A stretch of DNA of 64,000 bases from Methanosarcina vacuolata Z-761 (GTDB taxonomy: Archaea; Halobacteriota; Methanosarcinia; Methanosarcinales; Methanosarcinaceae). The stretch lies in the NCBI RefSeq assembly GCF_000969905.1, contig NZ_CP009520.1, positions 868,001 to 932,000 on the forward strand, written 5' to 3'. The notes under the pieces are model-generated. The model ran no database searches. It was given only the letters and a program-made list of their open reading frames with translations, and was not told the DNA's origin. Position numbers and translations under genes: made by a program. Below, one piece after another: positions 1-64,000 of this stretch (position 1 is the first letter of the stretch; the number at the start of each line of letters is the position of its first letter).

Positions 1-282
1 ACTATCTTTGGGAAGGAAATACCCAAAAAACCACAAAGTTACTAAAATTGAGCCAAGTAAGAGAAATGGATGTTTAGACAATTTAACTACGAGCCAAGAA
101 ATCCAATTAATTTCTGTGGGAACTATATTGTCAGTCAAATACTCAGTAGTCTTCTTTAAATTTTGGTTTGAGTTCCTTGAATCATCGATATCAAGACTAT
201 TAATAAACACTATTACTCCTATTATGAAAATTATCGAGGAAATTAACAAAACACCTTTAGGAATATCCGTAAACCAGTTCAT
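1..282 (-). CDS. partial small membrane protein (runs off left edge)
   Basis: The minus-strand frame opens with ATG at 282 and stays open for 94 codons to the first base of the window, so the C-terminus is missing. It shows two hydrophobic stretches, about residues 10-28 (start VLLISSIIFIIG) and 73-90 (start FLLLGSILVTLWFF), joined by a polar, Asn/Lys-rich linker of roughly 45 residues. This pattern fits a small two-helix membrane protein. I do not recognise a family. The opposite strand also has an open frame here, but its low-complexity composition is explained as the complement of these hydrophobic helices. Confidence 0.5.
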   Translation of the reverse strand, partial: MNWFTDIPKGVLLISSIIFIIGVIVFINSLDIDDSRNSNQNLKKTTEYLTDNIVPTEINWISWLVVKLSKHPFLLLGSILVTLWFFGYFLPKDS

Positions 283-414
283 AGTTCATTATACTCGCGA
301 GAACATTTTAACTTTTTCAATATTTGGAGATTCAACGAAGAAAGAAAAAATTATTTTTCTTTGGAAAATTTCCTCACAATAAAAAATCACATAAATCAAA
401 AAACTCTATCAAGT

Positions 415-605
415 GTCTCTTATAAAGCTACAAAAATTGCGTTTTTTCGATTTCAGTTTTTTTAACAAACGTGTTTGGGGAAGATTCCAGTATCCGCCGG
501 CCGGAAAAATATATTAAAACTGAAATGAACATGAAGAAGAGCCCACTTCAATCAGAAAATCCCCAAAGGAAAGATCACTTTCTTCAAAAAGGCCCTGCAT
601 AGACT
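415..605 (+). repeat. 205-bp family repeat, array R1 (1 core)
   Basis: First copy of the family that punctuates 0.4-18.9 kb. It contains the left half (aacaaacgtgtttggggaag), a GC-rich CCGCCGGCCGG block near 493, the TATA-like AAAAATATATT near 504, and the downstream part ending in a degraded GGCCCTGC hairpin near 592. It sits between the partial membrane gene and the sensor kinase gene. From 606 to 828 I see nothing coding. Confidence 0.8.
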
Positions 606-828
606 CATTATCAAAATTTAGTGATAAATGTAAAATTCAAAATCACTATATTTTGTAATTGGTCACAATCCTTGTGATACAACTTAGGGATTGAGATCTT
701 TAGATATCGAATATTAATCTTGGTGAAAACCTGATTTTTCTTGCTAATTCAGATTTTCAATCAAAAAATGCAAAAATCACTGGATTTTGAACCAGAGTCT
801 CAATTTGCTAAAGTAAATAAAAAGAGCT

Positions 829-2178
829 CTATACCAATTTGTTAAAGTAAATGCTGAATTCAGTTCCATTATTCCTTTTAAGTTCAATGTAACCTTCTAT
901 TTGTTCAACAAGAATGTTCACAATCTGGAGCCCGAGAGAATCCGTATTCTGATGATCGCTCTCCTCCGGAAATCCATTACCATTATCGGATACTATCAAA
1001 ATAAACTGAAATTTTTCTTTATTTATACAGTTTTGTTCTGTTCCTGAGTTTCTGACACTTTTATGTATTTTTTCACATTTTTCTATTGTATGAAGACTTA
1101 CATCGATTTTTCCGCCTTTTTGGGCTGGAAAAGCATACTTCAGAGCATTTGAGATCAGTTCATTGACAATAATTCCGAGTGGGATTGCGGTATTCATGTC
1201 CAGATATATCTTTTCAAGTTCAAGCTTCAGGCTGATTTCCTCATTTCTTAATCTGTATGAATGAAAAAGATTATTCGTGAGTTTTTGGAGATAATCTGCA
1301 AAGTCAAGATTATTTACTTCTTCTCCTTTGTAGAGTTCTTCATGAATCAGAGCCATGGAGGTAACCCGATTCTGGCTTTCCCGAAATGCTTCAAGCATTT
1401 TTGCATCGGTAGATCTGTCAGCTTCTAGGCTGAGAAGAGACGAAATTACTTGCAAGTTATTTTTGATCCTGTGGTGGATTTCTTTTATACGAGCTTCATA
1501 CGTTTTTTTAAGGGTAAAATCTGCAGCTTTTCTTTTTGTAATATCGCGAATTAAACTTTGTACACATCCCTGTGATCTGGAGTCTGCTGGAAGTTTCTGG
1601 AAAATTTGCAGAACCCATCTTGTTTCCCCGTCCTTTCTTAGTATTCTGTACTCTATTTCGGTAGAGAAATCGGACTCATACATGGCTTTTTTTAAGTTTT
1701 CACAAGCTAATAAACGATCTTCGGGTGTGATTATTTCTACCCACTTAATTTTACCGGAAAGAAAGTCTTCTTTATCGTAACCTGTGACGCCTTCTAGATC
1801 TCCATCTATGAATATTGGTACAAAGTTTTCTTTTACTCTGAGTCCTATAACACCTTCAATATTTTGTTCTAAAAGACAATTTTTTTCTCTTGAATAATTC
1901 ATTTTTTTAGTTTCGATCTCATAAACAGATTTAAGCCATTCTTTACCTTCTTTAGTTTTCATGAGGATTTCAAGTAAATCAGGAATTCGAGTCTCATGTT
2001 CCTTTAATTCCTTAGTCTTTATATACTCGTATTTTCCAAAAAATTCAGATAATGCTAGAGATACTACATCGGAAATGCTAGAAAATTCGGGAGTTTTAGA
2101 TAGTTCCTGGCACTGTTTCTTGATCCATGGAGATACTGTGGCGTTAATTTGTTCTTTTTTCTTTACGACTTTGGCCAT
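829..2178 (-). CDS. PAS-domain sensor histidine kinase (HisKA_2 type) with RHH-like N-terminus
   Basis: This is a cytosolic signal-transduction kinase of 449 residues without membrane segments. Residues 8-50 look like a ribbon-helix-helix DNA-binding segment (a beta strand with INATVSPWIKKQ followed by two helices). A PAS/PAC domain spans about 105-215 and ends in the usual RDITKRK. The HisKA_2 phosphoacceptor segment has EIHHRIKNNLQVISSLL with the candidate His at about 235, and the HATPase_c domain has NELISNALKYAF, DNGNGF and SLGLQIV. The neighbour on the other side of the promoter encodes a stand-alone RHH protein, and the intergenic region carries two palindromes. An RHH domain fused to a histidine kinase would let one protein sense a signal and bind DNA; that role is inferred. 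Confidence 0.88.
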   Translation of the reverse strand: MAKVVKKKEQINATVSPWIKKQCQELSKTPEFSSISDVVSLALSEFFGKYEYIKTKELKEHETRIPDLLEILMKTKEGKEWLKSVYEIETKKMNYSREKNCLLEQNIEGVIGLRVKENFVPIFIDGDLEGVTGYDKEDFLSGKIKWVEIITPEDRLLACENLKKAMYESDFSTEIEYRILRKDGETRWVLQIFQKLPADSRSQGCVQSLIRDITKRKAADFTLKKTYEARIKEIHHRIKNNLQVISSLLSLEADRSTDAKMLEAFRESQNRVTSMALIHEELYKGEEVNNLDFADYLQKLTNNLFHSYRLRNEEISLKLELEKIYLDMNTAIPLGIIVNELISNALKYAFPAQKGGKIDVSLHTIEKCEKIHKSVRNSGTEQNCINKEKFQFILIVSDNGNGFPEESDHQNTDSLGLQIVNILVEQIEGYIELKRNNGTEFSIYFNKLV

Positions 2179-2225
2179 TTATGATCTCCATTTCTTAACT
2201 TGATATATAGTTCTTTAAAATGTAT

Positions 2226-2258
2226 ATATAATGTAGTGAAGTTTTCACTACATTATAT
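2226..2258. promoter_or_regulatory. 33-bp perfect palindrome upstream of the kinase gene
   Basis: Arms ATATAATGTAGTGAA and TTCACTACATTATAT pair perfectly around a GTT spacer, ending about 48 bp before the kinase ATG. It overlaps the probable TATA region. It is likely an operator, and the RHH-type kinase N-terminus or the adjacent RHH protein are the obvious candidate binders. Confidence 0.65.
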
Positions 2259-2390
2259 AGCAATTACTCCATAAAACGAAAAAAGAATATTTCGGGAATC
2301 AATTGAGGTTCATTTTCTATTATGATTCTTTTTAGATTGGAAAATCTAAACTATATTGATATTTTTATCTAAGTTAGTTCATCTTATTTG

Positions 2391-2424
2391 GTGAATATTT
2401 CATACTATATGATGAATAATTCAC
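2391..2424. promoter_or_regulatory. imperfect palindrome upstream of the RHH gene
   Basis: GTGAATATTTCAT and ATGAATAATTCAC face each other with small offsets. The outer half-site GTGAA/TTCAC is the same core as in the perfect palindrome 135 bp away. It lies about 70 bp before the ATG of the RHH gene and just upstream of its TATA-like gtttatatt. Confidence 0.5.
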
Positions 2425-2493
2425 ATAAATAGTTTTGTATTGGGTTTAAAATCATAGAATTGTTTATATTAGAGGCAACAGTATGATTTAGTA

Positions 2494-2829
2494 ATGAAAG
2501 AGCGATTTACTATTTCAATGGACAATGATCTGGCACGATGGCTTGATAAATTATGTGACGAAAAAATATTCAGCAGCCGAAGTCACGGGATTGAATTTTG
2601 TGTTAAACAAATAAAAAAAATGAATATCGAGAAAGTTGTACTTTTACACTGGGGTAAAACAGAGGTAGAACCTGTTTTTTTATCGAAAAAAAACGCTCAA
2701 ATACTTACCCAAATATCTGAAAAATTAAACCTCAGTCCCGAAGATACGCTGGGTATTCTTTTGTATAAAGAGTTAGAGGACATAAGTAAAAATACAGGAT
2801 TAGAAAAAGATGTCAATGCCAGTGAATAA
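2494..2829 (+). CDS. ribbon-helix-helix (CopG/MetJ-like) regulator
   Basis: A 111-residue protein. Its first 45 residues fit an RHH domain: a beta strand (ERFTISMDNDLARWLDKLC), then helices around SSRSHGIEFCVKQI. RHH proteins bind DNA as dimers through the paired beta strands. The rest is charged, with a second helical segment (about 72-95, LSPEDTLGILLYKELEDIS) that may be a sensing or dimerisation part. It is transcribed divergently from the RHH-kinase gene, and palindromes with a shared core lie between them, so autoregulation or joint regulation is likely. The specific ligand or partner is not visible. Confidence 0.75.
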   Translation: MKERFTISMDNDLARWLDKLCDEKIFSSRSHGIEFCVKQIKKMNIEKVVLLHWGKTEVEPVFLSKKNAQILTQISEKLNLSPEDTLGILLYKELEDISKNTGLEKDVNASE

Positions 2830-2898
2830 TTCCTCATTTTAGCCGGATTAAAATTCCCCAATTTCCAATTCTCAAGAAAATATTGAGGATCATAAATA

Positions 2899-3318
2899 AT
2901 GCTTAAAACAGAGGAATGGCTACTGATGCGAGATTTGTATTCACAAGGTTTCTGTATCAGTGAAATCGCCAGACAAATAAATCACGATAGGAAAACTGTG
3001 AGGAAATATCTCAATCTGAAGATGCAGCCTGAACCTTATAAATGTCTAACAAGACCCAGTAAACTTGACCCGTATAAACCTTACATACTCAAAAGGATTT
3101 ATGAAGATTCCTGTGCCTCTGCTTGTCTCTATTGTGAAATCCAGAATATGAGCTTTGATGGAGGAGAAACTATAGTAACAGATTTTGTAAAAACTCCTTA
3201 TAAATCTACAAAAACCACGAGGTTTTTGCTTTTACTTTTCATAACTCGTTTCTTAACAAACGTATTAGGGGAAGATTCCAGTGTCCGCCGGCCGAAAAAT
3301 ATATTAAAACTGAAATGA
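2899..3318 (+). pseudogene. istA: truncated IS21-type transposase IstA, copy 1
   Basis: The first 95 or so residues are the N-terminus of an IS21-family IstA transposase: an HTH segment (GFCISEIARQINHDRKTVRKYL) and the following RPSKLDPYKPYI stretch. IstA is normally about 400-500 residues with a DDE domain, which is absent here. The frame runs on to 3318 only by reading into the neighbouring 205-bp repeat (junction near 3187). A second truncated copy lies at 12033-12365 and diverges from this one at nearly the same place, so both derive from a deletion form or were cut at the same spot. Confidence 0.75.
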
Positions 3319-3735
3319 ACGTGAAGAAGGGCTCACCTCAATCAGAAAAACCTCCCCAAAAGAGAAAGATCACTTTTTTCAAAAAGGCCCTGCGTAGGGC
3401 TCCTTATAAACTCATTTAAATCTAGAAAACTCACAGGTTTTCAGTTTTTCAATATCTACAAACGTATTTGGGGAAGATTGAGCAGTCCGCTGGCCGGAGA
3501 AATATATTTTAATTGAAATATACGTGATGAGAAGTTCACTTAAATTGGAAAGTTCTCCCCAATAGGGAAAGATCACTTCAATTAAAAAGGCCCTGCGAAG
3601 GGCTCCTTCAAAATCTGCAAAAAGTCACGGGCTTTTCAATTTTATTTTTCTGAACCTTGTCTCAACAAAAGTGTTCAGGGTCGATTTCAGCAGACAATTA
3701 GCAAGAAAAATATATTAAAACTGAATTCAATATAA
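3187..3735 (+). repeat. 205-bp family repeat, array R2 (3 tandem cores)
   Basis: Cores with the TATA-like box near 3297, 3501 and 3706 show a period of about 205 bp. Clear hairpins GCCCTGCGTAGGGC (near 3387) and GCCCTGCGAAGGGC (near 3590) lie between them. The right end stops 16 bp short of the hicA stop codon; the left end is fused to the istA fragment. Confidence 0.85.
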
Positions 3736-3750
3736 ATGGACTTGAGGTCT

Positions 3751-3984
3751 TCACAAGTCTTCTTCTTCAAGCCACTCTTCTCTTGAAATACGAGCTTGTT
3801 TAAGAATTCTTGTCAGAAGATCAATCCCAATTGCACCCTTATGTGGGTTGGGAATCGTTAAAACAAGATCTCCTTTTCTCATAAAAGGATGCTTTCCGCC
3901 AGAATAGGGACCTTCAAATCCCAGTTCTTGCAATCTTTTAACAAAAGTTCGCCAATCTACAGGGACTAGCTTAGACAACTGCAA
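3751..3984 (-). CDS. hicA: HicA-family mRNA interferase toxin
   Basis: A 77-residue protein with the HicA dsRBD-like fold pattern. The region LQELGFEGPYSGGKHPFMR holds the expected catalytic His (in GGKH, where many HicA proteins have GSH), followed by the beta-strand region with IPNPHKGAIGIDLLTRILKQA. HicA cleaves mRNA in a ribosome-independent way when free of HicB. The start is a TTG that overlaps the end of the upstream hicB by 14 bp, with a GGGAG ribosome-binding site inside hicB. Antitoxin-first order is one of the two orders known for hic loci. Confidence 0.85.
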   Translation of the reverse strand: MQLSKLVPVDWRTFVKRLQELGFEGPYSGGKHPFMRKGDLVLTIPNPHKGAIGIDLLTRILKQARISREEWLEEEDL

Positions 3985-4222
3985 TATCTCCCGGTTCTTT
4001 GATCACATAGTCTCCAATCCGGGGCAGAGGCAGTCCGCTTCTCAATTTGATAACTATCCATTCATCAATGACTTCTTCTAGGTTTCTGCGACATTCTTCA
4101 AGTGTCTTGCCTGTAGCCCATACACCCTCAAGTTCGGGAACTTCTCCATAATAAGGTTCTTCATCATCGATTATTTCGTATTTTGCTTTCTCAAGAGCTG
4201 CGTGGATGTACTGGATGAGCAT
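3971..4222 (-). CDS. hicB: HicB-family antitoxin
   Basis: An 83-residue partial-RNase-H-fold antitoxin. It carries the typical YYGEVPELEGVWATGKTLEECRRNL pattern followed by the helix with EVIDEWI. HicB binds and blocks HicA and usually represses its own promoter. No separate DNA-binding domain is obvious beyond the short C-terminal tail. The ATG at 4222 has a good ribosome-binding site (AAAGGTG). A decayed near-copy of this gene lies at 8219-8401. Confidence 0.87.
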   Translation of the reverse strand: MLIQYIHAALEKAKYEIIDDEEPYYGEVPELEGVWATGKTLEECRRNLEEVIDEWIVIKLRSGLPLPRIGDYVIKEPGDIAVV

Positions 4223-4304
4223 AATTACACCTTTCCGAACTGGTATATCTAGTTTTATGCTGTTTAAATCTTATATAGGTTATGTGAATCCGGTTAGACC
4301 TGTA

Positions 4305-4614
4305 AGAATTACAGTCTTCAATTTATCTTTTCTTGACAAATATTAAGGAACGTATTCGGGGAAGATTGAGCAGTCCGCCGGCCGGAAAAATATATTTTAA
4401 CTGAATTGAACGTGAAGAGAATTTCACTTTAATCAGAAAAACCTCCCCAAAAGGGAAAGATCACTTTTATCAAAAAGGCCCTGCGAAGGGCTCCTTCTAG
4501 ACTTCGTTTGAATTTGCAAAAACTACGGATTTCTATTCTCCCTGATTTCTACAAATGTATTCGGGGAAGATTTTCAGCGTACAGCCGGTAGGAAAAATAT
4601 ATTAAAACTGAATT
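4305..4614 (+). repeat. 205-bp family repeat, array R3 (2 tandem cores)
   Basis: TATA-like cores lie near 4377 and 4595, about 215 bp apart, with hairpin GCCCTGCGAAGGGC near 4478. The right end, ...AAACTGAATT, runs into the minus-strand gene so that the stop codon of that gene (4613-4615) is formed at the junction. Confidence 0.85.
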
Positions 4615-4972
4615 ATGGATTTGAACTCAGCAATTTCTTTACTTCACGGAGAATGTCTTCTATAAATACTTCGGGAGATTCTCTGGGTTCTGCTTCATTT
4701 CCGTGATGGACATGATATGGGAATGTTTTTAGATCTTTCCAGTGTGGAGAATTATCCCAACGCTTAATCGTTGCATCCTCTTTTTGCAATTGATAAGAAT
4801 ATCGTCTGAAATCGGGGCCCATACTCTCACTAATTTGCAATATGTAGCCATCTTTGAGAGCTGCTCTTGCTTTTAAAGCCTGGACAGGGGGTTCAACTAT
4901 TGCTTTGAGAACTTTTAATTCAAGTACAATCTCACTGGATGAAAGAGCAGCAACAGTTTTGCTTATTGTCAT
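4613..4972 (-). CDS. TumE/DUF6516-like toxin
   Basis: A 119-residue protein when started at the ATG at 4972, whose ATGA overlaps the TGA of the upstream gene. The centre and C-terminus match what I know of the TumE (DUF6516) family: an RRYSYQLQ strand, KRWDNSPHWKDLKTFPYHVH with the His-rich segment, then a C-terminal helix. TumE-type proteins are proposed toxins paired with TumA antitoxins. The in-frame ATG at 4987 would add five residues. The exact activity is unproven; assignment is from motif memory. Confidence 0.65.
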   Translation of the reverse strand: MTISKTVAALSSSEIVLELKVLKAIVEPPVQALKARAALKDGYILQISESMGPDFRRYSYQLQKEDATIKRWDNSPHWKDLKTFPYHVHHGNEAEPRESPEVFIEDILREVKKLLSSNP

Positions 4973-5289
4973 AAAAACTGTTCCCAATATCGTGAAGCTG
5001 TGACATAGCTTTCCCAGATTATGAAATCATCCCACTCTTCAAAGTCTTCTTCCCCTACTCTCGAGTGGATTCTTTTTTCAAAAGCAGGAAAGTCCATACC
5101 GTACTTTTTCTCCATTTCAGCTACCTTTTTTCCATAGTAATCGATCTTTTGTTCAGCCTGGTCATGCACAAGTTGCTTTAATGCCTCCTGTTCGTCTTTA
5201 TAAAGGCCTACTTTCACCATGTCACTGATAGGTTCAAAGATTTTACGAGGAATTTTTACGTACTCGATAGCTTCTCCCAATAGTATCAC
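4969..5289 (-). CDS. TumA-like antitoxin partner
   Basis: A 106-residue charged protein preceding the TumE-like gene with a 4-bp overlap, so the two are translationally coupled. It has helices around IFEPISDMVKVGLYKDEQEAL and a Lys/Glu-rich central helix, and ends in a Trp-rich segment (EEWDDFIIWESYVTASRYWEQ). This resembles antitoxins that accompany TumE. A GTG at 5289 gives the length stated; a TTG at 5280 with AGGTGA just upstream is an alternative start. Confidence 0.6.
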   Translation of the reverse strand: MILLGEAIEYVKIPRKIFEPISDMVKVGLYKDEQEALKQLVHDQAEQKIDYYGKKVAEMEKKYGMDFPAFEKRIHSRVGEEDFEEWDDFIIWESYVTASRYWEQFL

Positions 5290-5374
5290 CTAACTAGCAT
5301 TTTGTCTTTTCAATCTTAAATGTATTTGTATACTCATAGAATCTATCTTTTCCACCATATTTACAAAAATAGTT

Positions 5375-5645
5375 TTGAGAAATTAAGGCAGACCGCCGGC
5401 AGGAAAAATATATTAAAACTGAAATAAATGTGAAGAAGGGCTCACCTAAATAATAAATTTCTCCCACAAAGTAAAAGATCACTTTGAGCAAAAAGGCCCT
5501 GCGAAGGGCTTTTTATGTTTGTTAAGAAAAGATCTACAAAAATCACGGATTTTCAATTTCACTTTGGTTTCATAAATGTACTCGGGGTAGATTTAAGCAG
5601 ACCGCCCGCGGGAAAAATATATTTCAATTGAATTGGAATAACTGA
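5375..5645 (+). repeat. 205-bp family repeat, array R4 (2 tandem cores)
   Basis: Cores lie near 5405 and 5615. The hairpin between them is the cleanest in the family: A5-GGCCCT-GCGA-AGGGC-T5 near 5488-5513, with a GNRA-type loop and a T tract, which looks like an intrinsic-type terminator. A 65-codon minus-strand frame here is an artefact of the repeat. Confidence 0.85.
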
Positions 5646-5792
5646 GAGGATTTCATTCCCTATTTGAGGATCCAGTTTCAGATGGCTCCTATGAAAACAA
5701 GATTCGGTTAACAGATCTTCAACTTAATCTGAAAACAGCCCAAGAAAGAAAAAAATCAATTTTAATGAATTGGTAAAAGGCAAGAAAGTCAA

Positions 5793-6497
5793 TTATCCAC
5801 CCAGTGTGATATCTTGATCTTGATAAAACTCTAGTGCATTGAATAAATGTTCTGGCTTAAAATCTGGCCACATTTCATCAACCACGTATATATCCGAATA
5901 TACCGTTTGAACCGGAAGCATTCCACTGAGTCTATGTCTTCCTCCCCAACGGATAAGTAAATCTATTCTTGGAATCTCTGCTGATGCAATATTTTCTATC
6001 ATTTTTTTACCATTTGAAGAGTTCTCAACTGCATATGTTAAATCCCAGTACCAACCATAATTTACTAAAAAATTTATCCTTACTTTACCTCTCCCAAATT
6101 TAGTCCTCTTTGTATATGCGAGTAACTCTTTTGGAAACATGTCCGAATTGGTATTCCCTACTACAAGAAGTTCAGCATCATGTTTGGAAAGTTCTTTAAC
6201 TGACTTTATACAGGCATCTACAAACGCTTTTCTTTGAATTTGAGGCCTTTTTGTGTTATCTTGAGTGAATCCAAAAAAAGTAACTTCGCCTATTCCTATT
6301 TTTACGCATATATCATATAGCTCCAGGCCTGGAACTATTCCATGTTTATATCCTTCATGCTTTTCTAAGCCTCTGTCTAAAGCCCATCTCCTGTTTCCAT
6401 CCGGTATTATAGCTATGTGTCCTGGTAGTCTTTTAAATTTAGGTATATCCAGAAAATAACCCCCTATTTCTTTGCTTAAAAATACTATAAATAATCT
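5793..6497 (-). pseudogene. cis-prenyltransferase (UppS family) frame without a start codon
   Basis: Cis-prenyltransferases condense isopentenyl diphosphate onto allylic diphosphates to make polyprenyl carriers. The frame is open for 234 codons and keeps the family landmarks: HIAIIPDGNRRWA near the N-terminus with the catalytic Asp, GYKHG, and a C-terminal RWGGRHRLSGMLP followed by WPDF. No ATG, GTG or TTG occurs between the upstream stop (6498-6500) and an internal ATG at 6140, which would drop the catalytic half. Either the start was lost or an unusual start (such as ATA) is used. Canonical UppS has MDGN and RTGGE; here PDGN and RWGGRH suggest a divergent accessory paralogue. Confidence 0.6.
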
Positions 6498-6537
6498 TCA
6501 CTGAACTCAGCTAACGAATTTTATGCCTAGAATTTAG

Positions 6538-6745
6538 TTGGAAGTCTTAACTTTAATCAGAAAAATCTCCCCCATAGAAAAAAATCGTTTAATCTAAAAA
6601 AGCCCTGCAAAGTGCCCCTTATAAAGCTGCAAAAATCGCGGGTTTTTAATTTCACTTTTCCTAACAAACGTATTCGTGGGAGATTTTAAGCAGAGCACTG
6701 GCAGGAAAAATATATTTAAACTGAATTGAACATCGAAAAGAGTTC
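6538..6745 (+). repeat. 205-bp family repeat, array R5 (1 core)
   Basis: One core near 6707 preceded by the hairpin half (AGCCCTGCAAAGTGCCCC, degraded stem) near 6600. It lies between the cis-prenyltransferase frame and the first CxxC gene. Confidence 0.8.
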
Positions 6746-6835
6746 ATTTAAAAAGGATATTCCGAAGCTATGTGAATTTTAAAAAAAGTAGAAAAGAAGT
6801 AAGTGTTGATTTAAACTTAATTACACAAATTACAC

Positions 6836-7024
6836 TTAGTATCTTCGGTTTTCTCTGGGCGTCCTGTGGTTAGGAAGACACTCTCTGCAGTAAACCGGTC
6901 TTTCTGGGTCAGGTTTAAAAGGCACTTCGGTTTCAACACCGCAATCAGAACAGGTTGCTTTGTGCATTTCTCTTGGAGCGCCGAAATTAGAATTTCCTCT
7001 GAAGTTTCTGTCATTAAAAGCCAT
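6836..7024 (-). CDS. CxxC-x17-CxxC zinc-binding small protein, paralogue 1
   Basis: A 62-residue protein with an Asn/Arg/Gly/Phe-rich head (MAFNDRNFRGNSNFG) and one zinc-ribbon-like unit, CSDC then 17 residues then CREC. The CxxC-x17-CxxC family is small and of unknown function; a nucleic-acid-binding role is a reasonable guess from the RG-rich head. The ribosome-binding site AGGTGAAA precedes the ATG. Paralogues lie at 12641 and 13751, all three with a shared long leader. An overlapping 72-codon frame (6817-7035) is a shadow. Confidence 0.82.
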   Translation of the reverse strand: MAFNDRNFRGNSNFGAPREMHKATCSDCGVETEVPFKPDPERPVYCRECLPNHRTPRENRRY

Positions 7025-7180
7025 TTTTGTTTCACCTTGTTGTTTTTGTTAATTGTTTGAAAATAAGATTGTATAGAACTCTTTGATTAAAAACAAAAAT
7101 TGGTTTTTAATAACAGATTATTATACGTCTCTTTATTTATCAACACACATACATAGCACTTAAAATATATAAATATATCT
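7025..7180 (-). promoter_or_regulatory. conserved long 5' leader and promoter of CxxC gene 1
   Basis: A TATA-like box (tatatttatata) near 7163-7178 predicts transcription from about 7140, leaving a leader of about 115 nt. The leader contains a perfect 8-bp hairpin, TTAAAAAC/GTTTTTAA around an 8-nt loop (7087-7110). Sequence and spacing recur upstream of the two other CxxC genes although the DNA further out differs. Confidence 0.6.
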
Positions 7181-7289
7181 ATAAAATAGAAACAGAATCT
7201 CTCAAATGAGAACAATTTCTAGGAATGGTTTGCAGGGAAAACAAAAGCCTATTTTCTTAGAACTCTTGAAACTCAGACCCAGTTGACAT

Positions 7290-7688
7290 GTTTTCATTTT
7301 TAAAATAATCTTCCAAAAGAAGAGAATCACTTTGATCTAAAATACAGCCCTGCAAAGTTCCCCTTATAAAGCTGCAAAAATCAAGGGCTTTTCAATTTTG
7401 CTTTTCTTAACAAACGTGTTCAGGGAAGATTCTAGTGTCCGCCGGCCGAAAATATATATTTTAACTGAGTTGAACGTGAAGAAGAGTTCACTTTAATCAG
7501 AAAACACCTCCCCTAAAAGGTAAAGGTCACTTTTATTGAAAAGGCCTTGCGAAGGGCTCTTACTAAACTCTTTTGGAATCCATAAAAATTGAGGGTTTTC
7601 AATTTCACTTTGATTTTACAAACGTTTTAGGGGAAGATTTCAGCAGTCCGCCGGCCGAAGAAATATATTTTTAATTAAATTAAAAAGT
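7290..7688 (+). repeat. 205-bp family repeat, array R6 (2 tandem cores)
   Basis: Cores lie near 7454 and 7665, 210 bp apart. Hairpin remnants lie near 7350 and 7541. The right end is 22 bp from the stop codon of the following minus-strand hicB. The segment 7181-7289 shows nothing else. Confidence 0.85.
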
Positions 7689-7709
7689 AACGGTTATCGA
7701 AAACGCAGT

Positions 7710-7952
7710 TTACGCAACTTCAGAACCTGTAGAAGACTTTTCAGCAATAGCCACATATTCAGCAAAAGATTCTGATTCCGGAACGGGTAAATTGTCCTCC
7801 AGCAATCCCTGCACATGCATTTCAATTGCTTCATAAATATTCTTCTCTGCCTCTTTCCTGGTGGAGCCGGTAGCCACACAGCCTGGAAGGTCAGGAGAAT
7901 ACGCTGAATAGTTATTGTTTGCTTTTTCGATTACTACGAGAAAACGATACAT
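7710..7952 (-). CDS. hicB: HicB-family antitoxin (second hic locus)
   Basis: An 80-residue HicB antitoxin: a YRFLVVIEKANNNYSAYSPD strand pair, LPGCVATGSTRKEAEKNI, then an acidic helix. It lies directly downstream of hicA (ATG starts 1 bp after the hicA stop) with a GGAGAGC ribosome-binding site inside the hicA end. Gene order is toxin then antitoxin, opposite to the first hic locus, and the sequence is quite different from the first HicB, so the two systems were acquired independently. Confidence 0.88.
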   Translation of the reverse strand: MYRFLVVIEKANNNYSAYSPDLPGCVATGSTRKEAEKNIYEAIEMHVQGLLEDNLPVPESESFAEYVAIAEKSSTGSEVA

Positions 7953-7953
7953 G

Positions 7954-8148
7954 TTAGCTCTCCATTTTCAATTGCGCTTGCTTTAATATGCTGTTCAATG
8001 TACCTGGCGCGAGGTCATCTCCACTATGACCAGCAATTATTACTCTGCCTGGTTTGGTAGGATGCTTATACTGCCTGTGACTGCCTTTTGTAGCAACCAA
8101 GTACCAGCCATCAACCTCAAGAAGCTTAATAACCTCACGCACTTTCAT
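7954..8148 (-). CDS. hicA: HicA-family mRNA interferase toxin (second hic locus)
   Basis: A 64-residue HicA: KLLEVDGWYLVATKGSHRQYKHP contains the classic GSH catalytic His motif, followed by the strand with GRVIIAGHSGDDLAPGTLNSILKQA. It is the normal length for a compact HicA toxin. It is expressed with its downstream HicB. No strong ribosome-binding site is visible, so the mRNA may be leaderless or have a short leader. Confidence 0.88.
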   Translation of the reverse strand: MKVREVIKLLEVDGWYLVATKGSHRQYKHPTKPGRVIIAGHSGDDLAPGTLNSILKQAQLKMES

Positions 8149-8218
8149 TTTAATCTATCTTCAGCGATATTTAAAGATAATTCGAAAACTTGCAGAATCC
8201 GGGCAGACACAGCCTATT

Positions 8219-8401
8219 TCTTAGCCTCACAATAATCCATTCATCAATGACTTCTTCCAGGTTTCTGCGGCATTCTTCAAGTGTCTTGCCTGTAGCTCAT
8301 ACACCCTCAAGTTCGGGAACTTCTCCATAATAAGGTTCTTCATCATCTATTATTTCGTGTTTTGCCCTTTTAAGAGCCGTGTGGATATATTGTATAAGCA
8401 T
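8219..8401 (-). pseudogene. hicB: decayed hicB duplicate (nonsense mutation)
   Basis: This stretch is a near-copy of the intact hicB at 3971-4222, starting from the corresponding ATG at 8401 and retaining most of the antitoxin sequence. The Trp codon of the VWATGK motif has become TGA (8297-8299), and the 3' end breaks off near 8219. The promoter-side sequence upstream of the ATG is also conserved. No hicA partner remains. It shows that cassettes in this region duplicate and decay. Confidence 0.75.
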
Positions 8402-8519
8402 GATATTTTCCTTTCTGAACTCTTAGGTATTTAGTTTTATGCTGTCTAGAGCTTATATAGATTCTGCGGACTGGAGGGTTAAGTTTTTGACTCTTGGTAA
8501 AACCGATGAAGAAATGAGT

Positions 8520-8745
8520 GAAATTATGCAAAAATTGCAGGTTTTCATAACTCGTTTCTTAACAAACGTGTTCGGGGAAGATTTCAGCAGTCCGCCGGCC
8601 GGAAAAAATATTAAAACTGAAATGAACGTGAAGAGAAGATTACTTAAATTGGAAAGTTCTCCCCAGAAGGAAAAGATAACTTCTAGCAAAAAGGCCCTGC
8701 GCAGGGCTCCTTATAAACTCTTTGGAATCTTCAAAGTTCACGAGC
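8520..8745 (+). repeat. 205-bp family repeat, array R7 (1 core)
   Basis: One core near 8605 (a shortened TATA, AAAAATATTAAAA) followed by the three-hairpin part, with hairpin GCCCTGCGCAGGGC near 8693. Open frames on both strands here are repeat-derived. Confidence 0.82.
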
Positions 8746-8874
8746 TTATAACTATTCAGGCAGCCTTCTAAGGCTCCAAACTTTTTCCACGAGAAAGTTT
8801 CTATATCTAATTGATGATGTCAATTACAGTTACAAACTTATGGATAAAATAAATCAAATTAGGAGTGGATAAAA

Positions 8875-9222
8875 ATGGCAATTAAAGAAACTGATTTCAG
8901 TCGATTAAATGAAAAACTGGTTGATAATCCATCTGCAAAATTCTTCATTTGTATGCGGAATATTCCTGCGTATGTAAAGAATGACCAGATCATGGAATGC
9001 CCTGTACTCTCGCCCAGTAATAAGCTGGCAAATAATTATAGACTAGGTTTAATAGACCCCTGTCTATTTTATACGAACTATTATAATGAACTGAAAAGTC
9101 CAATTTGTCAAGAATTAATGAAATCTATACTGAGTATATCTAAAAACTACGATATTTATATTGTAAATATTAATAAAGACGCAAGGTTATTATTGTTGGA
9201 CATATTAAAAAATATAAAATAA
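8875..9222 (+). CDS. small hypothetical protein, weakly DUF488-like
   Basis: A 115-residue protein with a good ribosome-binding site (GGAGTG, 7 bp before the ATG) and clear coding character. The run CPVLSPSNKLANNYRLGLID followed by FYTNYYNELKSP and a C-terminal strand-helix (YDIYIVNINKDARLLLLDIL) resembles DUF488-type proteins (LSPxxxLxxxYrxGxIdwxxYxxxYxxEL), but the terminal Cys/His motif of that family is replaced by NKDAR. It stands alone between two repeat arrays. No function is assigned. Confidence 0.6.
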   Translation: MAIKETDFSRLNEKLVDNPSAKFFICMRNIPAYVKNDQIMECPVLSPSNKLANNYRLGLIDPCLFYTNYYNELKSPICQELMKSILSISKNYDIYIVNINKDARLLLLDILKNIK

Positions 9223-9227
9223 TTTTG

Positions 9228-9790
9228 CTTGTTGCTGAATAAGTGTAACCCCTTCCAAGTTATCTGAGTTGTTACTTATTTTCTTAATAAAGGTATTAGG
9301 GGAATATTCAAACAGATCCTCGGCAGAATAAATATATTTTAACTGAGTTGAACGTGAAGAAGGGTCCACTTCAATCACAAAATCCCCAAAAAGCAAAAGT
9401 AAAAGATCACTTTTATAAAAAAGGCCCTGCAAAGGGCTCCTTCAAAATCTGCAAAAAATCATGGGCTTTTCGAGTTTTATTTTTCTGAACCTTGTCTCAA
9501 CAAACGTGTTCGGGATCGATTTCAGCAAACCAATGGCAGGAAAAATATATTAAAACTGAATTGAACGTGAAGAAGTTACTTAAATTGGAAAGTTCTCCCC
9601 AAAAAGGAAAATATCACTTTTTTCAAAAAGGCCCTGCGGCGGGCTCTTTCTAGACTTCGTTTGAATTTGCAAAAACTACGGGTTTCTAATTTCCTTGATT
9701 TCTATAAACGTACTCGGGGAAGATTTCAACAGACAGCCGGCTGGAAAAATATATTAAAACTGAATTGAATGTGAAGAGACGTTCACTTTC
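9228..9790 (+). repeat. 205-bp family repeat, array R8 (3 tandem cores)
   Basis: Cores lie near 9331, 9542 and 9750, with a period of about 209 bp. Hairpins lie near 9424 (GCCCTGCAAAGGGC) and 9630 (GCCCTGCGGCGGGC). The third core puts a TATA-like box about 115 bp before the mntA ATG in the same direction, so it may drive mntA-hepT. Confidence 0.85.
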
Positions 9791-9866
9791 CCTCTTAGTA
9801 ATTATAAATACTACAACTGCAAAATACTATGTTATCTCAAAAAGGAACCAAATAGAGCCTGAAAAA

Positions 9867-10172
9867 ATGCCGGAAAACCGAAAAGAAGCTGACATTTATA
9901 TTCGGAAACTCCATGAGATGCTGCCTGAGCTTAAAGAAAAGTACCACGTCAGTTACATGGGAATTTTTGGGTCTTACGTAAGGGGAGAGCAAAAATCAGA
10001 AAGTGATCTGGACATACTCGTTGAGTTCAGCAAGACCCCTACTATTTTTAAATTTGTCAATCTTGAAAACTACCTTTCAGATGCTCTGGGTATTAAGGTA
10101 GACCTTGTTATGAAAGATGCGCTGAAGCCGAATATAGGCAAACATATCCTGAGTGAAGTTGAAGCTGTTTGA
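9867..10172 (+). CDS. mntA: MntA-type minimal nucleotidyltransferase antitoxin
   Basis: A 101-residue MNT-fold protein. GIFGSYVRGEQKSESDLDILVEF is the GSxxRGxxxxxSDxDxxV nucleotidyltransferase signature; the two Asp residues coordinate metal. MntA antitoxins adenylylate the HEPN toxin to silence it. The frame extends upstream to 9765, but that part lies in the repeat, so the ATG at 9867 before PENRKEADIYIRK is preferred. The downstream hepT is broken. Confidence 0.85.
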   Translation: MPENRKEADIYIRKLHEMLPELKEKYHVSYMGIFGSYVRGEQKSESDLDILVEFSKTPTIFKFVNLENYLSDALGIKVDLVMKDALKPNIGKHILSEVEAV

Positions 10173-10178
10173 AGAGGG

Positions 10179-10521
10179 ATTAAAATTCGTGAAGTAAAAG
10201 ACTATATCCAGGATATCTATGATGCAATGGAAGCAGCAGAAGAATTTATCAACGGCTGGACATTTGAAGAATTTGCCGAAGATCGTAAAACGCAGTTTGC
10301 AGTAGTTAGGGCTCTAGAGATCGTTGGCGAAGCAACAAAGAATGTCCCATTTTGATATACGTGAAAAATATCCCTCCGTTCCCTGGAAAGATCTGGCAGG
10401 GATACGAGACAAATTGATTCATGCTTACTTCGGAGTGAACCTTAAAGTAGTCTGGTTATCCGTTAAAGAGGGTATTCCCGAAGCAAAGCCGGATATCAAA
10501 CGTATATTGGATAAGATGTAA
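10179..10521 (+). pseudogene. hepT: HepT-type HEPN toxin, frameshifted and start-less
   Basis: Two reading-frame pieces together give a full HEPN toxin (DUF86): IREVKDYIQDIYDAMEAAEEF... up to GEATKNVPF, then DIREKYPSVPWKDLAGIRDKLIHAYFG to the end. The RxxxxH catalytic motif (RDKLIH) is kept. A T-run near 10352-10359 has one T too many, creating an in-frame TGA. At the expected start, ATT (10179) stands where ATG would be, with GAGGG just upstream. HEPN toxins cleave RNA; loss here leaves the antitoxin alone. Confidence 0.75.
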
Positions 10522-10524
10522 ATG

Positions 10525-10712
10525 GTCATAAAAACTTTCCTCAAAAGGAAAAGATCACTTTTATCAAAAAGGCCCTGCGATGGGCTACTTCTAAACTTCT
10601 TTTGAATCCATAAAATTCGCGGGTTTTTGATTTCATTTTGATTTTACAAAAGTATTCGGGGAAGATTCCAGTGTCTGCCTGCCGAATAAATATACTTTAA
10701 CTGAAGGGATAT
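10525..10712 (+). repeat. 205-bp family repeat, array R9 (1 core)
   Basis: The hairpin half begins 3 bp after the hepT stop codon. Hairpin GCCCTGCGATGGGC lies near 10571, and the core with TATA-like AAATATACTTT near 10689. It is followed by the fic promoter region. Confidence 0.82.
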
Positions 10713-10726
10713 AAACAAGAACTAGT

Positions 10727-10814
10727 TATATCGGATAACTCTAAAAATTGCCGATACCGATATATCTCAGAGAGTACATATCGGATACATCAAATTATGA
10801 CACATACCGATACA
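10727..10814 (+). promoter_or_regulatory. fic: candidate operator cluster of the fic gene
   Basis: The hexamer TATCGG or its complement CCGATA occurs five times in 90 bp (near 10729, 10751, 10757, 10779 and 10807), arranged as direct and inverted copies such as GCCGATACCGATATAT and ACATATCGGATACAT. The last copy is inside the coding start. This looks like a binding site array for an autoregulator. Confidence 0.5.
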
Positions 10815-11729
10815 CCCCTGATTCAAGAAGAACTTCTTGCACGAATAAATGAAAAAATGAAGCAGTTTAACCTCATGCGGCCCATTCCTGTAGACGCTTT
10901 AGCAAGGCTACATGAAGAAATGAGGCTGGTTCATACCTATCACTCCAATGCAATAGAAGGAAATACACTAACACTTCAGGAGACAAAACTTGTTCTGGAA
11001 GAAGGGCTAACGATTGGCGGAAAATCGCTTAGAGAACATCTTGAAGCGAGCAACAATGCAAAAGCTTTTGATCGAATGGAAGAGTTGGCAAAGAAGAAAC
11101 TTGCAATAGACCATGTCACAATTCAGGAGATTCACGAAATCGTTACCCGGGGTATACTTGAGGACGCCGGAAAGTACCGCACAAGAAATGTGAGAATAGC
11201 AGGTGCAGTAAAGACTCCCCCCGACTGGTCAAAGATAGTTAAACTAATGGATGAACTTATTGAAATGATAACTGAAAGCAAAGAACATCCAATTGAAACA
11301 GCTTCCTTCCTGCATCACAGGTTTGTTGAAATTCATCCTTTCATTGACGGAAACGGCCGAGTGGCCCGGCTTCTCACAAATCTGTATTTGATGGCAAGAG
11401 ATTATCCTCCTGTCATACTCAAAAAAGAGGATAGAGGAAAATATTACAAATCCCTTAGAGCCGCAGATTCTGGAAACCTGGAACAATTTGCCAATTTCAT
11501 TGCAAGAGCTGTGGATGAAAACATGACCCTATATCTCTCCATTTCAGGAGGAAACGATGAACTTTTACCTCTAAGAGAACTTGCTATAGAAACTCCTTAT
11601 TCTCAGGAATATCTTAGCCTGCGAGCTAGACAGGGGCTCCTGGATGCAGTAAAAATAGGAAAAACATGGCATAGTTCAAAACGTGCAATTGAGCAATATC
11701 TATCGGAGCATGGGAAAAAGGATGTTTAA
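10797..11729 (+). CDS. fic: Fic family AMP-transferase with C-terminal winged-helix-like domain
   Basis: A 310-residue Fic protein. The inhibitory helix is N-terminal (HSNAIEGN, residues 49-56, the S/TxxxE(G/N) motif), and the catalytic loop is HPFIDGNGRVAR at 180-191, matching HxFxDGNGRxxR with catalytic His180. Fic enzymes transfer AMP from ATP to hydroxyl side chains of targets; the built-in inhibitory motif makes this the self-contained class. The C-terminal 55 residues (TPYSQEYLSLRARQG, then a strand and YL) look like an HTH/excisionase-type domain, which fits autoregulation through the TATCGG sites upstream. The stop codon is formed at the junction with repeat R10. Confidence 0.9.
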   Translation: MTHTDTPLIQEELLARINEKMKQFNLMRPIPVDALARLHEEMRLVHTYHSNAIEGNTLTLQETKLVLEEGLTIGGKSLREHLEASNNAKAFDRMEELAKKKLAIDHVTIQEIHEIVTRGILEDAGKYRTRNVRIAGAVKTPPDWSKIVKLMDELIEMITESKEHPIETASFLHHRFVEIHPFIDGNGRVARLLTNLYLMARDYPPVILKKEDRGKYYKSLRAADSGNLEQFANFIARAVDENMTLYLSISGGNDELLPLRELAIETPYSQEYLSLRARQGLLDAVKIGKTWHSSKRAIEQYLSEHGKKDV

Positions 11730-11945
11730 TTTCACTTTTCCTACCAATTGTATTCGGGGAAGATTTCAGCAAACCGCCGGCAGAAAAATATATTAAAACT
11801 GAATTGAACGTGACGAAAAGGTTACTTTCAATCAGAAAGTCCCTCCCCAAAAAGGAAAGATCACGTTGAGCAAAAAACTCTTCAGAGGGGTTTTTTAAAT
11901 TCATTTTAAATCTGCAAAAATAACAGATTTTAGAAAAACTTTCCA
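11728..11945 (+). repeat. 205-bp family repeat, array R10 (1 core)
   Basis: The left half begins exactly at the fic stop (ttTAAtttcactttt matches the family's tttcaatttcactttt). The core is near 11787, and a variant hairpin near 11875-11897 has a different stem (CTC-TTCA-GAG flanked by A and T tracts). In this copy the first hairpin reads GTGAC/GTTAC, a paired change from GTGAA/TTCAC. Confidence 0.82.
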
Positions 11946-12032
11946 CTGCCAACAACAGCTAAAAATTCTACAGTGTCAACGGTTTAAAATACCAGATTTA
12001 CAATTCATAACGAATGTTGAGGACTGTGAATC

Positions 12033-12365
12033 ATGCTGAAAAAGGAAGAATGGTTATTGATACAAGTGTTGCATTCACAAGGCTTCTGTATCAGTGAAAT
12101 CGCCAGACAAATAGATCACGATAGGAAAACTGTAAGGAAATATCTCAACCTTAAAACGGCGCCCGAATCTTGCAAACGTCCAACAAGACCCAGTAAACTT
12201 GACCCATATAAACCTTACATACTCAAAAGGATTAATGAAGGTCCCTGTGCCTCTGCTTGTCTCTATCTTGAAATCCAGAATATGGGCTTTGATGGAGGAA
12301 AAACTATAGTTAAGGATTTTATAAGAAAAGCCAAACTAGATGAAATACCTGGATTACTCCGCTAA
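12033..12365 (+). pseudogene. istA: truncated IS21-type transposase IstA, copy 2
   Basis: A 110-residue fragment closely similar to the one at 2899: HTH region GFCISEIARQIDHDRKTVRKYL, RPSKLDPYKPYI and a C-terminal VKDFIRKAKL. The catalytic DDE domain and the istB partner are missing. The frame itself is intact and has an ATG, so a short DNA-binding protein could still be made. Two copies with the same end point suggest spread as a truncated unit. Confidence 0.72.
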
Positions 12366-12384
12366 GAGCTAAAATAAACCTTTT

Positions 12385-12545
12385 TGGACCTTCAAAGGGC
12401 TATTTTTAAACACATTTATATCTCGAAAACTCAGATTTTTAATTTCCCAATATCTACAAACGTACTCGGGGAAGATTTCAGTAGCTTACTAGCCCAGTAG
12501 CTTACCCGCCTGAAAAATATATTAAAACTGAATAAACGTGATAAG
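12385..12545 (+). repeat. 205-bp family repeat, array R11 (1 core)
   Basis: The core lies near 12520. It has an insertion: a short duplicated segment with TAGCTTAC twice (near 12482-12503) replaces the usual GCCGGC block. The preceding hairpin is degraded. Confidence 0.75.
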
Positions 12546-12640
12546 TAGTTAACTTAAAAAGCATATCCAGAATCTATGTGAATTTTAAAAAAGTGGAAAA
12601 GAAATAAGTGTTGATGCAAACTTAATTGCAGAAATAACAC

Positions 12641-12826
12641 TTAGTATCTGCGGTTTTCTCTGGGTGTCCTGTGGTTAGGAAGACATTCTCTACAGTAAAC
12701 CGGTCTTTCTGGATCAGGTTTGAAAGGCACTTCGGTTTCAGCACCGCAATCAGAACAGGTTGTCTTGTGCATTTCTCTGGGAGCGCCGAAATTGTTTCCT
12801 CTAAAGTTTCTGTCATTAAAAGCCAT
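12641..12826 (-). CDS. CxxC-x17-CxxC zinc-binding small protein, paralogue 2
   Basis: A 61-residue near-copy of the protein at 6836-7024: the same MAFNDRNFRGN head and CSDC/CREC pair with 17 residues between, ending in RTPRENRRY. Downstream DNA is also shared with copy 1, so the gene, leader and trailer duplicated as one block. The ribosome-binding site is AGGTGAAA. Confidence 0.82.
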   Translation of the reverse strand: MAFNDRNFRGNNFGAPREMHKTTCSDCGAETEVPFKPDPERPVYCRECLPNHRTPRENRRY

Positions 12827-12985
12827 TTTTGTTTCACCTTTGTTTTAGTTTTTGTTAATTGTTTAAAATAAGATTGTATAGAACTCTTTGTTTAAAATCA
12901 AAAATTGGTTTTTAACAACAGATGGTTATACGGATCTTTATTTGTCAACATATGTACATCAAGCTTAAAATATATAAATCTATCT
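12827..12985 (-). promoter_or_regulatory. conserved long 5' leader and promoter of CxxC gene 2
   Basis: Same layout as in copy 1: TATA-like tatatatt near 12970-12983, a leader of about 119 nt, and the A/T hairpin at 12891-12914 with one mismatch in the stem. Confidence 0.55.
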
Positions 12986-13148
12986 ATGAAAAACTGAAAC
13001 CATACTTTCTCAAATGAGAAAATACCTTCTGTCCAGGGCTTACGGAACAAATAAAAGTGACCAAGATATGGATTTCAGGCATCTTTTTTCAGATACCTTT
13101 ATTTCAGTTACCTATCTTATGCTAGGCATCTTATTCGATAATTTCAAA

Positions 13149-13502
13149 TCAGTACTTAATGTAGCCTTTACGTTCAAGCCATTCTACCTGGGGCCTTGTG
13201 TATTTCCAGGCTATTTCAGCTTTAGAGTCCTGTACTTCCCAGGGATTGGCTATGACAATATCGCCTTCATGAATCCACATTCTCTTCTTTTTAGAGCCAG
13301 GGATTCTGCCCATGCGGACAACTCCATCCATACACTGAAGCGTTACCCTTTTCGAGCCAAGTAAACTTGATACTGTTGCCAGGACTTCATTTCTGTCCTT
13401 GCGGGGAATTCTTACCCTAGATACTTCAGGGTTATCTCCTGAGTTTACGGGCTTTGTCGATCCTGATCTTCGTTTTCTAATAGTGCTTCTGTAATTAGCC
13501 AG
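13149..13502 (-). CDS. translation initiation factor aIF1A paralogue with CTG start
   Basis: The minus-strand frame gives a full-length (117 aa) archaeal IF1A, the OB-fold factor that promotes mRNA scanning and tRNA placement on the 30S subunit. Visible parts are [14 protein letters not shown] at the N-terminus, [58 protein letters not shown] and a [10 protein letters not shown] end. The position of the expected initiator Met is CTG at 13500-13502, 7 nt after a strong GAGGAGG, so CTG initiation is likely; the next ATG (13331) would lose half the fold. It lies between two CxxC genes, away from any ribosomal operon. Confidence 0.82.
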
Positions 13503-13750
13503 GTTAATTCCTCCTCGATAATCTTTGATTGATTTCTATATAAGTTGAGTTAAAAACTGATAAGTTGAAAATTAAATAATTAGCACCAATTATTATTCTC
13601 GATGCTGTTTTGTTCCTTCTTTTTCCTGCTCCACTAGTGGAAATAAGTAAAGAAACAAAGAGAATAAACCAAAAAAACAAAAAGAAAAGATGAATCAGGT
13701 GTCAATGTAAAAGTTAATTACAAATTAATAACACCTGATGCAGATTATCC

Positions 13751-13933
13751 TTAGAATTTTCTGTGGTTAGGAAGACAGTCCCTGCAGTATACTGGCCTGC
13801 CTTCGGTGGGTTTGAAAGGTACTTCGGTCTCAACACCGCAATCAGAACAGGTCACTTTTGTCATTTCCCTTGGTCCGCTGTTACCACGGAAACCTCTGGA
13901 ATTTCCCCTGAAATTTCTGTCATTAAAAGCCAT
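13751..13933 (-). CDS. CxxC-x17-CxxC zinc-binding small protein, paralogue 3
   Basis: 60 residues, the most diverged of the three: the head has a duplicated RGN/RGF motif (NFRGNSRGFRGNSG), the zinc unit is CSDC-x17-CRDC, and the C-terminal basic tail is shorter (LPNHRKF). The long leader is still conserved. The head's RG repeats suggest RNA contact. Confidence 0.82.
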   Translation of the reverse strand: MAFNDRNFRGNSRGFRGNSGPREMTKVTCSDCGVETEVPFKPTEGRPVYCRDCLPNHRKF

Positions 13934-14090
13934 TTTCGTTTCACCTCCGCTCTAGCGGATAGTCAATAGTTTAAAAACAAGATTGTATAGACCCTTAAAT
14001 TAAAAAACAAAAATTGGTTTTTAATAACAGATTATACGTCTCTTTATTTTCAACACATATACTAGATAGTCAAATTATATAAATACACCT
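13934..14090 (-). promoter_or_regulatory. conserved long 5' leader and promoter of CxxC gene 3
   Basis: TATA-like tatttatataat near 14073-14086, leader of about 117 nt, with the same TTAAAAAC...GTTTTTAA hairpin (about 14000-14024). Adjacent to the ATG it differs: a small GC hairpin CCGCTCTAGCGG (13948-13959) replaces the A/T-rich stretch seen in the other copies. Confidence 0.55.
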
Positions 14091-14194
14091 ATAGAAAAGT
14101 AAATGCACTCTTTCAAGTGTGAGATAACTTTACAATCAAAGTTGTAAAATGTGTATAAATAACTGAAATTCTGATTCCGGCTATTATCGGTTAA

Positions 14195-14345
14195 GTAAAA
14201 CTTATAGGCCCTACAACATGCTCCCTTTTAGATCCATATAATATCGAGTTTTCAGTTAATCACTTTTTCACCAAAGTTAGGGGAGATTTCAACAGAGACC
14301 ACAGACAGCAAAAATATATCAAAACTAAGTTTATCGTGGAGAAGA
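14195..14345 (+). repeat. 205-bp family repeat, array R12 (1 degenerate core)
   Basis: A weak copy: AAAAATATATCAAAACTAAG near 14311, with the GCCGGC block changed to acagacag. It is recognised by its spacing and flanking halves. Confidence 0.6.
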
Positions 14346-14410
14346 TTCCTTCTTTTGTATTAGGCGGTCCAGTTCGGATAGCTTTCCTTGATCCATAATT
14401 CACATTCATT

Positions 14411-14521
14411 GATCACCGGTTGAGGAATTCTCTTTCCCGGAAACTATCGATTTTTCATTAGAAGCCTGCCTTAAGTTTTTGCCTCTTTACATGAAATCGA
14501 TACCCTGTTCCAGTTCACAAT
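14411..14521. other. 110-bp scar shared with 55262-55372
   Basis: This piece matches the segment at 55.3 kb over about 110 bp, including the identical string atgaaatcgataccctgttcc. On the minus strand both copies can be read as a gene end (TGYRFH..KR.K.K.GF..KIDSF), with stop codons in this copy. It is probably the remnant of a mobile or repeated gene. Confidence 0.5.
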
Positions 14522-14624
14522 TTCTTAAAATATTTAATGCACAGTGAGGAAATTGACGCAATTTGTTCACGATTTCTCACTTAACCGAAGACGCATGAAT
14601 TCAAATTTAGTAGAATATAATCGG

Positions 14625-14830
14625 TTATCAGGTTTTCACTTCAAGCAGAAAAATCTCCCCCAAAGGGAAAGATCACTTTTATCAAAAAGGCCCTCTGGGG
14701 TGCTACTTCTAAACTCTTTTTAATTTAAAAAACTCGCGAGTTCTCAATTTTACTAATTTCACAACCATATTGGGGGAGATCAAAGAAACTGCCGACGGAA
14801 AAAATATATTTCAAATTAATTGTGAATGCT
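14625..14830 (+). repeat. 205-bp family repeat, array R13 (1 core)
   Basis: Hairpin 2 (CTCCCC...AAAGGGAAAG) near 14654, a degraded hairpin 3 (GGCCCTCTGGGGTGC) near 14688, and the core near 14800. Confidence 0.75.
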
Positions 14831-14899
14831 CCGGAAAATTAGATTAAAAACATGGAAAATCTATTTTCAATCCACTAACTTCAAAAAATTTAAAATTTT

Positions 14900-14953
14900 G
14901 GGAGGTGAACTGTGTTAGGGAAGTGAACTGTGTTAGGGAAGTGAACTGTGTTA
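14900..14953 (+). repeat. three tandem copies of an 18-bp unit
   Basis: GGGAAGTGAACTGTGTTA repeats three times (first copy with one change), ending one base before the stop codon of the flavoprotein gene. It looks like recent slippage. Confidence 0.8.
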
Positions 14954-14954
14954 A

Positions 14955-15677
14955 TCACTTCTCTAGTTCGTCCAGACACTGCTGGAAATACTGATTTACT
15001 ATCTGGATATACATCTCTTTTGGAAGGAGGTCACGACTTACAATATCAAGGGTTTCCTGTGACATTTTTTGTTCCTTTGCGAGCTGGCTGCCTGCCTCTT
15101 TTGCTGCTTCAAAAATATCATCTATAGGTGCACCTATTTCTAGCATACCAGGGATTGCTTCACCATGAGGGCGCAAAAGTGCCCCTGCAAATTCGGCCGA
15201 TGCGTTCTTGCAAAAGGCTTTCATAAACACAATCAAGGGGTCGAAATTCTCTTTTTCCCAGAAACCGCAGTTGGAAACAAGTACAAATTTGGGGACCTTA
15301 GTTTTCACACGCGCCGGATGGCGGCAATGTTCATCTCGCAGCTCAAAAAAAGGCTCTACTCTGGGTATCGTTCTATCAATCAAATTCTTCATTGGACCTG
15401 TGACCCCATCTACATAAAGTGGGGTAGCAAATACTATAACATCAGCGGCATCGATCCTGGGATATAATATGTTCATATCGTCATTTTGGTAACATTTACC
15501 CGGAGTCTTCAGCCAACAGTTTAACTCACCTGTGCAGGGATTGATATTTAGTTTCCTTGTATAAAACAATTCTACCTCCGCCCCTGCCTCTTTCATTCCT
15601 TCAAGAAAGGGATTTAATATCAAAGCCGTATTGCCTTTATCCATCCTAGGACTGGAATTTATTGCCAGAACTTTCAT
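14955..15677 (-). CDS. NADPH-dependent FMN reductase-like (iron-sulfur flavoprotein-related)
   Basis: A 240-residue flavodoxin-fold protein. The N-terminus MKVLAINSSPRMDKGNTA is the FMN phosphate-binding strand-loop of the WrbA/ISF group, with ATPLYVDGVTGPMKNLIDR as the second flavin-contact region. The segment NPCTGELNCW...GKC corresponds to the compact cysteine motif of methanogen iron-sulfur flavoproteins, but the CxxCxxC spacing is lost, so a 4Fe-4S cluster is doubtful. The start at 15677 is favoured by GGAGGAAATC just upstream; the longer frame to 15716 has no such site. It likely reduces quinones, nitro compounds or oxygen species. Confidence 0.8.
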   Translation of the reverse strand: MKVLAINSSPRMDKGNTALILNPFLEGMKEAGAEVELFYTRKLNINPCTGELNCWLKTPGKCYQNDDMNILYPRIDAADVIVFATPLYVDGVTGPMKNLIDRTIPRVEPFFELRDEHCRHPARVKTKVPKFVLVSNCGFWEKENFDPLIVFMKAFCKNASAEFAGALLRPHGEAIPGMLEIGAPIDDIFEAAKEAGSQLAKEQKMSQETLDIVSRDLLPKEMYIQIVNQYFQQCLDELEK

Positions 15678-15884
15678 ATGTGATTTCCTCCAATTTACCT
15701 TAACCACATTTAACAAGAAATGAGCTGATGTTTTGGTACGTCAAAAAGTAGTCCTTTAAAGCTTCTATTTTTTACATCACATTTTTCGGGTCTTACTAAA
15801 ATTAAAAAAGCTCCACTGATAAAATCTTACGTTAAACTATTAATTACATCCAAACATATAAATATATTTGAGAAACCACACTAA

Positions 15885-16095
15885 CCTGCATTAGCAATGA
15901 ATTGAACGTGAAGAATTTTAAATAAGAAAAAGATCACTTTTTCAAAAAGGCCCTGCGAAGGGCTCCTTCTAAACTCCTTTTATATTTACAAAAACTAAGG
16001 GCTTTCAATTTCGCTTTTCTAATCCTTTTCCTAACAAACGTATATGGGGGAGACTTAAGCAGACCGCCGGCAGGAAAAATATATTTTTTTAATAT
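15885..16095 (+). repeat. 205-bp family repeat, array R14 (1 core)
   Basis: It starts at the tail of a unit (tgaattgaacgtgaag, near 15898), has the clean hairpin GCCCTGCGAAGGGC near 15950, and ends with a full core at 16062-16090. The 200 bp before it (15678-15884) show only the flavoprotein promoter region. Confidence 0.85.
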
Positions 16096-16225
16096 GGCTG
16101 CAATGAATAAACTTTGAAGGCATCAAAAAGAGAGTTCAAAAGTTTCGATTTTACGTTCATCTTCAGGAAAAAGAGGCAAAAACTAATAGAAAAATTGAAA
16201 TTTACGGATATCTTTGCAAGTCAAG

Positions 16226-17053
16226 TCAGAGAAACAATTCGCCCTTTGTCCAGAGTTCATCAAATTTTGTCTTGAATCGCTTAGCATATGATTCATCATA
16301 TATTCGTGCCATACCGAGATTTCTACTCATATTGAACTGATCTTCAATATCTATCAGGGTTATCTTAGAATCAATGATTGTAAAATTGTATTCGTTTTCT
16401 AAAATTCTTATTTCCATCAGATCCTTAAAATAGCGTTTAAACGACAGGTCTTCTATCGAATCAATAAGCTCTTTTAATGATGGCAGTAGTTGTGATCCCG
16501 GGTCTAAAATTTTAACTTTTATGCCACGTTCTATTAAACTCAAATAAGCTTTGCTAAAGGTGGATACTGAGGTATCATATAGCTCCGATCTTCCAGGCTT
16601 GTACTTCATATGGATTACAACACATATTTCATGCTCGATTTTCTCAAAAGATGAATTTACCATTTCTTTTAGTTCATTATTACGAAATCTGTCAGGCCAG
16701 AAGACAGTTTCAGCATTTTGTGGTGAATTGTCGTTGCAGAGTTCCCTTTCGATTTCATCAAATGTTTCTTTGAGCATTTTGAGCTCATTGAGTGTTTCTT
16801 CCTCTTTTCTTTTGTACATAAGTTTAAATGCGCTTTTAGGATCAACAGCTCGGTATCTCTGTGGTCTTGACGGTTGGATTTCAACAAGCTCATAGTTTTT
16901 GAGGGCTTTGAGAACCTCATAGATTTTTCCTATAGGGACTTTCGATGCATGTGATAATTTGCTTGCTTCAATAAAATCTTGTTTTAGAAGTGTTAGGTAA
17001 ACTGAACTCTCATACCTGTTCAATCCAATTTTTGCAAGTAATTTTTCATTCAT
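16226..17053 (-). CDS. TrmB-family transcriptional regulator
   Basis: 275 residues. Residues 1-75 form the TrmB winged helix (LAKIGLNRYESSVYLTLLKQ, then SKVPIGKIYEVLKAL and a LVEIQPSRPQRYRAVDP wing). A coiled-coil helix at about 85-115 precedes the C-terminal sensor region with KVKILDPG and IRILENEYNFTIIDSKITLIDI, the phospholipase-D-like half seen in many TrmB proteins. Such regulators usually sense sugars or other small ligands. It is divergent from the methyltransferase gene with 228 bp between, the natural candidate target. The frame is intact with an ATG start. Confidence 0.85.
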   Translation of the reverse strand: MNEKLLAKIGLNRYESSVYLTLLKQDFIEASKLSHASKVPIGKIYEVLKALKNYELVEIQPSRPQRYRAVDPKSAFKLMYKRKEEETLNELKMLKETFDEIERELCNDNSPQNAETVFWPDRFRNNELKEMVNSSFEKIEHEICVVIHMKYKPGRSELYDTSVSTFSKAYLSLIERGIKVKILDPGSQLLPSLKELIDSIEDLSFKRYFKDLMEIRILENEYNFTIIDSKITLIDIEDQFNMSRNLGMARIYDESYAKRFKTKFDELWTKGELFL

Positions 17054-17281
17054 CTTTTCACTACTTTTCAGTTTATTGTAGAGTAAAACGGTTATCTTTC
17101 TGAACGATATTAAGACTACTGTTCAAGCATATGAAGGTAAAGTTGTTAAGTTAAAGGCTATACTGACTGAATACATCCGTTCAAATAAAAGAACAATATG
17201 TGATGAAGGTTGCCTCGAAATCTATAGAACAATTCTAAATAAAAAAACTCCATAAAATAATATGGGATGGATTAACTAAAA

Positions 17282-18004
17282 GTGGTCAAGATGATGTTTA
17301 CAAAAAGTAACAAATATGATTTTGATTTTGCTAAAGAAAACATGATGGGACCAAACTCAATGAAGATTCTTGAAGAAGTATCAGAATCTTTGAAGCTTGA
17401 GAAAGACATGAGAATACTCGATCTTGGATGTGGGAGAGGGCTGACCTCGATATTCCTGGCAAAAGAATATGATGTTACAGTTTTTGCAACTGATCTCTGG
17501 ATAAGTGCAACAGATAACTATGAGAGAATTAAGTCAATGGGACTGGAAGATAAAATAATACCAATACATTCAGAAGCCCACGATTTGCCGTTTGCACATG
17601 AATTTTTTGATCTTGCTATAAGCGTAGATGCCTATCATTATTTTGGAATCGAAGCAGATTATTTGACAAGGCATTTTGCTCCACTCGTAAAAAAAGGAGG
17701 GCAAATTGCAGTTGCAGTTCCGGGCTTGAAGCAGGAATTTACAAATGGAATTCCAGCAGAATTAGTGCCATACTGGTTTGATGATATGACTTTAACTCTA
17801 CACTCATGTGATTGGTGGTATAATTTATGGAAAAACTCTGATTTGGTAAGTATTAAAGAATGCAAAGAATTAAATTGTTTTGAAGAAGCATGGAAAGACT
17901 GGCTTATGTGTGACAACGACTTTGCTCGTAGGGATATAGGAATGATGGAAGCAGAAGGTGGAAACTACTTTAATCTGGTTTCAATCATAGCTACAAAGTT
18001 ATGA
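17282..18004 (+). CDS. SAM-dependent class I methyltransferase
   Basis: 240 residues with a Rossmann-type SAM fold: motif I MRILDLGCGRGLTSIFLA, the acidic residue after strand 2 (FATDLW), motif post-II HDLPFAHEFFDLAISVDAYHYF and a VKKGGQIAVAVPG strand. The substrate is not apparent; the C-terminal Trp-rich part (SCDWWYNLWKNSD) resembles small-molecule rather than rRNA methyltransferases. A GTG at 17282 gives this length; ATG codons at 17291 and 17294 are alternatives. Divergent from trmB. Confidence 0.82.
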   Translation: MVKMMFTKSNKYDFDFAKENMMGPNSMKILEEVSESLKLEKDMRILDLGCGRGLTSIFLAKEYDVTVFATDLWISATDNYERIKSMGLEDKIIPIHSEAHDLPFAHEFFDLAISVDAYHYFGIEADYLTRHFAPLVKKGGQIAVAVPGLKQEFTNGIPAELVPYWFDDMTLTLHSCDWWYNLWKNSDLVSIKECKELNCFEEAWKDWLMCDNDFARRDIGMMEAEGGNYFNLVSIIATKL

Positions 18005-18399
18005 TTCAAAATCTGTTGAGGAGCTCAAGACTTGGCCTACAAAGTTCCGTTCATTAACTTCCTTAGATCGGTATGAGATCTTCAGGGATGTGGTTTTGGG
18101 GAGAAATAAGGTTATATGGATTCCATAGAACATCATCGATTTCATAGAAGGACATAAGTCTATATTTGTAATTTCATTTGTAATTTCAACACAATGTTAG
18201 TTTGGGATAGATTCTACTTAAAAATTTCAAGTAAAGCAGAAGAACATAGTGATATTTTTAAAAACCAAACATGAAATTATTCAAATTAGAGGCGAAAAGA
18301 AACGAAAGTACTTTTCAAGTCATATTGCTTTCATTCCAAACAGATAAAGGAAAAAAATGAGTGGTTGGAAACTGCTACTCTTCAATTGTATGTTGCAGT
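18005..18399. other. intergenic region, nothing recognised
   Basis: AT-rich DNA between the methyltransferase stop and repeat array R15. Only short frames occur and I see no structured element. Confidence 0.5.
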
Positions 18400-18840
18400 G
18401 TTTTCGGAACGTGAAGATAGGTTCATTTAAATCTAAAAATTCCTCCCAAAAGGAAAAGATCACTTTGGGCAAAAAGGCCTTGCAAAAGACCCCTTTTAAA
18501 CTCCTTTTAAACTCCTTTTAAACTCCTTTTGAATCTGCGAAATTCACGAACTTTTGATTTCATTTTGAGTTTACAACCGTATTAGGGAAAGATTCCAGTA
18601 GTCCGTCGGCTGGAGAAATATATTAAAACTGAACTAACCATGAGGAAAAGTTCACATTCAATCTGAAAAATCCTTCCCCAAAAGGAAAAGATCAATTTTA
18701 TCAAAAAGGCTCTGCAAAGTGTTCCTTTTAAACTTCGTTTGAATCCGTAAAATTCACGGGTTTTTGATTTCACTTTTCCTAACAACCGTATTTGGGGAAG
18801 ATTAAGCAGACCGCTAGCAGGAAAAATATATTTTGTAAAG
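18400..18840 (+). repeat. 205-bp family repeat, array R15 (2 tandem cores, last of the family)
   Basis: Cores lie near 18617 and 18822, with hairpins near 18475 and 18707 both degraded. Within the first unit the phrase aaactccttttaaactccttt is a short tandem expansion. No further copy is seen from here to 64 kb, so this marks the end of the array. Confidence 0.82.
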
Positions 18841-18894
18841 TATTAGGGATAAGATTTTCATTTTATACCTGGCGATCAATTATCCTTATATTTT

Positions 18895-20328
18895 TTACTC
18901 ACTGTGTAAAACTAATGGGAGAGATCTTTTTCTTAAAAAGGTGGCAAATAGACCGAAAGCGGCAGCTGCACAGATTACTCCTGCAGGATAAGTGATACTG
19001 CTAGGTAAGCCGAACCCCTCAGGAGCCTGTAAGATATACGTTGTCACCACTGCTGTCATAAATGTGGCCGGAATAGTGGTGATCCAGTGAAATTTGTCGT
19101 TATTAGACAGATATACCGCAGATGTCCAGAGGACTATAGTAGCCAGTGCCTGATTCGAGAAAGCGAAGTAGCGCCAGACTATAGTAAAGTCGATCATGGT
19201 CAGACTGAATCCTATAGCAAATAGTGGAATAGCTATTATCAACCTGTTCTTTATAGGTTTTTGATCCAGGCTCATGGCATCGGCTATGGTCAGACGTGCA
19301 CTTCTGAACGCTGTATCTCCAGATGTAACTGGACATGCAATAACGCCCAGGATAGCAAGAATCCCTCCTGCAGGTCCCAGCAAACCCAGTGATACATTTT
19401 TTACCACCAGGGCAGCACCTCCTGCATCGACAACTTCACTCAGGCCGGTTATTCCTTCTGGGAAAAAAGACATTGCAGCAGCAGCCCAGATGAGAGCGAT
19501 AACCCCTTCTGTTATCATGGCTCCGTAAAAAACACGTCTGCCATATTTTTCATTAGGCAGACATCTGGCCATTATCGGGGACTGAGTTGAATGGAACCCA
19601 CTAACAGCTCCGCAGGCTATGGTTATGAAAAGCATAGGCCACAGAGGAAGGCCGTCAGGATGAGAACTTCGAAAGGTTATTTCGGGAATATCATATCCTT
19701 TGATGAGAAGCATGGAACAAATGCCCAATGCCATTATCAATAGGACTGCTCCGAATAAGGGGTAGATACGGCTTATGATCTTGTCAATCGGAACAACAGT
19801 AGCCAGGAAGTAATAGAGAAGGATAATAGCTAGCCAGAAGTTTGGTTTTGCCAGTAGCCCTGAAAACCCCAGACTTGCCAGAAGTCCAGCAGGTCCGGAC
19901 ATAAATACTGTCCCTATAAGTATGAGTAATATGATGGAGAACGCAATCATGACAATCCTTGCCTGTCTGCCTAAATATATCCCCACAATCTCTGCAATGC
20001 TCTTTCCCTCGTGACGGATGCTTAGCATTCCGGAAAAGTAATCATGAACCCCTCCTGCAAAAATGCTGCCCAGGACAATCCACAGGAAAGCAGCCGGACC
20101 GTATAAGGCTCCTAAAATAGCGCCATATATAGGGCCCAGGCCAGCAATGTTGAGGAACTGGATGAGAAATATCCTGGGCCAGCTGAGAGGGACAAAATCA
20201 ACACCGTCTTCATGGGTGTATGCAGGTGTCCTTCGTGATGGATCAGCTCCGAATACTTTTTCGACAAACGCACCATATAATAAATAACCCAGTATAAGAA
20301 AGATCAGAGAAATCAGGAAACTTATCAT
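18895..20328 (-). CDS. cstA: CstA-family transporter (carbon starvation / peptide or pyruvate uptake)
   Basis: A polytopic membrane protein (477 residues from this start) with the CstA N-domain signature: DFVPLSWPRIFLIQFLNIAGLGPIYGAI, GGVHDYFSGMLSIRHEGKSI, FHSTQSPIMARCLPNE and an FRSARL region. CstA and its relatives import peptides or pyruvate in bacteria; methanogen members are of unknown substrate. About 14 hydrophobic segments are visible. A TTG-initiated extension to 20418 exists, but it consists of a 33-bp direct duplication (QQISKISLLNR/NQQITKISSLN) before the first membrane helix, so the ATG at 20328 is preferred. Confidence 0.85.
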   Translation of the reverse strand: MISFLISLIFLILGYLLYGAFVEKVFGADPSRRTPAYTHEDGVDFVPLSWPRIFLIQFLNIAGLGPIYGAILGALYGPAAFLWIVLGSIFAGGVHDYFSGMLSIRHEGKSIAEIVGIYLGRQARIVMIAFSIILLILIGTVFMSGPAGLLASLGFSGLLAKPNFWLAIILLYYFLATVVPIDKIISRIYPLFGAVLLIMALGICSMLLIKGYDIPEITFRSSHPDGLPLWPMLFITIACGAVSGFHSTQSPIMARCLPNEKYGRRVFYGAMITEGVIALIWAAAAMSFFPEGITGLSEVVDAGGAALVVKNVSLGLLGPAGGILAILGVIACPVTSGDTAFRSARLTIADAMSLDQKPIKNRLIIAIPLFAIGFSLTMIDFTIVWRYFAFSNQALATIVLWTSAVYLSNNDKFHWITTIPATFMTAVVTTYILQAPEGFGLPSSITYPAGVICAAAAFGLFATFLRKRSLPLVLHSE

Positions 20329-20417
20329 ATTATTTAGCGATGAAATTTTTGTTATTTGTTGGTTTCTATTTAGCAATGAAATTTTTGATATTTGCTGACT
20401 TCCCTCAAATGTACTCA
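20329..20417 (-). repeat. 33-bp tandem duplication before cstA
   Basis: tatttagc(g/a)atgaaatttttg(t/a)tatttg occurs twice in a row just upstream of the preferred cstA start. It lengthens the open frame without looking like protein-coding sequence. Confidence 0.6.
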
Positions 20418-20526
20418 AAACCCGTTTGCTGTCAATAAGTTTGGGAGTAAAGCAAAATAGTACCAGTTACTATCGGTTATAGTTTTACGTGACGTATTCT
20501 GTGAATTATTTACCTGGCCATTTTGG

Positions 20527-20763
20527 TTGTATCAATTGACTCCAGTGACCAAACTAAAGTTGATGAAGACATTACAATTATATCTGGGGATAATTAAAGT
20601 TCACAAAACTCAGACCAAAACCAGAGAAATAATATCTTCCATGGGACTTACACAATCAGGAGTAAGCATTACAGGAGAAACGGTTCATATTTTCAAAACA
20701 GAATATAAAGGTAAACTTTTGGATGTAATTTCTCTTGAAAAAGAGCTTAAATGTGAACTTTAA
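20527..20763 (+). CDS. doubtful small hypothetical protein
   Basis: A 78-codon frame beginning with TTG (MYQLTPVTKLKLMKTL...) and ending LDVISLEKELKCEL. The second half looks coding-like (alternating hydrophobic residues, Lys/Glu rich). In a neighbouring frame the first third reads VVSIDSSDQTKVDEDITIISGDN, also plausible, so this may be a frameshifted remnant. No ribosome-binding site is seen. Confidence 0.3.
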   Translation: MYQLTPVTKLKLMKTLQLYLGIIKVHKTQTKTREIISSMGLTQSGVSITGETVHIFKTEYKGKLLDVISLEKELKCEL

Positions 20764-20858
20764 GTACACAAAGATGCAAAAGCTAAACTAGAAACAAAAG
20801 TTGGAATATTATAAAATAAGAATTTATAACACATATTAAAAAAATGTGGTAAATAATG

Positions 20859-20932
20859 TGGGCCCGCTGAGATTCGAACTCAGGATCCCCGCCGTGTAAA
20901 GGCGATGTCATGACCGACTAGACCACGAGCCC
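20859..20932 (-). tRNA. tRNA-Val (anticodon UAC)
   Basis: The minus strand folds as a full tRNA: acceptor GGGCTCG/CGGGCCC with discriminator A, D arm GTC...GAC, anticodon stem TCGCC/GGCGG around loop TTTACAC (anticodon TAC), and T arm CTGAG-TTCGAAT-CTCAG. No intron; CCA is not encoded. Confidence 0.95.
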
Positions 20933-21417
20933 ATTTTGCCTGTATTTTCAGAATCGCTCTAAGAGCAAGACCAAAATGTCACTAGTTATATATATCTCTT
21001 TTGTTAGGAGAGAAAAACAGGATCTATCTGAAAGTTAGTTATTCCATTAAATAAAATCCATATTCACTAAATAATATTATAATTATATCAAATTATACTG
21101 GTATTACTTTATAAATTAAGAAATTGTACAAAAAAAGGAAATACTATTACATATAATTCTTTTTTTCGTAAAAGGGGAATTATAACTTACTTATATGCCA
21201 GATTTTTACTATATATCCTAAACTATATAATACAAAAGACTCGTTTAATTTTTTATTTCTAGACTTAAATATTTATCTACACAAATAAAAGAAAATTAAT
21301 GAATACTTTGTGTTATAAAACCCAAATTATTCTATTTATACTCCCTACTGAAAGAATTCCGAATGGATATAAAAGCTAAGCAAAATATATTTATATGAGA
21401 TTAGCATGAAATAACTT

Positions 21418-21488
21418 GTGAGCGGGTCTCTATTTTATATGATAACCCCAACACCCAACACCCCAATTCATACTCCCAACCCGCTCAT
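21418..21488 (+). ncRNA. candidate clamp-stem small RNA, copy 1
   Basis: A closing stem GTGAGCGGG (21418-21426) pairs with CCCGCTCAT (21480-21488). The interior is C-rich and unstructured, with CCCCAA repeated. A TATA-like box tatatttatat is centred about 27 bp upstream of the first G, exactly where an archaeal promoter should be. T-rich sequence follows the stem. C-rich single strands could pair with Shine-Dalgarno sequences; the opposite strand has several G runs. It is the sister of the element at 21828. Confidence 0.6.
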
Positions 21489-21827
21489 CTTATTCTCACA
21501 AAAATAGAAATATATATTTAGGGAAACAATTCAAAGACTCAAAGTCACGAGTTTCTATATAAGCACTGGACACTAAATCGTAATCTCTGGCTGGGGATAT
21601 GGTACTGGAGACTCATTTAGAAGCCAACTTAGTTATTTAATGATTTAGAAAAGGGAATTTGGATAGGTTCAGTACTTAACTCTACCTGATAGTCATTTAT
21701 AGACTTTTAATCCTGAAAGTAGAATTTCTAGCTAAAATAAAAAACCGTAAACTATAAACTGGTAATTATAAATCATCAACTATATAAATGAAAAGCTATT
21801 TATAAGATGAATAAGTATTCATCTCGA

Positions 21828-21918
21828 GTGAGCGGGTCTCTTTTCCATAGTATAACCCCAAAACAATATCCCCCAACTATTTCCCCCAACTATTCCCCAA
21901 ACTCTCCAGCCCGCTCAC
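21828..21918 (+). ncRNA. candidate clamp-stem small RNA, copy 2
   Basis: The same design 410 bp downstream: GTGAGCGGG (21828-21836) pairs perfectly with CCCGCTCAC (21910-21918). The first 34 nt match copy 1 in length and largely in sequence (GTGAGCGGGTCTCT...TAACCCCAA). The interior has four CCCCAA or CCCCCAA blocks. TATA-like tatttata is centred 28 bp upstream. The rest of the interval 20933-22157 shows no gene. Confidence 0.62.
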
Positions 21919-22157
21919 AGATTTTACTTAATTTATATTGACTGTGTTCAGCAGTTCAGAAATTTTTCAGTCAATTTATACTAACTCGCCCAGTTTTGCA
22001 TCTAAACTTCCTTCGCATTTATTCACATTATCTGGAAAATTGATATGCTACATATTAGCAGTAGTCAGAAAGACCAATCAGAAAAATCAATTCGTCTCTG
22101 ACTTAACAAAAGGTAAGAAAACTAAAGGAAATTAAGAAAATAAACAAGGTCAGAAAA

Positions 22158-24176
22158 TTAGAAGTCGAAAAGCGTTTTTTGTGTTTTCGACTCGACTTTT
22201 TTAGGAGTTTCGCTGGCTTTGACCTCAGGTTTTTCAGCCTTATCTGAAACTTTTTTGATAATGGGTTCACTGTTTATAGATTTCCCGACTCTGGATAATT
22301 CGGGAGAAATGCTGTTTTCTGTCGGTTCGGAGTCAGAAAAGGCTTCCTTCTCAAAGGTCTCGGGCAGGGATGAAGAATTCTTAGCCTTAAGATTATCGTG
22401 TTCAGGTAAACTGAATGTAAGGCTATCAGATTTGAGCCCAATCTCATCAATCCCTGCCTGATCCTGCTCCGGCATAAGAGTATCGGAAGTAAAATTATCA
22501 GGTTTTAGGTTTTCCGATTTTAGGTCCTCCGATGTCAGGTTCTCCGACTTTAGGTTCTCCGATTTTAGGTTATCTGATGTTAGGTTCTCCGATTTTAGGT
22601 TTTCCGATTTTAGGTTCTCCGATTTTAGGTTATCCGGTTTGAAGGTATCAGAAGCATCATTTTCCGAGTTCGTAGTTTCTGGAGAAATCTCAGATAAGAC
22701 AACAAAACCAAAGTTAAGAGTCTTCTGCCCGCCCTGGGAAGTCCTGGAGTCAGGAACTTCAAGCCCCTCAGAATGTTTCTCAGCTTTTTCTTTCGAGGTT
22801 TTAACCGAGAAACCAGAAGGGTCCTCTTTACTATTGCCTGAGGGAGCAGGAGCCCTGAAAAACTCAGTTCCATCAGCTTCTTCTTTTCCTTCAAGGAGAA
22901 GTTCCTGCGCCCTGTCATAGATTTTCTGCAGCTTTTTACTGGCTTTTGCGCTACCCGAGAGATATATCAATTCCTCAAGTTCAAGCTTGAGGTCTGCAGT
23001 AATTTCAACTGCGGATTCTTCATTCTTTAACATATGAGAGTAAAGATCCAGAAGGTTATTTCTTGAATAGCGCATGGACTCGAAGTTGTGTTCTCCAACT
23101 TTAGAAGCTATATTATCCCTGAGGTCTCGTTTCGAACGTATCTGCCCCATTTTCTTCCAGAGAGAAGGAGGCTGGTACTTAATAAATCCGGGGTAGGGCC
23201 GTGTCTTTGAGACTGCAGTTCCGCAGACCATCAACATGCTCGCATACCTCCACATCCTATAGTTCTGGCGTTTTTTTACGCGCCCAAGATAGAGATCAGC
23301 CCTGGAGAGATAACCAAAGCCAGTTTTTATATCCTCAAGATTTCCATCTTTAGAGGCGTACTGGACAGGCAGGTTTTCATCTATCCAGTGTACAAGGTCT
23401 TCAGGGCTTTCATCAAGCCCGCGAGCTACTTCCAGCGCCTTTTTACAGTCCGTGCTCTTAAATATTCTCTGCATCGCCTTGAAGATGTTTTCCTTGACGT
23501 CTCTGCCTGAAGTGCTGATGTCCTCAACTTCCAGAGTTTTTCTCCCTGTAGCCGTAGCCTGAAGGTCGTTGATTGCACTTCTTAGATCGCCTCCCGCCCC
23601 TTCAGCGATTTGCTGGACTGCATCCATACTGCATGAAATTTCCTCGCTCTCGCATACCTTCTTCAAAGCAGGAACCATTGAGCGACTCTGCACTGAGCCG
23701 AACTTTATTTCCATACAAAGATTCCGGATAGTGGGAGTCAATCCATAAACGTCGTTTGCAATCAGCACTATGGGTTGAAGCGTACTCTTTATAATTCCTG
23801 CAATAGCCCGCATTCCACCCCTGTCTGCAGTCCCGTGAATATTGTCCGCTTCGTCCAGGATAATCAGGCGTTTTCCTCCAAAGAGGGTATTCATTGAAGC
23901 TGCCGATCCAGCAATCTTTTCAATAACACCTGCAGTTCTCTGGTCACTTGCATTGAGTTCAATGACTTCCCAATCCAGATCACGGGCAAGAGCGTGGGCA
24001 GTAGAAGTCTTCCCTACTCCTGCAGGCCCATGAAGGATCACTGCCCTTCTCTCTGGAATGCCTGAAAGCCATTTCTCAGCCCAGGTCCGCAAATCCTGTA
24101 CCGCCTTCCTGTTCCCTACAATCTCCTTCAGGGTCTGTGGACGGTATTTCTCAGCCCATTCAATTGCCAACGTCAT
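22158..24176 (-). CDS. rfcL: replication factor C large subunit
   Basis: Large subunit of the archaeal clamp loader that opens PCNA on primed DNA. The AAA+ core is complete: AEKYRP start, Walker [10 protein letters not shown], Walker [10 protein letters not shown] and sensor 1 VLIANDVYG, followed by the RFC collar to about residue 440. The last 230 residues are a low-complexity tail with a degenerate pentapeptide LKSEN repeated about ten times (DNA unit 15 bp, 22497-22640). It ends in a PIP box, QKTLFDF, for PCNA binding. A second PIP-like QKTLNFGF lies before the repeats. The ATG at 24176 ([13 protein letters not shown]) is preferred over a TTG 15 bp upstream. Confidence 0.93.
22497..22640 (-). 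repeat. 15-bp coding minisatellite in rfcL tail
   Basis: About ten units of gattttaggttctcc-type sequence (plus-strand view) encode [15 protein letters not shown] and related pentapeptides. Variation is at single positions only, so expansion is recent. Confidence 0.85.
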
Positions 24177-24654
24177 CTTAAACCATACCAATAAAAAAAG
24201 AACTCATTCTTAACTCTATACATTTTAATTTCTTCATTATGTAATAATCTTTATCCCTACAATCCTCTGATACCGATTTTTAAATAACAATGATAAATTT
24301 ACACTTTGATATGTATTAAAGTCTTTTTGCTCCCATAAAAACAATACCTTCAATTGCCAGAACAAATTTAAAAAGAAAACCTGTTATTCCTCCCTCCTTC
24401 CGTCCCTATTACCAGCACTCTCCTTGGCTTTAGCCCGCCAATACTTATAATCAACCATTAAAACAAAAAAACTCAATTTGTATACTCTTTGGGATTCGAA
24501 AATCAGTTCCTCTAGCCCATAATTCAGCCCTCTTGAGCGAAAGAAGTGAGAGAAAAGGGCACCGTCCTCCCGAGAGGGGACTCGGGGGACAAAATTAATT
24601 AATGATCGTGTTTGTACTTCTTTGAACTACTTAAAATCTTACACAACAGTCAGG
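24177..24654. other. divergent promoter region rfcL / mtxX
   Basis: 478 bp between divergent genes. It is AT-rich, with no gene and no striking repeat; it must hold the promoters of both units. Confidence 0.5.
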
Positions 24655-25512
24655 ATGGATATGGAAAAGAATAGCATGGATGCCCTCCTTGAGGCTATCG
24701 AAATGAGGGCCAGGGCTAACAGGGCCAGAGTAGCTATGGGAATAAGGGATCCGAATCCCAAAATGCTAGAGAGTGCCTGGAAAGCCCAGGAACTGGGATA
24801 TGCACAGGTCGTCCTGGTGGGAATTAAGAAGGAAATTGATAAGATCGGCACAGAACTCGAGGTAGTGGACACAGACGAGCCCGAGAAGACTCTTGCAGAA
24901 CTTATGATTTCAAGAAAAGTCGATGCAGCAATAAGAGGCACTGCAAAGGCATCGGGAGCTCTGGCTCACCTCAAAGAAGCTCTAGGAAAGAAAAGAATCT
25001 GCCGGCTTGCTCTGCTCCTCACGGTTGACGGGACACCTTTCTTTCTCGCTCCTGTAGGGATTGATGAGGGGAACACCATTTCAGACAAACTCAGGATGAT
25101 AACGCTAGGTGCCGAACACATAAGGAGATTCGGGATAGAGCCTAAGGTTGGTGTGCTGTCGGGGGGCAGAATTGGAGACATCGGAAGGAATAAACGTGTG
25201 GACAGGACTCTTGCAGACGGAGAATTCGTGACAAGGCGGGCTGTTGAACTCGGGATCAATGCTAAGCATTACACAATTCTTATTGAAGACGCCATAAAAG
25301 AATCGAACTTTATTGTTGCCCCTGATGGAATTTCGGGAAACCTCATTTTCAGGACAATTGCTTTCCTGGGTGGAGGTGACGGGCTTGGAGCGCCTGTGCT
25401 TATGGACGATTATGTTTTTGTAGATACATCAAGGGTAGGTGGGCATTTTACGAAAGCCATAATGCTTGCAAGTGCACTGTCTCACCTTAATAAGGAAAGA
25501 CAAAAAAGGTGA
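24655..25512 (+). CDS. mtxX: MtxX, methanogenesis marker protein 4
   Basis: A 285-residue member of the phosphotransacetylase-like MtxX family (methanogenesis marker 4), first described beside mtxA and mtxH in Methanosarcina. Typical stretches are ANRARVAMGIRDPNPKMLE, AAIRGTAKASGAL and PDGISGNLIFRTIAFLGGG near the end. The biochemical role is unproven. The ATG at 24655 (or 24661, preceded by AGGATGGAT) is preferred over a TTG at 24622. It leads a three-gene operon, with mtxA following within 5 bp. Confidence 0.85.
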   Translation: MDMEKNSMDALLEAIEMRARANRARVAMGIRDPNPKMLESAWKAQELGYAQVVLVGIKKEIDKIGTELEVVDTDEPEKTLAELMISRKVDAAIRGTAKASGALAHLKEALGKKRICRLALLLTVDGTPFFLAPVGIDEGNTISDKLRMITLGAEHIRRFGIEPKVGVLSGGRIGDIGRNKRVDRTLADGEFVTRRAVELGINAKHYTILIEDAIKESNFIVAPDGISGNLIFRTIAFLGGGDGLGAPVLMDDYVFVDTSRVGGHFTKAIMLASALSHLNKERQKR

Positions 25513-25516
25513 TTTG

Positions 25517-26110
25517 TTGAAAAACATTGCAGATACATGGCCGATAGTAAAAGGTGACTACACGGTAGGAAATCCGATATCCCGGATTGCAGTGGTAACT
25601 CTTGCGAGCCAGATAAATCCCTCACCTGAAGCGGCCCTATGGGGGAGCTCAAAAACCGAAAATCTGGGAGTCGAAAAAATAATCGTAAATACCATCTCAA
25701 ATTCCAATATAAGGTACATCCTTATCTGCGGGACGGAATCCAGGGGGCACCTGGCAGGCCATTCCCTGCTCGCAATCCATGCAAATGGGATTGACGAAAA
25801 GGGAAGAATTATTGGTTCTGAGGGTGCCATCCCTTTCATAGAAAACATATCTAAAGAAGCAGTCAAACGCTTTCAGCAACAGGTAGTGCTTCTTGACAGA
25901 ATAGGACTAACAAACCTCGAGGAAATAATGAAAATTGTGAGAAAATATAAGGATCGAGGGGAAGTTTATCCGGAGGAACCTCTTGTAGCTATTTCCCAGA
26001 AGAAAAGACAATCTACTTTCACGATTCCTCATTCAGGTGATATAATAGTCTCCGAAGAGTTTGTTATGGACTCAACTTCAGGAGTTGTTTGTCCGACAAA
26101 GGATTTTTAA
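25517..26110 (+). CDS. mtxA: MtxA, MtrA-like corrinoid protein
   Basis: A 197-residue homologue of MtrA, the corrinoid subunit of the tetrahydromethanopterin:coenzyme M methyltransferase. It keeps WPIVKGDYTVGNP at the N-terminus, CKTENLG-like SSKTENLG, and LICGTESRGHLAGHS, the region of the cobamide-ligating His in MtrA. The C-terminal membrane helix of MtrA is absent (it ends VVCPTKDF), so it is soluble. The start is probably TTG at 25517 with AAGGTGAT overlapping the mtxX stop. It likely accepts a methyl group together with MtxH; the methyl donor is unknown. Confidence 0.85.
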   Translation: MKNIADTWPIVKGDYTVGNPISRIAVVTLASQINPSPEAALWGSSKTENLGVEKIIVNTISNSNIRYILICGTESRGHLAGHSLLAIHANGIDEKGRIIGSEGAIPFIENISKEAVKRFQQQVVLLDRIGLTNLEEIMKIVRKYKDRGEVYPEEPLVAISQKKRQSTFTIPHSGDIIVSEEFVMDSTSGVVCPTKDF

Positions 26111-26224
26111 TTTCTAATTAAGAGATCTACTTCGAGTGTACATTATTCGAATGTACATTATTCGAGTGCAAATTACCATATTTTGAAACAAAATACTAAC
26201 CTGTAGATTTTGAGGGTGTAAAAA

Positions 26225-27157
26225 ATGTTTAAGTTTCAGAAAGAACAGGAAATCGTTAACATCGCAGGAGTGAAGATAGGTGGACAGCCAGGAGAGCTTC
26301 CTACCGTGCTTGCAGGTACTATCTTTTATGATAAGCATGATATCGTAAAAGACGGTGCAAGAGGCCTGTTTGACCGGGATGCTGCCGAAAAACTGATAAA
26401 TCTGCAGGAATCAAGTGCGGAAGAAACAGGAAACCCGCATATAATCCACATTTTCGGTACTACCCCTGAAAGCATTACTCGTTACATTGATTTTGTGGCC
26501 GAAATATCAGAAGCTCCTTTTCTTATCGACTCCCCCGAAGGACCCGTGCGTTCCCATGCTGCAGAATATGTTAGCGAAATCGGGCTTGCAGACAAAGCAA
26601 TCTATAACTCTATAAACATGAGCGTAAATGCATCTGAAATTGAAGCTCTTGCTCTATCTGATATTGACAGCTCGATAATCCTTGGCTTCAATGCAACAGA
26701 CTCATCTCTGAAGGGCAGGATGGAAATGCTGGAAAATGGAGCAGGCCTTCTGGAAGAGGGATTACTTTCAATTGCAGACAGATGCGGGATAATTAACAAG
26801 CTTATAGACCCGAGTATCACTCCTATGGGAAATGGAGCAGGCGTAGCCCTGAAGATGACGATCACCGCAAAAGCAAAATGGGGGCACCCAACAGGCTCGG
26901 GAATCCACAACGCACCCTCGGCCTGGAACTGGCTGAATAAGAAGAAAGAGAAAGACCCTATTCTCTACAAAATCTGTGATGTAGGTTCAACCTGCTTGCA
27001 GCAAGCAGCAGCCGGAGATTTCATCCTCTATGGGCCCATCGAGTATGCCCCCTACATATTTCCTATGGCTGCCATGAGCGACATAATGATTTCTGAAGCC
27101 GTAGCTGACCTCGACGTAGAGCCTGCTTCCCGGCATCCTGTAAACCTGCTTGTATAA
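26225..27157 (+). CDS. mtxH: MtxH, MtrH-like methyltransferase
   Basis: A 310-residue TIM-barrel methyltransferase of the MtrH family (FKFQKEQEIVNIAGVKIGGQPGELPTVL start, VLAGTIFYDKHDIV, DSPEGPVRSHAAEY, MGNGAGVAL, GHPTGSGIHNAPSAW). MtrH moves a methyl group between tetrahydromethanopterin and a corrinoid protein; MtxH is its paralogue in Methanosarcina and would act with MtxA. Ribosome-binding site GAGGGTG. The 114-bp gap after mtxA contains a TGTACATTATTCGA direct repeat, possibly a secondary promoter. A terminator-like hairpin follows the gene. Confidence 0.88.
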   Translation: MFKFQKEQEIVNIAGVKIGGQPGELPTVLAGTIFYDKHDIVKDGARGLFDRDAAEKLINLQESSAEETGNPHIIHIFGTTPESITRYIDFVAEISEAPFLIDSPEGPVRSHAAEYVSEIGLADKAIYNSINMSVNASEIEALALSDIDSSIILGFNATDSSLKGRMEMLENGAGLLEEGLLSIADRCGIINKLIDPSITPMGNGAGVALKMTITAKAKWGHPTGSGIHNAPSAWNWLNKKKEKDPILYKICDVGSTCLQQAAAGDFILYGPIEYAPYIFPMAAMSDIMISEAVADLDVEPASRHPVNLLV

Positions 27158-27198
27158 TTCCCGAGTCTCGCAAGCCTTTTTAAAAAACTGCTTGCCCG

Positions 27199-27221
27199 CA
27201 AGCCTTTTCAAAAAAGGCTTG
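27199..27221 (+). terminator. hairpin after mtxH
   Basis: CAAGCCTTTT pairs perfectly with AAAAGGCTTG around a 3-nt loop, about 40 bp after the mtxH stop. A smaller hairpin GCTTG/CAAGC lies directly before it. Confidence 0.5.
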
Positions 27222-27392
27222 AGCGAAAACCCTAAGAAACATTTGAGTTTGAGGACCTTATCCCCAAACCCTATCGGCGTGATCAACCGGCGCAACGGTT
27301 GGTTCCAGACAATGAATTATGGGCTAGATAAACTGATATTCAACTCGCTCCGAGACTGATTTTCCCAAGTTTCGAAAGCGAGGTAAGTTAAT

Positions 27393-27454
27393 ACCACTGA
27401 AGATGCTAAAAAACAGGAGCATAGTCTTTGGGTGCTTCCCGCATCTTCGGTGGT
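27393..27454. ncRNA. unassigned 14-bp stem structure between convergent genes
   Basis: ACCACTGAAGATGC (27393-27406) pairs with GCATCTTCGGTGGT (27441-27454), with one G-U, around a 34-nt loop containing GAGCAT/GTGCTT. It lies between mtxH and the flavodoxin gene, which face each other. It may be a bidirectional terminator or a small RNA. Confidence 0.4.
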
Positions 27455-27546
27455 TTCTACAGTTTAAGTTTGCTTTCCGTCCAGTTTTTTCATGGTTACC
27501 GGTTGTAGTATTTAGATATTAAGTTCGTATGCTTTTAAAACTGAGG

Positions 27547-28017
27547 TTAACTCGGTGCTCCCTGTGGTTGTGGCGTTTTGCTGCTTTTATGCTTTAGCTT
27601 TTCGGCAATGTCAACTCCAAGCCTTTTGCACTCCTGTATGTCCTTGTCTGTGGGCTTGTGCAGTATCCTGAGTACAGGGTCTATGACAGTCATTCCCATG
27701 TCTCGCATTTTTTCGGCTATCAGTATAGGTGCTTCTCCGCTCCATCCATACGATCCGAAAGCAGCCCCTAATTTTCCTTTTGGATTTGTGGAAACTAGAG
27801 TTTCATCCATGAATTTTTCCATGGGCTGGAGCATCCGGTAGTAAAAAGTCGAGGAACCGACTGCAATTGCATCGGCTTCGTAAAGATCCTCTAGTTTTAC
27901 GTCATAAAAACTAATAGCTTTTGCATCCACATGTTTTGACTCAATTCCGCTAGCTATTGCTTCTGCCATAGCTTTTGTATTCCCCGAGGTACTGAGATAA
28001 ACTACTATCGCCTTCAA
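27547..28017 (-). CDS. flavodoxin domain protein
   Basis: A 156-residue FMN flavodoxin: phosphate-binding loop STSGNTKAMAEAI, second loop VGSSTFYYRMLQPMEKFMDE and third region AAFGSYGWSGEAP. The pattern matches the flavodoxin half of F420H2 oxidase and FprA-type flavoproteins, but the diiron beta-lactamase half is absent. It probably carries electrons. The start is TTG at 28017 with GGGGATAAGA before it. The tail QPQGAPS is disordered. Confidence 0.85.
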   Translation of the reverse strand: MKAIVVYLSTSGNTKAMAEAIASGIESKHVDAKAISFYDVKLEDLYEADAIAVGSSTFYYRMLQPMEKFMDETLVSTNPKGKLGAAFGSYGWSGEAPILIAEKMRDMGMTVIDPVLRILHKPTDKDIQECKRLGVDIAEKLKHKSSKTPQPQGAPS

Positions 28018-28219
28018 TCTTATCCCCCACTATGTAAGATCTTATATTAATGCAAGTAACGGACAAAAAGTGATCAAAACAGGTTTGCGTATTTCCCAAA
28101 AGCTGGAAAACAGGGCGAAACCCAAGATATTCTCACTTTTCAACCCTGCATTAATTATAAAAATTAATTTAGATAAGGATTTCGTCCAGGGTCAGGTTGA
28201 CTTTACGTATGAAAAAATA

Positions 28220-30025
28220 TTATCCAAGGTCTGCCACAATACGGAGAGGAGCTATATAGTTCACTACCTGGAGGGCTACACTCTCAAGAAAATTGCGTAT
28301 GTTCTGTGGAATCCTGTCTGTAGTATGAGAAGCAAAATTAAGGCTGCCTATAATTTCTCCTCTGTGCTTCATAGGAATCACGGCGATTGCAGTAAGTTTT
28401 TCTTTCCTGATTAAATCTGCCATTCGATCTGCAAAAAAATCCATCCTGTAGACCGGCTTCTCAGTCCATATCTGCCGAGCTTCAGGAGAATCTGCCCTAT
28501 ATATCGAAATACTTTTCCCAAATTCGGGAGAAAGTCCCCGGTGTGCAACCAAATTAATCTGGTCTAGAAGTTCGTCTTTCAAGTATATGCCTGCAGCATC
28601 TATCTCTTCTATTTTCAGGCAGGCGTCAAGGATCTGGTTAAGCATGGTCTGGAGATTCCAGGTAGTACTGAGGGATACTCCCAGCTCTCTCTGGATTTCG
28701 AGCATTTTCTCAGCTTCTTTTCTCTCAGTGACATCGACGACTATTCCCTGAAAATGAGTGACTTTGCCTTCACTGTCTCGCTGGATAAGTGTTCGGTCTT
28801 CGACCCAGCGTATACTTCCGCCTCTGGTAATAATTCTATATTCCATCTCAAAGGAATCATATCCTTCTCTTACCGAGCGTTCCAGACTTTCAACCACTGC
28901 CTGAATATCTTCTCTATGGATTATGTTCCCATAATGTACTTTTCCGGAAAGAAAATCTTCTACTGAGTACCCAAACTGCGTTACGTTTTCAGAAATATAA
29001 TCCACAGGCCAGTATTCTAAATTTGCAGGCAACTTTTCTAAATTTACAGGCAACTTTTCTATATTTTTCCTTAGAAAAGCTACTGCCGGGCTTTTATTAA
29101 TTATGCTTTTCAGCATTTCTTGCGTTTTTAGTGATTTTCTCAGGGCTTTTTCAGTTTTCTTTCTATGAGTTATATCAAGCACTATTCCCTGAAAGCAGGC
29201 TACTTTTCCTTCTATATCTCTCTGGATAAAGGTTCTCTCGTTTACCCACAACATATCTCCGGCTTTTGTAAAAATCCTGTACTCAGAGTTGAAGCTTACC
29301 TCCCCTTTTTGAATGCTCCTTTCAAGCTCTTCTTCTACTCTTTTTAGGTCATCAGGGTGTATGATTTTTCCGTACTGAATTTTCTGTGATAGAAAGTCAT
29401 CAACTGTGTATCCAAACTGTACTACATTATCGGATACAAAAATCGCAGGCCAGTATTTTTCATTCTTCCAGAGAAAAACCACTGCAGGACTATTATTAAC
29501 TGCTATAGTCAATACTTTCTGCATTTTAAGAGTTTTTTTCAGTTCTTCTTCGCTTTCTTTCCGCCTGGTGATATCGAGCACTACGCCCTGGAAGTGTGTA
29601 GCCTCTCCGCCGGTATCTCTCTGGATAAATGTCCTTTCGTTTATCCATCGAATATCTCCTGTTTTTGTTACAATCCTGTACTCCAGGCTGAACGCAGAAG
29701 CCTTACTTTTTACTTTTTTCTCAAATACTTCTTCAACCTCTTTGAGATCATCGAAGTATATTATATCTTTATATCGCATCCTGCCAGAAGTGAAATCTTC
29801 TACCGAGTATCCGAATTTCGCCACATTTTCGGAGACAAACTCCACAGGCCATTTATCTTCGTTTTTCAAGAGAAAGAGCACTACGTGACTGTTATTGATC
29901 ATCATTCTCAGAGTTTCTTCTTTTTCCAGAGCTGCGTGGAGAGCTTCTCCTCTTACGTTATTTTTACTGCCTGCAATATGGAAGTTCGCATTTAAAGCTC
30001 CATAGTCCTCTGAATCCTTATCCAT
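28220..30025 (-). CDS. triple PAS/PAC plus GAF sensor protein without kinase domain
   Basis: 601 residues, soluble. Three PAS/PAC modules (about 38-160, 165-295 and 300-440) each end in FQGxVxDxTxRK, then a GAF domain (about 440-590, with TMLNQILDACLKIEEIDAAGIY and VIPMKHRGEIIGSLNF). The protein stops right after GAF (VVNYIAPLRIVADLG) and no HisKA or HATPase segment is found downstream, so it is either a truncated kinase or a pure sensor acting on a partner. PAS3 contains a small duplication, EKLPVN/EKLPAN. The PAS modules resemble each other closely, suggesting internal duplication. Confidence 0.88.
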   Translation of the reverse strand: MDKDSEDYGALNANFHIAGSKNNVRGEALHAALEKEETLRMMINNSHVVLFLLKNEDKWPVEFVSENVAKFGYSVEDFTSGRMRYKDIIYFDDLKEVEEVFEKKVKSKASAFSLEYRIVTKTGDIRWINERTFIQRDTGGEATHFQGVVLDITRRKESEEELKKTLKMQKVLTIAVNNSPAVVFLWKNEKYWPAIFVSDNVVQFGYTVDDFLSQKIQYGKIIHPDDLKRVEEELERSIQKGEVSFNSEYRIFTKAGDMLWVNERTFIQRDIEGKVACFQGIVLDITHRKKTEKALRKSLKTQEMLKSIINKSPAVAFLRKNIEKLPVNLEKLPANLEYWPVDYISENVTQFGYSVEDFLSGKVHYGNIIHREDIQAVVESLERSVREGYDSFEMEYRIITRGGSIRWVEDRTLIQRDSEGKVTHFQGIVVDVTERKEAEKMLEIQRELGVSLSTTWNLQTMLNQILDACLKIEEIDAAGIYLKDELLDQINLVAHRGLSPEFGKSISIYRADSPEARQIWTEKPVYRMDFFADRMADLIRKEKLTAIAVIPMKHRGEIIGSLNFASHTTDRIPQNIRNFLESVALQVVNYIAPLRIVADLG

Positions 30026-30260
30026 CTCTACAATTACCCCTCACAAAGCATTTTTCTTGCAAACTTAGCAATCTTTGACTTCCGACCCTCATCCATCTAT
30101 ATAATTACCTTCACAGGGGTTCTTTAACATCCACTTCCTGTGTTCCTGTATTCTTGCTTCCTGTATTTTCGCTTTCTGTATTCTCGCTTTTTATCTATAT
30201 TTTATTTATATAATACATGCCTATATAATATCCATTTTTTGATTACAATGTTTTATTTGT

Positions 30261-30334
30261 TTAGCATGAAAATGCTGCCATCTGCAAGCGCTTTCATTGG
30301 GTGTGCATATTATTCAAAGAGTGTCATGTTCGTT
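30261..30334. repeat. 74-bp dispersed repeat, copy A (partner at 37524-37597)
   Basis: It matches the segment at 37524-37597 with about six differences. It begins with a small hairpin AGCAT-GAAA-ATGCT and contains TGTGCATATTATTCAAAGA. Both copies lie upstream of minus-strand genes. The 80-codon plus-strand frame over it is not convincing as a gene. Confidence 0.75.
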
Positions 30335-30720
30335 TTTGTTATTATTAATGCTAAAAATGCTAAAAGCGATAACTATAAATAACCAGTTTTTTTAGCTCCC
30401 CAATACTCGGCTTTATGTATCGAATTTTGATATAGCCCGCCGAGGGGAAAATATATATAGTAAATGTACGGTAATAAGAATCCGTACTCCTGATTTACAG
30501 GTATCAGTCTGCAGCTAGAGAAACTCTGGTGTTAAGCTTCCATCATTACACCACCATGAATATACTCTAAAATCTGAATGTCTATCATGAACCCCTTCAT
30601 TGATCAGACGTGTAAAAGTTAAAAGATCTCAAAATGGGACTTTTATCTGCAAGCGTGAAGCCAAAGTGGATTTCTAGAGGACGATACAGTAATTGAGTAA
30701 ACCAGTAAATCTGGAGTACA

Positions 30721-30926
30721 ATAAAGAAATATGGCAAAAACTCAAAAATGGCGAAAGTCTAAAACAACGTAAAACCTCCATTAAAGAAAAATGGCAAAAA
30801 CCTAAAAATGGCAAAAGTCTAAAACAACATAAAACCTCCATTAAAGAAAAATGGCAAAAAACCTAAAAATGGCAAAAAACCCAAAAATGGCAAAAAGTCT
30901 AAAACAACATAAAACCTCCATTAAAG
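30721..30926 (+). repeat. 60-bp tandem repeat, three units
   Basis: Two exact-length 60-bp units (30721-30780, 30781-30840) and one expanded unit (30841-30926) consist of AAAATGGCAAAAACCT-type modules followed by TAAAACAACATAAAACCTCC. A/C-rich on this strand, with no coding potential. Confidence 0.85.
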
Positions 30927-31228
30927 ATCTGCGGTAGGGTAAGAGGGAGACTCTACTTCAGTTTCTTTATGTACTACTTATATTGGTATCTGCTCTAATG
31001 GCTCATTTTTCAGAAGAAGCCTTAATTTCCAACCTCACCGTAAGGACATGGAAAACTAAACTTCCGGACCCTCAACATACCATAAAAACAATTTGTTTTA
31101 CTCAGATAATACTTAATTCGGTTTTGAAGAGAGATCTACAGTTCTAAAATTATAACTGGTAAGAGTTAGTGAATAAGTACTCAAACAGAACTTCTTTTCA
31201 AAGAATTTAATAAAAAATAGAAGAAACT

Positions 31229-31315
31229 GTGAACGGGTATAATTTCCTCATGGTTAGTTTTTGTAGTTTATTAGGGTGTGATCTTGTAGATGTGGTCCAG
31301 AGCATGCCCGTTCAC
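31229..31315 (+). ncRNA. candidate clamp-stem small RNA, variant
   Basis: GTGAACGGG (31229-31237) pairs perfectly with CCCGTTCAC (31307-31315), enclosing 69 nt. Relative to the stems at 21418 and 21828 (GTGAGCGGG/CCCGCTCAC) one G-C pair has become A-T on both sides. The interior is not C-rich and does not align. A TATA-like atttaataaa is centred about 20 bp upstream. Confidence 0.4.
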
Positions 31316-31443
31316 TATGCAATTGATACAAAAACCTTCTTGGTTATATAAATATTTGGATATTATTATATTATCTTGCCTTTTTGTGAAAATACTGGAA
31401 ACTTTTACGGCTCAAAAATAGACTTTTATCCAATTGTGATATC

Positions 31444-31522
31444 TAGTCACGCCTATAATTATTGCAACAAAAAAACTTCGTTGTACCTCATTGGGCAGTT
31501 GCATTATTTAGTTTCGTGACTA
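31444..31522. mobile_element. small MITE with TAGTCACG terminal repeats
   Basis: TAGTCACG...TTGCAAC at the left and its complement GTTGCA...CGTGACTA at the right form imperfect 25-27-bp terminal inverted repeats around a short centre. A related single end occurs at 62207-62231. Confidence 0.5.
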
Positions 31523-31678
31523 TAAGGTAATGACACGATCAATAGTCAAAAAAGGGTAAGGTGAAAAGTACTTTCATTTCTTTGTGTCTGTTATTCGAAG
31601 AATATCATGTGTGTTCAGGAAATAAATGTCAGTAACCTGCTCGAAAAAGCAGGATGCCATAACAAAAGCTGGTTAACG

Positions 31679-32833
31679 TTAAATGTAGTGGTTTTCATTC
31701 AAACAATCAATAAACATTTCCCAACTATTTATTTCCGGTGTTCCTGGTATTTTAACATGGTTGTTTAAATAATTATTATATGCTTCAAGATCGATTGAGC
31801 AAATGTCACTCATATCAATACTTGTTTCATCATCAATGTTGATGGGTATTTTGTTGAAACATTTGGCCATATTCATTATTATATTATTATGGTCAGTTTT
31901 GATGATTTCATCTGTGGTCATAAATATAACCGGCTTTTTATATAATGCTACAAAATTAAGAGCTGTACTCGAATGAGCAACAACAAGTCTGGATTTCCTA
32001 ACCAGCTCTAAGGTATTATTGTAAATAACTTTTCTGTCCCCAAACAAATTTTTCCGAGCGGATCTTGGGTGAGCAGCTATGACTACCTGCAACATTGTTT
32101 TTTGTTCAAGTTTATCAAAAAACCTAGATATACTTGTATAATAGTTCATTGGCGTCACAGGAGGCTTTGATTTCATCACTTGAAAATCAGGATGATATGG
32201 AAGATATTCATCTAAAAAAACAATTATATTTTCAGGAGATACTTTTTTGTCCAGATTTGCTAAATATTTATCATAGTCTGAGTGATGAGTGTAAAGTATT
32301 TTTGTGTTTTTACCAATCGTAGGATCCAGTATATTAGAAAAGTAATTTGGAACTAATGCAAAATCTGCTTTTTTGATCAGAAATTGATTGAAAGTATTGG
32401 AATTGACTAATCGAATTATTAGATTTCGAAAATTTAGTCTTTTTATTCGTTCTTGTAATGACTTTTGGGATGATTCGAAGGTTCTTGATGGATGGTACGA
32501 TATATCAAAAACGATATAAGGAACATTAAATTTCTTGTATAACCTATAAAGCCAAAGAGTTTTATAAGTGTAATAAACTGCGCTAACTATAATTAGGTTG
32601 TTTTGATTTAAAATATCATATAGTTCTCTAATTTTGTTAATTTTTATAACTATTTTGTCATTGACCACCGGAGGGTCATATTTTAGATTTGGGGTTAATA
32701 TTTTAGATATATCTATAAAAAAAACATTAAAACCATTTTTTTCAAAAGTTTCTACCCCAAACAACTCGAACTCAGTTCGCATTGGAGGATAAAAAGTAAC
32801 AATTCCAATATTTTTTATTATTTTGTGTGACAT
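31679..32833 (-). CDS. putative surface-glycan glycosyltransferase
   Basis: 384 residues from the ATG at 32833 (a TTG 12 bp upstream is less likely). A two-domain GT-B-like layout is suggested: an N-terminal NIGIVTFYPPMRTEFELFG strand-loop, and a C-terminal half with VVIAAHPRSARKNLFGDRK, LVRKSRLVVAHSSTALNFVALYKKPVIFMTTDE. That HPR...AHSSTAL..A...KPV pattern is like capsule and sialic-acid polymer transferases. Its position at the edge of a nonulosonate/fucose cluster supports a role in surface glycans. The exact donor is unknown. Strong AT bias, like the neighbouring flippase, suggests transfer. Confidence 0.6.
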   Translation of the reverse strand: MSHKIIKNIGIVTFYPPMRTEFELFGVETFEKNGFNVFFIDISKILTPNLKYDPPVVNDKIVIKINKIRELYDILNQNNLIIVSAVYYTYKTLWLYRLYKKFNVPYIVFDISYHPSRTFESSQKSLQERIKRLNFRNLIIRLVNSNTFNQFLIKKADFALVPNYFSNILDPTIGKNTKILYTHHSDYDKYLANLDKKVSPENIIVFLDEYLPYHPDFQVMKSKPPVTPMNYYTSISRFFDKLEQKTMLQVVIAAHPRSARKNLFGDRKVIYNNTLELVRKSRLVVAHSSTALNFVALYKKPVIFMTTDEIIKTDHNNIIMNMAKCFNKIPINIDDETSIDMSDICSIDLEAYNNYLNNHVKIPGTPEINSWEMFIDCLNENHYI

Positions 32834-33594
32834 AGATCGACTCAATTCCGAAACTCAATTCTAAAAGTAAGTATAACACCATTAAATAATTTGTAGTTCC
32901 ATTAACAGTTGTGTAATTATAATAGTTATTATGTAATAATTATAAAGGGTAGAATTTTACAAATTATAATACATATTTTCAGCATTTCAAATCAAATTAC
33001 ATATAATAAGAAGCATTACTAGCTTATTTTCAAGATAAAATAGAGACTTTTTATTATTTTCTCGTCTTTTGAACGATGTTGGTCAACTGCCATCGGAATC
33101 AATGTCAAATTTTGGAGATCATATAAAATATTAAAAAGTCTCATAAAATACGTCAGACTCTAACAAATTACAGACTTTTCCGGCCCTTATTGGCATCATG
33201 AGACAACATTATATACTAAAGTTAACCTTAATAACTTTGATGGCTGTCACCATGAAGATCTTATTAACTCTTAAAATCCATAATACCATTTCATTTGTAT
33301 TCGGTTAAGGAATCTGTTAGCGTTAAAATGACTACTGCAATCATCTATACATTTCGATTTACATTTATAGGTTTACAGAAATGACAACAAAAATAACACA
33401 TTTCTTGTAGATTACCTCTTAACTGAATACAAATGAATTTTATTTAACATCCTATTTGGAACTATAGAAATTTGAGAAAATTTTATATCAAAATATGGTA
33501 GTCTAAACCACCTTGCCAATCCAAAAATTAGAACATATCATTTTATTTAAACCGATTAATATCAGGTTTGATCACAAAAGGATTCGAGAAAAAA
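32834..33594. other. AT-rich divergent intergenic region
   Basis: 760 bp between the glycosyltransferase and flippase genes. It contains the inverted-repeat element at 33290-33437; otherwise I see only promoter-like TATA stretches. Confidence 0.5.
33290..33437. mobile_element. 148-bp element with 20-bp inverted ends
   Basis: TTCATTTGTATTCGGTTAAG (33290-33309) and CTTAACTGAATACAAATGAA (33418-33437) are inverted copies with one mismatch, about 108 bp apart. No reading frame lies inside. It is probably a MITE; no target duplication is evident. Confidence 0.5.
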
Positions 33595-35046
33595 ATGGCT
33601 GAATATAAACTGTTTTTACAGAGAATTGGACTAATAGGTATTACTCAATTGCTAACAAGTTTTAGTGGAGTTATTTTACTTCCAATTCTTACCAAAAATC
33701 TCCCTATCGAAGAGTATGGAATCTGGGCACAGATGCTGGTTACGATAGGAATATTCCCCGGAATTGTGATGCTTGGACTGCCTTATACTATGGTTCGATT
33801 CTTAGCTGCTTTAAATAAAAAAGAGGAAATCCAGGAAATTTTTTATTCCATATTTGTCCTGGTCTTACTTACAAGTGGAATAGCCTCATTATTTTTGTAT
33901 ATTTCCTCAGGTGTAGTCGCTCCAAAGTTGTTTGATGACAATATAAGAGTGGTTAAATTACTGTCTATAATTGTTTTCTTTGAATGTTTAATTAACCTGT
34001 TTGTAAGTTATTTAAGAGCTCGACAGCAGATCAAAAAGTATTCTTTTATTGTATTCTTTAATGCAGCGGCTCAGATTCTTACTGTAAGTACCCTGGTTCT
34101 ACTTGGAAAAGGAATCATTGGTGCTTCCATTGGCCTATTGATCACGGACCTACTTACATTTGTAATTCTGGCTTTTATCATCATTTTGGATGTGGGAATT
34201 AAAATACCTAAGTTTAAGAATATTAAAGAGTACTTAAACTTTGGAATACCAACAGTTCTGGGCAATTTTTCAAACTGGATTGTAAATGCAAGTGACAGAT
34301 ATGTGATTGGACTTCTCATTGGGACTGCATATGTAGGGTACTACTCGCCAGGCTATTCCCTTGGGAATTTAATAAATATATTTATAGGGCCGCTTGTTTT
34401 TTTACTTCCTTCTGTTTTATCAAAATATTATGATGAAAATAATGTATACGAAGTACAGACAGTTTTAAGTTACTCACTCAGGTACTTGATGGCTATCTCA
34501 ATACCTGCAGCTTTTGGGCTTTCTTTTCTTTCAAAACCCATTTTAACGATTTTGTCAACTCCAGAAATCGCAGCTCAAGGATACCTAATAACACCTTTTG
34601 TTGCTTTAAGTACCCTATTATATGGAGTCTATGTGATAGTCGCTCAGGCAATAGCCTTAAAAAAGAAAACAGTAATCTCAGGTCGAATATGGGTTATTGC
34701 AGCCACGCTAAATCTTGTACTTAATTTTCTCATAATCCCTTATCTAGGAATTATTGGAGCTGCTATAACGACTCTATTTGCATTCCTGGTTAGTCTGGGT
34801 TTAACAATCCATTATTCCTCGAAATTCTTGAAGTTTGATACAAATTTAACATTTATGCTAAAAAGTATCCTTGCATCAATTTTAATGTCTCTTATAATTG
34901 TCCTATATACACCAGAGAGTCTCTTTGAAATTATGCTCACAATATGTGTATGTGTGCCGGTTTACTTTATTGCTTTATTCCTCTTGAAAGGTTTTGGAAA
35001 ACAAGAATTTAAACTTTTATATGATATAATAAAAACCGACACCTGA
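33595..35046 (+). CDS. Wzx-type oligosaccharide flippase
   Basis: A 483-residue polytopic membrane protein of the MOP/polysaccharide-exporter superfamily. It has 12-14 hydrophobic helices, an N-terminal RIGLIGITQLLTSFSGVILLPILTKNL segment with EEYGIW, as in RfbX/Wzx proteins, and a central SDRYVIGLLIG motif. Such proteins flip lipid-linked glycans across the membrane. The ATG at 33595 is preferred; a TTG at 33568 would add nine residues. It is the only plus-strand gene of the glycan cluster. Confidence 0.85.
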   Translation: MAEYKLFLQRIGLIGITQLLTSFSGVILLPILTKNLPIEEYGIWAQMLVTIGIFPGIVMLGLPYTMVRFLAALNKKEEIQEIFYSIFVLVLLTSGIASLFLYISSGVVAPKLFDDNIRVVKLLSIIVFFECLINLFVSYLRARQQIKKYSFIVFFNAAAQILTVSTLVLLGKGIIGASIGLLITDLLTFVILAFIIILDVGIKIPKFKNIKEYLNFGIPTVLGNFSNWIVNASDRYVIGLLIGTAYVGYYSPGYSLGNLINIFIGPLVFLLPSVLSKYYDENNVYEVQTVLSYSLRYLMAISIPAAFGLSFLSKPILTILSTPEIAAQGYLITPFVALSTLLYGVYVIVAQAIALKKKTVISGRIWVIAATLNLVLNFLIIPYLGIIGAAITTLFAFLVSLGLTIHYSSKFLKFDTNLTFMLKSILASILMSLIIVLYTPESLFEIMLTICVCVPVYFIALFLLKGFGKQEFKLLYDIIKTDT

Positions 35047-35455
35047 TCATGGTGAAAATCAGGCATAGTTTTGAGACCGCCTGAATGGAGTATTCACGAT
35101 TATGGGAAAAGAGAATGAAATGAGCACATGAAAATGATACCTTGTGCACTTTCATGCTGTGTGACAAAAGTTATGCCATGAACTTGCTTTAATGCTGCCC
35201 CTTCCATTAGGGTAACCATATCAGAAATGCAAAATAACTGATGCCTGATACAGAAAGGGTTTGAAAACATTTGAGCCGTATGAAGGGAAACTTTCAAGTA
35301 TGTTTCCCTGGGGAGAAAGGAGGAGTAATCCTCCCGACTACTCGAAAAACGGTTAATAAATTGAGAATCTGCAGTTGGCTTTAGGATCTGTACAGTTGGC
35401 TTTAGGATCTCTTTTTTATCACATATATATTAGTTTAATATGTGCAAAAGTTTCT
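35047..35455. other. intergenic region with intron relic and short duplication
   Basis: It holds the group II intron 3' end (35273-35343) and a 20-bp direct duplication, CAGTTGGCTTTAGGATCT twice near 35371-35410. A 65-codon minus frame (35100-35297) is a shadow of the intron sequence. Confidence 0.6.
35273..35343 (+). ncRNA. group II intron relic: domains V and VI
   Basis: Domain V is 34 nt (35273-35306): GAGCCGTA with the AGC catalytic triad, an upper stem GAAGG-GAAA-CTTTC with the canonical GAAA tetraloop, a two-base bulge, and closing TATGTTTC, where one pair (C-U) is mismatched against the usual TACGGTTC. Domain VI follows (35308-35343) with stem GGAGGA-GTAA-TCCTCC and the end CCGACTACTC. 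No reverse-transcriptase frame is present. Sequence from about 35130 may be further intron remnant. Confidence 0.7.
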
Positions 35456-36622
35456 TTAAATATTCATTGTTAATATTTCGACAACTTCACGAATGACTCC
35501 TTCTCCGCCTTTCCTGGACAAAATATAATCAGATACATTTTTTACCTCATCTACGGCGTCATTCGGACAAAATGAAACTCCAGCCTTTTCCAATACGGGA
35601 ATATCGTTTATATCGTCGCCGATGTAAACTATTTCTGAATATTCAAGACTGTATTTTTCTCTGAGCTCTTCAAAAATACTTAGTTTATCTACTATTCCTT
35701 GATAAACTTCATCTACCTTTAATTTATTCGCTCTGGCTTCTACAATCTTTGTTTTTTCTTTCGTAACTATTGCAGTTTTAATACCTTTTTCTCTTAATAA
35801 TTGGATGCCCATTCCGTCTCTCGTATTGAATTTCTTCAACTCATCACCGTTTTCGGAGTAGTACATTCCACAATCGGTCATTACACCATCAACGTCAGTA
35901 ATGAACAATTTTACATTTTTTAATTTTGATTTAAGATCTTTATTTACCTTATTTCTGGACAAAAGTAATTTTTCTATTATCTCCCAATCCGCAAGTTCGT
36001 CTATCTCATAATAGGTCTCTTCTGGCATTTTGTAATAGGCTATATTTCCTGAAATCCTGCACTTAGTTTCTTGCAATAGTTTTTTTGAAGTAATATAGAA
36101 TGCACCGTTCTCTACAAGATAACCTTTAAAATCCTGCCTTCTGGGTCTATTTAGCGGATCATAATTCAAAGGTTTTACAAAATGATCTGAAGATTTATTC
36201 CATATAAAGCGCTTCTGCTCAACTACTGATAGGAGAGAGTCAGCTTCATAGTTCTCAAATGTCATTATTGCTTCTTCCAAATCTTTTGATGTTAAAAGAG
36301 GTGACGTAGCCTGAATTAAAATTATGTTTTCAAAGTCATGGAAGTTGGCAAATTCTAGCATCACAGATTCTGTACTTGCTGTATCGGTAGCAGTTTCAGG
36401 GCTTCGGTTTACAATTACTATTTTTTCATTTTTGATATTTCTCGCTACATCAATTATTTTTTCTGAGTCAGTGGATAAGTATACTTTTTCAATTTTGCTA
36501 CAATTAATTGCAGCTTCGATTGTCCAATAAATTAATGGTTTACCGGCAATTTTTTTGATATTTTTTAGAGGTATGCTCTTGCTTCCTCCTCTTGCCGGAA
36601 TTAGTGCAATGTACTTTTTCAA
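35456..36622 (-). CDS. neuA: NeuA-type CMP-nonulosonate synthetase fused to KdsC-like phosphatase
   Basis: 388 residues, two enzymes in one chain. Residues 1-225 are a cytidylyltransferase: IALIPARGGSKSIPLKNI nucleotide loop, GKPLIYWTIEAA, ATSPLLTSKDLEEAI and ETYYEIDELADWEI. Residues 235-388 are a HAD phosphatase of the KdsC group: FITDVDGVMTDCGMYYSENGDELKKF, NTRDGMGIQLLREKGI and YIGDDINDIPVLEKAG. The first activates sialic-acid-like sugars with CTP; the second removes the phosphate from the NeuB-type 9-phosphate product. The ATG is 1 bp from the neuB stop, so the two are coupled. Confidence 0.9.
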   Translation of the reverse strand: MKKYIALIPARGGSKSIPLKNIKKIAGKPLIYWTIEAAINCSKIEKVYLSTDSEKIIDVARNIKNEKIVIVNRSPETATDTASTESVMLEFANFHDFENIILIQATSPLLTSKDLEEAIMTFENYEADSLLSVVEQKRFIWNKSSDHFVKPLNYDPLNRPRRQDFKGYLVENGAFYITSKKLLQETKCRISGNIAYYKMPEETYYEIDELADWEIIEKLLLSRNKVNKDLKSKLKNVKLFITDVDGVMTDCGMYYSENGDELKKFNTRDGMGIQLLREKGIKTAIVTKEKTKIVEARANKLKVDEVYQGIVDKLSIFEELREKYSLEYSEIVYIGDDINDIPVLEKAGVSFCPNDAVDEVKNVSDYILSRKGGEGVIREVVEILTMNI

Positions 36623-36623
36623 G

Positions 36624-37484
36624 TCAGAACCTCTTTAATTTCTGTCTCTGAGTATCTTCAATATCCAGAATTTCTTTTTGTTTGTATGTTAAGGCTTTCG
36701 ATACATTCTTTAAATCTCTTGTTAGTCTTCTCATTCCATCAGGTTCCAGGCTTGCAGCATGATCCGTTCCTTTCCACGTCCTATCAAGTGTAAAATGCCT
36801 TTCGAAATACTTCGCACCATAAGCAAGAGCAGCTATGTCTGCAGCAATTCCAAGGTGATGGCCTGAAAAACCAATGCTTTTTACTCTATTCTCAAATGTT
36901 TTCCTTATTCTTAATATCTCATTGAGACAAATATCCTCAAAAGGAACAGGATAACCGGAAGTGCAACTGTATATTACAAGATCTTTTGCACGACCTCTAT
37001 CTTCAAAAAATTTTACAACTTTTTCTTCTTCTTCGTGTGTAGTCATTCCAAAAGATAAATGGATTTCTCCATCGTATTCTTTGCAAAGGTAATCAAGCAT
37101 ATTAAATTTAAGATTACATGCTGAAGGGATTTTGATCAATTCAGGATTAATAGATGTAATTTCCTTCGCAGACGTCATATCCCAGACAGATGTGGAATAA
37201 ACTACACCCCAATCTTCACACCATTTTTTTAGTTGCTTATGTTGGTCCAGGTCAAATTCTAGAAATTCTCTATGTTCACCATAAGTTTTTCCGTAGGAAT
37301 TATGAGGTACTGGGTGAGGTGCATTATATTCTTCGATAGTTAACAGCTCTTTAGGGGTTCTTTTCTGGAATTTAACAATGTCTACTTTACAGAATTCAGC
37401 TGCAACTTTTATCATTTCATGGGCAACTTCCATCTCACCTTTATGATTACAACCAACTTCAGCAATTACTTTTATGTCCTTCAT
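36624..37484 (-). CDS. neuB: NeuB-family nonulosonate synthase lacking the SAF domain
   Basis: 286 residues from the ATG at 37484 (GGGAGA ribosome-binding site). It condenses phosphoenolpyruvate with an N-acyl hexosamine (phosphate) to a nine-carbon acid. Seen: VIAEVGCNHKGEMEVAHEMI, VKFQKRTPKELL, VYSTSVWD and GFSGHHLGIAADIAALAYGAKYFERHFTLD. Family members usually carry a C-terminal antifreeze-like SAF domain of about 60 residues; here the chain stops after the barrel. A frame extension to 37559 lies in the 74-bp dispersed repeat and is rejected. Confidence 0.88.
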   Translation of the reverse strand: MKDIKVIAEVGCNHKGEMEVAHEMIKVAAEFCKVDIVKFQKRTPKELLTIEEYNAPHPVPHNSYGKTYGEHREFLEFDLDQHKQLKKWCEDWGVVYSTSVWDMTSAKEITSINPELIKIPSACNLKFNMLDYLCKEYDGEIHLSFGMTTHEEEEKVVKFFEDRGRAKDLVIYSCTSGYPVPFEDICLNEILRIRKTFENRVKSIGFSGHHLGIAADIAALAYGAKYFERHFTLDRTWKGTDHAASLEPDGMRRLTRDLKNVSKALTYKQKEILDIEDTQRQKLKRF

Positions 37485-37523
37485 TTTCTCCCTGCCTTTT
37501 ATCTCTTGTTTGAGAGTCAGAAT

Positions 37524-37597
37524 TAGCATGAAAATGCTGCCATCTGCAAGCACTTTCATTGGTTGTGCATATTATTCAAAGAATATCATGTTCATTT
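37524..37597. repeat. 74-bp dispersed repeat, copy B (partner at 30261-30334)
   Basis: It lies between neuB and fcl and overlaps the end of fcl by a few bases. It carries the same AGCAT-GAAA-ATGCT hairpin and TGTGCATATTATTCAAAGA as copy A. Confidence 0.75.
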
Positions 37598-38539
37598 AGG
37601 TTGTGATCTCAACAAAATATACCACTCATAAGTTTCCCGAATCCCTTCCTTCAATGAGATCTTAGCTTTCCATCCCAACTTATTCAGCCTTGAAACATCC
37701 ATCAACTTCCTCGGAGTCCCATCAGGCTTTGAAGTATCATACTTAATTTTCCCTTCAAATCCCACAATTTCTCTTATCAATTCAACAAGTTCACTTATAG
37801 TAACATCTTCTCCAACTCCAATATTCACAAATTCCCCTATCTCAGAATAGTCATAATTCTCCATTAAATAAACACATGCGTCCGCCATATCGTTTACATG
37901 CATAAATTCCCTGAGAGGCTTTCCTGTACCCCATACAATAACCTCAGGCTCATTATTTATCTTAGCCTCATAGAACTTCCTGATCAATGCAGGCATTACA
38001 TGTGAAGTTTCAAGGTCAAAATTATCATTCGGCCCGTAAAGATTGGTCGGCATTACCGAGATGAAGTTAGTCCCATATTGCTGATTATAATGCTTGCAAA
38101 GCCTGATCCCTGCGATCTTTGCAATTGCATAGGCTTCGTTCGTTTCTTCAAGAGGTCCGGTTAATAGATATTCTTCTTTTAAGGGCTGCGGAGCTAATTT
38201 AGGGTAGATACAGGAAGAGCCCAGGAAAAGTAATTTTTTTACGCCATATCTATACGAAGCATGAATAATATTTGCTTCAATCATAAGATTTTCATAAATA
38301 AATTCGGCAGGATAGGTGTTATTAGCAAGAATCCCACCCACTTTTGCAGCGGCTAGAAAAACATATTCCGGTTTTTCCCGTTCAAAAAATTCATTGACTT
38401 CCTGCTGGTTTGCCAGGTCAAGCTCTTTATGGGTGCGGAGGATAAGATTGGAATAACCTTTAGATTCAAGTCTTCTTTTCAGAGCTGAACCTACAAGACC
38501 CCTGTGACCAGCTACGTAAATTTTTGAGTTTTTATCCAT
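37592..38539 (-). CDS. fcl: GDP-L-fucose synthase
   Basis: 315 residues from the ATG at 38539 (AGGTGATGATT ahead). An SDR epimerase/reductase that converts GDP-4-keto-6-deoxymannose to GDP-L-fucose. Motifs: [16 protein letters not shown] for NADPH, the LGSSCIYP serine, and catalytic YxxxK as [22 protein letters not shown] and the C-terminal [13 protein letters not shown] are typical. The frame can be extended to a TTG at 38563 overlapping gmd, but the ribosome-binding site argues against it. It acts directly after Gmd. Confidence 0.93.
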
Positions 38540-38555
38540 AATCATCACCTTTGTT

Positions 38556-39611
38556 TTATTCAAAAGAGTGATTTTCCTTTGCAGCCTTTTCGTCGGCTTT
38601 TATCATAATCTTTACCAGCTCTTCCAATTTTACTTTAGGCTCCCAGCCAAGCTTTTCCTTTGCTTTTGAGGGATCTCCAATCAATATGTCTACTTCGGTA
38701 GGTCGGTAATATCTGGGATCTATTTCTACTATAATTTTACCTGTACGGGAGTCAATTCCAACTTCTTCACTACCTTTACCTTTCCACAAAATCTCAATGC
38801 CGACTTCCTTAAATGCCAGCTCTGTAAACTCCCGTACCGAATGAGTCTCTCCTGTAGCAATTACATAATCATCTGGTTTTTCCTGCTGGAGGATCAGCCA
38901 CATTGCTTCCACGTAATCTTTTGCAAATCCCCAATCTCTTTTTGCATCAAGGTTTCCAAGGTAAAGTTTTTCCTGCAGTCCATGTTTTATTTTTGTGGCT
39001 GCCATCGTTATTTTTCTAGTAACAAACGTCTCTCCTCGAATTGGGGATTCGTGGTTGAATAAGATACCATTACATGCAAAAATCTCGTACGCTTCCCGAT
39101 AGTTGACCGTAATCCAGTACGCATACAGTTTAGCCGCTGCGTACGGGCTTCTTGGATAAAAAGGAGTTGTTTCTTTCTGGGGAATTTCCTGTACCTTCCC
39201 GTAAAGCTCACTGGTTGAAGCCTGGTAGAATTTTGTTTTTTTCTCAAGACCCAGAATTCTAATTGCCTCCAGAAGGCGCAGAGTTCCCAACCCATCGGAA
39301 TTTGCCGTATATTCTGGAGTTTCGAAGGATACCTGTACATGGCTTTGAGCAGCCAGGTTGTAAATTTCATCCGGTTGAGTTTCCTGTATTATACGGATAA
39401 GGTTGGTAGAATCCGTAAGGTCACCATAATGCATGAAAAAATTTACGTTTCTTTCATGGGGATCTCTGTAAAGATGATCGACCCTTCCGGTATTAAATGA
39501 AGAAGATCTCCGCTTTATACCATGCACAGTATATCCTTTATTAAGAAGAAATTCAGCTAAGTAAGCCCCATCCTGACCTGTAATTCCAGTAATTAGTGCA
39601 ACTTTATCCAT
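38556..39611 (-). CDS. gmd: GDP-mannose 4,6-dehydratase
   Basis: 351 residues. The N-terminus [19 protein letters not shown] binds [20 protein letters not shown] is the family hallmark, and the catalytic set is [11 protein letters not shown] with [10 protein letters not shown]. Product: GDP-4-keto-6-deoxy-D-mannose. [18 protein letters not shown] near the C-terminus is typical. It sits between manC (donor supply) and fcl (next step); ATG with AGGGAAA ribosome-binding site. Confidence 0.95.
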
Positions 39612-39821
39612 GCTATTTCCCTGATTTTAATGATTAGTGCAAGTTTCAAGAATAAAAATATTATCAAGTGATTCAAACCGAAAGCGTTGTCACAGAATAA
39701 ACTATGTATATATTTTGATTTGTACTTTGATTTTCAATATCAACGTCACCAATTAAAAACCAATTTTATAAAAAATCTATACAATCTATTTTGTGACATT
39801 CACTAAGGTTCTGAATACTTT

Positions 39822-41198
39822 TTATTTCCTCCCATAAACATCGTCAAACCTGACAATGTCCGCTTCGTCTACAAGCTCCCCCAGCTGCACTTCAATAATT
39901 TCAAGCGGAATTTTTCCCGGATTTGACAGTCTGTGTTTCTCTCCTGCGCTGATAAAAGTGCTTTCTCCAGGTCTCAGGAAAAACTGCTGTCCGCCTACTT
40001 CCACACAGGCCATACCTTTAACAACCACCCAGTGCTCGCTGCGATGGTAATGCAGCTGGAGGCTTAACTTATGGTCAGGAAGTACTGTTATATTCTTAAT
40101 CTTGTGCTCCGGAGATGTTTCAAGTAAGGTATACGAGCCCCAGGGCCTGTAAACAGTTTGTCCGATGTATGCCCTTTCATCATTTCTGTCTTTAAGGGCT
40201 GAGACAATATTCTTCACCTTCTGGCTGCTGGATTTAGGGCAAACTAACAGAGCATCACTGGTATCAACAATAACCATGTCTTTAATATCAATGAGCGAAA
40301 CAAGCTTACCGCAACTTGAATATACGAGATTTCCATTGGAGTTCAGCATTAGAGGGTCACATTCATGGACAACATTTCCTACAGGGTCCTTTTCAAACTC
40401 GTCATAAATTGCTGCAAAATTTCCCAGATCGCTCCATTTCTGCTCAAGTTTTACAACTGCAACCCTATCGGATTTTTCCATTATTCCATAGTCAACGGAA
40501 ATCTTGTCCACGCATGTATAAATCTCATTAATATCCTTTCCGTTTTCAAAACAGGCGAAAACAGAAGGTGCATATTTTTTAACTTCGTCAAAGAAAAGCT
40601 CTGTATCGAACAGGAACATCCCACTGTTCCAGAGGCAGCCTTCCTGAATATACTTCTCTGCAGTTCTCAGGTCCGGTTTTTCTCTGAATTCCGAAACCCT
40701 GTAACCTGGCCCACAGGCTTCTGAGGGTTTAATATAGCCATATCCCGTGTGAGGAAAATCAGGAACAACCCCGAAAGTAACCAGATAATCCGAAGCAAGC
40801 TCTTCAGCTGAAGCAATTGTCTGCATTGCAACTCTATCAAGGACATGATCTGATGAAAAAATCCCTACTACAGAGCGCCCATATTTTTTTTCAATTTCTT
40901 TCATTCCGAAGAAAATTGCAGGGAGAGTATTCTTGCCTTCAGGCTCGATTAATACATTCTCTGGAGGGATTGAGTACCCTATTTCCTCAATCTGCCCGAT
41001 TACGAAAAATTTTTGATCTTCGTTCGTTACAACGAAAATTTCAGAAATTTCAGAAATTTCAAGGCACCTGAGGATGGTTTCCTGAAAAAGAGAATTATTT
41101 CCAAACTTTAAAAACTGCTTGGGATACATTTCCCGGCTGAGGGGCCAGAGCCGTGTTCCTGAACCGCCTGCAAGAATTATTGATTTTATACCTGTCAT
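39822..41198 (-). CDS. manC: bifunctional mannose-1-phosphate guanylyltransferase / phosphomannose isomerase
   Basis: 458 residues. The N-terminal nucleotidyltransferase domain has SIILAGGSGTRLWPLSREMYPKQFL, FSSDHVL and LWNSGMFLFD; the C-terminal cupin isomerase has RPWGSYTLLE, KLSLQLHYHRSEHWVVVKG, TFISAGEKHRLSNPG. It supplies GDP-mannose for Gmd and Fcl. The ATG directly follows CAGGAG, a very short spacing. A 210-bp gap separates it from gmd, so it may have its own promoter. Confidence 0.94.
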   Translation of the reverse strand: MTGIKSIILAGGSGTRLWPLSREMYPKQFLKFGNNSLFQETILRCLEISEISEIFVVTNEDQKFFVIGQIEEIGYSIPPENVLIEPEGKNTLPAIFFGMKEIEKKYGRSVVGIFSSDHVLDRVAMQTIASAEELASDYLVTFGVVPDFPHTGYGYIKPSEACGPGYRVSEFREKPDLRTAEKYIQEGCLWNSGMFLFDTELFFDEVKKYAPSVFACFENGKDINEIYTCVDKISVDYGIMEKSDRVAVVKLEQKWSDLGNFAAIYDEFEKDPVGNVVHECDPLMLNSNGNLVYSSCGKLVSLIDIKDMVIVDTSDALLVCPKSSSQKVKNIVSALKDRNDERAYIGQTVYRPWGSYTLLETSPEHKIKNITVLPDHKLSLQLHYHRSEHWVVVKGMACVEVGGQQFFLRPGESTFISAGEKHRLSNPGKIPLEIIEVQLGELVDEADIVRFDDVYGRK

Positions 41199-42011
41199 CT
41201 CCTGTAGATATTGGTTAAAATGGATGCTATCTTAATAATCTAACTGAAGGTATATAGATTGGTTTCTAGACAATAGTATACAGATACGCTGAAAACACGA
41301 GTTAGAGCAATATCATGAAAGTTGTTAAATAAGCTTTGCCCAGAAAAGAGTTGAGCCTACTTGAGACTTAAATAACATAGAGGATATTCTTTCTAAAAAA
41401 TAGCTGATTGCTAATATCTACTCTTAACAAAGTGCATCTGTTGAAGCTGCCACTGTAAGCTATGAACCTTATCACAAACATTAATGAAGGCTTTGACTTA
41501 TTGGCTGTAACTTCAGCAAGTATAAAGATAAGCTTCTGATCAAATCTTCCAAAAGAGGCTCTTCGTTGTTTTGTATGGATATCCTCATAATATTCTCATA
41601 AAAACCAATGCGGTCTTGAATTGAAAATCATCTTATCCATAGGAAATTATGAAGAGACAAATAAAATATTAAAAATGTTTATGAAACACTATCTAATATA
41701 ATACTCAAAATTTAATGTTTTTCTGCCGAATATAAGTTACATTATATTTTAAGAGATTTATTAATATAGTAACATCATTACAATTTCACATATAAATATT
41801 TTTAAATACAAACATGATATAATTGCGATTGTTGAGTTCTGTTAAGATATAACGTATATTCTTCAAAATTCGACGGGAAATTTTCTAACAAGTTTACTTC
41901 ACATTGTAAGTTGAAGTCGTTTTTGAGTAAGTTACACATACAATTAAGTAAACTCTATAAAATATATATGTATGTTATTTTTTGCTATGTATAAAAAGGA
42001 GATCTTAAAAG
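41199..42011. other. intergenic region with MITE copy
   Basis: 810 bp of AT-rich DNA upstream of the large surface protein gene. It contains the MITE at 41557. The promoter of the surface protein is probably the aaaatatatatgta stretch near 41960. Confidence 0.55.
41557..41658. mobile_element. 102-bp MITE, copy 1
   Basis: Starts GGCTCTTCGTTGTTTTGT and ends ATGAAGAGAC, a mutated right end. The centre CTCATAAAAACCAATGCGGT is shared with copies at 53406 and 60923. No target duplication remains. Confidence 0.75.
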
Positions 42012-45000
42012 GTGAAATATCAAAAAGCCAATGTTTTTAAGATAACGTCATTATGTTTGGTTTTATTGTTTCTTGGACTGATGAGTGCGTCTGTTACGCA
42101 TGCTGAAACTTATCACTTTGTTGCAAAGTGGGGTTCTGAGGGCAGCAGTGACGGACAATTTTCTAGTCCATGTGGTGTCGTTATCGGTCCTTCTGGCAAT
42201 GTTTATGTTGCCGACACTTCCAATCACCGCATTCAGGAGTTTGACAGCAGTGGCTCATTCATTAACAAATGGGGTTCTTATGGCAGTAGCAGCAATGGGC
42301 CATTTTCTTCTCCACAAGGTGTTGCTGTAGATTCTTCTGGCAATGTTTATGTTGCCGATACGTACAATCATCGTATCGTGAAGTTTGACAGCAGTGGGAA
42401 ATGCCTTACCAAGTGGGGTTCCGAGGGCAGCGGTGAAGGGCAATTTTATTATCCACAAGGTATTGCTGTAGATTCATCTGGCAATGTTTATGTTGCCGAT
42501 ACGTCCAATAATCGTATTCAGGAGTTTGATAGCAACGGTAAATACATTACCCAATTGGGTTCTGAGGGTACTGGTTACGGAGAATTAGATGATCCGCGTG
42601 GTGTAGCTGTAGATTCTTCGGGTAATATTTATGTTGCTGATACATATAATAATCGCATTCAAAAATTTGACAGCAACGGTGAATTTCTAGCTAGTTGGGG
42701 TTCTGGGGGCAGTGGTAACAAACAATTTAGTAGCCCATCCGGTGTTGCTGTAGATTCTTCTGGTAATATTTATATTGCCGATTTATATAATAATCGCATT
42801 CAGAAGCTTGACAGCAATGGCATATATCTTACCCAATGGGGTATTTATGGCAGCGATGATGGACAATTTTATAATCCAGTAGGAGTTTTTGTAGACTCCT
42901 CAGGCAATATATCTGTTGCCGATACGTACAATCATCGCATTCAGAAATTTGATAGTAGCGGAACATTCCTTACCAAATGGGGTTCTGAGGGCAGCGATGA
43001 AGGAGAATTTGAATCTCCCCAAAGTGTTGCTGTAGATTCTTCTGGAAACTTTTATGTTGCCGATACAAATAATAATCGCATTCAGAAGTTTGATAGTAGC
43101 GGAACATTCCTTCTCCAATGGAATACTTCTGGCAATGATGGAGATTTTTCTTCTCCACAAGGTGTTGCTGTAGATTCGTCTGGCAATGTTTATGTTGCCG
43201 ATACGTCCAATCATCGTATTCAGAAATTTGATAGTAGCGGAACATTCCTTACCAAATGGGGTTCTGAGGGCAACGGTGAAGGAGAATTTGAATCTCCACA
43301 AGGAATTGCTGTAGATTCTTCGGGTAATGTTTATGTTGCCGATACATATAATTCTCGCATTCAAAAATTTGATAGTAGCGGAACATTCATTACCAGTTGG
43401 GGGGAATGGGGCGGTGGCCACGGACAATTTTGTGAGCCAACAGGGGTTGCTGTAGATTCAGCTGGCAATGTTTATGTTGCCGATGGGTGGTACAGTTGTC
43501 GCGTTCAAAAATTTAACAGCATTGGCAAATACATTATCCAATTTGGTGGTTATGGCAGCGATGACGGACAATTTATTGATCCACATGGTATTGTTGTAGA
43601 TTCTTCTGGCAATATTTATGTTGCCGATACAAATAATAATCGCATTCAGAAGTTTGATAGTAGTGGAGCATTCCTTACCAAATGGGGCTACTCTGGCAGT
43701 GACGAAGGGCAGTTTTCTAATCCACAAGATATTGCTGTAGATTCTTCAGGCAATGTTTATGTTTCCGATACGTCCAATAATCGCATTCAGAAGTTTGCTG
43801 CATCATTACTTCCTCTTGCAAACTTCGGCAGTAATGTGACCAGTGGTTATGCTCCTCTGTCAGTCCAGTTTACCGATAAATCTGAAAATGCAACTGGATG
43901 GGACTGGAACTTTGGAGACGGAACTAATTCAACCGAGCAGAATCCAGTGCATACTTTTTCGGTAGCAGAGAACTATACTGTTAACCTGACAGTGAGCAAT
44001 GCATATGGTACAGACTCAAAGTTGGCCACAATAAGGGTTGATTCACCTTCTTACTATTCGGTAAATGGCCATTATTATAGTGCAATATATGCACCTGAAG
44101 GCATTACCTGGACAGATGCAAAAACGGCGGCTGAGTCTTCTACTTATCTTGGAATGAATGGACATCTGGCCACAATCACTTCTCAGGATGAGAACGATTT
44201 TATATACAATAATCTTGTCGTAACACCAAATTATTATTGGTTGGGGGCCTTTCATCCAGATGATAGTCCGGAACCTGATAGCGGTTGGCAATGGGTAACG
44301 GGCGAACCGTGGAATTATACTTACTGGGATTCAGGCCAGCCGGATGGCGATTATGAAGGTGCGCTTCAGTTCTTCTATAATGACAAATGGAATGACCTTT
44401 CTCGCTATTCTGGTGAAAGTGGCTATGTCATAGAATACGAACCATCTAATAAGACACCAGTACTTCCTGTCGCAAACTTCAGTGCCAATGTCAGTGAAGG
44501 TTATGCCCCTCTGTCAGTCCAGTTTATCGATCTGTCAGAAAATGCAACTTCATGGCTCTGGGACTTTGGGGACGGTACCAACGCTACCGAGCAGAATGTT
44601 TCTCATACATATACATCAGTTGGTAACTATACCGTCAACCTTACGGTTTCCAACGCAGACGGGAATGATTCAGAGGTAAAGACCGATTACATTGTCGTAA
44701 GTGAACCACTACCTGGAGCACCAGTTGCAAACTTTACAGCAACGCCTACTTCTGGAAATGCACCACTTAGTGTTAACTTCACTGATGCTTCGACTGGCAC
44801 TGTCTCATCATATGCATGGGACTTTGATAACGATGGAACTGTAGACAGTACTAAGCAGAATCCAGTCTACACTTATGCTGCATCTGGTAACTACACTGTC
44901 AATCTTACTGTTTCCAATGCAGGTGGAAGTGATTCTGAAGTCAAGACTGATTACATTGTCGTAAGTGAACCACTACCTGGAGTACCAGTTGCAAACTTTA

Positions 45001-47321
45001 CTGCAACGCCTACTTCTGGCGATGCACCACTTACTGTGAGCTTCACTGATGCTTCAACCGGCACTGTCTCCTCATATGCATGGGACTTTGATAATGATGG
45101 AACTGTAGACAGTACTGATCAGAATCCAGTCTACACTTATGCTGCATCTGGTAACTACACTGTCAATCTTACTGTTTCCAATGCAGGTGGAAGTGATTCT
45201 GAAGTCAAGACCGATTACATTGTCGTAAGTGAACCACTACCTGGAGTACCAGTTGCAAACTTTACTGCAACGCCTACTTCTGGCGATGCACCACTTAGTG
45301 TGAACTTCACTGATGCTTCGACTGGCACTGTCTCATCATATGCATGGGACTTTGATAACGATGGAACTGTAGACAGTACTAAGCAGAATCCAGTCTACAC
45401 TTATGCTACGGCTGGTAACTACACTGTCAATCTCACTGTTTCCAATGCAGGCGGAAGCGATTCGGAGGTAAAGACTGATTACATTGTCGTAAGTGAACCA
45501 CTACCTGGAGCACCAGTTGCAAACTTTACAGCAACGCCTACTTCTGGAAATGCACCACTTAGTGTTAACTTCACTGATGCTTCGACTGGCACTGTCTCAT
45601 CATATGCATGGGACTTTGATAACGATGGAACTGTAGACAGTACTAAGCAGAATCCAGTCTACACTTATGCTACGGCTGGTAACTACACTGTCAATCTCAC
45701 TGTTTCCAATGCAGGCGGAAGCGATTCGGAGGTAAAGACTGATTACATTGTCGTAAGTGAACCACTACCTGGAGTACCAGTTGCAAACTTTACTGCAACG
45801 CCTACTTCTGGCGATGCACCACTTAGTGTGAACTTCACTGATGCTTCAACCGGCACTGTCTCCTCATATGCATGGGACTTTGATAACGATGGAACTGTAG
45901 ACAGTACTGATCAGAATCCAGTCTACACTTATGCTGCATCTGGTAACTACACTGTCAATCTTACTGTTTCCAATGCAGATGGAAGTGATTCTGAAGTCAA
46001 GACCGATTACATTGTCGTAAGTGAACCATTACCTGGAGCACCAGTTGCAAACTTTACTGCAACGCCTACTTCTGGCGATGCACCACTTAGTGTGAACTTC
46101 ACTGATGCTTCAACCGGCACTGTCTCCTCATATGCATGGGACTTTGATAATGATGGAACTGTAGACAGTACTGATCAGAACCCGATATACACCTACACCG
46201 CATCTGGTAACTATACCGTCAATCTTACTGTAACCGGACCGGGTGGAAGCGATTCTGAGGTGAAAACTGGTTACATCGATGTCTCCAGTCCATCTCCATC
46301 AAAGCCGGTAGCTAACTTTTCTGCTTCTCCAACTTCTGGAAAAGCACCATTAAACGTTAAATTTACTGACACAAGCACAGGAACACCTACTTCCTGGTAC
46401 TGGACCTTTGGAGATGGATCAAAGTCATACCTCCAGAATCCGACTCACAAGTATTCAAAGGCAGGAATATATACTGTGAACTTGACAGTAAAGAATGCTG
46501 CAGGACGTAATACGGTAACAAAAACAGATTATATAAAAGTAGTAACAAAGCCGGTTGCCGAATTCTCTGCGTCTCCTACCTCAGGAAAAGCTCCATTAAA
46601 GGTTGCCTTTACTGACACAAGCACAGGCTTCCCAACGTCATGGAAATGGAATTTCGGAGACGGAAGTACTTCAACTCAGCAGAATCCAACGCATAAGTAT
46701 TCCATAGCAGGAAACTATACGGTAGCACTTACGGTAAGAAATGCGGTGGGCAGTAATACGGTAACAAAAGATGGCTATATACAAGTGATAGAAAAACCGG
46801 TAGCTAACTTTTCTGCTTCTCCAACTTCTGGGAAAGTACCATTAAAGGTTGCCTTTACTGACACAAGCACAGGCTCCCCAACTTCATGGAAATGGGATTT
46901 TGGAGATGGAACAACTTCAACCCAGCAGAATCCAACTCATAAGTATTCCAAAGTAGGGAATTATACTGTTAAGCTTACAGCAACAAATGCTGCAGGCAGT
47001 AACATGGTAACAAAAACAGATTATATAAAAGTAGTAACAAAGCCGGTTGCCGAATTCTCTGCGTCTCCGACCTCAGGAAAAGCTCCATTAAAGGTTGCCT
47101 TTACTGATAAAAGTACAGGCTTGCCAGATAAGTGGAAATGGAGTTTTGGAGACGGGACAACTTCAAGGGAACAGAATCCAGAACATCAGTATTTACAGGA
47201 AGGAAAATATAAGGTTGTACTTACAGTAAGCAATGCGGCGGGCAGCAATACTGTAACAAAAACAAATTACATAACAGTGACAACAAATACCAGACCGGGA
47301 ATATATTCTGAAAACAAATAA
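42012..47321 (+). CDS. secreted NHL / C-type lectin / PKD repeat surface protein
   Basis: 1769 residues, GTG start with AAGGAGATC 8 nt upstream. Signal peptide at about 1-31 (SLCLVLLFLGLMSASVTHA). About 33-600: 12 NHL repeats of about 47 residues (GVAVDSSGNVYVADTYNHRIQKFD), enough for two six-bladed propellers. Then one PKD domain, a C-type lectin-like domain (about 680-815: YYSVNGHYYSAI, WTDAKTAAE, WQWVTGEPWNYTYW, WNDLSRYSGE), and 11 more PKD domains, six of them in nearly identical 89-residue units. No C-terminal membrane anchor or PGF-CTERM is seen; it ends TTNTRPGIYSENK. It is probably exported and involved in cell-surface structure or adhesion. Its stem-loop terminator follows. Confidence 0.92.
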   Translation: MKYQKANVFKITSLCLVLLFLGLMSASVTHAETYHFVAKWGSEGSSDGQFSSPCGVVIGPSGNVYVADTSNHRIQEFDSSGSFINKWGSYGSSSNGPFSSPQGVAVDSSGNVYVADTYNHRIVKFDSSGKCLTKWGSEGSGEGQFYYPQGIAVDSSGNVYVADTSNNRIQEFDSNGKYITQLGSEGTGYGELDDPRGVAVDSSGNIYVADTYNNRIQKFDSNGEFLASWGSGGSGNKQFSSPSGVAVDSSGNIYIADLYNNRIQKLDSNGIYLTQWGIYGSDDGQFYNPVGVFVDSSGNISVADTYNHRIQKFDSSGTFLTKWGSEGSDEGEFESPQSVAVDSSGNFYVADTNNNRIQKFDSSGTFLLQWNTSGNDGDFSSPQGVAVDSSGNVYVADTSNHRIQKFDSSGTFLTKWGSEGNGEGEFESPQGIAVDSSGNVYVADTYNSRIQKFDSSGTFITSWGEWGGGHGQFCEPTGVAVDSAGNVYVADGWYSCRVQKFNSIGKYIIQFGGYGSDDGQFIDPHGIVVDSSGNIYVADTNNNRIQKFDSSGAFLTKWGYSGSDEGQFSNPQDIAVDSSGNVYVSDTSNNRIQKFAASLLPLANFGSNVTSGYAPLSVQFTDKSENATGWDWNFGDGTNSTEQNPVHTFSVAENYTVNLTVSNAYGTDSKLATIRVDSPSYYSVNGHYYSAIYAPEGITWTDAKTAAESSTYLGMNGHLATITSQDENDFIYNNLVVTPNYYWLGAFHPDDSPEPDSGWQWVTGEPWNYTYWDSGQPDGDYEGALQFFYNDKWNDLSRYSGESGYVIEYEPSNKTPVLPVANFSANVSEGYAPLSVQFIDLSENATSWLWDFGDGTNATEQNVSHTYTSVGNYTVNLTVSNADGNDSEVKTDYIVVSEPLPGAPVANFTATPTSGNAPLSVNFTDASTGTVSSYAWDFDNDGTVDSTKQNPVYTYAASGNYTVNLTVSNAGGSDSEVKTDYIVVSEPLPGVPVANFTATPTSGDAPLTVSFTDASTGTVSSYAWDFDNDGTVDSTDQNPVYTYAASGNYTVNLTVSNAGGSDSEVKTDYIVVSEPLPGVPVANFTATPTSGDAPLSVNFTDASTGTVSSYAWDFDNDGTVDSTKQNPVYTYATAGNYTVNLTVSNAGGSDSEVKTDYIVVSEPLPGAPVANFTATPTSGNAPLSVNFTDASTGTVSSYAWDFDNDGTVDSTKQNPVYTYATAGNYTVNLTVSNAGGSDSEVKTDYIVVSEPLPGVPVANFTATPTSGDAPLSVNFTDASTGTVSSYAWDFDNDGTVDSTDQNPVYTYAASGNYTVNLTVSNADGSDSEVKTDYIVVSEPLPGAPVANFTATPTSGDAPLSVNFTDASTGTVSSYAWDFDNDGTVDSTDQNPIYTYTASGNYTVNLTVTGPGGSDSEVKTGYIDVSSPSPSKPVANFSASPTSGKAPLNVKFTDTSTGTPTSWYWTFGDGSKSYLQNPTHKYSKAGIYTVNLTVKNAAGRNTVTKTDYIKVVTKPVAEFSASPTSGKAPLKVAFTDTSTGFPTSWKWNFGDGSTSTQQNPTHKYSIAGNYTVALTVRNAVGSNTVTKDGYIQVIEKPVANFSASPTSGKVPLKVAFTDTSTGSPTSWKWDFGDGTTSTQQNPTHKYSKVGNYTVKLTATNAAGSNMVTKTDYIKVVTKPVAEFSASPTSGKAPLKVAFTDKSTGLPDKWKWSFGDGTTSREQNPEHQYLQEGKYKVVLTVSNAAGSNTVTKTNYITVTTNTRPGIYSENK
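44718..46319 (+). repeat. six 267-bp coding repeats (PKD units)
   Basis: Six consecutive units of 267 bp (89 codons) with very high identity at DNA level, including silent sites; units 3 and 4 share the same variant TATGCTACGGCTGGTAAC. This implies recent amplification or gene conversion. Confidence 0.9.
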
Positions 47322-47349
47322 ACCTTTAAACTGAAAAAAGAGAAAAAAT

Positions 47350-47406
47350 CGAGACTAAAGGGTGAGAGATTATTGACAAATCTGGCAAAACAACCCTTTA
47401 GCCTCG
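47350..47406 (+). terminator. long stem-loop after the surface protein gene
   Basis: CGAG-A-CTAAAGGG pairs with CCCTTTAG-C-CTCG around a 31-nt loop, 30 bp after the stop codon. Confidence 0.55.
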
Positions 47407-47502
47407 TTGACCAGAGTTGAAAACCAACTTTGGTTTGCAATTTTTAATAACTGGTTCCCATGAATCAATCTTTGTTCCAGCAATAAATTGTAGAAAATCT
47501 GT

Positions 47503-47586
47503 TTTAAAACTTAAATTTGTTTTAGAAGTTAAATTTGTTTTAGAAGTTAAATTTGTTTTAGAACTTAAATCTGTTTTAAAACTTCT
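47503..47586 (+). repeat. 18-bp tandem repeat
   Basis: About 4.5 units of TTTAGAAGTTAAATTTGT. The frame through it encodes a simple LEVKFV repeat and is not taken as a gene. Confidence 0.8.
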
Positions 47587-47822
47587 AACTTATATTTAAT
47601 ATGTTTGCATTCTATTTTGAGTGTTTTATTCGAGAGCGTTTCTTAAATATTACGTGATTATTTATTTGATTGAAAATTGGTAAACATACTAAAAGTATCC
47701 AAAAGTAAAGAAGTGAGCAACAAGTGCTTAAAAATACAAGGAAAGAAAATAAAAAAAAGTCGAACAAATACTTTTATTCAAGGATTTTTCCTCTGCCCCT
47801 CCCTTTCCATACCTCATAAAAT

Positions 47823-47960
47823 TCAGTACTCTATTTCTTCCCCATAAAGGGTCTTTCGTTCTTCTTCATCGTACTTATCACAGCTTACGAGAGGCTTTTG
47901 CCTTGCTTTGACCTCTTTTTCCCTCGGACCCGGAGATTCAGTATCAGTTTTCTGTACCAT
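47823..47960 (-). CDS. 45-residue charged microprotein
   Basis: ATG at 47960 with GAGGAAACTCTT directly upstream. The product starts MVQKTDTESPGPREKEVKARQ and ends RKTLYGEEIEY; it is rich in Lys and Glu and likely disordered. No family is recognised. The strong ribosome-binding site and sharp codon usage argue that it is real. It follows 48036-48176 on the same strand. Confidence 0.5.
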   Translation of the reverse strand: MVQKTDTESPGPREKEVKARQKPLVSCDKYDEEERKTLYGEEIEY

Positions 47961-48035
47961 AAGAGTTTCCTCTTATATTCCTTCAATCTCTCAGCGTCTT
48001 AATTGTTCCGGCAAAAAAGTAAAAAATAAGTGAGA

Positions 48036-48176
48036 TTATTTGCAGGTGTCAAGGAGCGATCTCTTCTTGCCACCCCTGGCTTCGGTAGGATGTATCGGAT
48101 CGACGTCAGCTACTTCTTCCCCTTCCTTTTTCTCTAACTTCTCTCCCTTTGTACCTTCTCTTCTTTCTTCAGGCAT
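48036..48176 (-). CDS. 46-residue charged microprotein
   Basis: From ATG 48176 (GGGGGTT ahead), or 48191 for five more residues. It begins MPEERREGTKGEKLEKKEGEE and ends GGKKRSLLDTCK. Lys/Glu-rich with a basic tail and a single Cys. No family is recognised; the opposite-strand frame is its low-complexity shadow. Confidence 0.42.
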   Translation of the reverse strand: MPEERREGTKGEKLEKKEGEEVADVDPIHPTEARGGKKRSLLDTCK

Positions 48177-48762
48177 TTGTTTAACCCCCATATCTATAAA
48201 TTCGTCTCAGTTGTCTTTTCCTGAATCTGCCTGTCAGAACGAACTCACTCATCTTTTTATAGCCATTCAGCTTTTTATAGAGTGGACGAATTCCTCAAGC
48301 GAGTAAATTTCTCTTTCAGGCAAAGGTTTTAAATTTTCAAGCTCAAATACGGCCATAAAATTCGGTTATCTAACCGATATAGTTTGTACTGAGTTTGCTT
48401 TATCCCTCCTCTCCGCCAATCGACTATCTGATATAGTCTGTTCAGGGATTACCCCTTAATTTATTATACCCACTAGATTTATTAAATTATTGCAACAATG
48501 GTCAAAAAGTTGAAGAATACTCAGACTCTTTTAAAAAGAAGTATTGGCAGAAAGGTCGCTTATAATTCAGCAAAAAATAATCCAGACGGACAAAATAATC
48601 AAAATTATTTGGGAGAATATATATCCCATTAATCAGTATAAGGAGAACGTCCAGGCGGAAAAGCTCGGGAATATAATAAATCCGTGAGGAGATCCGCAAT
48701 ATCAAAATTTACCTATTCATTTGCTCTAAAAAAATTGCTTTTACTCAGGAAAATGTGATCTC

Positions 48763-49608
48763 ATGGCATATAAAGTATTGAAAAAGGAAGAAATCGCTCC
48801 GTCGGTGCACAGGATGGTAATAGATGCTCCTGACGTGGCAAAGGCTGCAAAAGCCGGACAGTTCATAATCCTCAGAATTGATGAAAAGGGAGAAAGGGTA
48901 CCCCTTACTATTGCCGACTTTGACAACGAGAAAGGCAGAGTAGCCATAATATTTCAGGAGATGGGCAAAACTACAAAACAGCTTGCAAAGCTTTCTGCAG
49001 GCGAGTTTCTTGAGGACGTCGTCGGACCTCTTGGTACTCCTTCCGATGTAAGGAAACTTGGCACTGTTATCCTTGTAGGTGGAGGGGTAGGAGTTGCCCC
49101 GGCTTATCCTCAGGCAAAGGCTTATAAAAAAGCTGGAAACAAGGTAATTTCCATTATAGGAGCCCGAAACAAGGACCTCCTCATCCTTGAAGAGGAAATG
49201 AAGGATGCCAGTTCCGAACTGTATATCGCAACCGATGACGGATCAAAAGGACACCATGGATTTGTTACCGATATAATGAAACAGATTCTGGATAGCGGAG
49301 AAGAGGTTGCAAGAGTTGTAATTATTGGGCCCCCAATAATGATGAAAGTAGGAGCAGGGGTAGCTTCTCCCTATGATGTTGAAATCCTGGTAAGCCTTAA
49401 CTCCATTATGGTAGACGGGACAGGTATGTGCGGCGGCTGCAGGGTTACAGTTGACGGAAAAACCAGATTTACCTGCGTTGATGGGCCTGAATTTGATGCA
49501 CGTAAAGTTGATTTTGTTCAACTCATGAACAGGCTTGCAATGTACCGCGGCGAAGAGACGAAAGCTGTGGAAAAATACGAAGAAGAATGCAGGTGTGGAC
49601 TGCACTGA
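48763..49608 (+). CDS. nfnA: NfnA/SudB-type FAD and 2Fe-2S electron transfer subunit
   Basis: 281 residues of the dihydroorotate-dehydrogenase electron-transfer (PyrK-like) group. FAD/NAD-binding ferredoxin-reductase fold: RVPLTIADFD for FAD, GTVILVGGGVGVAPAYPQAKA for NAD(P), and a C-terminal cluster motif CGGCRVTVDGKTRFTC for 2Fe-2S. With the next gene it forms the NADPH/ferredoxin transhydrogenase pair (also called sulfide dehydrogenase SudBA). The large subunit follows after 17 bp. Ribosome-binding site AGGAAAATGTGA. Confidence 0.88.
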   Translation: MAYKVLKKEEIAPSVHRMVIDAPDVAKAAKAGQFIILRIDEKGERVPLTIADFDNEKGRVAIIFQEMGKTTKQLAKLSAGEFLEDVVGPLGTPSDVRKLGTVILVGGGVGVAPAYPQAKAYKKAGNKVISIIGARNKDLLILEEEMKDASSELYIATDDGSKGHHGFVTDIMKQILDSGEEVARVVIIGPPIMMKVGAGVASPYDVEILVSLNSIMVDGTGMCGGCRVTVDGKTRFTCVDGPEFDARKVDFVQLMNRLAMYRGEETKAVEKYEEECRCGLH

Positions 49609-49625
49609 AAAGGAGGGGATGAAAA

Positions 49626-51035
49626 ATGCAAGAACTAAACGGAGAAAAAACTGCAAAAGTAAAGAAAGAAAGGACCCCTATGCCAGAACAGCCTGCGGAA
49701 GAGCGCAGGAAGAACTTTAATGAGGTAGCTCTTGGCTACACAAAAGAAGACGCTCTTGCCGAAGCCTCCCGCTGTCTCTCCTGCAAGGAACCGAAATGTG
49801 TTGAAGGCTGCCCTGTGAATGTGGATATTCCAGGCTTTATCAAGCTTGTCTGCGAGGAAGACTTTGCAGGGGCAATAAAGAAGATTAAAGGCACAAATGC
49901 CCTTCCTGCCATCTGCGGCCGTGTCTGCCCCCAGGAAACTCAGTGCGAAGCTCTCTGCGTACTCGGAAAGAAGGGGCAGCCAGTTGCTATCGGAAGGCTC
50001 GAACGCTTCTGCGCTGATTATGAGCGGCAGCAGGGGGTAAAGGTCCCTGAAATTCCAGAGCCTACAGGAAAGAAAGTAGCTGTTGTAGGCTCAGGGCCGT
50101 CGGGTCTCACTGCCGCAGCAGACCTTGCAAAGCTGGGCCACAAAGTCACAGTCTTTGAATCCCTTCACAAAGCCGGCGGAGTTCTGAGTTACGGCATTCC
50201 AGAGTTCAGGCTGCCAAAGGAAATTGTTCGGCAGGAAGTCGAGTACATTGAGCAGCTTGGGGTAGAGTTCAAGCCCAACTATATCATCGGCAGGATCAAG
50301 ACCTTAGACGAGCTCTGTGACGAATTCGATGCGGTTTTCCTGGGCACTGGTGCAGGTCTCCCGAGCTTTATGGGAATCCCCGGCGAAAACTTCAACGGCG
50401 TTTACTCTGCAAACGAGTTCCTGACCCGTGTGAATCTCATGAAAGCTTATGACCCTGAATACGATACCAGAGTCAGGCTGGGAAAGCACGTAGTGGTTGT
50501 CGGAGGCGGAAATGTGGCAATGGATGCCGCTCGTTCAGCCCTCCGCCTGGGCGCTGAAGAAGTTAGCATAGTCTATCGCCGTGGGGAAGAAGAGATGCCA
50601 GCCCGCAGGGAAGAAATCGAGCACGCTAAAGAAGAAGGCATAACCTTCAGGCTCCTTACAAACCCTGTCCGCATTCTCGGCGACGAGAAGTTCAATGCTA
50701 CTGCAGTCGAATGCATTAAAATGGAACTAGGCGAACCTGACAAGTCTGGCAGAAGAAGCCCTGTCCCTGTAGAAGGTTCGGAATTCACTATTCCTGCCGA
50801 AGTTGTTGTTATCGCCATAGGCACATCTCCGAACCCCATGATTTTCAAAGGGTCGGAAGGCCTGGATCAGAGCAAAAGGGGCACTGTCGTTGCAGACGAA
50901 GAAACCGGTGCAACCTCAAAGTGCGGAGTCTTTGCAGGCGGAGATGTTGTCACAGGCGCAGCAACCGTTATCAGCGCAATGGGCGCTGGCAAGAAAGCCG
51001 CAAAGGCAATTGATGAGTATCTGAAAGAACAGTGA
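49626..51035 (+). CDS. nfnB: NfnB/SudA-type NADPH oxidoreductase (GltA family)
   Basis: 469 residues homologous to the glutamate synthase small subunit. The N-terminal 4Fe-4S domain has CLSCKEPKCVEGCPVNVDIPGF and CGRVCPQETQCEALCV; then FAD site VAVVGSGPSGLTAAADLA and NADPH site VVVVGGGNVAMDAARSALRLG with IVYRRGEEEMPA; it ends GAATVISAMGAGKKAAKAIDEYL. It moves electrons between NADPH, ferredoxin and NAD(H) together with NfnA, likely by flavin-based bifurcation. GGAGGGGATG precedes the ATG. A palindromic terminator follows directly. Confidence 0.92.
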   Translation: MQELNGEKTAKVKKERTPMPEQPAEERRKNFNEVALGYTKEDALAEASRCLSCKEPKCVEGCPVNVDIPGFIKLVCEEDFAGAIKKIKGTNALPAICGRVCPQETQCEALCVLGKKGQPVAIGRLERFCADYERQQGVKVPEIPEPTGKKVAVVGSGPSGLTAAADLAKLGHKVTVFESLHKAGGVLSYGIPEFRLPKEIVRQEVEYIEQLGVEFKPNYIIGRIKTLDELCDEFDAVFLGTGAGLPSFMGIPGENFNGVYSANEFLTRVNLMKAYDPEYDTRVRLGKHVVVVGGGNVAMDAARSALRLGAEEVSIVYRRGEEEMPARREEIEHAKEEGITFRLLTNPVRILGDEKFNATAVECIKMELGEPDKSGRRSPVPVEGSEFTIPAEVVVIAIGTSPNPMIFKGSEGLDQSKRGTVVADEETGATSKCGVFAGGDVVTGAATVISAMGAGKKAAKAIDEYLKEQ

Positions 51036-51062
51036 AACCAGATTAATCTGGTTTCTTTTTTA
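51034..51062 (+). terminator. perfect palindrome with T tract after nfnB
   Basis: GAAACCAGATT and AATCTGGTTTC are perfectly inverted (51034-51055) and followed by six Ts. The stem begins within the stop codon region of nfnB. Confidence 0.7.
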
Positions 51063-51489
51063 GTTTAAAGAGAGCGTCGCAAAAGTCAAAACAGTTCTAC
51101 AAGTAGAGAATCGGAACGTTGACTTTAAATATAGCCTGACTTTGACAGTTAAATAAAAATAAGTGCTCTTTGTTTTGTGTTGTTGGATACAATGTAAATC
51201 ACAAAAAAGGAGCCTTCCTGCAATTCCTAACAAGAATATATGTGTTCTTATCTGACCTATTCTTGTTGTCCACTACTTTTATGAAAAGCTTAATTTCTAT
51301 TATATTTTTGGCAAGTATAAAAGCAAGGGTCTTGATTTCAATAGTTTACTAATCGGCTTTTTAAGCTACAAGCTTACCGAGAATTTTAGCATCAAATAAG
51401 CTGGCAAATGGTTGAATCAGAAAGAAATTCTGGATATCGATGTTGTATCCTGAAAGACTCATTAAAGTTTAAAACTCCTGTTCAACAAC
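51063..51489. other. intergenic region, nothing convincing
   Basis: 427 bp between convergent genes. A 60-codon hydrophobic plus-strand frame (51170-51352) has no ribosome-binding site or family resemblance and is not called. Confidence 0.5.
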
Positions 51490-52767
51490 TCAGGGAGATG
51501 ACCCGATTTTTAGTGGATCAGCAATCACAGCACCGATTAACAGCCCCGTGGAGATCGCTACAAAGGTCAGAGCTACCTGGATCAGACTGGCAATGGAAGA
51601 AGAATAGTTCTGTCCCACTAATGCGGCTAAGCTGATAAGCCCAAGTGCTCCTGGAACCAGGACCCAGAATGCAGGTATTATAGACACATAATACGGTGTT
51701 CTAAGTTTGGATCGCTCCAGAAAAGTTCCTAGCATTGTCATAATAATGGAACCTGTGAAAGCTCCAAAAAGTCCCCCCAAAAGATAATTTCCTGCTTGCT
51801 GCCCAAGAAAAGTGGCTAACAATACAATTAAAACCCCTAACATGTCCTTGTTTCTTATGCACATCAGAAGGTACATCCCAAGGGTGAAAATAAGAACTCC
51901 AATATAGGGAGCCCACCAATACAAAGGAGTTGAAGTGTTGGCTATTATGTAATCTTCGGGCAAACCCACAACCTGGAGGCCTACTATCACTCCAAATAAG
52001 AGAAGTAGCAATATTACAACTCCCTGAACCAGACGAGATGCACCAGATACCAGATTGTTTGCTGCCAGTTCGAACATTCCCGTAGACAGAACTGCTCCGG
52101 GAATGAAGTAAGCAAGTGCAGGGACCATTATGGTTAGAGACCCGTTTATAATTCCCTGTTTAATACCTAGAAAAAAGATCGTGGAAACAAAAAAGGCCGT
52201 TAGAACAGGCAGAATCAGAGTAAGTCTTTTTTTATCCTCGGAATAAGCCAGTATAAGACCCGCTATGGCTCCTAATGCTCCACAAAAAAATAATCCATTA
52301 AAGGTTGGTAGAAAGAGCATTCCCAGGCCTGTGGAAAACAGTGCATAACCTAAAATATTTTTAATATAATTATGTTGACGTTTAACATTTATTATTTCTT
52401 TAATACGCCTTATCCCCTGTTCAGGCGTTATTTCAGCATTTTCTGCCTGGTTGATCAACTCATATAATCTTGAAACCTGGTCTAAGGGAAGTACTCCGGG
52501 TTTCTGCATGGTGACTTCCAGAGCCTTTGAATCGCCATTTGCAATCTTTATGATTAAAAAAGTAGGTAAACTAATAACCTCCTCAGCTTTGAAACCATAA
52601 GCCTGGCATATTTTTTTCAAAATTGACTCTATGGACATTACCGCAATTCCTGCAGTAGTCAGAGCTCTGGAAAGTTCGGTGAGGAATTTCAAAAGTTGAT
52701 TAGGTGACTTTTCCTCATCTGAAATATTTAAAGAGCTTATATGAGATAAATCAGTACGTGGAACCAT
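51490..52767 (-). CDS. ThrE-family threonine/serine exporter
   Basis: 425 residues. The cytosolic N-terminal domain (about 25-140: [40 protein letters not shown]) is the ThrE (DUF1212) domain, then about ten membrane helices in two groups, including [26 protein letters not shown] and [14 protein letters not shown], the paired motifs of the fused ThrE form. It exports small amino acids in Corynebacterium; the substrate here is inferred. ATG start; no strong ribosome-binding site. Confidence 0.85.
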
Positions 52768-53616
52768 TTTATCAATTCATGAATTTATTCACTTTGAATT
52801 TTCGGTGCGTAGCGCATTCTTCGTTTCTTCGCTGAGCCATGAGACAGATCTGAATGGCCTCTTCTATACAGATGGTCTTGCTTGTATGCCAGTCGCCCCA
52901 GTATCACTTGAAGTACAAATTAAACATTGGGCGTTGTGACTGAGTTAGTATTTTAGACATTTAATGTTTTAATGCTACCGATTTTTAATCTAGCGTGAAT
53001 ATATTAGATTTTTATGCAGAAGGTAAAAGCAAATGTAGAAGTATTCAGAGACCAAAAACGACGTCATTCAATTTTAACCAAACGCCCTGGAGTAAAATTA
53101 CTTGAATCTCTCCCAAAAACACTATCTGGCAAAATATTGATTTACAAAAAATATTGCAGAATGTGGAATTCACTGCCATCTCATATATTATATATTTTTA
53201 ATTTGGAACTTGACTTTTCATATCCACACAACCCATTTATTTAAGAATTTTTTTAACCAGTAGTCTATATTTCGGGATTCAATCCTGAAAGGACTATAAA
53301 ACTCCTACTGAATTGGAATGAAAACAACAGGTTTTAACAGGGTTTGTTGTGATTTGGGACGAAAAGTGTTCAGATTATTCAGAGAATCTGTAAGGCAACT
53401 ATCTTGGCTCTTCGTTATTTTGTGTGGATCTTCTCATAATGTACTCATAAAAACCAATGCGGTCTTGAATTGAAGATCATCTTATCCACTGGAAATGACA
53501 AAGAGCCACTATCTTTTTCAGTTGTGGACTTTTGCTTAGTTTTGGAGGGTTCAGGTTGAATTATTGTGAAAAGTATATAAGAAAAGTTATATCCAAGTCT
53601 CGCGTTTACGAATCCT
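52768..53616. other. intergenic region with remnants and MITE
   Basis: It holds the MITE at 53406. A plus-strand piece near 52850-52930 reads LFYTDGLACMPVAPVSLEVQ without a start, and 53014-53244 gives a 76-codon frame (MQKVKANVEVFRDQKRRHSILTKRP...) whose RRHS segment recalls the end of integrase-type transposases. Both may be transposase remnants; neither is firm. Confidence 0.35.
53406..53507. mobile_element. 102-bp MITE, copy 2, with 8-bp target duplication
   Basis: Ends GGCTCTTCGTTATTTTGTG and CAAAGAGCC. It is bounded by ACTATCTT on both sides (53398-53405 and 53508-53515), a direct sign of insertion. Confidence 0.85.
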
Positions 53617-55065
53617 ATGAAAAAAATGTTTTCCAATAAAGTCCTCATTATTGGCTATGGATCAGTTTCACAATGCACTCTACCCCTTTTAATGGATAAA
53701 CTCGATGTCCCGCTAGAAAACATTACCTTGATTGATTTTGAAGACAAATCAAAAGCCCTAAAAAAATATACTAATCAGGGATTAAGATTTGTCTGTGAAA
53801 AAATTACCCCGAAAAATTTGAATCAGGTTTTGTCACAATATATGGAAAGTGACGGCCTGATCATTGATCTTTCATGGAATATCGATGCCAATGACATCAT
53901 TAAGTGGTGCCATGATCACAATGTATTGTACGTTAACACGTCTGTTGAAGTATGGGATCCTGCTGAGAAATTTTTGACTCAAAGTCTATTGGAAAAATCT
54001 CTTTATTTAAGGCAAATGAGATTGCTTGAACTTTCCCGTGATTGGAAAGATGCGCCAACTGCTGTTGTTGACCATGGCGCAAATCCTGGCCTGATAACTC
54101 ACTTCGTAAAGCAAGGCTTGCTGGATATTGCCGCCCGCACCTGTGCTGATAAGAAAGTCTCTCCCGAGGATGAACAGGAAATTGCCCTCCTTGCAAAGAA
54201 CAGGGACTTTGCCCGCCTGGCTCAGAAACTGGGAATCAAAGTGATCCATTGTAGCGAGCGGGATACTCAAGTCGCAAACAGGGCAAAGGAAGTTAATGAA
54301 TTTGTAGGAACGTGGAGCATTGAAGGATTGAGGGAAGAAGGAACTGCTCCGGTTGAAATAGCCTGGGGAACGCATGAGAGCAAATTGCCACCCATGGCGC
54401 ATATACCTCCTTACGGACCAAAAAATGTTATTCTCTTACCCCAGATGGGCATTAATACCTGGGTCAGATCATGGATCCCGGATGAAGAAATTGTAGGTAT
54501 GGCGATCCGTCATGGTGAATCATATGGCCTTTCAAAACTGTTAACTGTTTGGGAAGATGAAAAAGTGATCTATCGGCCTACCGTACATTATGCTTATATG
54601 CCCTGTCATGATACGCTTTCTTCTCTCTGCGAATTGAGAGGCCGGAATTATGAGCTTCAACCGAGACTTCGGATTATGACAAATGAAATCACATCTGGAG
54701 AGGATATCATGGGTGCACTCCTGATGGGCCATTCTTATAATTCCTGGTGGACTGGGAGCGCATTAAGCATTGAAGAGACCAGATCTCTTGCTCCCGGTCA
54801 GAATGCTACTACTCTTCAGGTAGCTGCAGGTATTGTTGCTGCTATACTCTGGATGCTTGAAAATCCGCGAGAAGGCATTAAAACACCTGAGGACTTGCCT
54901 CATGACTTTGTCTTGGATATTGCCAGACCGTACCTTGGAAATTTTATTTCCACATCATCGGATTGGACACCGCTTAAAAATCGCAAAATATTTTTCAAAG
55001 AAAGTCCAGCAGTAAAACCCAACCCCGATACATGGCAATTTGAAAATTTTCAATTTATAAGTTAA
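53617..55065 (+). CDS. hss: homospermidine synthase
   Basis: 482 residues of the bacterial-type homospermidine synthase family (saccharopine dehydrogenase fold). NAD site KVLIIGYGSVSQCTLPLL, then DLSWNIDANDIIKWCHDHNVLYVNTS, VDHGANPGLITHFVKQGL, EIAWGTHE, YMPCHDTLSSLCELRGR and GALLMGHSYNSWWTGS. It makes homospermidine from putrescine/spermidine and NAD+. The protein is close to bacterial ones in every stretch I can recall, so transfer is likely. TATA-like agtatataag lies about 45 bp before the ATG. Confidence 0.92.
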   Translation: MKKMFSNKVLIIGYGSVSQCTLPLLMDKLDVPLENITLIDFEDKSKALKKYTNQGLRFVCEKITPKNLNQVLSQYMESDGLIIDLSWNIDANDIIKWCHDHNVLYVNTSVEVWDPAEKFLTQSLLEKSLYLRQMRLLELSRDWKDAPTAVVDHGANPGLITHFVKQGLLDIAARTCADKKVSPEDEQEIALLAKNRDFARLAQKLGIKVIHCSERDTQVANRAKEVNEFVGTWSIEGLREEGTAPVEIAWGTHESKLPPMAHIPPYGPKNVILLPQMGINTWVRSWIPDEEIVGMAIRHGESYGLSKLLTVWEDEKVIYRPTVHYAYMPCHDTLSSLCELRGRNYELQPRLRIMTNEITSGEDIMGALLMGHSYNSWWTGSALSIEETRSLAPGQNATTLQVAAGIVAAILWMLENPREGIKTPEDLPHDFVLDIARPYLGNFISTSSDWTPLKNRKIFFKESPAVKPNPDTWQFENFQFIS

Positions 55066-55261
55066 TCATTCTTACTTCTTTATCGAAAATTATTGGTACA
55101 TTTCGAAACTTGCTTTGGAAAAGTACAATTAATTTTTTAATTTTCTTTCTTTTTTATGGTTTGCATATTAATCAGATATTAAGTTACTTGTTTCCAGATA
55201 TTTGTTTTACTTATTCTAAACTATAGGGTATGTCGATAAAAATTGTATATTTTTTCATTGG

Positions 55262-55372
55262 TCATAGGTTAAGGAGTTTTCTTACCTGAAAACTATCGAT
55301 TTTGCATTCGAAGCCGTCCTTAAACTTTGGCCTTTTTGTATGAAATCGATACCCTGTTCCAGCTCACAACTC
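55262..55372. other. 110-bp scar shared with 14411-14521
   Basis: On the minus strand it reads AGTGYRFHTKRPKFKDGF then KIDSF to a stop, and the partner at 14.4 kb has the same frame with stops. Probably a remnant of the same mobile gene. Confidence 0.5.
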
Positions 55373-55537
55373 ATTGGAATATATTACAAACGTCGAGATT
55401 TCAAGTTTGAACAGCGTTGAATTTCTTATTAAATTCGAAGAAATTATGTTTATATTAGAAACTGAATCAAGGGAAGCATAAAATATTATCTGAGCATATT
55501 GAGGTTATTTAATATTAATTTATATACATATTAACTC

Positions 55538-55669
55538 AGAGCCTATCCGGAAAGTCATTAACGCGTGTTGAAAAGTCACAATAAGTCTATAATAGCAGAG
55601 TATCCGTTCCGGTTTTGCATATTACGTATTGTAAAAGTTATAGCAGGTAACCACTTTTCGGATGGCTCT
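55538..55669. mobile_element. 132-bp MITE with AGAGCC ends
   Basis: AGAGCCTATCCGGAAAGT at the left faces ACTTTTCGGATGGCTCT at the right, allowing one bulge. The end sequence is of the kind seen in IS5-group elements. The right end supplies an ATG upstream of the pentapeptide gene. Confidence 0.6.
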
Positions 55670-55742
55670 AAGTTCACATAATCCAAATCAAATTAACTGT
55701 AAGATAGCATGTTTATTTAAGTCTAGATCTGAGTGGTTGAAA

Positions 55743-56888
55743 ATGGACAATATAGAAAAAAAAGATCTTCAAGGAGCTAATTTTATAAAGACTAAGCTTG
55801 AAGGAGCCGACTTTATAGAAGCTAATCTTGAAAAGGCAAATTTTATAGGTTCTAATCTACAAGGAGCTAACTTTAAAGGAGATAATCTTAAAGAGGCTAA
55901 TCTTCAGGCAACGGAACTTCAAGGAGTTAATTTTCAAGAGGCTAATCTTCATAGAGCTAAACTTCAAGTGGCTACACTTTATGGAGCTGACCTGCAAAGG
56001 GCTAACCTTCAAGAAGCCAATCTTCAAGGAGCTAACCTCCAAAGAGCTAACCTCCAGGATGTTAACCTTCAAGAAGCAAACCTCCAGAGAACAGACCTTG
56101 TAGAAGCAAATCTTGAAAGGGCTAAAGTTCAGGGGGCTATATTTTGTGAAGCTGATCTTCAAGAAGCTAATCTTCAGGGAGCTGACCTGCAAGGAACTGA
56201 CCTTCAGGGGGCTGACCTTGAAAAAGCTAATCTTCAAGGAGCCAACCTTAAAGAAACTAATCTTATAAGAGCTGATCTTGAAAAAGCTAACCTCCAGGAA
56301 GCTGACCTGCAAAAAGCGGACCTTGAAGAGGCTAACCTTCAAAGAACTAACCTTCAAGAAGCTAATCTTCAAGAAGCTAATCTCCAAAGAACTGACCTCA
56401 GAAAAGCTAATCTTCAAAGGGCTCATCTTGGAAAGGCTAACTTTGAAAAAGCTAAACTTAAAGGGGCTAACCTTAAAAAGGCTGACTTTGAAGAAACAAA
56501 CCTGGAAGACGCAAAACTTAAAGAAGCTATCCTTCAAGGAGCTAACTTTGTAAAAGCTAAACTTATAAGTGCTAAACTACAAAAAGCTAACCTTAAAGGG
56601 ACTAACCTTCAGGGAGCTAATCTTATAAATGCTAAACTTGGGGGCGCTAACCTTCAAAGAGCTAACCTGAAAGGGGCTAATTTTACTGGAGCTGACCTCC
56701 AAAGAGTTAATTTCAGAAAAGCTAATCTTCAGGGGGCTAAATTTAAGGAGGCAAATCTAGAAGGGGCTCAGCATTTATTAGTTGACCAGCTTTCTAATGT
56801 AAAAACACTTTATAATGCAAAATTAGATGAAAAACTTTTCATACAATTAAAAGAGAAATATCCTGCCCTGTTTGAAAAATATGATTAA
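55743..56888 (+). CDS. pentapeptide-repeat protein
   Basis: 381 residues, almost all of it about 65 consecutive A(N/D)LxX pentapeptides (ANLQGANLQRANLQ and variants). These fold as a right-handed quadrilateral beta helix, a rod that in MfpA/Qnr mimics DNA; most members have no known role. The C-terminal 40 residues (VDQLSNVKTLYNAKLDEKLF, then YPALFEKYD) form a capping segment. The frame extends upstream to 55662, but the first ATG lies in a MITE end, so the ATG at 55743 (MDNIEKKDLQG) is preferred. Sequence after the stop (GAGTTTGTCCAGAAAGTGTTA) resembles the MITE end. Confidence 0.9.
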   Translation: MDNIEKKDLQGANFIKTKLEGADFIEANLEKANFIGSNLQGANFKGDNLKEANLQATELQGVNFQEANLHRAKLQVATLYGADLQRANLQEANLQGANLQRANLQDVNLQEANLQRTDLVEANLERAKVQGAIFCEADLQEANLQGADLQGTDLQGADLEKANLQGANLKETNLIRADLEKANLQEADLQKADLEEANLQRTNLQEANLQEANLQRTDLRKANLQRAHLGKANFEKAKLKGANLKKADFEETNLEDAKLKEAILQGANFVKAKLISAKLQKANLKGTNLQGANLINAKLGGANLQRANLKGANFTGADLQRVNFRKANLQGAKFKEANLEGAQHLLVDQLSNVKTLYNAKLDEKLFIQLKEKYPALFEKYD

Positions 56889-57497
56889 GAGTTTGTCCAG
56901 AAAGTGTTATGGCATACTGCAATTCTTACAATATGAATATTAACAACTGGGAAGATACTTGATGCTATATATCTTTTGTACTTATCAAATATCATCTTGA
57001 TTTTTTATACCATTTCTTATTTTTTTTATGCAGTTTCTTATTTTTTTATGCAGTTTCTTATTTTTTTATGCAGTTTCTTATTTTTTTATGCAGTTTCTTA
57101 TTTTTTTTATGCAGTTTCTTATTTTTTATACAGTTTGTTATGCCTGACTTCCACTTTTTTACCTAACTTCTGCTTTTTTAACTAACTCCGCATTTTTAGG
57201 CGCATATATGCTTTTCTATATCTCTGACAGGGCAGATGATTTCGATTTATACATATTTGCCTTGCATATGATGTGCATAAGTTTAAGCATATGTATCGAT
57301 GTCAAGCGACATTTATGTGCTTAAAAATGCGGAACCAAGGTGACAAGGACTTTAAACGGCAATCTTTATCAAAAATTTTACTTTTTTAATGTTTCTCAAA
57401 ATATAAACTATCACTGGATAGCTACATTGATCAAGATTTAGAGCAATTCAAGTTTAAAGGAGGGGGGTTTATAGCATATTTTGAATACATTATAACA
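56889..57497. other. intergenic region with tandem repeat
   Basis: It includes the 21-bp tandem array at 57001-57135 and an IS-end-like string right after the pentapeptide gene. The frame across the tandem array (repeated FYAVSYF) is not a real gene. Confidence 0.55.
57001..57135 (+). repeat. 20-21-bp tandem repeat (TTTTTATGCAGTTTCTTAT)
   Basis: About seven units differing mainly in the length of the T run. Confidence 0.85.
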
Positions 57498-58421
57498 GTG
57501 AAGCCCGGTGATACTTTTAGAGACTGGCTTATAGAGGTCCTTGGGGATAGAATTCATAATAAGGGTTGTGAAGTTCGAATATTTAAACTCAGTCATGCAT
57601 CGCATAGGATCTGTAAATATGAATTCAAAGGGGAAAAACTCACTGTTATAGCCAAATTTTTTGCAATACCTACGGGAGTGATCAAAAAATACGATAGTTG
57701 CAGTTTAATGAAGAAAGAGTCTAAGGATCTTAAAAAAGCCCGAAAAATAATTGATGTCCCGGAACCTATTGCAATAAATAAAGATTTTAATTGCGTTCTG
57801 GTCAGTAAATATGTATCTGGAAAAACTTTATTCTGGTACTTCAAGCACAGGAGAGAGCTTAAGGAAAAGTTAGAACTTATAGCAGATATGCTTCGAAAGC
57901 TTCACGAAAATACGCAGACATATTATGATAAAGAAAATGAATTTTCAAAATTTCATTATGTTTTGAATCACCTCAAAATCAACCGGCGTATGAAAAAAGA
58001 ATATAGACGCTTGCTTGGAAAATGGTGGCACAGTTCTTTCCTGGACATAAAAAACGGTTGTATGATTCATAATGATTCCACTCCTGTAAACTTCATATTC
58101 CGGGAGGGGAAGTCATTTTTACTAGACTTCGAGCTTTCATCCCGACACGGACATTTCGCATGTGATCTAGGGATACTCTGTGCTGAACTTAAGTATTATT
58201 TTGTGCAGAAGGGATCGAGCCAGAGAGCAGAGCCTTACATTCACCATTTTCTGAGACGTTACAGCAAAAATGAAAAGGAATTCTACAAAATAACTAAAGT
58301 TATTCCATTTTATATGGCTTATGGCTTGTTGAGAATTGCAATGTTTAAGTCTAATACGAGCTACAGAGATTATCCTCTGAGGGAAGCAAAGAACTGTCTG
58401 GAAGCAATAGAGAAAATTTGA
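57498..58421 (+). CDS. aminoglycoside-phosphotransferase-fold kinase, paralogue 1
   Basis: 307 residues, GTG start (an in-frame stop lies 3 nt upstream of ACA before it). Protein-kinase-like fold of the APH/choline kinase group: an N-lobe with LTVIAKFFAIPTGVIKKY, hinge VLVSKYVSGKTL, catalytic loop MIHNDSTPVNFIF (HxDxxxxN, here HNDSTPVN) and metal loop LLDFELSS. The substrate is unknown. The paralogue at 61091-62038 has the same layout (FRDWL start, KWWHSSFLD, FRAEPYI). The N-lobe Lys is in VIAKFF. Confidence 0.8.
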   Translation: MKPGDTFRDWLIEVLGDRIHNKGCEVRIFKLSHASHRICKYEFKGEKLTVIAKFFAIPTGVIKKYDSCSLMKKESKDLKKARKIIDVPEPIAINKDFNCVLVSKYVSGKTLFWYFKHRRELKEKLELIADMLRKLHENTQTYYDKENEFSKFHYVLNHLKINRRMKKEYRRLLGKWWHSSFLDIKNGCMIHNDSTPVNFIFREGKSFLLDFELSSRHGHFACDLGILCAELKYYFVQKGSSQRAEPYIHHFLRRYSKNEKEFYKITKVIPFYMAYGLLRIAMFKSNTSYRDYPLREAKNCLEAIEKI

Positions 58422-58868
58422 GGGTATATCCAGGTTCTTTACCTTTAGTCCACTGTCTCTTGATGTCTGTCTTTGTTTGGATCAGAGGCACATATAAACG
58501 AGTTGCTAGAAATCCCATCGTTTTAACAAGAATGTAACCAGGCATTCAAACCAAAGAATACGGGCAGTCAATAAACTTATTTTGTGACACGCACTGACCA
58601 GTAAAAAAGAGATTAAATGCAAAAATGCATCTGCAAGTGAATGTATAATTACTTATTCAAAGTATACAATTACTTATTCAAACTATACAATTATTCAAAG
58701 TATACAATTACTTATTCAAAGTATACAATTACTTATTCAAACTACACAATTACTTATTCAAACTACACAATTAATTATTCAAAGTATCTGATTACTTATT
58801 CAAAGTCGATATTACGGGATTTACTGACATTTAACTTTTTGAAATATTAATCATGAATGTGGATGGGG
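58422..58868. other. intergenic region with 21-bp tandem array
   Basis: Between convergent genes. It contains the tandem array at 58643-58804 and nothing else recognised. Confidence 0.55.
58643..58804 (+). repeat. 21-bp tandem repeat (GTATACAATTACTTATTCAAA)
   Basis: Eight units, one shortened by 4 bp. AT-rich, with no coding role. Confidence 0.88.
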
Positions 58869-59522
58869 TTATGCATATCTCCAGGCATCCCGGATGTGCA
58901 TCGCGTTCATCCCGAGACTTTGAGGTGGATAAATATCGTTTTCTGGAGTGTCGCCAATAGAGAGCACTTCCCATGGCTCAAGCCCGAGGCCTTCAAGAGC
59001 CATCTTAAAGAGCCGGGTATCAGGTTTCTTTATACGGTGGTCCGAAGACATAATTGTAAAATTAAAGCGATCATACAGACCCAGAAAACGCAGTTCTTGT
59101 TCTGTAAAAACTCTCTGGGCATTGGAAACAATGCACTTCGGGACATTTCTGTATTTTTCAAGCAGCCGCAGGCTCTGAGGGTAGGCTTCAAGTTTTTTTA
59201 TAGACGCAGTTCTGAAGACCTTTGCTGTCTCAATTCCAAGCCAATAGGGATCGATTTCTTTAAAGGCGTTTTCGGCACAAATTTCCGCAAAAATCTCTTC
59301 TATACGGATGTCCGGGTGCTGCTGGCCTGAATTGCCTAGTCTGCCTATGATTTTCCATCGGTATTCTTCCCTGAGCCTCTCGGGCTCTATCCTCACTCCC
59401 TGGTAAAGTAGCCATCTGCTAACTCTTTCGTTTGTCTCTCGACTTCTTTCGTCAGTTTTGATGTCAATAAGAGTTTTGTAACAATCAAAGATTAAGCCTT
59501 TGATTTTTCCGTTTTGAAGCAT
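58869..59522 (-). CDS. HAD-superfamily hydrolase
   Basis: 217 residues with all four HAD motifs: FDCYKTL (nucleophile Asp), IVSNAQRVF, RIKKPDTRLF and SIGDTPENDIYPPQSLGM. The cap is helical (subfamily I, haloacid dehalogenase/phosphoglycolate phosphatase-like). It probably hydrolyses a small phosphate ester. ATG with a strong AAGGAGG 6 nt upstream. It lies between the two APH-like paralogues, facing the first. Confidence 0.87.
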   Translation of the reverse strand: MLQNGKIKGLIFDCYKTLIDIKTDERSRETNERVSRWLLYQGVRIEPERLREEYRWKIIGRLGNSGQQHPDIRIEEIFAEICAENAFKEIDPYWLGIETAKVFRTASIKKLEAYPQSLRLLEKYRNVPKCIVSNAQRVFTEQELRFLGLYDRFNFTIMSSDHRIKKPDTRLFKMALEGLGLEPWEVLSIGDTPENDIYPPQSLGMNAMHIRDAWRYA

Positions 59523-60255
59523 GGGTTTCCTCCTTTTATTTTAGACTTTATTATAAATTTCTGTTTTCTATAGAATGTTTAATTAATCTTGATACTATCT
59601 TTTAAGTATATAGGTATTTTGAAAATACTATTATTATACGTAAATATCAATATATAGTTTTCCATTTCTCTATAGTATATTTTTATAATTCGAAACCTAA
59701 AGCAGAAATGGTAGGGATTTAAGTTGGCTTGTTGGTTTGAAGTTCCCGAACCCCTATTAACACCTGAGAGACAAGCTATGGTATATCATATTTCATGACT
59801 GAGCTTTTCTATTCCTCCGGTTTCAATATCATGTTCTGGGTTTTATGTGGATTTTTGAGTCTCATATTAAAAAAATTACAATAATTAAAAAATTAATAGA
59901 ATTAATAAAATTAAAAAATTAAAAATATTTAAAAAATGGAATGTAGCAGATTTTTAAAAGTGATATTAAATTGGTTCTATCTACAAATTGAGATTAAGTT
60001 TAACAAGAGAAGTAAATCTACCTTTTTTGCCTGGATCTGAGGGCCATCTTTCTACTTGAGTTTTCAGTAACTGGCCCATGATCATTGAACTTTTAAATTC
60101 CCATTGGTTCATATGACTCTTAGATATAACCTGACGCTATCACATTTTCTTTCACATCTATCGCGAAGCATAATTTTCCAATATAAACCTGCGTTTAAGT
60201 TCTTTTTACATGCACTACAAAACATAGAAGAACTGGATCCCCCCGTACAGGTCCC

Positions 60256-60396
60256 TTATTCGTAAATCATGATTGAATCAAGCCTTGCAGTACCTACCTT
60301 TGTCCAGTATCTACATACAGGGCAGTATTGAGTTTCGCTGTCTTGACTCATTTTCAGTATTGAATGGCATTCGGGACAAAATTTTAGACTTTTCAT
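60256..60396 (-). CDS. 46-residue zinc ribbon protein
   Basis: ATG at 60396 after an excellent ribosome-binding site AAGGAGGTTTATTT. Sequence MKSLKFCPECHSILKM..., then YCPVCRYWTKV: two CPxC knuckles 17 residues apart, the layout of the RpoM/TFS N-terminal ribbon (FCPxCxSIL), but without the TFS C-terminal domain. Probably a nucleic-acid or RNA-polymerase-related mini-ribbon; the role is unproven. Confidence 0.7.
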   Translation of the reverse strand: MKSLKFCPECHSILKMSQDSETQYCPVCRYWTKVGTARLDSIMIYE

Positions 60397-60732
60397 AAAT
60401 AAACCTCCTTGGTAAATGGACATTTATCTGAATGAACCTTAAACAAAGGATTTTAGAGTTCTGTAGAAACCTTAATAATTCAGGCAATACTGCAAAGTCA
60501 AAGTATTCTTAAATGTGCTGCCTGGTTGGATTTCCTTCAGTTACTGTTCTTATTAAATTTATGAGCTACAGGGGAAGAGATGCCTGCAGCCCATAGAGAT
60601 CTGGTTGAAGGTACTGGAAACCTTTCAGGTTATACATAGAATGGATTTATTATATATTTTTTGGATATATTCAATATAGTAGTAAACTATACTAATTAGT
60701 TTAAAAGTAAGTGTTCCTTATCATAAAGAATT

Positions 60733-60799
60733 CTCCTTAAAGTTAAGTTCAAGCACATTCGGCGTTATGAACGGCGTCTTACTTTAGAACTTACTTTAA
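60733..60799. repeat. 67-bp palindromic element
   Basis: TTAAAGTTAAGTTC at the left and GAACTTACTTTAA at the right pair with one bulge, and an inner GGCGTT/AACGGC adds partial pairing. Confidence 0.45.
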
Positions 60800-60922
60800 A
60801 AGATTGAATGTTTAATACTATTGATTTCTCCGTTCAACCGTTTAAGTCTATCAAATACAAGCTACAGAAATTACCTTTTAGGAAAAAAGGAGATATTTTG
60901 GAGCAATAAATTGGAAAAAAGA

Positions 60923-61024
60923 GGCTCTTCGTTGTTTTGTGTGGATATCCTCATAATATTCTCATAAAAACCAATGCAGTCTTGAATTGAAAATCATCTT
61001 ATCCATAGAGAATGACGAAGAACC
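60923..61024. mobile_element. 102-bp MITE, copy 3, with 8-bp target duplication
   Basis: GGCTCTTCGTTGTTTTGTG to GACGAAGAACC. Flanked by AAAAAAGA on both sides (60915-60922 and 61025-61032). Confidence 0.82.
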
Positions 61025-61090
61025 AAAAAAGAACAGAATAATGAATTTGAAATGCTATATCCTTTCGCATATCCCCAGAATAACCGTATT

Positions 61091-62038
61091 CTAACCTCTA
61101 TTAATTGCTTTTAAGCACTCACGTGCTTCTTTGAGTAGATAATTCCTGTGGCTGCCTCGATGAATGCGTGCTGAACGAAGTAAACCTATGCTCATGAAGA
61201 AAGGTAAAACTTTAGTAATGTAGGTGAAGTCCTTTTCATCATTGCTATATTCCCATAGGAAATTTCCTATGTATGGTTCGGCTTTCCAGCTTCCTCTTTT
61301 ATACCATTCGAACTCGTTCTTAAGTTCTGCAGTGAGAATTCCCAGGTCTCTTACAGGATGGGCATGCGACCAGGAGCTTTCAAAATCAATTGCATAAGGT
61401 TTCCCTTTACAAAAGATATAATTGGAGGGAGTGACATCCCTGTGAATCATACAGCCACATTCCCTGTCGAGCCACGAACTGTGCCACCATTCTCCAAGCA
61501 GTTTATTAAAAGTCTTTCTAGTATCAGGGTCCAGTTTCAGATGGCCCAGGACTTCATGATAATTTTTGAATTCGTTTTCTTTGTTGTAAGAGGACTTTGT
61601 ATTATCGTGAAGCTGGCGAAGCATATGTGCAACCGCAGTAAGCCGTTCATTGAGTTTTTCTTCATGTTTTATGTACCAGCCCAAAGATTTACCTGGTATG
61701 TACTCGGTCACAAGCGCACAGTTATATTTTTTGTTTACTGCAAGCGGTTTTGCAACATTTATTATTGAAGCGGCTTTCTCCAGGTTCCTATATTCCTTCA
61801 TCATGCCTTTATAAGCATTATAATTTTTCAGTTGTCCTGTAGGTTCAGAAAAAAACTTTGCCACTACACTATAATGTTGGCCCTTGAAATGATACCTGCA
61901 GACAGTATGAGAAGAATTTGATTTAAAAACATCAACCAAACAATGCTTATTCTTAAGCCGATCTGTTACAACTTTCTCAACAAGCCAGTCTCTGAAAGGA
62001 TTTCCAGGGCTTAAAGTATTTACATATTGATATGCCAC
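61091..62038 (-). CDS. aminoglycoside-phosphotransferase-fold kinase, paralogue 2
   Basis: 315 residues, GTG start preceded by GGTGGGTATAAG. Same family and layout as 57498-58421: FRDWLVEKV start, YSVVAKFFSEPTGQLKNY, ALVTEYIPGKSLGWYIKH, catalytic loop MIHRDVTPSNYIF (HRDxxxxN, the more canonical of the two), metal loop AIDFESSWSHAHP, then AEPYIGNFLWEYS. Clear duplication and divergence; both keep the catalytic residues. The nearby HAD and phosphoesterase genes hint at phosphate-ester chemistry, but the substrate is unknown. Confidence 0.82.
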   Translation of the reverse strand: MAYQYVNTLSPGNPFRDWLVEKVVTDRLKNKHCLVDVFKSNSSHTVCRYHFKGQHYSVVAKFFSEPTGQLKNYNAYKGMMKEYRNLEKAASIINVAKPLAVNKKYNCALVTEYIPGKSLGWYIKHEEKLNERLTAVAHMLRQLHDNTKSSYNKENEFKNYHEVLGHLKLDPDTRKTFNKLLGEWWHSSWLDRECGCMIHRDVTPSNYIFCKGKPYAIDFESSWSHAHPVRDLGILTAELKNEFEWYKRGSWKAEPYIGNFLWEYSNDEKDFTYITKVLPFFMSIGLLRSARIHRGSHRNYLLKEARECLKAINRG

Positions 62039-62446
62039 CTTATACCCACCACTTTAAAAAGATATTTATCAATATAACTTTAGTCAACAGCTACATATTT
62101 CGTTTTAAAAATTATACTATTGATGAAAGAACAGATAGTGACTTTGATTCTATATACTTGTATTGGATACTATTAAATTGAATTTATTTATTACTACTGG
62201 TGACTATAGTCACGAGGCTAAATTGCAACGGCAGCGTGCCAATTTTTCTGTAAAATCATATATCTCAAAAAGTTATTGGGTAGAAAATTCCAGATCGGTA
62301 GATTAATTTTCTCCATAGCACGCAAAAACTTGACTTCAAATTAACAGCAAATTTGAGACACTGCCTTTTTTAAAGCTCTTCAGGAGAAGGGACAAGATAC
62401 CTCTCAAGCACTGTACCTCATATTTCTCTAACTTTATTTTGCTTAA
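62039..62446. other. intergenic region with IS-end-like string
   Basis: It carries the ATAGTCACGAGGCTAAATTG string at 62206-62225; otherwise nothing. Confidence 0.5.
62207..62231. mobile_element. solitary element end (TAGTCACG family)
   Basis: TAGTCACGAGGCTAAATTGC and following AACGGCAGC resemble both ends of the small MITE at 31444-31522. No partner end is seen nearby. Confidence 0.4.
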
Positions 62447-63213
62447 TTATATTATACTATCAACAACTTTCTCTTTTTCTCCTCTAGTAAAAACTCTGTA
62501 AACTTGTAGATACCAGCGCTTGCAATCGGATTCTGGTGCATCAATTTCAATCAAATTGTAGCACTGAGACATTTTTCCACGAACTTTGGAAGAGCAGACA
62601 GTTCCCGCGCTGATTACAAGCATGTCATTCAATCTCCAGACCCAGGGGATGTGCCAGTGCCCGCAGAGCACAAGGTTGACACCTGAGCGGTCCAGGAGTT
62701 CCAGAACATCTCCTGCATCTACAAGTACATTATTTCCCCGACCAGTTCTGGGGATCGGAATAAGGTGGTGGTGAAGGGCAAAAACTTTGAAACCGTTTAC
62801 TGAAAAAGTATTCTCTATCCAGTTGTAATTTTCTCTTCCAATATGTCCTTCGTCAAGTTCCGGCTGGGAAGAATCAAGCCCTACTACAGTGACCTCTCCA
62901 AAGTGCCCGGAAGTCGATCTGGTTTTGAAAAGATCCTCAAAAAAGAGGTAACCGGCGTTTCTGGAGTCATGGTTTCCTGGAACTATCACCTTGTTTTTGC
63001 ATTCAATCCTGTCGATGAATTTCTTTGCCCCATTATACTCGGCTGCAAGCCCGTTTTCCGTCAGGTCTCCGGTGATTACTACAATATCTGGAGAACTCCT
63101 GTTTATGTTTTCAAGCATGGAATTTGCAATATCCGGCATATAATATGCCTCTGAGAAATGAATGTCTGAAATATGTACTATTCTTTTAATTTCTATTCCT
63201 CTGTCTTACTCAT
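62447..63213 (-). pseudogene. calcineurin-like metallophosphoesterase with frameshift at its start
   Basis: The main frame (62447-63139 from an internal ATG) encodes 230 residues with VITGDLTENG, VIVPGNHDS, FALHHHLIP and LCGHWHIPW, four of the five metallophosphoesterase motifs. The first motif, HISDIHFSE, lies just upstream in the same frame (63158-63166 encode DIH), but that stretch has no start codon. A likely original start, ATG at 63211-63213 (MSKTEE), is out of frame by one base. Either one base was lost near 63195 or an unusual start is used. Without DxH the enzyme would not bind metal properly. Confidence 0.7.
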
Positions 63214-64000
63214 TCGCGTTTCAACGTTGAGAATAATAATTAATGAAATTATATATAGTTATTCGATTTAGACAATATATAAAAAAGAAAAAAGGTAATT
63301 AATAAAATAAGTATATTTTCTATATATAATTAAATTTTCTAGTCGAGTGAATTTTTTTTGATATTCTATTTTTTTGGCTGACCTTTGTTCCAAAATAACT
63401 TGCGAGAAAACAGAAGTTCATATCCTGGGAATTGAGACGCAAAACGCAAGTGAAGGTCTGGAAGACATTAACTTATTGAATCATAAAAAAGAAAATGAAG
63501 AGATTTGAGCACTGGCTCACTGTAAAATAAGTAACATGGGATTATTAATTAAATTCTTGTGAAGGCATATTTTTCTTGTCTGTTCGTATATTTTCTGGTC
63601 TGTTCAGTTCTGTTCATAGGTTCGGGTCTGTTCATAGGTTTTGTTCCCACGTTACTAATCAATGATACACATCTTTTGTATATATAGTTTTGTTTTTTCT
63701 ATATTAAGATCTCACTAAATATTAGTTTCAATACCAAAAAACAATATTTTTTATTTTTCTATTTTCCTTCTGGAATTCCTGGGAAACGTTATCATCCAAT
63801 GATACTTTTTTTGCAAAAATCACATAAAAATCCTGTGTTTCTAATCAGCTTGTTTTTTGTTCTCTTCATTAGTATGCAAAATAAATAGTCTGCTCCATAT
63901 CATTTTCTTTCTCCAGATTAGGACTTCCTGTTTATATGTACATGAGGACTGAAAAACCTCTGATTTCCAGAATATAAAAAATTTTGAATCAAATGTCATG
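63214..64000. other. right-end intergenic region
   Basis: AT-rich with a short direct repeat (GTCTGTTCATAGGTT, near 63595-63640). A 44-codon TTG frame near 63370-63510 (contains EVHILGIETQNASEGLEDI) could be a remnant of a larger gene. No confident gene. Confidence 0.4.

Follow-up and report, generated by a model that had tools for sequence, protein, structure and literature searches.

Two predicted small-RNA genes beside rfcL

The 64,000-nucleotide window analysed here (positions 868,001 to 932,000 of contig NZ_CP009520.1 of Methanosarcina vacuolata Z-761) contains two C-rich, clamp-stem small-RNA elements, a 71-nt element A at 21418-21488 and a 91-nt element B at 21828-21918, both on the + strand. 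They are flanked on one side by a tRNA-Val(TAC) gene (20858-20932, - strand) and on the other by rfcL, named from its translation as the large subunit of replication factor C (22158-24191, - strand). The starts of A and B are separated by 410 bp, and both elements carry the common closing stem described in an earlier note on this DNA. Folding revealed a 10-bp clamp, GUGAGCGGGU/(A or G)CCCGCUCA(U or C), around an almost unpaired interior. In A, folding and stem alignment place the 5' arm GTGAGCGGGT at 21418-21427 and the 3' arm ACCCGCTCAT at 21479-21488, with G-U as the first pair; in B, the 5' arm lies at 21828-21837 and the 3' arm GCCCGCTCAC at 21909-21918. A U-run adjoins the 5' arm of each element (21433-21436 in A, where it may be a site for an Sm-like protein, and 21841-21844 in B), followed by the C-rich interior (21446-21478 in A and 21856-21908 in B), which folding predicts to be single-stranded, as previously proposed. 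The interior of B is built from repeated CCCCCAACTATT units that differ in number among species.

Both elements fold far better than expected from their composition, with z-scores of -4.4 for A and -6.0 for B and 0 of 200 shuffles folding equally well. Across the 4.56-Mb genome their stem pattern occurs twice, the two occurrences being A and B, with none for the reversed control, and covariance model R2 (described below) matches them at E=3.1e-7 and E=6.4e-6, respectively. The first 34 nt of A and B share 29 identical positions, fewer than the 34 matching nucleotides first counted. TATA boxes are indeed found upstream of both, each reading TTTATA (21390-21395 for A and 21799-21804 for B, + strand) and ending 22 and 23 nt 5' of the respective stem. 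Comparison with Rfam 15 revealed no family over A or B at the gathering threshold or at E<=10, with tRNA the only family above the gathering threshold, and the elements in representative loci of the wider family likewise had no credible match at E<=10, in agreement with the original impression that no annotated family fits. Boxes typical of C/D or H/ACA guide RNAs were not evident by eye in the elements, which also lacked any Rfam match of this kind.

Conservation within Methanosarcina

A and B elements were identified in 23 of 31 Methanosarcina genomes using the strict pattern and in 26 of 31 using BLAST, mostly as the same tandem pair; this is the opposite of the lack of conservation between close relatives that the earlier note had named as grounds for abandoning the elements. 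Both members are usually present, at a distance that is generally 0.25-1.5 kb and rarely ~2 kb. Among seven close relatives, sequence identity was 94.8% for the body of A and 98.4% for the body of B, compared to 72% for the spacer and 59% for the upstream region. A third paralog, C, lies 3' of B in seven genomes, mostly with GUGAGCGGA/UCCGCUCAC replacing GGG/CCC. The distance from the end of TTTATA to the first stem base is 21-24 nt in each of the 56 copies of A, B and C, a fixed spacing that predicts a transcription start at the stem start, give or take a nucleotide or two. Stem pair 10 is U-A in some copies and C-G in others, and pair 1 can be G-C, G-U or A-U; because the G-U pairs, which are frequent, can be explained only on the C-rich strand, this strand is the one predicted to form the RNA.

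B copies also vary in length. Two have fewer CCCCCAACTATT units (G014, L014 1754-1827; G016, L016 677-749), one has an additional unit (G024, L047 1115-1217), and the C-runs differ by one base among species.

A covarying family across the class

Covariance searching, which had been suggested for Methanosarcina, recovered members in that genus and well beyond it. At E<=1, model R1 detected relatives in 11 of the 14 genera of the family Methanosarcinaceae, and an exact search for the core among named genomes yielded Methanolobus, Methanomethylovorans, Methanococcoides, Methanosalsum, ANME-2 cluster and Methanoperedenaceae records. In alignment A5, five of the ten stem pairs were changed on both sides, compared to 0 of 500 shuffles and 0 for all slid controls, and compensatory clamp changes were also present in alignment A3. 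We built covariance model R2 from A5 and searched 393 genomes sampled from the phylum, revealing matches in 84 genomes with 1-6 members each. Every one of these belongs to the same class, with no match outside it in the sample, and together they span the Methanosarcinaceae, relatives of ANME-2 and Methanoperedens, and one other family of the class, whose members mostly retain ACCCCCACUCCCCUACCCGCUC. The description of A and B as a tandem pair therefore holds for most Methanosarcina but was too narrow in scope, since the pair belongs to a class-wide family.

Family members share a clamp of 9-13 bp, a loop of ~30-80 nt, C-runs and a U-run close to the 5' arm. Loops are nearly G-free and mostly open, and they usually end in ACUCCCC(A/U)A(C) directly before the 3' arm. 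Stems vary (GCGAACGGG/CCCGUUCGC, ACGAGCGGG/CCUGCUCGU and AUGGGCAGG/CCUGUCCAU, among others), while the loop core barely changes. Tandem pairs also occur in genera g7 and g12, and genus g11, which includes the Methanolobus records, carries 3-5 members per genome. Short members in g11, g14 and g12 adjoin rfcL as A and B do, and in g3 rfcL is found within the same locus; because of these shared neighbors, the rfcL-side locus is probably ancestral.

Covariation, promoter spacing and conservation thus agree in identifying A and B, as far as sequence can tell, as genuine small-RNA genes of a conserved, multi-copy non-coding RNA family. The retention of a clamped, C-rich loop across the class suggests that this family probably does something important.

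Further paralogs in the M. vacuolata genome

The M. vacuolata genome contains at least seven predicted family members, A and B among them, with three kinds of clamp around the same interior. Relaxing the stem pattern revealed paralog D (G000:C2:2989873-2989945, + strand; L089 3974-4046), a 73-nt element with two CCCCCCACTCCCC blocks that is virtually invariant in sequence among nearly all of the Methanosarcina listed. When we searched for complements of the D core, we obtained further family members rather than targets. These additional paralogs comprise E (near 1844195, - strand) and F (near 2004158), both with a GGGCAUCUGG stem, G (near 23366), with a UUGAACGGGCGAG/CUCGCUCGUUCAG stem, and H (near 2820170, + strand), with a GGCAUCUGAG stem; all four have TATA-like sequences upstream. 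Paralogs E, F and H are each present in at least two of eight Methanosarcina genomes examined, while the core sequence of G was found in all eight, in two of them as part of an H-type clamp. The ACUCCC core and the U-run recur in members with different stems.

Several related features were seen in passing. E and F have an extra small hairpin, AAGGTC...GACCTT, 5' of the U-run, and a subfamily with GGGCATCTGG-type clamps is found in L226 (near 1196-1234, - strand), L204 (near 4158-4198, - strand) and L228 (near 1671-1752, + strand). In L227, two core-complement-like sites, TTGGGTAGTGGGGGT at ~1511 (+ strand) and CTGGGTCGTGGGGGT at ~1617 (- strand), face each other on opposite strands ~100 bp apart. 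Within the window, a further clamp-stem candidate lies at 31229-31315 (- strand), where GTGAACGGGC...CCCGTTCAC enclose a conserved interior, CTCTGGACCACATCTACAAGATCACACCC, downstream of a TATA-like sequence. This region is conserved in 27 of 31 Methanosarcina genomes, is not rich in C-runs and is matched weakly by R2 (E=0.012); it is possibly a distant family member or a separate small RNA.

Relation to known small RNAs

A close likeness in organization is to LhrC1-5 of Listeria, grouped with RsaE/RoxS/FsrA as UCCC-motif sRNAs. The LhrC RNAs are likewise multi-copy paralogs with several redundant unpaired C-rich sites and a UCCC core (PMC4132741), with lhrC1-4 together at one locus. The archaeal family displays comparable traits (at least seven copies, a U-run and a C-rich loop), but its sequence is unrelated, a single clamp surrounds one large loop and its promoters are of the TATA type, so the comparison is one of analogy only. 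CsrB and RsmZ also have several paralogs and repeated short unpaired motifs, but their motif is GGA rather than C-rich and a CsrA partner is a trait of those systems. Among archaeal RNAs, M. mazei sRNA41 is an intergenic sRNA proposed to mask ribosome-binding sites in polycistronic mRNAs (PMC5867862); its targets are ACDS sites, whereas ACDS ribosome-binding sites are not favored by A, B or D (see below). M. mazei sRNA154 and sRNA162 resemble A and B in being conserved, structured intergenic RNAs of Methanosarcina, but they are longer (130 and 191 nt versus 71 and 91 nt), and sRNA162 has three stem-loops and is reported only in close relatives, whereas the clamp family spans the class. The multiple, highly conserved intergenic cold-box sRNAs of Methanolobus psychrophilus R15 are similar by description, and the genus carries several family members per genome.

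It is possible, if somewhat improbable, that members of the family have already been detected without being described as such, namely among the intergenic sRNAs that carry numbers in M. mazei or the set of nine cold-box sRNAs of M. psychrophilus, which would be compatible with any of the mechanisms considered below. Differential RNA-seq in M. mazei found many intergenic sRNAs (cited in PMC5867862), nine sRNAs of M. psychrophilus are described as highly conserved, induced by cold and bearing a 'cold box' (PMC5378194), and the 3-5 members in each g11 genome would provide candidates. Against this, the family sequences were not found in the open-access literature searched. What is new is therefore the description of a family and not a first detection.

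Target searches and candidate mechanisms

We searched for pairing partners at 872 translation starts, located in four blocks covering 1.26 Mb of genome, and compared each loop to 12 dinucleotide shuffles. The loops of A, B and D paired no better than their shuffles and no more often at Shine-Dalgarno sequences, and their strongest single pairing sites were likewise no better. The proposal that the C-rich blocks pair with GGGG-type ribosome-binding sites has therefore found no support so far, with the qualification that dinucleotide shuffles retain the C-richness that would itself constitute the seed, so that this control does not exclude short-seed pairing. GGGGAGT, the complement of ACUCCCC, was found at 5 of the 872 starts, and the ACUCCCC core is not a plain anti-Shine-Dalgarno sequence. 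At GGAGG sites of the first cdh operon genes, pairing energies of A, B and D fell mostly in the middle of the genome distribution, with the best pairing (B at cdhB) at the 9th percentile; the ACDS operon is thus not a favored target. Searching eight genomes for the 13-nt core with at most one mismatch revealed, besides family genes, scattered sites that were mostly confined to a single genome, and no conserved extended complementary site was found outside the family's own genes.

One C-rich stretch without an evident clamp, TTTTCCTTACAGTCCCAAACCCCTTAGCAACCCCCTTCCCCACTCCC, lies at C2:295107-295153 (- strand). A, B and D pair more strongly with the strand opposite TTTTCCTTACAGTCCCAAACCCCTTAGCAACCCCCTTCCCCACTCCC, which falls within the leader of the 295242 gene, than with any other partner.

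We infer that the family functions in trans, and the best mechanism is a trans-acting regulator that uses C-rich seeds, perhaps together with an Sm-like protein on the U-run, to which we assign a probability of roughly 0.5. Each gene would be transcribed from its own TATA promoter, starting at or within 1-2 nt of the first stem base. The clamp would tie the ends of the RNA together, presumably protecting them, and keep the loop open, while the U-run may recruit an Sm-like (Lsm/SmAP) protein. Short conserved C-rich seeds would then bind G-rich sites of several mRNAs by base pairing, mostly around the translation start, so that translation is repressed or redirected; having several paralogs would provide dosage and slightly different target sets. 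Multi-copy C-rich sRNAs such as LhrC of Listeria work in this way. The U-run, the open, C-rich and G-poor loops and the variable repeat units of B all count in favor of this mechanism, and in LhrC, RsaE and FsrA a UCCC motif has been associated with binding to the Shine-Dalgarno sequence (PMC4132741). In a survey of archaea, the only species to have three Lsm proteins were Methanosarcinales (PMC10221803), which is no more than suggestive of an Sm-like partner for the U-run. Class-wide conservation of the loop is greater than would be expected for a seed that tracks changing mRNA targets, however, and to that extent argues against mRNA pairing.

A rather unlikely alternative draws on this same conservation. 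Here, the clamp would present the C-runs, along with the U-run, as an array of docking sites for a conserved RNA-binding protein, either sequestering it or serving as its scaffold, much as CsrB and RsmZ do except that the motifs are C-rich rather than GGA. Such a role is consistent with a loop core that is almost constant across the class and with unrelated stems, with repeated CCCCCAACTATT or CCCCACTCCC units that differ in number, with conserved extended complementarity being restricted to the family's own genes in the eight genomes and with a pairing preference no higher than that of shuffles at the 872 starts. A short mRNA seed can equally be conserved, however, the last of these tests is based on composition and leaves room for short-seed pairing, and the partner protein is only hypothetical. 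An extended form of this idea, which we regard as unlikely, is a class-wide archaeal ribonucleoprotein in which the clamp RNA would dock a putative RNA-binding protein, possibly one of the extra Sm-like proteins of the Methanosarcinales, through the U-run and ACCCCCACUCCCC, acting as a global regulator by sequestering this protein or loading it onto mRNAs rather than as an ordinary antisense sRNA.

Two readings that dispense with a non-coding RNA are far less probable than any of the above. That the elements act as DNA (a protein-binding palindrome, a terminator or a quadruplex former) without any functional RNA would fit the often invariant stem sequence and the four G-runs on the strand opposite B, but this is very improbable given the asymmetric G-U wobbles, the compensatory changes, the fixed TATA spacing, the open loops of 30-80 nt and the occurrence of members at few fixed loci, not scattered as for a mobile repeat. 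The idea of a quadruplex on the opposite strand, also raised in the earlier note, is weak and is disfavored because the G-U wobbles and TATA boxes place the RNA on the C-rich strand. A plasmid-borne element was likewise rejected, with PLSDB yielding no match. Least probable of all is a dual-function or small-protein RNA, in which a small leaderless frame would begin with GTG at the first base, of the kind reported for M. mazei sRNA154 (PMC11456600): GTG at the predicted start site opens frames of 29 and 37 codons in A and B of M. vacuolata, but we rejected this reading because no frame is conserved, with element lengths varying freely modulo 3, frames and stop positions differing among species (from codon 6 to >50) and several members from other genera starting with ACG or another non-start codon.

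Implications for archaeal RNA regulation

To our knowledge, reports on M. mazei sRNAs have so far described conservation within the genus. The clamp family can be traced through the methanogens and ANME-2 methane oxidizers of an entire class, has several paralogs per genome and supplies a model for covariance searches, well-defined gene ends, promoters and a core short enough to mutate. Post-transcriptional control in major producers and consumers of methane would thereby become testable, and the family would make it possible to determine whether Sm-like proteins act for archaeal sRNAs in the way that Hfq does for bacterial ones.
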